Assembly: GCA_027604665.1 (NCBI GenBank)
Contig: JADGIZ010000025.1
Location: forward strand, 1-41,851
Source: Polyrhizophydium stewartii
Taxonomy: Eukaryota; Chytridiomycota; Chytridiomycetes; Rhizophydiales
Direction of reading: 5' to 3'
Length of the DNA stretch: 41,851 nt
Shown: positions 1 to 41,851 of the stretch, one piece after another
How the letters are laid out: the number at the start of each line of letters is the position of its first letter
Numbering within the stretch: the first letter of the stretch is position 1
Position numbers and translations under genes: made by a program
Notes under the pieces: model-generated
What the model was told of the DNA's origin: nothing
The model's input: only the letters and a program-made list of their open reading frames with translations
The model's database searches: none

Positions 1-9
1 CGCGGCTGC

Positions 10-171
10 TCAGGGATGAGAGTAGCCGACAGCCGACAGCCAATGCTCTTCTCGAGTGCGGCGTAGCCAGTCCACATTGGTACTCGGCGCCGCGTTTGTC
101 TTAGTCTTCAATGAAATCAGCTTCCCACCCCACTGGTTTGCAGCCACCGCCGGCTTCTCCCGATCGCCCAT
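10..171 (-). CDS. possible small protein or first exon, unrecognised
   Basis: An uninterrupted reading frame of 53 codons from an ATG at 171 to a TGA at 10-12. It is lysine- and tryptophan-containing, begins MGDREKPAVAANQWGG and includes NVDWLRRTREEH, and its composition looks like protein rather than a random GC-rich frame. I recognise no family. It sits at the window edge and is divergent from the small membrane-protein gene at 414, with about 240 bp between them. It could equally be the first exon of a longer gene whose true donor lies before the stop. Low confidence. Confidence 0.25.
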   Translation of the reverse strand: MGDREKPAVAANQWGGKLISLKTKTNAAPSTNVDWLRRTREEHWLSAVGYSHP

Positions 172-413
172 GTTTGACGCCTCGCTCTCGAACGGCGTGC
201 GTTATCTCATCGCAGCGCGCTGCAACGTTGTCTGGACAACGTCTCGCGCGATCGCGGCCCCCTGGGTCGACGACTGGCAGCATATAAAGGCCACCGGTTT
301 CAGCGGGCAACCAAGGCACTAGCCTCTCCGTGTTATACTGTGCTTCTGGTCGAGTGCCGCGGCGGGCAGCTCAAAGATCCAGGATTGCCTCCAAAATCGA
401 CGCTTGCCCACTG
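172..413. promoter_or_regulatory. intergenic region with a TATA-like element
   Basis: No convincing coding sequence is visible here. It separates two short divergent frames. A TATAAAGG string at about 282-289 on the plus strand lies roughly 130 bp before the ATG at 414 and could be a TATA box. That is a motif match only. Confidence 0.25.
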
Positions 414-975
414 ATGACGGTCCCGAGCATCATTGCCGACAACCCCAGGGCGATCGCCTACCGCCGCCGCGTGCTCAGCGAGCGTGAGCCGCATGCACCT
501 TAGCCGCTGTCCGGCATGTGCGGCGAGCCGCTGACCGCTCCCTCCTCCCCGCGGCCCGCTGCGAGCAGGGCGGCCCAACACCACGCCCCACATGCGAGCA
601 CTCAAGTTTGCGACGACCGTCTCGCTTGTCGGTGGGCACCGCTGGCAGGCGTGCACACAGCCGCTCGGCCCCGCTGACCGTGCGAAAAGGCCTGGGTCTA
701 TGGGCTGCGCTGTTCGTCGACTTTGGCGACCGGCCCCATGTGTTCGGGCCGGTGAGCGCTCTTGGCCGCCAGTTGCGGGCCGCTGCCGCTTTCTCTGACG
801 CCCGCCGACTCCAGCTGCGCAGGTGGTATGCTGCCCGGCGCAGCGAGTTCCTCAGGCTCAGCGACGATGAAGTCAAAGGCAGGCGCGCGCTGTGGTGGGC
901 CGCTGGCCGTCGTCGGGCTGCTGACGGTGTCGGCGCTTCGCCCCGCAGAACTCAAGCTTCGCAAGATTCTCTGAT
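414..975 (+). CDS. small single-pass membrane protein, unrecognised, spliced
   Basis: Four exons can be joined with consistent phase. Exon 1 is 414-483 (ATG at 414, donor GTGAGC at 484). Exon 2 starts at 569 after an intron containing GCTGAC, and reads into MRALKFATTVSLVG. Exon 3 continues GLGLWAALFVDFGDRPHVFGP. Exon 4 gives LRRWYAARRSEFLRLSDDE. The product is about 90 residues: a polar N-terminus, one hydrophobic stretch (roughly residues 37-55), then a basic and acidic tail. A possible next intron (GTGGGC near 893 to CAG at 948) would create a split TGA stop at 949; otherwise the end is unclear. The layout resembles small mitochondrial inner-membrane or ER factors, but I cannot assign a family. 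Confidence 0.4.
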
Positions 976-1082
976 ATTCCATGGTGCGGGCATCAATGAA
1001 TCGTACTGGGCACAACGGCGCTGGCAGAGGCTTGATGCCGTGGGATGGGGGAGCACGGGCCGCCTTCCTGCTGACCACCCAG

Positions 1083-3273
1083 GGGCTCGAAGAGGGTCTG
1101 CGTGGCGCTGTATGACTACGCCGGCCTCACCGAGGACGAGCTGTCCTTCGCGGCTGGAGACGAGTTTGTTGTGGCCAACTCAGACTCGGCCGACTGGTGG
1201 TGAGTGGCCTTGAGGGAGTCCCCGCGAGTTCCGGCCCGCTTGCCATTCACGCAGCACGCCAGGTACGTGCGCACTTTGGCCAAGCCCGAGGCAACAGGAT
1301 ACGTGCCGAGCACGTATGTGCGCATCGTCGAAGAGCGGGACCGTCGCTCCCAGACATCTCACGAGTCGGACGCCGGGTCCGAGCTGTCCCAGAGCCCCAG
1401 CGACGGCTCGGGCAGCAGCTCGGTCAGCGGTTCGGACAACGACTCTGACAGCGCCGACGAACAGGGTGAGACGAAGCATCTAGCGATGCGAGAACAGAGG
1501 CGTTGGCCTGACCTTGATTGGAACAGGCGACACCCTCAAGGAGATTATGCGCCAGCAGCGGCTGCAGCGGCGCAAGTCCAGGATGCACGTTAATCCAAAC
1601 GCTCGACGCCTTGTTGCGCCTGATGCGGTCGACGATGCTGGTATCGAGCTGCCGCGCGGCTTCGGGTTGTCGACGCTCGCCAAGAACCTTGCAGCTGGTG
1701 CGGCTTGCTGCAACCTGACGCATATCAGGCCGCAGCTGCTTACTCCATCTATAATCAGGATCGGGGAGGCTCAAGGACTTTCTTGTCCCGTCCCCAGATG
1801 CATCTGGGCTCAGTTTCACGGATCTCCATGTTGATCGAAAAAGCAAGGCATGGCCAGTCAGCGTATGCAAGGCGTGCATGCTGCAGAACGCGGCGTGCTG
1901 ACTCGAAGGCCAGCTGGTTCCAACCCCTGCCAAGTGCACGATTGCCTTTAGCATGCTGGATGCGCGCAATGTTCCGGCGTCGCTCAACCACCTGCCTGTC
2001 CGAGGCCGGCACATCCGCATGGCCTTGTTTGACAAGACCAACATCCTCAGCAACATCCACACTGTGGCTGCCATGACCGTGGACGGCAACCGCAGTTGGC
2101 GATTCTCATCAAAGGCCTCGCTTCTGTTCCCCAAGGACGACGAAAACACGTGCTTTTTACGCGCCAACGATATCGACATCAAGCTCTGCATCTTGTTTGA
2201 ACTGTGCATGGTACTAGATGCCGACGCTTTTTCCAAATCTGACCGTGACAGTCCAAGCAAATCAAATCAGCCCCGCACTATCGAGGTCTCGTGCGGCTGG
2301 GGGATTCTCCCGCTGTTCACCACCGACGGCGCTCCAACCGAGAACAAGACATACGAGATCCGGCTCTTTGGAGGTAGTCCATTCCGCAAGGACGATGCGT
2401 TCGATGAACCGATGCAACGCAAAGGCAAGCTGCCCGCGCACCAACCGGTGCGACACGACGCAGCCCTAACCGCCTTGGCGTGCAATTTGACGTCGCAGCT
2501 GGATTTCTGTCTGGGCTTGGCGCTCAGCAGAAGCCGCCATGCCTCCATATTCGTGTATGGAAGCTCGGCAAGGATGCTCTCTCTCAACTCGAGTACGTCA
2601 GCAAACCAAAGGGGGGAGGCGTCGTTTGCTTGGACTGACTCTGTTTCAAAGCCACCTGCCCGTGGTCCTGATGGGACACTTATTCGCTGTGCCGGTCATG
2701 GGCATGTACCGGCAGGCTCTGGTCCGCTCGCTGGTCATCCAGGCGAGTGTGCGCGAGCCCGATGTTCACTTGATATACGAGCCGATTTTGGCCATTTTCC
2801 CCCGCATTGCCGAGCAGCTTGATCTCTTCCAGCTGCTCGCCACGCTCTGGGATCGCAAGTTGAAGTCACTCAAAGCGTCGGATAAGGTGGGCATGCCAAC
2901 ACGCCTCGCTGCTTTAGGAGGCTGCCATCTGCAGAGTGCATCTCTGCTGACGACTGCCAACGTGAGGGCAGAAATCGCCAAACAAAATCCTTCGACACTT
3001 TCGTACAACGGTGAACAGCCTATGGCCGATGCTGAGCTTCTGGGATATGCCCGAGTTCCGACACGGGCATGCGGACTCGCTGTCGGTTAGGGTTGTGCAC
3101 GGTTCGTCCGATGCGCCTCTCCTTGTTGACGCATGGCGTCCGCGCAGATGCGCGCCGCGCTCATCAGCAAGCTGCATGACATTGGACATGTGGAATTTCT
3201 GAGCACGGACGCTGCAGGCGTGACATTCCGCCCATTCGATATGAGCGAGCTCGTTTTCATGAATCGGGGGTGA
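1083..3273 (+). CDS. NPHP1: nephrocystin-1-like protein (ciliary transition zone)
   Basis: Nephrocystin-1 is an SH3-containing scaffold of the ciliary transition zone. The exon from 1083 (after a CTGACCACCCAG acceptor) encodes an SH3 domain: VALYDYAGLTEDELSF, then WW at about 1200, and after an intron GYVPSTYVRIVEE. An acidic Ser/Asp linker follows. The nephrocystin homology region is clear: LFDKTNILSNIHTV, then IEVSCGW, then ENKTYEIRLFGGSPF (about 2020-2390). After an intron at about 2591-2650 comes HLPVVLMGHLFAV and LWDRKLKSLKASDK. Two short C-terminal exons end in TFRPFDMSELVFMNRG with TGA at 3271-3273. No coiled coil before the SH3 domain was found, so the start is unresolved. Near 1770-1915 and 2400-2460 the homologous frame shifts without an obvious GT-AG intron, so micro-introns, indels or decay are possible. 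It converges on the RasGEF gene, 71 bp away. Confidence 0.85.
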
Positions 3274-3344
3274 TATGGTGTGCTCGCACAAACAGCCAAA
3301 GCCCCCGATAAACCACGATGCGCGGGCACTGCACCGCCTGCACT

Positions 3345-6300
3345 TCACTTGTCTTTCTCAACCTCTGCAGCCAGCTCCTTGAGCTTTGCGAGGTTCTTTT
3401 CGACGGGCGGCTTTGCGAGATAGTTGAGGACTGCGGGCTGTGGGCTGTACGGATAGTCGGCCTTGGCCAACGACGTGATCTCGAGGACGCGGCTTGACAT
3501 CATGCGCAGCTTCTCGACATTGATCATCCCGCGCACTTTTGCCGGGTTGCCGTCGTTGATGAACGTGAGGTCCTTGAGGTAAATGGCTGCAATATCAAAC
3601 AGTCGTACGGCATGGCCGGTTAAAACGCCAGTCAAAACCAGACTGCAGCTGAGTACACGTGGATGCAGGCAGCGACGTACGCAGGAAGGGCACCATGGGA
3701 GTTGTTGATATGGCGAGACGGTCGCGGTAGTTCTTCATGTTCTTGGACGGATCGGCAATCTTTTCAACCTCGCTCCACAGCTTCTTGCTCTTCTCCGGAA
3801 GTGCCTTTTTCGCAACGCAGTGCCGGTGAGCAGCTCATCTCGTGCTGCACACGCGCTCGAGCGCCACGGTATCGCATCGCAGCCAAACTTACTTCCCAGG
3901 TCTTTTTGAGACGCTGAACCGGCGTGAGGTTGAGGCCAGCCACTATCGCAAAGGTTGTGAAAAAGTTGTTGAGATCCAGCGACTCCTGCCGGGTGCCAAT
4001 ATGCAAGGTCAGATTTACGATAGTGTCCGGCGGCGACGGCAGTCGCACCTTGACGAGCTGGATGAACTTCTTGAGAACAACGGTGCGTTTCTTGATGTCC
4101 TTGATCCGCACCAGCTCGGTCGCGACCCAGTAGGACTCCTTATCAAAGCGCTCGACAAAAAACTTGAACGACGGCGAGCTGTCGTTATCTTTGTTCCATA
4201 TCTCGTTCAGGAACTCGATTGGATGGATGTTCTTGAAAATGCCGTAGTTGTGTATGCAGAGTTGCTGAGCGACCTCGCCCGGCTCGAGATCATAAAACAT
4301 GCTCTCGATTGTCTTGGTGCGGCGCTCGCCAATCGTGTATGTTGCAAGCAGGTCTTCGAACCATTGTTTCTGTGGCAGATCATGGCTTCACCGTCAGCCA
4401 AGAAAGCTACACTCTCTGCGTGGCCTGCCCACCGGCATAGCAATATGCGGTATTTCACGCACCTGCTTCTCGGCGACGCGCATGAGCTCACGCCCTTCGC
4501 GACCAAAGTCGTAGTCTGGGTAAGACACAATCTCCTGGAGAAAGGCCTCAAGCATCTGCCGGAACTGTGTCGAGAGCCCAAAGTCGTGCCAGTGGTGCTC
4601 AATCCACCATTGAAGCACAAAAAACACGCTTGGCGGCTTGTCAGGCCCATACACGACACCAGATTCGCACATGGCACAACAAGAACAGGCGGGCTGCGTG
4701 CTTACCGTCGCTGGGTCGGCACTTTCATGTTCTTGTAATATTCAAGATCCTCTGGTGTCGGCTCCGGTGGAAGTTCGCAGTAAAAGCGCGCGACGAGCTG
4801 GTTCAGAAACTCCTCGGGCTTCATGAACGAACGGAACGTGAGCAGAATCATGTCCAAGAACGTCTCATCTATCACAGCGTGCATCCCCCGCATCAGCCAC
4901 TCGCATCACAGCAGCATTCCCTGCGCCGCCGCCGGTGTGATTCACCTTGGCTGCGTGTGTCCATCAGAAGATCCAGAATCTTCTCGAGGCTGGCTCCGGT
5001 AATTTGGGTCCTTGAAGCAGGCCAATGAAACGTCAGCACGGGGCAGAAATCGTGGAGTGCTCATCTTTCGAGATCAGCGTACTTTCCGGCGATGACCTGC
5101 ATGACCATGACATCGTTTCCATCCTCGCTGACGCAGATTGTGCTGTAAATCTTTGGCTTCTTGACGATAAACAGCTCGAGCTGGTTGTTTTCTTTGCCGT
5201 AAAAGTCGAGCCGGCGGTCCATCTCGGCGGGAACCGTTTTGTCGGCAAACTCAAACGAGTGCGACTCAAAGTCGTAGCCGCGGCGCTTGCAGAGTTTGGC
5301 GAGCAACTGCTCGAGCGTCATGTCGCCTGGGACCTTGAGTATGGCAGCGGAATCGTCCATGTAGTGCATTTTGACGAACATCATCCGCGCCATCTCGGCG
5401 GCTGACGTGAGCGTGTTGCGCATCCTGTCCTGGATATTGTTTTTTCGGCGCAGCGTCGCCACAACGTCGCGCCGCATCATGGGCTGCGAGTAACTGCGTC
5501 GCCGGCCGCCTGGTTGCACAGGCGCAACATAGCCGCTGTAGACGAGCACCATGGATGGCACACCGTCGGCAATGTCAGCTGCGCGCCACATGCTTGCGCC
5601 GCAAGAGTTGGAGCGTGCTTACCCGTCCTGTGACGCAGATGGCGAAAGTCTTTCCTTTTGCGAATCGTCGTCGGCCGAAGTTGGCGAAATCTCGGTGCTT
5701 GCACCGACAGCCTCGGTGTTCTCTTCGGCCAAAGGCAGGAACGACGGAGAGTGGGAAAGATGGTCCGCATCGGGGCGGTGCATGGTGCTGGAGAAGCTGG
5801 ACGACAGGTTGTCGCCACTGGCACTCGCGCTGGCCATGCTTGGGATTGTTGGCGATTCGGAGATGTTTGAGATGCCAGGGCTGCAGGATGACATGCGGCT
5901 CGGGCGAGCATGCGACCCGAGGCTTCCAACCTCGAGTGCCGGCGTTTCTTGCGCCGGCGCGTGCGACTCTGAGAGGAGCTCGTTTGACTTGAGGCTCTTT
6001 TTGGGGTTGTCGAGAGGGTGCGGAAAGTAAAAGTGGCTCTCGCTTGCAACCGAGGCCGAGCGTGGCCCTGTTGATCGTGATAAGCTGTCAGTACTGCTTG
6101 TCGAAGACGCCGTGTTAACTTCGAGATCGTTTGGATTCCGTTTCCCAAAGACGGCCGAGAGCGCCGTCTTGAAGCCAGACTTGAAGCGCGTCGAGCCGCG
6201 GAGCGACTGCGTGTCTGCCTGATCCAGGGTCGTGTGTGGGAAGACATCGCTGCTCATGCGAATGGTCGTCTGCTTCCCCGACGGCGCGCCGAGGATGGAA

Positions 6301-7453
6301 CTGCGGCGGTTCGACGGAGGCCCGCTCGAGACTATCGAAGATGACGTCGTGGGAGGCACCAACGGATGCGGTGAGACTAGCACCGACACAGGCGCTTTGT
6401 CAGCCGGAACAAGAAACCTTGGTTTCCAAGGCCCCGACGCCATGGCAAGCTCAGATCGATCGCCAAAAGTCCAACCGCCAGCATGGCCGCCACGGGCCGC
6501 CAACACAAGGTATCCCGACTCACCGACCGCGCCTTGGACAACAAGCTTGTCAATCTCTTTGAAGTTGCTGAGCGTCTGCTCCGGATCCGTGTCGATCTTG
6601 CGGCCGTCTGGGGCCAACACGGCGACAGTCCAGTCGTCGATTGTAATGTCTTTTTTCGTCTCAACGCTCTTGACCACCTCGCTGATGGACATTGTCTCCT
6701 CGGCCATGATCATCGTGGTGTCGCCGGTCGGCAGCTGCACACGCACATAGAACCCGACAGCAAAGTCAGGGCTGGAGCCGCCACGCACGGGGTGCACGCG
6801 CGCACGGCGAGCGCGGCCGGCGGCATGGCCAGCGCGATTGTCGCCGCAGCGATTGTTGCCGGCGGCAGCGAGTGCGGGTCAGCGCCGAGTGTATACGCCG
6901 ACGACAGTCGCATCTCAGCAGTTGGGGAGCAAAGGCAGGCTCCGGCCCTCGCGGTTGCCAGCGCATGGTGGTGCCGAGCGCTGCCCGCCTCGGGGCGGAG
7001 CATTGTGCCGGTGGATCGCGCCGCATCGCGACACCAAAGCCGGATGCCGCATGGAGCACTCGCATGCGGATGCGCGAGGATGCGTGCGACCGTGGACGTC
7101 GACCACGCTGCATCCGGCCGCTGGCTTCGTTCCGCAGGTGCCCGGCGAGGCAGCGGTTGCGGGGATGCGCGGCAATAAGGTGCCCGTCCAGATCGAGTGC
7201 GAGGAACTCACACGATGGCGGATCCGCTGGCCGTGACGGGCGGCGCCACGACCGGCGCTGATGCCGGCGGCGATGAGACCGAATGTGCGGGCGAGTGCGT
7301 GTGCGGCGGCGTCGGTGATCGCGGCTGGCTGCCGGCGCCTGGGATAGTGAGAGCGGCGAGGACCGGCGCCGACCCGGCCGCCCGCGACTGGGCCGCCTCG
7401 GCGAGTGCTGGCGGATCGGCCAAAGGCGCATCGAGACCGTGCTCCTGCTCCAT
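3345..7453 (-). CDS. Ras guanine-nucleotide exchange factor (RasGEF_N + CDC25) with two ubiquitin-like regions
   Basis: RasGEFs load GTP onto Ras-family GTPases. Exon 1 is 7212-7453 (ATG at 7453, Pro/Ala/Ser-rich, donor GTGAGT). A 440-nt intron leads in phase to exon 2 (5623-6771), which begins with a ubiquitin-like region (FYVRVQLPTGDTT to LDTD-like DPEQTLSNF, about residues 85-150) and continues as a long Ser-rich linker. Exon 3 (5083-5534) holds a second ubiquitin-like region (MMFVKMHYMDD to ENNQLELFIVKK). Then comes RasGEF_N (DETFLDMILLTFRSFMKP; FVLQWWIEHHWHDF) and the CDC25 catalytic domain (VAQQLCIHNYGIF, SYWVATELV, LNNFFTTFAIVAGLN, RLKKTW, PIYLKDLTFINDGNP). At least eight introns could be placed, all phase-consistent. 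The product is about 1,000 residues. The substrate GTPase (Ras or Rap type) cannot be told from sequence. It is divergent from LEO1, 116 bp away. Confidence 0.9.
6772..7211 (-). other. long GC-rich first intron of the RasGEF gene
   Basis: Donor GTGAGT at 7211 follows the exon-1 codons GSAI, and an acceptor CCAG at 6772 joins in the right phase to the frame reading PDFAVGFYVRV. At 440 nt it is several times longer than other introns in the window. It contains a possible internal CTGAC. No extra exon could be supported, though a small one inside it cannot be excluded. Confidence 0.5.
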
Positions 7454-7569
7454 GCTTGCGGGCGAACCGCCAGCCACGCAAACAGCCGTCGCCGGGGGAT
7501 TCCTGATGATCGCAGGCCGCCGAGATCTGGCGGCGGCGCCAGCGGCATGGCCTTCCCGTCATTTGGCTC
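7454..7569. promoter_or_regulatory. short bidirectional promoter region between RasGEF and LEO1
   Basis: These 116 bp separate the ATGs of two divergent genes (RasGEF ATG at 7453, LEO1 ATG at 7570), so both promoters must lie here or inside the flanking transcribed sequence. I see no TATA box. Confidence 0.5.
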
Positions 7570-9268
7570 ATGAGCGAGCACTCTGACGAGGACTTGTTCA
7601 ACGACTCGGATGACGGCGCCGACGCTGGCGCGCACGACGCCGCGCCGTCGGCGAACAGCGCGGGATATGCTGGCGGCACATACGACGACGAAGCCGGCGA
7701 GACCGAGGCAGACGGCGGCGCCGCCCGTGGTGCGAGTTCTCGCGTCGACGACGACGACGACGTCGACGACCTTTTCGGCGAAGACGAGGAAGACGACGAC
7801 GACGACGAGCCTGTCCGAGCTGGCCGCAGCGTGGGAACCACCGCGGACCGCCAATACACGTGCGTTGCTGCAAAGGCGGGCGCCGTGCCCGCGGTGCTTG
7901 GCCTCGCGCGCCTGCCGCTCGCGCTCACACTCGTGCTGGCCGCAGCACGGACGAAGCGCAGGATCGCGAGGACGAGTATCCCGAGGACGAGCCCGCCCGC
8001 CCCGAGGTGGTGATCCAGACAAGCCTGCCGGCCGTCGGAGGCCCTCGGCCTGATAACCCCAACGTGCGCGCACCTCTGCGTGAGCTCGCGGGCTCGGGGC
8101 CGTTGCTGACTGTTTCCGGCCGTCGCAGCTGTTCATCCTCAAGCTGCCAAACTTCCTCAACATCGAGCCCACGCCGTTCGACAGAAGCACATATGCGCAG
8201 GTCGAAGGCGACGCGGAGCGCGACGACGAAGCCGCGCGCGACAGGCAGGTGCAGCTGAGCGTCGAAAACACGATTCGGTGGCGACACGACGCCCGCAAGG
8301 TGCATCCGTTCCTCTTGCCGATCTGTGTGGCCACGTTGCTCCCGTCTGTCGCTGACAAGGATACGGGATTGAAACGCTGCAGAGTGGCCAGAAAAACTCG
8401 AACGCTCGCCTGGTGCGCTGGTCAGATGGATCTTTTTCGCTGCTGCTTGGCGAGGAGATGTTCGACGTTGCGGTCAATCAGCTCGACCAGCACCAGTATC
8501 TCGCTGTGCAGCATCCGCGCGAGGGCTTTGTGCAGAGCCGTGTGCGGTTCAGCAAGGTCATGACGTTTCGTCCGCAGAGCACGCACAGCCTCACGCACAA
8601 GAAGCTCACGCTCGCCATTGCAAACAAGCACAAAAAAGTCACCCGCACAAAGCTCATTGCGACGACAGAAGACCCCGAAAAGCATCGCCAGCAGCTGGAA
8701 AAGGTGCAGTTGCTCGTGTGCAGTCGACGGGATTCCGATTGTGCTGACAGAGACATCCGAGCAGGCGGAAAACGAGAAGTTCCGGTTTCGCAAGCAGCTT
8801 GACAGCAAGCGGTCAAGCGCGGCGAGCGGCTCGACCCGCAGCCGCCGCTCGCGCCACTACGATGACGAGCTTTCGGATGACGAGACGAGATACCGCGCCG
8901 GAAACCGCGGCATCGCCGAGGCCATGAGATCAAAGCGATACGAGTACGACTCGGACGACGACGACTTTGTCGTGGACGACGACGAAGATGAGATGGACAA
9001 GCGGCGCTCTACCAAGCTTGTCCAGGCCAAATCATCTGCCTCAAAGCACTTTTCGTCCGACGACGACGACGAAGACGGCGACGATCGCGGCGCGAGCAGC
9101 GGCAAGGCAACCGCGCGCAGTCGCAGCCGCGCCGACTTTGACGACGACGACAACGACGACAACGATTCTCTGATGAACGAAATCAACGAGGCCGTCCAGG
9201 AGCCCGCTGCCTCGGACGTTGCGTCGCGCCGGAAGCGCGCTCGCATATCTGACTCTGACGAGGACTAA
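7570..9268 (+). CDS. LEO1: LEO1, Paf1-complex subunit
   Basis: LEO1 is a subunit of the Paf1 complex, which travels with elongating RNA polymerase II and supports histone modification. The N-terminus is highly acidic with two LFG-type motifs, DLFNDSDD (residues 8-15) and DDLFGEDEEDD. The Leo1 core follows: RPEVVIQTSLPAVGG, then after an intron LFILKLPNFLNIEPTPFD, QLSVENTIRWR, and after another intron NARLVRWSDGSFSLLLGEE and VMTFRPQSTHSLTHKKLTLA. The last exon (AENEKFRFRKQLDSK onward) ends in an Asp/Ser/Arg-rich tail, ISDSDED, with TAA at 9266-9268. Introns include GTGCGT near 7860, GTGCGC near 8062, GTGCAT near 8299 and GTGCAG near 8704. Poly-Asp is encoded by GAC repeats. IWS1, another elongation factor, follows directly. 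Confidence 0.92.
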
Positions 9269-9275
9269 GGCGCGG

Positions 9276-11445
9276 ATGCTTGCACCACCTCTGGAAGCAG
9301 CCACGCCCGCGAGCGGTGATCCAATGAACCGTGGCCGGACAGCGGCGAGACGCACCGCGTCCTACAGCCTCCAAAGAAGCCCAAGGCCCGCAAACAGCTC
9401 GCACCGACAGCCAGCAGCCATGGTCTGGGCCTGCCGCCTGACAACAATGGGCCGCGCCGTCGGCGCTGACGCTGCGCTGCCCGACACACTCGCCTGTGCG
9501 CTTCCCGCGCGCGTGCTCGAACCGCACGCCCCGGGCCGCCGCCGACATAGGAGGAGGAGGAGCTGCGCCAGGAGATTTTCGGCGACTCGGACGACGACAT
9601 CGACTACGACAGCGACGAGGGTGTGTCTGTGTGTGCGAGAGCCGGGAATCTGCTGGTGTCCTGCGAGCCGAGCGGCGTGCGGGCCCACACAGACGTGCGC
9701 GTCGGCCGCGTGCTGACCACGGTGCGCCTCCCCTGCGCACGCAGGCAACAGGAACGCCGATGTCGATGAGGCAAACGACGGCGGCTCTGCCGCAGCCCCG
9801 GCCCCGCCAGCGCCGGACTCGGGCGAGTTTGCCGTGCGCAAGGTGCCGCTACCAACGTTCAAGCTGCGCATGGAGCCTCCTCCGAGAGCGGATACCGCCG
9901 AGCCCATGCATCAAGCGCCGCCGCGACGGTGCGCCGAGTGCTCAGGCTCGGTCGGTCTCGTCCGCAGCTTTGTTGACCTCTTGCGTTGCGCTGTCTGCGA
10001 TGCATCCACTTGCCGCTCCGGCCTCGCCAGCGCTGGGCCTCCGCAAAAGAAAAAGAGCTCTTCGAGGAGAAGGCCCGCTAGCAGGGGCGACGAACACGAG
10101 GACGACGATGAGGAGACTGCCGAAGCTCCTTTGAGCCCAGAGTCCGGTGAGCCTGCCCGTCGCCAGGTCGGCGGGTGCTTGGCGCGGGATCTAACAAGGC
10201 GCCTGCCGGCTTGGGCCACTAGCAAAGCGGCGCGAGGCCGAAGAGGACGTCAATGCAGTGCTGCGCAAGCTCAAGCCGAAACGAGCCAAGCGCGATCTTG
10301 ACGATGAAGGCGTACGCTCTTGCTGCTGCTGCTGCTGCTGCTGCTTACCATCGTCTATCAGCCATAGACTCACGCCAGCGTTTTCCGCAGGAAATGGACG
10401 AAACGGTTGCAAGCCTCCTGACCCAAATGTGCGAGGCGGCCAACACCGACCAGGAGTTCAACAAACGGAACCAGCCTGCGATTGCCAAGCTCCGGCTGCT
10501 TCCGTCTGTGATGGACCTTTTTTCGAGGTTGGCTTGGCGTTAAACGGGCTTGCCGCGGACAAACTCGCAGCCAATCTGACGCGCAGGTTGCTTCAGAGCG
10601 GGCTGGTACATGAGTTTTCTTGAGAACGATATTCTCAAGGGCATCACGATGTGGTGAGAGCCGCGGTCGCTGTGTTGCAATGCTGCCCTCCGTGGAGGCT
10701 CACAAAGGCATCGTTGTGGTCGTCGGATCAGGCTTGAGCCACTCCCAGATGGATCGCTTCCAAGTCTGGATATCCAAAAAGGCATGATGGAGACGCTTCT
10801 GAAGGTTACTTCTTTCATGAGATTGTGCACCGCCCGGCGTATTCCAGCCAACCTAACCCGCCGCTGCGCTTCCTCAGATGCCGGTCACAACAGAGCATCT
10901 GCGTGCCTTTAAAATCGGCAGGGTGATCATGTTTTATACAAAGTGCGAGCGCGTCACTCCGCAGATTCGCAGAAACGCACAGGAGCTTCTGAGTGAGTGC
11001 AAGCCATGCCGCGGCCTGTGTGCTCGCGGACTCGCTGACGCGCGTGGGCCAGGCCGGTGGATGCGCCCGATCCTCAAGCGCAGTGCGAGCTATAAGGACC
11101 ATACGCTCGAGCAGGTCCGCATCGACCCGTGGGAAATCCAAATGGCCAAGAAGAAAGCTCCGGCTTCTGGCAGCAGGTGGGTGATTCCTGAGCGGCGCAC
11201 CAGAGCATACCACGAATCTGATTGCCGGCCCGCAAAACGCCGCTGCGGGTGCGTTTGGTGGGAGTTGCAGATCTCGACCCGAGGAAGAGTCGACTCGCGC
11301 GCGCATCCCAATGCCCGTTGCGCCGTCGTTCAGCGTCGTTCCTGTCAGCGTTGTGCCCGGCGCTGCAGCCGGGGCCGACAAGCGCGTCGACAAGTACCGC
11401 AAGCTGAAGACGACGATGAAGATGATCAAGAGCCGGGCGAAATAA
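9276..11445 (+). CDS. IWS1: IWS1/SPN1 transcription elongation factor (TFIIS N-domain fold)
   Basis: IWS1/Spn1 binds Spt6 and RNA polymerase II during elongation. The conserved core is clear: EMDETVASLLTQMCEAAN, FNKRNQPAIAKLRLLPSV, FLENDILKGITMW, LEPLPDGSLPSLDIQKGM, FKIGRVIMFYTKCERVTP and RWMRPILKRSASYKDHT. The C-terminal exon gives TRARIPMPVAPSFSVVP and ends KTTMKMIKSRAK with TAA at 11443-11445, overlapping an AATAAA. The N-terminal part is acidic and disordered and includes EEEELRQEIFGDSDDDIDYD at 9551, after a CATAG acceptor. A basic exon (PKKPKARKQLAPT) lies near 9374-9410. The start is uncertain: ATGs at 9276 and 9324 lie in one frame, but the best exon reading near 9320-9450 uses another, so an intron or a different start is needed. 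An intron near 10313-10394 carries a CTG repeat. Confidence 0.85.
10321..10344 (+). repeat. (TGC)8 microsatellite inside an IWS1 intron
   Basis: Eight uninterrupted TGC units. The repeat begins a few bases after a GTACGC donor that follows the codons for RDLDDEG, so it lies in an intron rather than coding for a Leu or Ala run. Confidence 0.85.
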
Positions 11446-11446
11446 A
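11441..11446 (+). terminator. AATAAA poly(A) signal overlapping the IWS1 stop codon
   Basis: AATAAA spans the TAA stop of IWS1 (11443-11445). The next gene's first candidate ATG is at 11566, leaving about 120 bp for cleavage and a new promoter. Confidence 0.5.
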
Positions 11447-11565
11447 CCCGAACTGCTGTGGATCCCGCGGGCCGACGTACGCCGGGCGATGCTGCGCTCT
11501 TCAGCGGCCAGGAGGCCGGAAAGGCGATCTTATCGCACTTCCCGCGACACTCGAATGGTCCGCGC

Positions 11566-12761
<1,196 letters not shown>

Positions 12762-12772
12762 CGGGCAAGTTC

Positions 12773-12778
12773 AATAAA
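12773..12778 (+). terminator. AATAAA poly(A) signal of TVP23
   Basis: AATAAA 12 bp after the TVP23 stop and only 32 bp before the exportin-T ATG at 12810, followed by a T-rich tract (12784-12793). Confidence 0.6.
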
Positions 12779-12809
12779 AGCTCCTTTTTTTTTCTTAGCC
12801 GAGCAACGC

Positions 12810-15800
12810 ATGTCGTCGGATCAGTTGAGGCAGGCTGTCCAGCTGGCCTTTGATCCCAGTGCGGACCCTGCGCTCAAGGCACAGGCGACCGAGTTCTGCG
12901 AGCAGCTGCGGGCGTCGCAGCGCGGCTGGGAGCTCTGTGCGCAGACGCTCGCGCTCGTGGCGGCCGAGTCGCCGGCCCAGCCGCTCGTCCAGCCCGTCAG
13001 GTGCGCTGCGATTCCGCGTTGTTCCTCTGGTCCGGCGAGGGCCTGCAGGCGCCGGCCCGCCCCGGCGGGGCTCGGCTGCTCGACCCGCGCGACAGGCAGC
13101 CCCTGGCGCAGCCCAGGCCTCTGGGGCTGCTGCCGATGAGCAGCGATGCGCCGGCGCCGCCCCGCCCGAGGCCGCCGGCAGGTGCATTCGGCTGACTCTT
13201 ATCGCTCACCCACTCGGCGGCGCATACTCTGCCCAGCCTCGAGCTGCGCTTCTTCTGCCTGCAGGTCATCGAGGACGTGCTGCGCGGTCGGCACGACTCG
13301 CTTGCGCCCGCAGAGCGCATGCTCTTGCGGCAGACCGTCTGGGGCCTCTTGCCCGTGTTTGTGCTCGATCCGGCGTGCCCGTCGTTCATCCGGAACAAGC
13401 TCTTTGTCGACATTGTGCTGCTCTTCAAGCACCAGTATCCCGCCGAGTGGCCGACCTTTTTCGACCAGCTCTTTGAAACCCTGGCGGCTGCAAGCGGCCA
13501 GCGCGACATGGTGCTTGCGTTTCTGCGCATCTGCCTGACCATCGACGAGGAGGTCGTGAGCCAGTACTTTAGCCGGGGCCAGGACGAAGCGACTCGCAAC
13601 AACGCCATCAAGGACTGGATGCGCGAAGGCCCGATCGGCCAACTTGTCAAGACGTGGCTTACGCTGCTGCGCTCGAGTTTTCAGACCGACGGCGACGTCG
13701 CAACTCTGTGCCTCAAGCTCTTTGGCGCCTACGTGTCCTGGGTCGACATCAACCTCATTATCCAACCCGACTTTGTCGAGCCGCTGCTCGGCTTTCTTGC
13801 CGTCGACCAGCTCCAGATCGCCGCATGCGAGTGTCTTGCCGAGATTGTGGGCAAGGGCATGAAGGTCGGCGACAAGCTGCAGCTTCTTCGGCTGCTGCAG
13901 CTGCCCCACATCATCACCACGCTCGACGACTCGGATGAAGATTTTGAGGAGCCCGTCGCAAAGCTCATTAACATAATCGGTCTGGAACTCTGCAGCTGCT
14001 GGCAGGACGCCACGTCGGCCTATGAGCGCGAACAGGCGCTTGCGGGCCTTGCGGCTCTCTTTCCGATGATGCTCAAGTACCTTGTCAAAGAGTGCGATGA
14101 CACCGTCTCTGCTCTGCTTCCATCGATTCACGCACATCTCCAGATCATGCGGCGCCTCAAGCAAACAGCGGAATCGCAGCTGCAGCTTCGCGAGAACCTT
14201 GCGCAACTGCTGCAGGCATTAATCCAGAAAATGAAGTACCTCGATGGACACAGCTTCAAACTCGGCGCCGAGGCAGGCGAAGAGGAGGCGTTGTTTGCGG
14301 AGCTGCGCAAGGTTAGTTTACAGGCTCGAAATGTAGTTGCTGGCCCGCTGGCTGCTGACGGCTGACTTGCTTTGTGTGCGCTTGCGTACGGGCTGCCGGT
14401 CAACAGAGCCTCAAGTCGCTGATGGAATCTATCGCCTCGATCGATGCTGAGCTGTTTGTCTCATGCATCTCTTCAACGGTTCTGGCAAATCTCGACCTGC
14501 TCATCCAAGGTGCAGCCGCGGGCAAGCCACTACAGTCAGTGCTCAAATGGCCCGACGTCGAGGTCACGCTCTTCATGCTCCACATATTCATCGAGGCAAA
14601 AATATTCAAAAGTGCGTCAGTTACAAAGGCGACTGTCGGTTGTGGCAGTCGAGGCAAGCGTTTCACTGTTGATTGGCGCTGACTCTGTGGCGCTGGCAGC
14701 ATCTCCGGTTTATGTGCTTGACGGCGGCGTCCTCTCGCCCCTGGGCCAGATGCTCTCCAAGATGTTTGAGAGCGGTGCGTCCCGAATGTCATGCCCGCGC
14801 AAAAATACCACCTGCTGACTGAGTACTTTGTGTTGGCAGACGTCGCATCCTATCCCCATGCCTCTATCCCGATCCTCTTTTTCGAGATTGTTGTGCGCTA
14901 TTCCCAGTTCTTGGAGCAGTGTCAACACTACCTGCCTCAGGCGCTGCAGGCCTTTGTTGACGCTCGTGGGCTCCATCACTCCCAAAAGCCCATCCGAGTG
15001 CGCCTCAACTATCTCTTTCTGCGCTTCGTCAAGTCGCTCCGCCCGCTCGTCGGCGCCTTTGTTGACCAGATTCTCGAAAGTATCCAGGACTTGCTGGCTG
15101 TCGACCAGCGCAAGCTTGCGCTGTCGGCCCTTGCACGAGCGGGCACCGGCATCGCCCAGCCCGACGCCGCGCTCACCGCTGGTACGGGCACGACGAGCCG
15201 GCCAGAGCGCGCGACCGAGTTTGACAGCCAGCTGTACCTGTTTGAGGCCGTCGGCCACTTGATCTCATCCGAGGCCGTCCCCGTCGCGAAGCGCCATGCA
15301 CTTCTGCAGGCGCTTTTGTCGCCCGTGATCTTCATGATGGAGTCGCGGCTGCAGCAGCCGGCCGGCCCAGGAGGAGCCGACGAGGAGACCATTCTGCTGC
15401 TTGCGGATGCAATCTTGGCCATCGGCAGCATCAGCAAGGGGTTCCCCGACTTCCCCACAGACAGCTCGGCAGCGAGTTCGCAGACAGTCGCGCACCCAGC
15501 CCCATCAGGAAGGATGGCCGTCGATGGACTCGCGGCGCAAATCTTCCAGGAGGCTCTGCGCCGTATCTTGCTCGTCCTGCAGAGCTTCAGCGACGACTCT
15601 CGCATTCGCGAGGCGTCCCGCTCGGCTCTGCAGTGCATGGTTGGGTGCGTAGGCCCCGTGATTCTCGACCACTTGCCCACGTTCCTTTCGGCCGGCATGC
15701 TCTCGAGCTCAACAGCAACTGAGCTTGTCGACTTCTTGCCGTTTGTGGGCCTCATGATCCACAAGTTCAAGAGCTCGATCGTTGACATTCTGGGCGAGCT

Positions 15801-16713
15801 ATGGTGCCCGCTGCGCGACAAAATCTTTCTGTTCCTGAACCAGCCGGCAGCTGGTACAGACGACTTTGTGCAGCAGCTCAGTTTGCGGCGCGCGTATCTG
15901 ACCCTCCTCGCTGCTCTGTTCAACTCGGACCTGGCCGCGGTGCTGACGAGTCCTGGTGAGTGTGAGTTGGCCACTGGCTTGCACCCACGCATCTTCTGAC
16001 GGCCGTAAATGCGCAGCCAACTTCCCACATATCAACAACACTCTGCTCTCGATCTTGCTGTGTCTCGACGAAAACTCGGACGCGGCCGTGCACAAGCTCG
16101 TTTTCTCGCTGTTCAGCAAGATGGTCTTTTGCTGGGCCGGCGACGGCACGCTCCCTGGCGCGGCCTTTGCCACGGCGAACGGGTCGTCATCCGGCCATGC
16201 GGGAGCGGCCAACGGCGTCGGCTCAGCTCCGGCCATGGCGCGCAAGGGCTCCGGGACCTCTTCAGCCGCCGCCACCGCGTCAAAAGCCCGGGAACCGGTT
16301 ATGCGCCGCTGCCCGCTGTCGGGCTTCAACCAGTTTGTCTTCGAGAGCATTGTACCGGCCATGTTCGAGCTGCCGCTTCGCGCCTCATTCAATCCATCAG
16401 ATGGCCAGGCGATGATGCTGCTCGGCGAGATCGCCAACCTCCACAAGACCGCCTTCGAGGTCCTCGGGATGGAGTATGCCGAGTTCCTCTCCAAAGCATA
16501 CCTTCCGTCGCGCGGGTGCCCAGAGCCTGTCGCGCAGCTGTTTGCAAGCAACCTGGTTGCGCTGGACAGGAAGGACTTTAAAAAGTACCTCCAGGTGAGA
16601 TCCGCGTCCTGTCCTGATAACCCACTTGCCGCCACTTTCCTCAGCCAGGCTGACCGCCGGTGCTTTTGAATGAGCAGTCTTTTGTAGTATCAGTCCGCCC
16701 GGCGCCGACATGA
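12810..16713 (+). CDS. XPOT: exportin-T, tRNA nuclear export receptor (Los1/XPOT)
   Basis: Exportin-T is a HEAT-repeat karyopherin that carries mature tRNA out of the nucleus with Ran-GTP. Exon 1 (ATG at 12810, MSSDQLRQAVQLAFDPS) gives the N-terminal helices. After an intron the CRM1/Xpo1-like region reads LRFFCLQVIEDVLRG, FIRNKLFVDIVLLFKHQYP, WPTFFDQLFETL, EATRNNAIKDWMRE, FGAYVSWVDINLII and ACECLAEIVGKGMKVGDK. Later exons give FFEIVVRYSQFLEQC, RLNYLFLRFVKSL and MMLLGEIANLHKTAFEVLG. The end reads DFKKYLQ, then an intron with CTGACC and the acceptor GAGCAG, then SFVVSVRPAPT with TGA at 16711-16713, matching the family's short C-terminus. A low-complexity Gly/Ala/Ser insert (about 16156-16300) lies in a conserved helical region. 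About seven introns; near 1,000 residues. Confidence 0.93.
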
Positions 16714-16729
16714 TGCATCCCGGCGCGCA

Positions 16730-16757
16730 AATAAACCTTGCCGCACATGACTTTATT
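16730..16757. terminator. facing poly(A) signals of XPOT and TOPBP1
   Basis: AATAAA on the plus strand at 16730-16735 follows the exportin-T stop by 17 bp. TTTATT at 16752-16757 (AATAAA on the minus strand) follows the TOPBP1 stop at 16790. The two signals are 16 bp apart, so the convergent transcripts very probably overlap at their 3' ends. Confidence 0.65.
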
Positions 16758-16789
16758 TCACCCCCATCTTCCTTGCGCCGCGCAGTCGC

Positions 16790-19700
16790 TCACGGCCGCA
16801 GACGGAACCGGTCGACGTTTGGCGACTCGTTGAACAGAAAGTCAACAACGAGCTGGGTGTCAAAGGCAGCGATCCCGAGCTTGGCCAGCCGTGCAACCGC
16901 TGCCGTCTTGGACGAGTCAACAATGGCATGCGTGAACGAGTTCTGCGCACTCGCGGTCAGCGCCAAGTCAGAAGCGGTGCTGCCCAACCATTCCAGACCT
17001 CGTCAACGCCTCTCAGCGACGGCTTGCCAACAACAACTTGAGCGCCGCCAGAGGACAGAACCTTGACGAAGCCGTCGCGCTTGGCGTCATCGACAAGGAG
17101 TAGTACCGTCCAGTCCTTGAAGCTTCCTGCAATTCAGCCAACAAAACCGTGTCAGCCAGCCGTATGGCGCAAGCGAGGCTGGCGGCAAGTAGCCCACCAC
17201 GGCTGCCATGCAGCTGCACGGCCCTTCTCCACCGCCGCGCCGCCGCGCCGCCCAAATCGTCGTCGGCCTCGTTCCATTCATGCTCTTCCTCTGGTACGAA
17301 CTTGCCGGCACTGGCGCAGGCCTGAATGTACGAGGGCTTTAGAATCCTGATCTCGCCAGTGTCAGCAGCTACGAGGCACCTCCAGAGAATCCGGCGCAGA
17401 TCCTCACCATCGCCCAGAGGCGCACGCAGCCAGGAACTTTTCAGATCGACCCGGCGCCGACACCACCAGATGCGTGCAGCTGTGGTCCCAGCCCTCGATG
17501 TCGAGCACGCGGCCTCCGACGCGCTTGACGGACTCGGCCATGCTGCGGCGCTGTTGCTGTGGGATGCCCGAGAACAGAAACACACGCTCCTGGTCGCGAT
17601 GAGTGAGCGTCTGGCGTGCGTTCTGCTGATCACGGTCTCGGGTCGAGAGATGGGCGTCCGACGGCTGGCGATCCGCAGGCCCCAAGCCATGAGGGCTGCG
17701 GCGCTTGGCCGCAGGGCTCTCCAGCCGCTCCAGAAGCTTGCGCTTCTCGTTGAGCCCTTCTGGATCGGTGTACGTGACGCTTGCAACGACTTCCGCAACG
17801 CGCGCGGGAAGTTGGTCTGCATCATCTTCAGGGCGGACGCTTGGCTCGCGATTGGCAAAGATAGGACGCTGAGAATTGAGCATCCACTGTGAGCGTAAGC
17901 ATAGTTGTTCGTGGCGCCAGCCTTGTCACTTTGTTGATGATCCAGATCTGCGGCGACTCACCTTGACATTCGGCCTTGGTTTCTTGATAAAAAGAGACAG
18001 ATCGTCGATGGGCTCGCGTGCAACTTCCGGCGCACGTGGGCTCGCCGCATCTGCGCGGCCGGATGCTTCTGGGCCAGAAAGGCGATTTTCACCCCGCGGC
18101 ATGTGGGTCTCCGGCGACTCGTGCCGAGATGATACGCCACGGCTGGCATTGCCCGCTGCAGCGGTGCCGTCGTAGGCACCGTTGGGCTCGGTGCAGTGCG
18201 CAGGCGCTGCGGCACTTGCCTCTGCGCCGTCAAGAGCATACGTAAGTGCGTCCTGAAGCCGACCAATCGAACCGCGTGCACCGGCGGCTGGAGGTATTCT
18301 CGATAATGACTGCAGGAATCCGTCCGCCTCAAGGTCAAGAACCCTCGAGTCGCGGGCCTTCTTGCGCGCCGAGGCAGGATCGCGTGGAAGGACAAATGGC
18401 TCGCAGTCCACATACTTTCCTTCGCTCAGGCACGCAAGAAGCCAGTCCCCATCGACGATCTTGATTCGCCACTCGCGCGCTTTCTGGAACTTTGGCGCAG
18501 CGGGTCCTTTGACGGGATGACTGACCAAGATCTGGCATGTCTTTGAGAGCTTGTCGCTAAAAGACGACCCTGCCCGAACAAATTAGCACGATGCACGGCG
18601 ACTGGCTGCGCACGCAGAAGCAGGGATCCGCACCGAGGATCCCGATGGCGCGTGTCAAGTGGAAGCGCTCGTAAGATTCGTATCCTGTGATGCTGATCTT
18701 GAGGCTGGTGGCGCGGATCGGGAATGATTTCGTGCTAGGCCGATACATGACATTGATGGCTGGATCCAAGCATTCGCGGCACTCGATCGACGCCTCGAGC
18801 CAGTACTCGGTCACGAGGTTGCTGCGGCTCGAGCCTGAAACGATGCTGGAGGCGTCGGCGCTCCCACTAAACGTGCCGCACATAATCAGCAGCCTGCTCG
18901 CATTTGGTGTGGTTCCGAGAATATATCGACATCAGACGCTCACACAAACGGCGCGAGCACAAAGTCTGCATTGGCCGTCTTTTTGACTGTTCCTCCGGCT
19001 TGGACAATGCGGGCTTGAATAGCACGGCACTGTGCCTCGGCAAATCCGACAATGTGGAAGCTTGCGCACAGAAACTTGGAGGCTGCGCATCACAGCACGT
19101 AAGCGCCAGCATCTCCTGCCAGGTGGGCCACGCAGCAGCGTACCATCGGTGCGCAGTCGCATGATTTTGGGTGCTGGTGCGGCGGCAGCGGCCTTGGTGT
19201 CCGCTTGTTGCAAATCAACACGAAAAGAGTCTGGCGCCAGACGCTTCCTCGCCAGATGGCACTCTCTCAGCCACTTGTAATTGACAACAGTGACCGACCG
19301 AGGCAGTGCCGCAAGTCGTTGCGAGTCGCTGGAGCGGTTTCGCACATGAATGTCAGATTGGCACCAACTCTAACCGTCGACGCAGAGACTCACGCAGGAA
19401 GGGGAGAATATCCGGAGAGAATGTAGTGCGTCACAAAACCGTCGCATGTTCGGCTCATTGTTCCGCCGCCTTCCCGGATGATCTTGCGTACAAAGTCCAG
19501 AACTGCTTGCTCGAACCCGTCTCCCAGAAAAATCGCGCAACGGTCGAGATACGCACTTTCATCGGCGTTTGTCCTGGACCACTCAACGCCTTCTCCGCCA
19601 TCGGGGATGTCGCCGCCATCAGCTGACTCGTCGATAGGAACTACTGGAAAGTCGGCTTCGTCGACACGGCCTGTGCGCGCAGCCATGTCAGCGCATGCTG

Positions 19701-20528
19701 GAGCATATGCGCCCGCGCGCATGGGACGCACCGTTTTTCCGGCAGCACTCGTTGAGCCACTCGATCGAAACAATCGACAACTTCCACTCCCGCGCAAAGT
19801 TGTACTTGCTGCCAGACGGCGAGCTGCAGATCAAATGGGTGCAGTCGCGCGAGAGCGCAAATGTAAAGGCGCCGCCGAGATCCATGACACGCTGCTCGAT
19901 CTCGCTGCGGATGCCTGCCCCGCTGTCGAGTCAGTCGAGGTCTCCGCGAGAGCGCGAGGCTTAGGCGACGCACGCACTGGTCGGGTACCCGCTAACGCAG
20001 ACGAGGATTCCCTTGAAGGGAGGCAGGAGATAGTGCTGGAAAGGCTGGAGGCATGCGCAGAAGGTGAGCTCCTCGAGCATCGCACCGAGCGTGGACAGCG
20101 GCTCGAACCTCGATGTCGTCGGCGGATGGCGACTCGAGGCAAGAAATCCATTGCGCTGAGATGATTGGAATCCCGATTTTGAGGGCGACCTGACCATGCT
20201 GGCTGTCAGGCGCGGTGCGAGTCATGCGGGCCAGGGTCGCGGGCTGCGCGGCGCACCTTGTACTTCTCGGTCGAAGTCGAGCTCGAGATCAAGTGCGTGA
20301 CCTGCGTCGTGAGGCATCCCGAGAACGAGCCGCCGAGCTCAAGCACTCGCCGCTCGACAAGAGCCTGCTCCGGATGTAGCCGCGCGAGGGTCAGCGGCAC
20401 CGGGCAGGGCCAGGGTGCTTGCCGGGTAGCAGCGGCGCATAGCCCACCCGGTCGGCCTCGGACAGCGCAGAGACGCAGACGACGAAGCCGGCAAGCGCGC
20501 CGCGGGCTCGCGCAGGCACAGCGGGCAT
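16790..20528 (-). CDS. TOPBP1: TOPBP1/Dpb11/Rad4-type multi-BRCT checkpoint and replication protein
   Basis: TOPBP1 binds phosphoproteins through BRCT domains, recruits replication factors and activates the ATR kinase. The start is ATG at 20528 (MPAVPARARGALAGFVVCV). BRCT units seen in order: (a) LVERRVLELGGSFSG to PIISAQWISCLE; (b) PPFKGILVCVSGYPTS, MDLGGAFTFALSRDCTHLIC, LSIVSIEWLNEC; (c) CAIFLGDGFEQAV, CDGFVTHYIL, VTVVNYKWLRECHL; (d) VTEYWLEASIECRECLDP; (e) LKISITGYESYERFHLTRAI, FQKAREWRIKIVDGDWLLA; (f) RVFLFSGIPQQQRRSM, CTHLVVSAPGRSEKFLAA, LKPSYIQACASAGKF; (g) DWTVLLLVDDAKRDGFVKVL to FDTQLVVDFLFNESP. The last pair matches the BRCT7-8 tandem of animal TOPBP1. The linker before (f) contains YTDPEGLNEKRKLL, resembling the WDDP segment of the ATR-activating domain. 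TGA at 16790-16792. More than ten introns. Divergent from the carboxypeptidase gene. Confidence 0.9.
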
Positions 20529-20679
20529 CGGGGTGTCGGCAAGCTGCGGAAAAATCGCACGTCTGGACACCTTCGGACGGCGCCTGCGATTGGCCCGGTG
20601 CAGCGCCGCTGCTGATTGGCGCGCAGGATGGATGCGTGTTTTTTCGAAAAGATGCGCCAGCCACCATCTTGGCCGGAAG
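20529..20679. promoter_or_regulatory. divergent promoter region between TOPBP1 and the serine carboxypeptidase
   Basis: About 150 bp between the TOPBP1 ATG (20528, minus) and the preferred carboxypeptidase ATG (20680, plus). An in-frame ATG at 20632 would shorten it to about 100 bp. No TATA box is evident. Confidence 0.45.
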
Positions 20680-22470
20680 ATGGTGCTGCTGCTGGCGCTG
20701 CGCAGGCGCCGCGGGCTTGTGCCGGTCGCCGTCGTGGCCATGGCGCTCTTGTGTGCTGGGGCTGCACTCGCGGTAGCCCGAGCTCTGCTTCCGGGAGGCC
20801 GCGGCACCGCCTTGTGGCGCGAGCAGCGCCGCACCCGAGAGCTCCACGCCAGCGGCGGCGGAGCTGGAGAACAAGACCGCTTCCGGGTCGGCGCCTTGCC
20901 ATGGGCACCGGGCGAGGCCCCGCTCGGGCCGAGCTTCGCCGGAACCGTACCAGTGCGCCGGACCGCGAGCGACGATCCCGGCGCAAGCCTGTTCTTTTGG
21001 TACTTTCCGGCCCAGGCCAGAGCCGCCTCCGGCGCGGGCGGGTCGCCTGCTCCGCCGCTCATCCTGTGGCTGCAAGGCGGGCCTGGCTCGAGCTCCATGA
21101 TCGGCCTGTTCAACGAAATGGGCCCGCTGCGAACCGACGGCCGCGGCAGGCTCCTGCGCAACAACGACACCTGGAACAGCGACTTTGGCATGCTCTTTGT
21201 CGACAACCCCGTCGGCACGGGCTTCAGCTTTGTGGGCAGCCCGTCCAAGCCACCGAGTCCGGTCGGGCCGCCATCTCGCGATGCGCCAGACGCCAAGACC
21301 ATGCGCATTGACTCGCAGGAGGCAGACGAGGCGGCGTCGCTCGGCTCAAGCGAGCCGTGCGCAAGCACCATCGCTGGTGCCCATCGCCGCGGTGTCGACA
21401 CGGCGGATCCGCCGCGCTTTGTGGACGGCTTTGCAGCCAACCAGGCGGCCGTGGCCCACGACCTGATTGCCTTTCTCGATCGCTTTTACGATCTGTTTCC
21501 CGAACAGCGCCATGCGCCGCTTTACATAGCGGGAGAGTCGTTTGCAGGCAAGTACTTGCCGCACCTTGCCTGGCACATTGACCACGTCAACGCAGAGCGA
21601 GCTGTGCAGAACCGGCTTGAAAGTAGCATGGCCGGCGAGGACAAAAGTCGGCATGTGCAAGTTGTCGATCACGCGGCTGGCTTGAGCGAGGAGCAGCTCG
21701 CTGCATCGAGCACGCTCCTGGCGCCAGCACCGATCCCGCTTTCCGGCATCATGATTGGCAACGGCCTCACGGATCCTGCTTCGCAAATCGCTTATCATGC
21801 GCCGCTCGCGTTGGCGCTTGGTCTCGTCTCGCGCGCTCAGGCATCTGAGATTGCTCAGCTTGCAGCCACGGCTGTCGGGTTCATCTGCCAGGGCGAGTGG
21901 CGCAAGTCGTTGGCGCTCCGCTCGCGCATGTTTGACTATTTTTTCAACGTGACAGGTGGCATCAACTGGTACGATGTGCGCAAAGGCGACGTGCCCAACG
22001 ACTGGTCGGCCATGAATGCATTTCTCCAGCTCCCGGAAACCAAAGCATCGCTCAATCTCGCGCCGGATGCCGTCTTTAGCAAAGACCCACGTGTCTACCG
22101 CCATCTCGAAGAAGACATCATGCGGTCTGCGGCAGGCATCGTGGCCTCGCTCCTCGAGAAGCAGTACCGCGTTCTGCTCTACCAGGGCCAGTTTGACTTT
22201 CGCGACGGAATCATGGGCTCGTCCGAATGGATCGAGAATATGCAGTGGCATGGGGCAGACGGATTCCGTGCTGCCGAGCGCCGTGTGTGGCGCACAGCGA
22301 CCAAGTCTGGCGACACTGCGCTTCACGTAGCCGGCTACACTCGCCACTTTGAGGCTCTGTCCCGGGTCGAGCTGCTCCACGCGGGCCATCTTGCTCCCAT
22401 GGACCAGGGACCAGCAAGCAAGCGCATGGTCCAGGACTGGATCGCTTCGCGGGGACCTTTTGCAGAGTGA
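20680..22470 (+). CDS. serine carboxypeptidase, family S10, N-terminally anchored or secreted
   Basis: S10 enzymes remove C-terminal amino acids in acidic or secretory compartments. From the ATG at 20680 the product is 596 residues in one exon, unlike its neighbours. An N-terminal hydrophobic stretch (VPVAVVAMALLCAGAALAVA, about residues 13-32) after four Arg suggests a signal anchor or signal peptide. The substrate and oxyanion motif is GGPGSSSMIGLFNEMGP. The nucleophile lies in AGESFAGKYLPHLAW (Ser287), the acid in YQGQFDFRDGIMGS (Asp506) and the base in LLHAGHLAPMDQ (His570). All three catalytic residues are present. No C-terminal membrane span is seen, so it is not built like yeast Kex1. 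An upstream in-frame ATG at 20632 would add 16 residues. Confidence 0.92.
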   Translation: MVLLLALRRRRGLVPVAVVAMALLCAGAALAVARALLPGGRGTALWREQRRTRELHASGGGAGEQDRFRVGALPWAPGEAPLGPSFAGTVPVRRTASDDPGASLFFWYFPAQARAASGAGGSPAPPLILWLQGGPGSSSMIGLFNEMGPLRTDGRGRLLRNNDTWNSDFGMLFVDNPVGTGFSFVGSPSKPPSPVGPPSRDAPDAKTMRIDSQEADEAASLGSSEPCASTIAGAHRRGVDTADPPRFVDGFAANQAAVAHDLIAFLDRFYDLFPEQRHAPLYIAGESFAGKYLPHLAWHIDHVNAERAVQNRLESSMAGEDKSRHVQVVDHAAGLSEEQLAASSTLLAPAPIPLSGIMIGNGLTDPASQIAYHAPLALALGLVSRAQASEIAQLAATAVGFICQGEWRKSLALRSRMFDYFFNVTGGINWYDVRKGDVPNDWSAMNAFLQLPETKASLNLAPDAVFSKDPRVYRHLEEDIMRSAAGIVASLLEKQYRVLLYQGQFDFRDGIMGSSEWIENMQWHGADGFRAAERRVWRTATKSGDTALHVAGYTRHFEALSRVELLHAGHLAPMDQGPASKRMVQDWIASRGPFAE

Positions 22471-22564
22471 CTTTTCACCAGCACAGAGTGGCGCAGACTT
22501 CTTGCAGCCCTTTCAGTTCCCAGCCTTTCTTTGTTGATTGCCTTGGCTTCAGTTCCCATCTATC

Positions 22565-22617
22565 GACCCATCCATCCTCGCATCCTTGCATCCATCCATC
22601 CATCCATCTATCCATCT
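22565..22617 (+). repeat. degenerate CATC/ATCC tetranucleotide repeat
   Basis: Scattered CATC units become a near-perfect run at 22589-22616. It lies in the 3' untranslated region of the carboxypeptidase gene, before its AATAAA. Confidence 0.85.
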
Positions 22618-22668
22618 GCTCGCTCATTTGCACATGCATACATTCTTTCATTCAACCGACACACTCGC

Positions 22669-22674
22669 AATAAA
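22669..22674 (+). terminator. AATAAA poly(A) signal of the carboxypeptidase gene
   Basis: AATAAA about 200 bp after the carboxypeptidase stop and only 22 bp before the Aquarius ATG at 22696, so the end of one transcript overlaps the promoter or leader of the next. Confidence 0.55.
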
Positions 22675-22695
22675 CAATTTTGCTCCGGCTTCAGA

Positions 22696-22893
22696 ATGTC
22701 GGATCAGCTCGGCTTCTTTGCGCCAGCGGACGTTGGCGACAGCGTGGACTCGGGCGGCGGGCGCGGTGACAGCGGGCAGGTCGATGATGCCGTGCTGCGC
22801 GGCAGCTTCGCCCATGCTGCCGAGCCTGGCCTCGGCCGCAGCCACGATGCTGAGGACGACGTCGCAGGCGAAGGCGACGACGATCAGCCGGCT

Positions 22894-22937
<44 letters not shown>

Positions 22938-25900
22938 CGAGGCCGAGTCGCGGGCCGCCGCGCCGGCGCTCGTGCCAACAGATGCTGCGCTCTTGGAGTC
23001 AACTGCCGCGCTCCTCCCGACGTCCGAGCTCTTCTGCCCAACGGTCGACGACATGAGCTCGCCTCTGGCCAAGGCGGCGGAGGCGGCACTCGCGGTTGCG
23101 TTTGATCCCGCGACGGTCGAGACGCTCTGGCGCTCGCACCTCGCTGAGGCCGGCTTCCCCGTGCGCGGCACCCTTGCGCTCGAGCGCATAGGGCTTCTCG
23201 AGAAGGTGCGCCGCTCAGCGCCATGCAGCGCTCCTCCCTGGCCTGCGCCTGCTGACCGGTTACTGCGCGCCCCAGTATCTCGTGCCCAACTTCGCTTCGC
23301 CAAAGCCTGGCCAGCACCCGCCGACAGCTCAGACTCTGGCGGTTGTTCTGATGGTGCTTGAAAAGTTTCGTCTGCAGCGCCCAGACCCATGGGCGGCCTT
23401 TTCAGACAGCACCACCAAGTTTGCCGCCGTCTTTGCGCATGTCCTGCACCTTCTCATCTCGCCGCTGGGTGTCGAGGCGCCGGTGGATCTCTGCGAGCGT
23501 CGCCTGCTCGTCATCTTCTTGATCCACTGCTTCAACTCTCTCGAGATCCCGTTTGTGCGCGCAGAGTGCCTAAAGATCGCCGGAATCAGCACCTGGCACG
23601 GCCTTGTCAGCGAGCGGGTTCGCCAGGCCCGTCTCGAGCAAGAGCCCGAGCGTCTGGCTCTTTGGGACCGCTCAGAGAAACGCTTCGCATCCGGTGAGCC
23701 GCGCCTTGGTAATGCCGCCCACGTGCGATCAGCATACTGACCCAGGCTGCCCAGCCAAGGCAGCCGCGAAAGACCGTCTCCGCTTTGAGCGCTTGTTCCT
23801 GAGCGAGCTGATTGGAGTCTTCTTTGCCGTGCTCGAGACCATTCCCGTCAAGGGCACGGCAGACTCGGACGCAGTTCTCTTTTGCGAGCGATTCATTGAG
23901 CTTGTGATCGACCTGGATGCCCAGCTCCCCACACGCCGGCATCTGCACGCTGTAATCGGCGACCACCTGGTCGTCGCCGTTTGCAAGGACAGCACCTTGT
24001 ACGCGCGGTCAGTAAGTTCTGGGGCCGTGTACTCGGAAGCCCCTTCGGACTCTTGGAAGCTTGCATCCTACCGCATAGGCCGCACCTTCAAGATGCTGGT
24101 CGATCGGCTGGCGGGCTACGCAGATTTCCCCATTGATGAGTTCACCGGCATGCCCCTTTCCAGAGATGCCCTCGCAGAGCGCCACGGCGCGCGCCTGCGT
24201 GCTCTTCAGAAACTCTGCTTCACTGATCTGCGCGACCACTTGAATGACTTTGCTCTCGCGAGCGTTTCCAACATGTCGCCGGCCGAGATCGAGGACCAGT
24301 TCTCCCAGCTCTCTGACAGCGCACTCCATGACTTTTGTGCGCTTGCAGGCATTCGGCTGTCGCGGCCTGCTCCATCTCACGCTCAAGCAAAGGCTGCCGC
24401 TGCCTTTTCGCGGCACTTCCTCGTCAAGGTCATTTGCGACCTCTGCGCAAAGCCAGTCGTGCGCACCGACGCTGTCCGCCGAGTGCCATTGTACCCGACC
24501 GAAGTGACGCTCTTTGACGACAGCTACTGCCCGCCCAACAACGGCTTTGGAAATGTCCACTGCCCCGTGCTGCCCAAGATGACGCTCCAGTTTCTGACCG
24601 TCTCGGACTATCTTCTCCGCCAGTTCGATCTGCGCCGCCAGTACGGGTTCCTCGAGTTGCGCGAGTATGTGCAGGAGGCCGTTATGCGCCTGGCCCCTGC
24701 CCTTGGGCCTGCCATCGCGCAGAGCGACCAAGGCGAGACGTCGGCTGCCCTGTCTGCGCCCAAGCCTGTTTCTGGCCGCAAAACGATCTTTGAGGGCATT
24801 GCAAGCACAGCAACTACTGTCGATCAGGTTAGTTGGCGACGATCCGGTATTTCCCAAACTGTCTCATGCTGACACGTCATGCGACTTCAGTTCCAAGTCT
24901 CAGAGGTCGGGCAGCCCATGCTAACTGAAGCACGGCCGGCCTTTGTCAAGGCAGACGTCATCTTTTCTGTGAACCGTCTGCCATTCAGTATCCGTCAACA
25001 GTGGGATCGTATTCGGCCGGGCGACAACTTGCTGCTGATGCGCATCGAGCTCGATCCTGCGCTGGCAGGTGGTCTATCGACAGAGAGTGCAGCTCGCCGC
25101 GCGACGTTTGCCGAGCGATTTGGTATCCGCGCCATCCGAGGCTGCCGTGTGCACGAGCTTTTCGGCGACAACGGGCGTCCTGTCGACGACTTTGTGTCCG
25201 CTCAGGTGCAGCGCAGTCGCGAGAACCGGCCTCGGATCGTGCGTCGCCAACGCCACGTCAGCGTTCTCATGGATCCTAACCAGTATCTGCTCGACACCAG
25301 CGGCCGCCCGAAAGGACAAACCGCCGGCGCTGTTTATGGCAGCTTCAATGTCGTCTTGCGGCTTGAGCGCCGCCATACCGCGTTGATCCCGATGCTCGAG
25401 ACCCTCCGAGATGCTATCAGCCTCGACGCAACCCTTCCCGATTGGCTGCAGGATCTGGTGCTTGGCTACGGCGATCGCAATGGCGCACACTACACCAACG
25501 TCAGCGGAGATATGCGGTCGGTGCATCTTGGCCGTGCTTTTGCGGACTGGAACCACTTGAAGCGCAGCTTCCCGGATTGGCGTCTACGTGCGGCAGGCGA
25601 TGGCCTCGACTCTTCCAATGCCGAGTCAAAGCCTCCGTTTGTCCTGACCTTGCCGCGCGGCATGTTCGCCGCGGTCGATGGCGAACACGATGGTGATGCG
25701 GCAACCGCAACAGGCACGAAACGGATTGCGGCGGACGACCACGATGCCGTCCTCGTGCGCGCTGCGGCGCCTCGCGCGGCAGGCGACGCGGTCGTCTACG
25801 CAGCCCCGCGATTCACGCCAACTCAAGGTAAGGAACATACCGAAACAAACATACAGAGTTCTGGGCTATGCTGACTCTGAATGTCCCCCCCCACACACAC

Positions 25901-28062
25901 ACTTCGCGCTCTGATCAGCTGCGGCGATCGTGTCCGGGGCTTTGAAGGGTCTGACGATCATTGCCGGCGCGCCGGGCAGCGGCAAGACGACCATTGCTGC
26001 TCAGGTTGCAGCGAGCGTGTTTGCCTCGTCGCCGTCGCAGCGCACGCTTGTTGTGGCTCCAACTCGCGCCAACCTCGTGGCTCTGCTCTCCAAACTGATC
26101 CAGCTTGGCGTGCCTGAGCGGCACGTGGTCTCGTTGAGCCACGGCTTCGATGAACTGCGCGCCGACACCGACGAGGCACTGAGCAAGCTGGGCCGAGTCA
26201 ACCATCTCCTTGCGCGGCGCAAGATGCTTCTGGCTCGCGTGAACAAGCTTGCGGCCGCCCTGGATATACCAGGCGCACACGGCAACACTTGCGAGACCGC
26301 CAGTTACTTCTTCTCGAGTCATGTCGCACCGCGTTGGGCAAGCTTCAAGTCAGACACTGCTCGTTCTAGCGCGGCAAGCGAGATCCGCGAACGCTTCCCA
26401 TTCAGCGCCTTCTTTGCGCCGCAGGCTCTTGCCGATACAGGCACGCCGCAGGCTGCGCGCGACGCGGCGGACAAGCTGTACGACGAGATTGCGCAGCTCT
26501 TTGCTGATATCGCTGAAACGCAGGCGCTGGAGCTTCTGCGCGCAAGGCGCGAACGCACCGACTTTATTGTCGCTAAGCAAGCTCGCGTCATTGGCGTCGA
26601 CGCCAGGGACCTTCCGCTCAAGTACAACGAGCTGTCTCGCCTCGGCGCGGACTGCACGACAGTGATTATCGACAACGCGCATGCGGTTCAGGACGCCGAG
26701 TCGTTCCTAGCGCTCCTGGTGGGCGGCAGCGCCGCTCGTGCTGGTCGCGGCTCGGCCTCGGCCCGGCCTGCACTCGAGCGCGTTGTTCTCGCAGGCGACC
26801 CTTTGCAGCCGCCAACGCTTGTGCGCAGCATTGCCCTGCGAACGTACTCTCGCCTCGGCCAGAGCCTGTTTGAGCGTCTTATTCGCCTCGGCGTTACTGC
26901 GGTCGAGATGCCCGAGCAGGGCCGGATGCGCGAGTCGTTGGCTGGGCTCTGCCGATCGCTTTATCCCGGCATCCAGACGCTTGAGGCGACCCGCACGGCG
27001 ACTGTGATGCAGCGCGCTAATCCGGGCTTTGCATTCGAGAGCCAGTTTGTCGACGTGCAGGACTTTATGGGCCAGGGTGAGACGGAACCGCGACCGGGCT
27101 TTTTCCAGAACCTGGGAGAGGCAGAGTACGTTGTGGCGGTGTTCCAGTACATGCGCTTGATTGGGTAAGGAAGCGATTGCTGCCATGGGACCGTGCTGCG
27201 CCGCTGTCCGTTCTGCGGGGCTGACCCAGCTCGCCACAGATACCCCGCAAGCAAGATTGCGATCCTGACGCCGTACAGGGGTCAGCGTGAGCTGATCATT
27301 GACGTGCTTGCGCAGCGATGCTCGTGGAACCCGATCTTTGGGACGCCTCGCAGTATCGCGACCTTGGACGAGTTCCACGATGGGCCTGTTGACGTTGTGC
27401 TGATGTCACTCGTGCGCACGCGCACGGCCGGCGCCGTCGCAGATCCGCGCCAGCTTGCGGCTGGCGTGCTGTCTGCGCGGCTGGGCGTTTACGTCTTTGG
27501 CCGTCGTGCTGCTTTTGCCGGCCTCCAGGGGCCGCTGTCGGACCTCGCCGAGCGACCGGACCGTCTCTGGCTGCGCATGGGCGAAAAGCACGGCGAGCGC
27601 ATGTCTCGCGAGGCGGGCGACTCGGGTGTCGCCAGCCCAAGCGACGCCACGAGCGCCGGCGGCAAGGCCGTGCGCATGGAAGGCGTAGAGCACATGGGCC
27701 GCTTTGTGCATCAGATGGCGCAAGAGCAAGTTGCATGGCTTCAGAAGGCGGCGCAGTCGCAGCGGCGTTCTGGATCTGCGCGCCAGCGCGGAAAGGCTGG
27801 GCAGGCACGCAAGCCTCTGGCAGGAAAGGCGCCTGCCACGGAGGACATTGAGATGGGAACGGGCGATGCCGCGAACAAGACGGGCGATATGGCATCCGCC
27901 GGGGAGGAGGACGAGGGCAGCGACAATGACGACGACGATGATACGGTCGAGTCCTCGGAAGAGGCCAGCGGATCCGACGACAACGACGACGGCGCTGACG
28001 GTGGCGGCGCCGAGGGAGACGATGTTGCTGCCGATGACGCCGATATCGACGCCGACGAGTGA
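22696..28062 (+). CDS. AQR: intron-binding protein Aquarius (SF1 helicase-like spliceosome subunit)
   Basis: Aquarius is the SF1 RNA helicase-like core of the intron-binding complex that joins the spliceosome at the branch site. The start is ATG at 22696 (MSDQLGFFAPADVGD), followed by an acidic region with Asp12. The armadillo-like scaffold reads LLVIFLIHCFNSLEIPFVRA, FCERFIELVIDLDAQLPTRR and LQFLTVSDYLLRQF; later come LMDPNQYLLDTSG and LQDLVLGYGDRNGAHYTN. The helicase part has Walker A GAPGSGKTT, then KLGRVNHLLARRKMLL, GNTCETASYFF, NLGEAEYVVAVFQYMRLIG, KIAILTPYRGQRELI and VVLMSLVRTRTAG. Several motifs depart from the human pattern: MEEAAQ is IDNAHA, GDHHQLPP is GDPLQPPT, RFQGQQND is EFHDGPVD, VAMSRAR is AGVLSAR. 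The C-terminus is a long acidic tail ending DDADIDADE, TGA at 28060-28062. Introns at about 23204, 23694, 24829, 25829 and 27166. Confidence 0.93.
22900..22935 (+). repeat. (GAC)12 microsatellite coding poly-Asp in Aquarius
   Basis: Twelve perfect GAC units, in frame, giving Asp12 in the acidic N-terminal extension. Confidence 0.9.
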
Positions 28063-28082
28063 TGAGAGTGGATGCCCCGCGC

Positions 28083-28088
28083 ATTAAA
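28083..28088 (+). terminator. ATTAAA variant poly(A) signal of Aquarius
   Basis: ATTAAA 20 bp after the Aquarius stop and 36 bp before the PARP ATG at 28124. A variant signal, so support is modest. Confidence 0.35.
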
Positions 28089-28123
28089 AGCCCGAGTCTG
28101 GGTCACGAAATTCCTTCCCCAGA

Positions 28124-30918
28124 ATGTCCCGACGATCATCAAGGACCAAGGCTGCGTCCGACGCCGCAGCGGCGGCCGCCAGCCCCATGCTCTTTGAGCC
28201 GTTTGTGTTTGCCATCACCGCAAAGGCTGCCCGCGAGGAGCCCACGCTCGAGAAGGCCATCAAGGCCGCCGGCGGTGCCGTTGCGGCGAGCGTGACGGCC
28301 AAGGTGCGTTTGTGCGGATAAACCCGGGCATGTGCTGGGCGGCGGCGGAGCCTGGTTGGCGGCTCACACCGCGTGCGCTGCCCACGGGCCTCTCCGCGCA
28401 CGCACGCATGCCCATGCGTGCGCGGGCATCCACCCGCCCGTCCTGGTCTGCGTGGGCGTGCTCGTCGCCACCGTCGCTGTGCCGTCACGCCCACGTCCGC
28501 CACTGCCACGCTCTCTTCGCCGCCGCGACGCGCAGGTCACGCACGTCGTTGCCCTCGAGGCCGAGTTGCAGCAGCCCGCGGGCAAGGCCAAGACGGCCCT
28601 CGACAAGTCCCTGCCGCTGGTGTCACCAGACTTCATCACCAAGTCGGTCGCCGAGGGCAAGCTCGAGGACATTGCCGGGTACACGCTCAAGGCCACCAGC
28701 GGCGGCGGCAGCAACGGCGGTGCCGGCAGCGGCAGCGCAGCGGACGACACCGGCTCGGCAGCTGCGACTGCTCCTCCCGCCAAGCGCAAGGCCGACGACG
28801 CCGCAGACGCTGCCGCAGCTGCCACCTCCAAGGACGATTCGACCAGCAAGCCGGCAAAGAAGGCCAAGGGCAAGGCGGCTGCTTCGGACAAGACTGCCGA
28901 CGACCAGGCCGCCGACACCAAGGCGCCGGACGCCAAGGCTGCAGGCGCTGACGACAAGGAACCAGAGAAGAAGGTCGTGGCTATCAAGAAGGGCAAGTCG
29001 GTGAGTTGGGTTGCGCCTCACGCCGGTCCGCGACAGCCGCGGCTTGCTCACGGTGGCGGCGTTCAGGTCGTCGACCCGGCATGCCCCATGTCCAAGACAA
29101 CGCATGTCGTCGAGCGCGGCGACGAAGTCTTTGGTGCGCACTGGTGCGCCGAGCAGGAGGCCTTCTGCGCCGAGGCTGACCTGTGCACGCACCAGACGTC
29201 ATGCTCAACCAGACCAACATCTCGGCCAACAACAACAAGTTTTACGTCATCCAGCTACTCAAGGACGATGCCAGCCCAAAGCACTATGTGTGGACGCGCT
29301 GGGGCCGTGTTGGCCTGTCGGGGCAGACCAGTCTGCAGCCGTGTGGCAGCTTCGATATGGCGTACTCGGAATTCTGCAAAAAGTTTAACGACAAGGTGCA
29401 GGCCGCTGATCGGCGCCTTCGAGGCTGGCCGAGTGCTAACGTCGCCGATGATCCAGACAAGGAACTCGTGGGTAAACCGAAAGTCGTTTGTCAAGTACCC
29501 CGGAAAGGTGGGCACTCCCTAGCAGCCGATCACGCGGTATTCTGGGGTCTGACTCTTGTCAAGTATTTCCTGATCGAGCGCGATTTCAGCAACGACGACG
29601 ACGACGACGACGACGATGCGGACGCCGCCGGCGGAGGCGCCGGCGCCAGCGGCGACGCGAAGCCGTCTTCTGCGCCTCTGCTGGAGTCAAAGCTCGAGAA
29701 GCCGGTCAAGGAACTCATGGAGCTCATCTTCAACTTGGACATGATGAACAGGCAAATGACAGAGATTGGATATGACGCCAAGAAGATGCCGCTTGGAAAG
29801 CTGAGCAAGGCCAACATCCAAAAGGCAAGGCCGGTGCCGCTTCCTACTCTCTGGCTGCTGCTTGTGCGACTGCTGACAGCAAGGTCTTGCGCGCAGGGCT
29901 ACGAAGTGCTCAAGCGCATCTCTGATGTCATCCAGAACAACACGTCGGCCAGCCGCAGCAACCAGCTCATGGAGCTCAGCTCAGAGTTTTACACCATCAT
30001 CCCGCACGAGTTTGGCATGTCCCGCCCGCCCGTGATTAACACGCTTCCGATGCTCAAGACCAAGCTCGATATGGTCGAGGCGCTCGCCGACATCCAGATC
30101 GCGGCCAATCTCATCAAGGCAAACAACAGCGTCACGGAGCATCCAATGGACGTCAACTACCGCTCGCTCATGTGCGACCTCAAGCCAATCGACCACTCGT
30201 CCGACACGTTCCGTTTGGTGCGCGACTACACCAGCAAGACCCACGGCTCCACGCACAACTCTTACTCGCTCGAGGTCCTGGACGTCTTCGACGTTGGACG
30301 CCGCGGCGAGTCGGACCGCTTCGTCGGCGCCGGCTACGACAAAATGCCCAACCGCATGCTGCTGTGGCACGGAAGCCGCCTCACCAACTTTGTCGGCATT
30401 CTGTCGCAGGGCCTGCGCATCGCGCCGCCCGAGGCTCCTGTGACAGGATACATGTGGGTCGCAGCCAGCACGCGCAGAGCTCTGTGCCCTGCCGCATCGC
30501 TGCTCACACAATTCTTTCGGGACGCTCGCCAAACCGTCCCAGGTTCGGCAAGGGTGTCTACTTTGCGGACATGGTCTCCAAGTCGGCCAACTATTGCTGC
30601 ACGAATCGCTCGTCCAACGTCGGCATTCTGCTCTTGTGCGAGGTTGCCCTCGGCACCACCAACAACCTCGTCAACTCGGACTACCACGCGAACACCAAGA
30701 TCGACCACAAGACCGTGCACTCGACAAAGGGCATGGGCCGCAACGTGCCGAACCCGGCAGAGTTTGTGACGCTCGACGACGGCGTCGTGGTCCCCGCCGG
30801 CAAGGCCGTCAACGCCCCCGAGCCAAACCTCTATCTGCAGTACAACGAGTTCATTGTCTACCGCGTTGAGCAGATCCGCATTCGCTACCTCGTCAAGATG
30901 AAGTTCGACTACCGCTGA
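28124..30918 (+). CDS. PARP: poly(ADP-ribose) polymerase with BRCT-WGR-regulatory-catalytic layout
   Basis: DNA-dependent PARPs attach ADP-ribose chains to proteins at DNA breaks. ATG at 28124 (MSRRSSRTKAASD) opens a BRCT-like region (LFEPFVFAITAKAAREEP, then VTHVVALEAELQQP and PLVSPDFITKSVAEGKL). An Ala/Lys/Asp-rich basic linker with NLS-like KPAKKAKGKAA follows. The WGR domain reads DVMLNQTNISANNNKFYVIQ and YVWTRWGRVGLSG. The helical regulatory domain is KLEKPVKELMELIFNLDMM and MPLGKLSKANIQK. The catalytic domain has the H-Y-E residues in LLWHGSRLTNF, FGKGVYFADMVSKSANYCC and LQYNEFIVY, so it should be active. There are no N-terminal PARP1-type zinc fingers; the layout matches that known for filamentous-fungal PARPs. 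The intron at 29825-29896 is GC-AG. Poly-Asp (GAC)7 lies at 29594-29614. TGA at 30916-30918. Confidence 0.92.
29825..29896 (+). other. GC-AG intron in PARP
   Basis: The exon ends ATCCAAAAG and the intron begins GCAAGG; it contains GCTGACAG and ends GCGCAG before GGCTACGAAGTG. Splicing gives NIQKGYEVLKRI, the expected junction between the regulatory and catalytic domains. Confidence 0.8.
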
Positions 30919-31030
30919 CGAGAACAGAATGAAGATGGCCTTCCCGACTCGTTGCCACAGATCAGCCTGACGCCCGACCCTCGGCTTGTACCAGAAAAGA
31001 CGTGCAGTTCCAAGCGTTCCTGGCGGGAGA

Positions 31031-31034
<4 letters not shown>

Positions 31035-31083
<49 letters not shown>
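31035..31083 (+). repeat. (TC)24 dinucleotide repeat upstream of VPS39
   Basis: A perfect run of 49 bases in the 291-bp gap between the PARP stop and the VPS39 ATG. An ATG at 31030 just before it is in frame with VPS39 and would encode alternating Leu-Ser, but the family starts at the ATG at 31210, so this is most likely leader or promoter sequence. Confidence 0.9.
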
Positions 31084-31085
<2 letters not shown>

Positions 31086-31209
31086 CTCCAGCTCTTTGCC
31101 TGCGCATCGCAGCAAGCCGCCCGCTCCAGAACAGCTGCCAGGCCTGACCGAGCTTGTTCGGTTTTGCTTTGGCGGCGTGGGCATATCTGGACTTGCCCAA
31201 ACGGCCGAC

Positions 31210-34200
31210 ATGTTCGATGCCCTGCACCCCCAGCCCGTGATCGAGAGCTTCCCTCTGCAGATCCAAAGCGCCGCTAGCTGGGGTGCGTGGCGGTTGCAGC
31301 GTCCTTGCGACAGCCCGGACCCTGCTCTCCCCGGCGCGCAGCCCTGTCCCGGCGGTCTGCAGACCCGCCCGCCGGCGACACGGCGCTCGCCGCGGCCAGC
31401 TGGATGGGCGAGCTTACGCTCAACGCTGCCGTGCGCCGGCCGTGTGTCCAGGGACCAAGCTGTTCGTTGGCACCACGGATGGTGCGCTGCTGGTGTACGA
31501 GGTCGAGGACGAGCCGTCGTTCACCATCACCCTGGTTGAGGTCGCCAAGACCTTCTCGAAGAGGCCCATCGACGGGCTGGCCGTGCTCCCGCGCAGCAAG
31601 TCGCTTGCCGTGCTCTCCGGTACGCACGCCGTCCGCTGCTTGGTTCCTGCCACCAGGCCAGCCGCCTTTGGGCTGCTGTCAGAGCCTGCTGCTGCCCGCT
31701 GACCACCGCACAGACTCGTCTGTCGTCGTGTGCGACTATGCGTCGCTCTCGGTGACGTCGCCGCTGCCCAAGACACGCGGGTGCACCGTGCTGCAGGCCA
31801 AGCGGCCGCCAATGGACTCGTCTCTGGCGGGGCCGACCGACATGCTCGCCGCCGTGGTGCGCAAGTCGGTCCTCATCTTCGCCGTCTCGCAGTACGAGGT
31901 TGTCCAACTCAAGGTGTGCCACCAGAACCGTCGCGGCTTTCTGTCCACAGAAGCCCAGCTCACACCGCCTCGCAGGAGATCAAGCTGTCGACAGTGCCGT
32001 CCAGTCTGTGCTGGGCGGGCGAGAACGACCTGCTTGCGCCGGCAGGGCCGTGCCTGCTGCACGTCGACCTGCGCGATGACAGCTTCACGGGCATATTGCC
32101 GCTCAAGGATCTCAGTGCCCACGATGGCGGCTCGTCGTTGATCCCGGCGAGACTCACCAGCCCGTATATCTTGACCGAGACGGCCGACGGCTCCAACTTT
32201 TATCTGACTGTGCACAGTAAGGGCCTTGTTGAGACAGCGTCAGGCAGGGGCAGGCGCTGACGGCTGCCAACGCTGCCGCCGCCAGCAACCGTCTTTGTCT
32301 TCCAGGTGCGAGGCGATGTATCCAAGCGGATCTTCTGCTGGTCAAGCCCCCCGTCGCACGTTGGTATGATGTCGCCGTGCACCGTCAGGCGTGCCCACGA
32401 GACTGACATGCACGGCCTTTGCGCATCAGTGCATCAGGACTACTACCTCGCGGGTCTGATTGGGGGCCGCGTCGAGGTTCGCAGTGTAAAGTCAGGCCAG
32501 GTCATACAGGCATTCAGACTAGCAGACAGCTTGTCGCTGTTTTCGGCGCAACTGATCTTTGCATGGGGCCCAAAGAACGTCTGGCGTCTGCTCCCGCTTG
32601 ATTTCGAGGACCAGGCAAGTTCCGTCGAGAGTCGGGTCTTGGAAATGTCTTGGGCCGCAGCTGACGCGCGAGACTCTGCCTGGGTGTGCAGATTGATGAG
32701 CTCGTCTCTCAAAACCGATTCGATGATGCGCTGAGGTTCATTGGCGAACTCGAGTTTCCCTCTGAGGCCGACAAGGTAGCGGGGGGATACTGCATGACAC
32801 CGCTGAAAGCTGCGCTGACCCTTTCTGTCCACCAGACATCCAACACCACTAAAGTGCGTGCGCTCCAAGCACAGTACATGTTTCTGGAGCAAGGCAAGTT
32901 TGACGAGGCACTCACGATCCTTGAGCATCTCAATGCATCGCCGCTCGATGTACTGGATCTCTTCCCTAGCCTCGTGGATCCAGACGCTGTCGACTCGGGG
33001 TTCGCACGCAGTCGGCCTGCGCTTGTTGCACTCGCGGGGTATCTGGCACGCGAGCGCGCGCGGCTTGCCAAGTATCGCGCGAGCCTTTTGGCCGAGAGTG
33101 ACCATGCTGGAAGCCGAGCCCAGTCGTCTCCGCTTGCCTCGGGCACGTCGCAGCCGCTTCCGGCCCTCCTGTCCAGCAACACGTCTGTTGATGGAGATGC
33201 CGAGGACGAGCCCTCCCTCCTCGAGGATGCGTATCGGCTCTCGGAACTAGTTGATACGAGCCTACTCAAGACCTACTTGGCGCTCAACAGCCCTTTGCTT
33301 GGCTCGCTGGTGCGCGTCGAAAACTTTTGCGACCTGCAAACGACAGAGATGCTGCTGATCAAGGCAGAGGTGTGCATGAGACCTTGCTACCCCGATCCTC
33401 ATGTACCGGCGCTAATGCCCAATGTCCGCCCAGAAAATCGATGCTCTTGTCGACTTTTACTTTGCAAGGCGGATGCACGATAAAGCGCTTCAACATCTGC
33501 TGGCGTAAGCGGCATTGTGCCTCGCATGTGCGTGGAGCCAGCTCCCACGCTCATTCTTACCGCTGCCTGCGCAGACTCAGCCAAGACTCGTCGCAGCTGC
33601 AGCGCATCGTAGCGTATTTGCGCCGTCTCAAGTATGCAGAGAGCTCTGCGTTGATATTTGAATATGCAAAGCACGTATTTGCATCGGATCTTGCCCTCGG
33701 CCTCACTATTTTCACCGAGTCGGAGGACCACGTAAGGCGCTGTCCCGACGACGCTCTGCACGACGGGCGTGGCGGCTGAAACAGCCTCTGCAGACCGACG
33801 GCGAGCAACGCAGGCAGATTTACGAGTTTCTGCGTGCTTCTGCACCAAGCCTCGTCGTTGCGTATCTCGAGCACGTTATTTTTGAGCTGCGGGACACGTC
33901 GCGCTTGCTCCACAACGCACTTGCTTATGCCTACCTTTATGAGGCAGAGAGCGCAGATGGTATGGCCGAGCGGACTGCGTTTCTGATTACAACCGAAATG
34001 CTAACGCCTTGGGCTCCAGGTGAAAATCAGCATGCGGTCGCCGAGAAGCTGGTTGAACTCCTTCGGACGTCTCGCTACTATGAGTCAGAGTCGGTTCTGA
34101 TGCGGTTGCCAGCGGAAGGCGAGCGGCAGCCGAGCGCTTGGCGTGCAAATGCTCGATCCAAAGTCGACTGACAGAGTCGGCAAACAGGACTTCTGCAGGC

Positions 34201-34873
34201 GCGGGCGGTGCTCTATGGCCGCCTCAAGCGTCATAAGGACGCCTTGACCATCTACATGACCAAGCTCCGTGACGTGGAGCTCGCCAACAGATACTGCAAC
34301 GACAACTACGACCCGAGCGATCCACTGTCGCGCGACGTGTTCACGCTTTTGTTTGAGCAACTGGTCGACTGCAAGGGCCGCACCCACGAGCAGAACATGC
34401 TGTTTCTCAAGCTCAATGCCGAAAAACTCAATGCTGCCAAGGTGCGCTGGTGCACATGAGCCGCGCACGGACACGCTGGAGCGATCTGCTCATGCGTCTT
34501 GCGCACGCCGCTGCCGATCTGCAGGTGCTGCGGCTCCTCGAGACCAGCGTCCCGCTGGCGCTTGTGGAGGACTTTTTGTCAAAGTCTCAGGACGCCCTCA
34601 CAGAGCTCAAGAATCAGAGCATGATCCGCTCGGCAATCCTCAGGGCCGAGCGCCTCCAGGTTTGCCTCCCGCCTGCCGCGCCGACCGAGAAACACAGGCA
34701 CTGACATCGCAACGCAGCTGCAGGAGCGGCTTGTTGTGCACAAGTCCAAGCGGGTGCTTGTGACAGAGGAGAACATGTGCCGCGTTTGCTTGAAGCGCAT
34801 TTCCACTTCGATCTTTGCGCACTTTGACGATGAATCAATGGCGCATGCGTACTGCCTGCGCCGCCCGCAATAA
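31210..34873 (+). CDS. VPS39: VPS39/Vam6, HOPS tethering complex subunit
   Basis: VPS39 is the HOPS subunit that binds Rab7/Ypt7 and tethers late endosomes or vacuoles before fusion. ATG at 31210 starts MFDALHPQPVIESFPLQI, matching the family N-terminus. The CNH beta-propeller follows in pieces (LFVGTTDGALLVYEVED, VAKTFSKRPIDGLAVLP, LAAVVRKSVLIFAV, SSLCWAGENDLLAPAG), then WRLLPLDFEDQ, and the clathrin-repeat helices (LQAQYMFLEQGKFDEALTIL, DTSLLKTYLALNSPLLGSLV, YLEHVIFELRDTSRLLHN, YGRLKRHKDALTIYMTKL). The C-terminal metal-binding segment reads EENMCRVCLKRISTSIF to HAYCLRRPQ, with TAA at 34871-34873. At least eight short introns. About 1,000 residues. It is convergent with DNAI1, 115 bp away. 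Confidence 0.92.
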
Positions 34874-34874
34874 A
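34869..34874 (+). terminator. AATAAA poly(A) signal overlapping the VPS39 stop codon
   Basis: AATAAA overlaps the TAA stop of VPS39, the same arrangement as at the IWS1 stop. Confidence 0.5.
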
Positions 34875-34988
34875 TCGGCCATGCAGATGTGCGACCCTCG
34901 AGGCCATGCCATTTACTTGGCAACGCCGCGCGAAAGGCGATCGCAGAGCAGAGATGTTGTCGCGCGCGGCTGTGTTTTCTCGGCTCGG

Positions 34989-37733
34989 CTACATTGTGAG
35001 GGGCTTGCCCTTTGCGAGATTGATGACGTTCTCCAGCTTTTGCGGCTCTTCCTCCGGGGTTTGGCTCTTGCGGCGAAGATTTGGCGAGAGCTTGAGGCTG
35101 ACGACGGTTCCCTTGTCGTCGCCAACGAGAATGATGGGCTCGAACTGGTTGAACGAGATATGGGTGAGTTTGGCCTTTCGGACCACCTGCTGCTCGCAGA
35201 TTGGTGCGTATTTGTTCTCGTTGAGGTCGAACACGAAAACCTGCGACCAAGAGTCAGCAAAGCACCGCCTTTCAGGACTGCGCGCGAGCCGCACCTTGCC
35301 CTCGGCCGTGACGGCGGCAAAGACGGTCGACGAGTACGGTGCCCATGCGACGTCGCCGACGGAGCCGTTGAGATCAAACACCATGGCCGGCTTGGAGTCA
35401 TTGTGGTCCCACAGCTTGACGGTCCAGTCGGCGCTGGCGGAGAGGAAGTAGTTGACGTGGAATGGGTTGTACCGCACGGTGTAGACAGCCATTTGATGGC
35501 CCTGCGTACGTTCGCGCGAGCGCCGTGTCAGCGAGAGTTATAGCTCCGCAACGGATGCCAGCTATCGCACCTCAAACGACAGCAGGTACTGGCTGTTGTA
35601 ATCCTTGGAGCACTTGTAGATTTTCCCCTCCTCTGTGCCAACGGTGAACAGATGCTCGACGCGCTTGTGGAAGTCGAAGCAGCAGCCGCCCGCGAGTGAG
35701 AACAGGCGCTCGTCTTCGGCGCCGTTCTGCCCGTGCTCTCCATTGTCATATTTGAGAGCGATCACATCCTGCGGGGCACGTGGTGCAGAAATCGTCAGCT
35801 CCATACAAGGCCAGCTCGACGTTTCGTTGGCAGACCCACCGTATGCAGCAGCTCGTTCTTGAGCAGCGTCCACTGCGTCACCCGCCCATCCGACGACACC
35901 GAGAAGAAGTTGAGGTTGTCGTCAAGATCATCCTTTTGCCAGCAGACCTGCGTCACCGAGTCAGCGGTCTGTGAGACTCAATAATCGCCGTTACAGGAAT
36001 ATAATTGTTTGCCGCACCTGCCAGACGGGATCTGTGTGGCGGCCGCCCTTGGTCGTCGACTTGAATATGGGCGAGTCGACCTTCTTTTGAATGTTGTAAA
36101 CCAGGACAGACCCGTCGTAAAGGCCAACGGCGATCATGGACGGATGCTGCGGATGGAAGTGCAGCGACATGACACCGGTTTCGGTGATATAGACATACTC
36201 GGGATGCGACGGGTTCTTGAGCGTGAAAATGGCGATCATGCCGGGGCCTTGCCGCGAGAAGTCGTACGAGCCGTACCCGACAGCAAACAGGTCTGGCGAC
36301 TGCGGGTTCCAGCACAGCGCGGTGACCTGCTTCTTCTTGTCCTTTTCAAAAGCAAACTTCCAGAGCGGAAGCAGCGTTCCGGCTGTGCGGCGCGTGTCGG
36401 GACGCATCCAAGTAAGCGTTGGAATGCTGCAAGAAGGCAGCTCGTGGCAATCAAGACTGACACTTTCGGTCACCAAGCTCGTCGGATGCATCCTCCCAGT
36501 ACTTGTAGTCCTGCGAAATATCGTCAAAGGTGTTTTGGTTTGCCATGCGCTCGATCGTGATCAGCGCCTTGCGGAGCTCGAGGTTCTTGTAATAGACGTC
36601 TTCCCCGTGCGCGTCCGAGGCCATGGAGGCGCCCTTGTCCTCGTCTTTGTGGCCCTTGGTACCGCCTGGCGCGGGTGCCTTTGAGCACGGCCGGATTAGT
36701 TGCGAGTCGAAGAAGCAGCGGACAGATGGGCGGCATCGGCAGACCATCGCTGCCCGATCCGGGCGAGCTGCACCTTGGACTTTTCTTTGGCGGCCTTTTC
36801 TTTCTGCTGCAGATCCTCCGAGTAGGTGTCGAAGATGGTCCACTGGTTCACATTCATGCTGTATGTGCGCTGCGGCGGTGGCTCTGTGTTTGTGGAACGC
36901 TCCTGGAAGTGGCGCGTCAGTCCAACGCAAGCCGTCGACTGGCGCGCCGGGGCAGGCGCACCCTGTACGGATTGTTGACCGTCTGCGCGGCGCGCTCGCT
37001 AAAGTTGAACTGGTTGCGCAGCGGACCACGACTTGTCTTTTTCTCATCTTCGCCGCCGTCTGCTTCGGCCTGCTGTGTGCTTGACGACACAGCTTTTGGC
37101 GCGGAATCGACCGCGACTTCGATCTTGTTCTCCCCGCCTTCGTCGCCGCGGTAGATGAGATATCTGGGGCGAGTGCGTCAGCCCAGCACGCGCGGCGCCG
37201 GGGATCACCCTGCGAGGCGCACCCGTCAAACTCAAAGTGAAACACAATGTGCTCCATGTTGGGGCTCGCCTTGAACATGCGCTCCTTATTGTTGTATCGT
37301 GCAATGTTTTGCGGCGCATGCGGGTTGTTGGCGTTGAGAATGCGCGTAAACTCCTCGTCCAGCTCCTTCTCGCTGAGCTGCAGCTGGCCGGGCGGCTTGA
37401 GCAAGACTTTGGGCTGGAGCATGTCGGGCGCGGAGTTGCGGGCAGGTGCGACACGGCCATGCCCGCCGCCGTCGCGTCAGTGCTGAGGCCATTTGGCCCA
37501 TACAACACCGACAAAGACACGCACCGGCAGCCAGTCGTCCGCGCCGCCGGCCGCACCAGCGCCCGCGGGCTGCTCGGGCCCGTCAAGCGACTTGAGCGAG
37601 TGTGCCGAAAGAGACTTTTGCGGCATCGCCGCCTCGGGCGGCGCCTGAATATCCGTGGCCGCGCTGTCAGCGACGAACCGCCCCTCGCGAGCACTGCAGG
37701 CGTGGCAACCTTGGTCTTGCGCTGCGATTTCAT
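34989..37733 (-). CDS. DNAI1: axonemal outer-arm dynein intermediate chain, DNAI1/IC78 type
   Basis: This WD-repeat chain anchors the outer dynein arm to axonemal doublets and is needed for ciliary beating. ATG at 37733 ([13 protein letters not shown]) joins over a 50-nt intron to [20 protein letters not shown]. Next comes the family signature [40 protein letters not shown]. After a basic linker: [20 protein letters not shown], then [40 protein letters not shown] and [20 protein letters not shown]. The last WD repeats read [40 protein letters not shown] and [20 protein letters not shown]. The end is LAKGKPLTM with TAG at 34989-34991. About seven introns. The gene lies 81 bp upstream of the next flagellar gene's stop (NME5), same strand. 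Confidence 0.95.
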
Positions 37734-37814
37734 ATGGCGATCTGGCGGAAAGCCTTTGCGGGTGCGTTCATTTGAAAGTTTGAGCCGCCCGGGCACGAAG
37801 CCGCACGCTGCTGT

Positions 37815-38878
37815 TCACGCCTCCTGCACCTTGGGCCTGTGCGGGTTGTTGCTGTGCAACCAGTCTCCGAGCCATTTCTGCAAGAGGCGTCAGCGCCGGC
37901 AGAGATGAAGCAGCGAGCCGCCGCGCACGCTCACAGTCGGGTTGGCGGGCTTTTCTTTGCAGAGCTCCGTCAGGCCCTGAAGCAACGTGGGATAGATGGC
38001 CGACTCGAGGAAGAGCTTGGCGTGCTCCATGGACGGGAGCGGATCGATAATGTCTGCCGTTCGCGGCGCAGCATCAGCCGGGCTGCCCGACGATGGCGGT
38101 GGAAACTCACGGCAGGCTTACTGTCAGGAAAGAAGAAGTTGATCTCGCGGCGCGCCGTGACGGGATCCTCGCTGTAGTGAATACCGTTGCGCAGCTCGTC
38201 CTTGCCAAACACTGCTCGCAGGCTACGCGCGGGGGGGGGGCTTGTCAGCGCGGTCGCGCTCGCTGCTGTGTCGCACCGACGTGGGCCTCGCACCAATCCG
38301 GATTGAGCGTGCGGCCAATGTCAGGGCTGCGAGGCCCGACAAACGCAGGGATGTCGTCGAACAGATTCTGCTTCTCGATGACCATCGCAAACACAGGCCC
38401 ACTTCAGCGAGAGGGCAGGCAGCCGTCAGCGACCGCGCGCCGGAAGGAGCCGCCTCCCCCACGCACCTGATGATGAATGCGACAAGCTGCGCAAAGCCGC
38501 CTTGGTCCATCTCCTCCTGGTAAAAGTCGGTAGCCTGCTCCTCGGAGAGCTGCACCGAGCGCTTCTGCTCGTCGTCGTCGTCGCGCATCGCGCGTGTCAG
38601 GCGAGCGCCTGCGAGCGTCAGATGCGTCCGACGCCTGCATATGCTGTCCGCGGCTGCGGCATGCTTCGGTAAGAGGAGCAAGGGGCAACGTGCGAACTTG
38701 CCTGGATGATCCTGTAACCGGCCTGCTTGAGGCGGGCTATGATTTCCGTCGCCCGCGCTGTCACGTCGGGCTTGATAACCAGCAGCGTGCGCTCCATCTT
38801 CGTTTGCTGGCTCAAGGCAGAGTGAATGAAAATCGAATGGCCAAAGGACATTACTACTTCACCCCAAGCGTCCCGCAT
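37815..38878 (-). CDS. NME5: NME5, ciliary nucleoside diphosphate kinase-like protein with Dpy-30 motif
   Basis: NME5 (RSP23 relative) is a radial-spoke-associated NDK-family protein. The NDK domain starts MERTLLVIKPDVTARATEII (ATG at 38797); in-frame ATGs at 38851 and 38878 would extend it by 18 or 27 residues. After a GC-AG intron it continues KRSVQLSEEQATDFYQEEMD, then GPVFAMVIEKQNLFDDIPAF, and after another intron LRAVFGKDELRNGIHYSEDP, REINFFFPD. The histidine of the NDK active-site segment is present, but the usual His-Gly-Ser is His-Tyr-Ser. The C-terminal Dpy-30-like helix pair reads SAIYPTLLQGLTELCKEKPA and KWLGDWLHSNNPHRP, diagnostic of NME5 rather than housekeeping NDK. TGA at 37815-37817. 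DNAI1 follows downstream. Confidence 0.93.
38231..38240 (+). repeat. G10 homopolymer in an NME5 intron
   Basis: Ten consecutive G on the plus strand (C tract on the coding strand), just before the acceptor that precedes LRAVFGKDEL. It may act as a pyrimidine tract and is also prone to sequencing slippage. Confidence 0.8.
38565..38701 (-). other. GC-AG intron in NME5
   Basis: On the coding strand the exon ends ATCATCCAG and the intron begins GCAAGT; it contains several CTGAC strings and ends GAGCAG before AAGCGCTCG. Splicing gives RIIQKRSVQLSEEQA, the expected NDK sequence. Confidence 0.75.
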
Positions 38879-38904
38879 CTTGTGTTCATACAGTTTCGCA
38901 CAAA

Positions 38905-38919
38905 GTCACCGTGAGAAAC
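38905..38919 (-). promoter_or_regulatory. RFX X-box-like site upstream of NME5
   Basis: GTCACC-GTG-AGAAAC on the plus strand fits the relaxed X-box pattern RYYNYY-N(1-3)-RRNRAC, a near-palindrome bound by RFX factors that control ciliary genes in animals and some relatives. It lies 27 bp before the upstream-most NME5 ATG. One match of a degenerate motif can arise by chance. Confidence 0.35.
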
Positions 38920-39070
38920 GGGAGACATGGCCAGAGCCGGCGACACCACGAACGCCTGCTCCGGGGCTGCTCGCCTTCCCTGCGACTGCCTGTACCCCAG
39001 AGTCTGCGACGAGTGCCGTTCATGTGCGATGGTCCGATCGCATGGTTTCTGAACCGATATCGCCCGGTCC

Positions 39071-39439
39071 ATGTCTCACAAGGTGCAGCAGGCGACAAGC
39101 GACACCGCCGCCCCTGGCGAGACTGCCCGTGCGGCAGCCACGAGTCGTGCTGACCGCCTGCTGTCTCGGCCACCGCCTGTGTCAGTCAAGCCGCAGCTCA
39201 AAGGCGCTGATCGCATGGTCGCCCCCAACTACGACGCCAAGAGCCTTGTCATGCCCTGGGGCCTCCGCCAATGCGGGCATTGCGACATCATCTGGTGCCG
39301 CGACAAGAACGCGTGCGTCAACATGCACTTGCGCGCCATATTTTACTTGCACCAGCCTCTGAAAGACAAGGATGACAGCCCGGTCGTCAGGCAAGACGGC
39401 GCGCCGTACTTGCGCCGTCGACAACACTCTCAAGCATGA
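39071..39439 (+). CDS. short spliced ORF ending in a TnpB/Fanzor-like zinc ribbon; probable remnant
   Basis: ATG at 39071 (MSHK) can be spliced over an intron (donor GTGCAG at 39083, CTGACC inside, acceptor CCGCAG) into LKGADRMVAPNYDAKSLV, PWGLRQCGHCDIIWCRDKNA, CVNMHLRAIFYLHQPL; the stop is at about 39437-39439. CxxC, a hydrophobic and aromatic stretch, then RDxNAxxN(M/I) is the hallmark of the C-terminal zinc ribbon and RuvC-III segment of OrfB/TnpB nucleases and their eukaryotic Fanzor relatives; the Asp of RDxN is kept. The unspliced frame also stays open. Nothing resembling RuvC-I, RuvC-II or the REC/WED parts was found upstream, and only about 190 bp separate this ATG from NME5, so it is probably a fragment, a decayed copy or a small derived gene. 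No flanking repeats were found. Confidence 0.5.
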   Translation: MSHKVQQATSDTAAPGETARAAATSRADRLLSRPPPVSVKPQLKGADRMVAPNYDAKSLVMPWGLRQCGHCDIIWCRDKNACVNMHLRAIFYLHQPLKDKDDSPVVRQDGAPYLRRRQHSQA

Positions 39440-39676
39440 TGTGCAGCTACTGTTGCTGTTGTTGAAGGGAGGCGGAGCCCCCCACTTTATTACGCATACC
39501 CCTGAGGCCTCACGAAGATGCGCAGCTACTGCTTCACACTCCTTGGCCTCGGTAAGGAAGCCGCAAGTGTGAATCAGCGCTACTCAAGGGTTTTTTAAAT
39601 TCATTGCACGACGGCGAGTTTCCGTGTGTTGATCAGGCGCCCGAGGCCGATTATTCATTGGTGCAATTCGGACCTT
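39440..39676. other. intergenic region between the TnpB-like ORF and SAD1/USP39
   Basis: No coding sequence is supported. TTTATT at about 39485-39490 (AATAAA on the minus strand) could be the poly(A) signal of the SAD1/USP39 gene, about 190 bp after its stop. A T6 run followed by AAAT lies at about 39591-39600. Confidence 0.35.
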
Positions 39677-41742
39677 TCAAGCGCGCGAGCCGACGCTTTC
39701 CCAGACCTGGATGTACGACTCGGACAGGATAATCATCTGCGCCATAATCTCCTCGACAAACAGGTCCTGGATCTGCAGCCACTGGTCCTTGGCTTTGGAG
39801 AGCACGTGGATCTTGTACGCGCCGTTGCCCGTTCCAGGCTTGCCCTCGTGGCAAATGTTGGCGACCAGATCGTACCGCGCGCTGTCGACGCCTTCGACAT
39901 ACTCGGCCATGTCCAGGTTCTTGATTGGGTAGTTGACGATGGTCGGGTTCTTTTCGAGCGAGTTCCAGTTGTTCTTGCTGAAGCGCTTGACGCAAAAGAT
40001 CAGGTACTGAGGCAGCTTGCTGATGCGGATGCGCTTGATGGTCGCGCCGCTCTCCTGCAGCCGGCGAAGGTGTTAGCAGCGCAGCAGCAAGATCGCATGG
40101 CGCGTGGGAAGCAGACAGACTCACATGAGGCGTGTTGCCGTCGTACTTGGAAAGCAGCGTGGCAAGCGGGACCTGCGGGATGATGTTCTTGTCGGCCTCG
40201 TCCGTGAACAGCGGCGGCGGCGGCAGATCGAGCGTGAGGAACCAAAACGGCGTCTTGGTGACCGTGACTGGGGATGCGGGTCAGCCGTGCTGCGTGGCTG
40301 CAACACGAGATTCAGAGCGCGAGTGTGAGCGTACCTTGAGGATTTTCCGAGTTGACGACGGGCATGCTGTCCTCGCCTGACGCCGCCGCGGTCGGCTGCG
40401 ACTCGATGACCAGCTCGCCCTGGAACGTCTTTTGCACGATGGCTGTGCGGAGTGTTGCATGTCAGCAGTCGAGACACCGCAAATAAGCCGGGCAGCAAGC
40501 AGCCTAGTCTTACTGGGCGGCCCGCCTTTCTTTGCGCCGAGACCCATGTGCAGGTTGTTGAGGAACCAAGACAGAAACTCGATCGGATCGGACTGCTCGC
40601 CGAGGCGGAAGCGCTTCTTGCTTGCATTCGAGATCTCCTGGATCAGCTCGTGGGGACTGACCTGTCCCTTGAATGCGCGCGGGTTCCACATCTTGCGGAC
40701 AAGGAGACCAAACCGATCGACTGCGAAGACGTCGTGGAGAGTTAGTTTCTTGCGTCGACAGGAGACGCTTTTTCGAGAGTGGGCTATGCCAACCCACCGA
40801 GCTCGGATCCCGTGATGTCGGCGTTGAGGAGGAAGTGGTTGCGCAGGGGTCGGACATGCGCAAAGGCCTGCACGATGACGTTGACGAAGTCGTTGGACTT
40901 GATGTTGTTGAGGCCGACAAAGCCTGCGCAGAGCAGCCGGTCAGCATCGAGCCGGCGCAGAGGAGGGCCGCGCCAGCGGCTCACCTGGCAGGTACGCCTT
41001 GTTGTTGAGGTCGTATGACTGCACCGCGACCGAGTCCAGCGTGGCGACCTGCGATTCGGTGAAGACCGGCCGGATCACAAACTGCAGCGAGAGCTTCAGC
41101 ATCCTGGGGTGCTGTGCACGCCCACGATCTGGCCGGCGATACCTTGATGTCGTTGAGCGACGCATCCATGACCTCGTGGCCGTCGGGCAGAATGTAGACC
41201 TGCGCAACGAACAGCACGGGGTCAGACCGAAACGCTCCTGCTGGCGGCCATCAGCCGCCGCGTCCGGGTTCGGGCAGGCGCGCGGCTTGCCTTGAGGGTC
41301 TGCAGGTTGACGAAGACGTGGTGGTCCTCGCTCATGCTGTGGATGTTGGCGTGCGACGCCTTGCTGCGACCTGCACGGGAGAACCGCCAAGAAGCGGCGT
41401 GTGCAGGCGGTCAACACGAGCTGCGTGCGTGCAGATGCGCAGCGCACGGACGGTGCAGCACACACCTTGGAAGTACTTGCCGCACACGAGGCAAGCGTAC
41501 ACGTTGTGGTTGCTCAGCGAGACCGAGCACAGCTTCTCAAAGTCAAAGTCGAGGCGGGCGCGGTTGATGGTCTCGAGGTACAGGCCGCGCAGCGCGTGCG
41601 AGCCGCTGCCGTCGGTGACGGTGGTGCGCACGCGCTTGACGCGCGCGGCCAAGGCGTCGTCGCCGTCGCTGGCAGCGCCGTTGTCGCCGTTGTCGCTGTC
41701 GTGGTCGTCGTCGGCAAAGGCCTCAGGGAGCTGTTCGACCAT
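39677..41742 (-). CDS. USP39: SAD1/USP39, non-catalytic ubiquitin-hydrolase-like tri-snRNP factor
   Basis: SAD1/USP39 helps the U4/U6.U5 tri-snRNP join the spliceosome. ATG at 41742 (MVEQLPEAFADDDH) gives a short acidic N-terminus, then LYLETINRARLDFDFEKLC and a ZnF-UBP domain (VYACLVCGKYFQG, then HANIHSMSEDHHVFVNLQTL). The USP-like domain reads FVIRPVFTESQVATLDSV, YLPGFVGLNNIKSNDFVNV, PLRNHFLL, then VSPHELIQEISNASKKRFRL and FLSWFLNNLHMGLG. The end reads YDLVANICHEGKPG, GAYKIHVLSKAKDQW and MIILSESYIQVWESVGSRA, TGA at 39677-39679. As in human USP39, the position of the USP catalytic Cys is occupied by Asp (NNIKSNDF), so no peptidase activity is expected. The intron at 41200-41290 is GC-AG. The first exon begins about 110 bp from the window edge. 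Confidence 0.93.
41200..41290 (-). other. GC-AG intron in SAD1/USP39
   Basis: On the coding strand the exon ends CTCAAG and the intron begins GCAAGCC and ends GCGCAG before GTCTACATT. Splicing yields NLQTLKVYILPDGHE, the expected join after the ZnF-UBP domain. Confidence 0.8.
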
Positions 41743-41851
41743 TGGGCAGCGACGGGCAAACCGCAATTGACTGCAAACCCGACAGGTGAGAGACGGCCCG
41801 CCGCCCAGCTGCGCCTCGCGCACGGCCCGCCGCCCGCCCGCCCGCGTGCCC
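41743..41851. promoter_or_regulatory. upstream flank of SAD1/USP39 at the window edge
   Basis: The last 109 bases, GC-rich, presumably the SAD1/USP39 promoter or leader. No motif is recognised. Confidence 0.3.

Follow-up and report, generated by a model that had tools for sequence, protein, structure and literature searches.

The open reading frame (ORF) at positions 39071 to 39439 of the window (the whole 41,851-nucleotide stretch of DNA analyzed here) very probably lies in a Fanzor-type DNA transposon copy that is non-autonomous and almost certainly dead, in the genome of the chytrid Polyrhizophydium stewartii (order Rhizophydiales). Mosaic in structure and shortened by internal deletion, the copy in the window spans about 853 bp (38824-39676) and has recognizable ends and a nested insertion. 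It belongs to a repeat family whose other members carry the parts that are missing here, namely a RuvC-I-like DFN, the glutamate of an EHRTSK stretch and a first knuckle CSKC. It retains only the second zinc knuckle and the Arg-Asp pair, leaving both the catalytic triad and the zinc ribbon incomplete, and it cannot by itself act as a nuclease. Through its sister copies, a bare CxxC and RD tail that is invisible to profile libraries could be linked to a family of RNA-guided nucleases. The features of the element and its surroundings are as follows.

38795-38797, minus strand: likely start codon of an NME5-like gene (context; partial NDK match of 23.8 bits, under the cut-off of 27)
38824-38864, plus strand: 5' end of the element copy (local alignment score of 23 to contigs C47 and C11, against at most 12 in 20 shuffles)
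38950-39137, plus strand: segment common to short elements on C9 and C156 (70.7% and 71.7% identity)
39071-39439, plus strand: ORF of 122 aa from the ATG at 39071 to the TGA at 39437-39439 (from translation)
39133-39455, plus strand: final coding exon of the Fanzor-type family at the DNA level (blastn against the retrieved copies)
39144-39185, plus strand: possible 42-nt in-frame intron with CTGAC (from sequence)
39272-39283, plus strand: second zinc knuckle, CGHC (from translation; aligned in relatives)
39299-39304, plus strand: RuvC-III-type Arg-Asp, RD (from translation; aligned in relatives)
39453-39516, no strand assigned: nested 64-bp insertion (15-bp duplication at 39438-39452 and 39517-39531, 14 of 15 identical)
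39517-39676, plus strand: non-coding 3' end with conserved hairpins, a possible guide-RNA scaffold (3' end common to 22 of 29 copies; folds)
39677-39679, minus strand: stop codon of a USP39-like gene, abutting the element end (context; UCH domain in the last exon, E 8.5e-20)

On the plus strand, the frame 39053-39439 runs for 128 codons without a stop, and its translation, MPWGLRQCGHCDIIWCRDKNACVNMHLRAIFYL, holds the motif string CGHC-DIIWC-RD-KNACVNM, in which CGHC is followed five residues on by RD, both within LRQCGHCDIIWCRDKNACVNMHLRAIFYL. The initial annotation had recognized CGHC and then WCRDKNACVNM, and both are present; it had also not found the first half of the ribbon or the remainder of the nuclease. 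Upstream family exons have no blastn match in 38601-39900. The ORF lacks the structural cysteines that would form the first knuckle, and on its own it returned zero matches in Pfam, NCBIfam and PDB at E up to 10. Its description as a short spliced ORF, with a CTGAC-style intron taken as adaptation to host splicing, is not borne out on either count, since the frame is open unspliced and the 42-nt intron, while possible, is unnecessary. The single CTGAC of the frame lies at 39150, and the stretch matching 39144-39185 is read as coding in three of the four annotated relatives (P0008, P0009, and P0010; not P0011). Introns of the form GTAAGC..CTGAC..CAG do occur farther upstream in the family, in C553; they are absent from P0004 to P0007 and retained in P0003.

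When the window protein was searched against the P. stewartii genome (12.86 Mb, 690 contigs), 32 rows were returned at E ≤ 10; 25 of these, with the window's own row counted, reached E ≤ 1.1e-11. Because 24 other genomic places match at this level and the DNA has relatives as well, the motif in the window is more than chance. At the DNA level, 38900-39680 matched at least 59 places (40 of 72 candidates scored), the relatives sharing 74-90% identity across about 300 bp, and from 31 retrieved stretches we oriented 31 copies, the one in the window among them. No internal stop interrupts 15 of the 24 other close protein rows, most of which are short tails too. A recognizable 5' end is present in 10 copies, and the 3' end is common to 22 of the 29 copies tested, with unrelated sequence after the last conserved bases. 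This multicopy state with a sharp common 3' end, followed by unrelated flanks, indicates carriage by a transposable element. Of the two alternatives that the initial annotation had offered, a decayed insertion within the narrow space between two genes is the one that the multicopy family and its defined 3' end favor. From the likely start codon of the NME5-like gene to the stop codon of the USP39-like gene the gap measures 879 bp, of which the element occupies about 853; the gene names NME5 and SAD1/USP39 are those of the initial annotation, the second backed by the UCH domain and the first by a sub-cut-off NDK match only. The NME5-like frame stays open upstream of the likely start codon and runs on into the element (38795-38905), making an element-derived N-terminal extension possible.

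Under closer inspection, the copy in the window is composite. The first 14 bases of its 5' end fit the 5' end of other subfamilies at chance level only, and the C156 short element, with which it shares an internal segment, terminates in the family 3' end. The last exon is nearest to that of C468 (89.6% over 39160-39456 by blastn) and the 3' end resembles the C47/C608 subfamily, a pattern of sequence likeness that suggests recombination between copies. The 64-bp insert, which is missing from other copies of the element, occurs at 90-92% identity in at least seven other genome places and looks like a short mobile sequence in its own right. In a test for terminal inverted repeats, 4 of 10 copies had scores that no more than 21 of 200 shuffles equalled, but the stretches involved are not the same and we claim none; nor do we claim a target duplication, the candidates being T-rich stretches at either end and, at C553, a single match of 9 bases. 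Elsewhere in the genome, the family tail on C70 (L025) immediately precedes a gene for ribosome biogenesis, with which the gene model P0008 merges it (Rrp15p domain, E 2.5e-23), and a KRR1-like frame (E 4.5e-41) is found close to the C468 copy. A comparison of viral contigs with the family alignment gave 60 stretches that fit a pattern, none of which was confirmed.

The ORFs of copies C250 and C439 match seven and eight annotated P. stewartii proteins, 11 distinct ones, with P0002 identical across 56% of the query. The motifs of these relatives include CTMDFNRKN, GDxDxxHNSxGH, and EHRTSKCCSKCG, with CGHCDTIWCRDKNA in P0010, and in P0003 they run in the order CTMDFNRKNYVMIRI, VIGDADFQHNSRGHLTMPT, WVDEHRTSKCCSKCG. 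Both knuckles, the linker between them, and RD are present in P0010 and P0011. RD is missing from P0008, which has both knuckles and RCD in place of CRD, and from P0009, where Q replaces the glutamate, CSSSC stands at the first knuckle, and PD takes the place of RD. Counted on gene models, not transcripts, 163 residues separate the knuckles in P0010, 179 in P0009, 155 in P0008, and 82 in P0011. Two C2H2-like fingers in the 5' exon of some family elements (L022:5439-5747 and L043:5603-5935, both on the minus strand) give weak, sub-cut-off Pfam matches, and the gene model P0004, named C2H2-type, fuses such an exon to a nuclease part.

These motifs can be set against published Fanzor signatures. 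Every part of the motif D-X(125,275)-[TS][TS]-XX-[C4]-X(5,50)-RD, as given in PMC3627910, is found in the family, spread over different proteins (P0003/P0004 and P0010/P0011), and none of the 11 proteins holds it whole; the D-to-TS distance is 246 in P0003, including about 20 residues of retained intron, and 226 in P0004, within the published 125-275. The arrangement described in PMC10711439, with the RuvC-II glutamate six residues ahead of the first CxxC, recurs as E-HRTSKC-CSKC in P0003, P0004, P0006, P0007, P0008, and P0011 and as E-HTTSKC-CSKC in P0010; at this position P0009 has Q, and the glutamate is absent in P0005. The DPG named there for RuvC-I is near exclusive in Fanzors, whereas the putative first metal site of our family reads DFN, DFD, DSS, or DLN. 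Asp-x-Asn at this site has a precedent, since SpuFz1, whose metal ligands are listed as D383, N385, E541, and D606, uses D383 and N385 (PMC10432273), and by its position the DFN site of the family appears RuvC-I-like.

With upstream exons as queries, the RuvC-I part was located on six contigs (C250, C553, C638, C6, C637, and C367), the last three of which were left out of the sequence reading, and the glutamate and first knuckle on eight (C439, C148, C70, C468, C80, C408, C86, and C155), two with damaged knuckles. No contig in this search of the assembly had both, and among the 11 annotated proteins and the loci of this assembly no single one seen carries all nuclease parts. The initial annotation had suggested looking for full-length copies, element ends, and a guide-RNA scaffold; of these, the ends were recovered, a full-length copy was not, and the hairpins at the 3' end are conserved without significant covariation.

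The TNB/OrfB zinc-ribbon profile PF07282 (TnpB/Cas12f; cut-off 26.3 bits) gave no match in a profile search of the P. stewartii genome. Four of eight unaltered exon frames matched it under the cut-off (E 0.0025-0.091), as did the unaltered proteins P0011 (the best, at 9e-5 and 23 versus 26.3 bits), P0003 (0.0037), P0004 (0.0041), P0006 (0.0094), P0007 (0.015), P0008 (0.016), P0010 (0.057), and P0009 (0.77), with no match for P0005. Once the linker was removed, three of three family ribbons rose above the cut-off (30.9, 34.9, and 26.9 bits; E 3.1e-7, 1.7e-8, and 5.4e-6), while none of five shuffled joined ribbons, with knuckle cysteines and Arg-Asp kept, matched at all. The TnpB/Fanzor reading of the initial annotation is supported by this match together with the glutamate and first knuckle of the relatives. 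The OrfB_Zn_ribbon profile that it had proposed for comparison is matched above cut-off by the linker-less ribbons of relatives, and neither by the unaltered relatives nor by the ORF in the window. In NCBIfam, two joined ribbons best matched Cas12f2 and TnpB models, far under curated cut-offs. A PDB search with one joined ribbon returned weak matches only, led by TnpB-type proteins (E 0.075-0.4) and followed by XPA and others; searches that used the unaltered relatives or a family profile returned no TnpB or Fanzor, only chance matches or none. An AlphaFold model of P0003 (mean pLDDT 44) was too poor for testing a RuvC/WED/REC fold.

As read from its gene models, the P. stewartii family is most probably a new chytrid Fanzor-type member with an unusual split ribbon; unusual are the long inter-knuckle stretch of four gene models (82-179 residues), DFN in place of DPG, and the conserved 3' hairpins. 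It is conceivable, if rather unlikely, that these traits mark a divergent, still active Fanzor lineage, with a ribbon split by a module of up to about 180 residues, a DFN site, and tail-only copies that act as guide-RNA sources. If split ribbon and tail-only copies do work, they would offer a test of how much TNB domain a Fanzor needs and of whether ghost copies supply guides in trans.

A related proposal, which we consider quite improbable, is that the copy in the window, as a ghost-type element that makes no nuclease, gives rise to a guide RNA from its 3' end; an active Fanzor encoded elsewhere would be loaded with this RNA and directed to targets that match the flanking sequence. For S. punctatus, PMC10432273 describes 134 ghost elements that lack an ORF, and an RNA of 88-90 nt that derives from the region separating the stop codon from the end of the element and extends 14-15 nt into the flank. 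Our copy retains this stop-to-end stretch at 39517-39676, but the nested insertion sits at its beginning and a locus with all catalytic parts was not seen in this assembly. In an alignment of 21 copies (the 22 minus C11), the helices pair in 93.8% of cells versus 30-53% when slid, the structure being derived from the same sequences, but covariation is not above shuffles (0.130 versus 0.132), folding z-scores of three copies are -4.66, -2.29, and -1.40, and the 3' end has no match in Rfam. The conserved hairpins as a guide-RNA scaffold are suggestive only.

Domestication of the ORF, the other alternative of the initial annotation, is not supported. A small zinc-ribbon protein derived from the last Fanzor exon would fit a frame intact across 123 codons with knuckle and RD retained, and also dN/dS values of 0.44-0.87 against 22 copies, in a full, wider alignment that is partly doubtful. 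Against the nearest copy, C468, however, 5 synonymous and 20 nonsynonymous differences over 87 codons give a dN/dS of 1.09, with no sign of purifying selection on the frame; intact frames are common in other, mostly short fragments as well; the first-knuckle cysteines are gone; and among 15 candidate annotated proteins of about 70-224 aa none matches the ORF at E ≤ 1. We therefore consider this scenario very unlikely. Six other copies compared over codons 41-127 gave 0.63, 0.77, 1.72, 0.76, 0.68, and 1.04. Since the parent would once have been under constraint, values below 1 in comparisons with other family members are to be expected and do not distinguish a relic from a domesticated gene. 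Across the family, the last exon has a median dN/dS of 0.73 over 209 pairs (ribbon part 0.665, tail 0.345), and in nine copies the glutamate and first-knuckle exon has a pooled value of 0.31 (25 pairs) and the linker one of 0.51 (35 pairs). An unrelated repeat whose frame resembles a Fanzor tail by chance is equally far-fetched, as the missing profile match of the ORF and the lack of a confident fold (pLDDT 44) would allow it, but TNB, TnpB, and Cas12f models match the joined ribbons and not their shuffles, and the glutamate and first-knuckle exon has evolved under constraint.

Under our preferred reading of a dead, non-autonomous Fanzor-type copy, the family parent would have encoded a RuvC nuclease with a zinc ribbon, which presumably cut DNA guided by RNA from the 3' end of the element. 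Internal deletion or recombination would then have removed most of the element, sparing both ends and the last exon with the second knuckle and Arg-Asp; the small nested insertion would have arrived after this deletion. A relative may have moved the copy via the shared ends, and the host probably makes no use of it.

In titles and abstract beginnings of the literature on P. stewartii, on Fanzor and chytrids, and on Polyrhizophydium transposable elements, no Fanzor is named for this species. Among known systems, TnpB of IS200/IS605 and IS607 shares with the joined ribbons a TNB zinc ribbon followed by the RuvC-III Asp; the family differs from it in being eukaryotic and intron-containing, with the glutamate beside the ribbon and NCBIfam matches far under curated cut-offs. 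Fanzor1 of Parasitella parasitica (PpFz1) is likewise fungal and has about 100 extra residues in its C-terminal half (FRI), but, compared by the description in PMC11423790, these lie in the RuvC domain and bind cyclophilin, whereas the extra residues of our family lie between the zinc knuckles. Fanzor1 of Spizellomyces punctatus also resides in a chytrid host, and PMC10432273 reports 42 full or partial loci and 134 ghosts. The P. stewartii family, known here from sequence alone, departs from it in that 30-nt inverted repeats were not found, no intact copy was seen, and the inter-knuckle stretch is far longer. Like our family, Fanzor1 of S. punctatus combines full or partial nuclease copies with short ORF-less ones and has an Asp-x-Asn first metal site, a Glu, and a last Asp; on its best account, the copy in the window is comparable to the ghosts and partial copies of that species.
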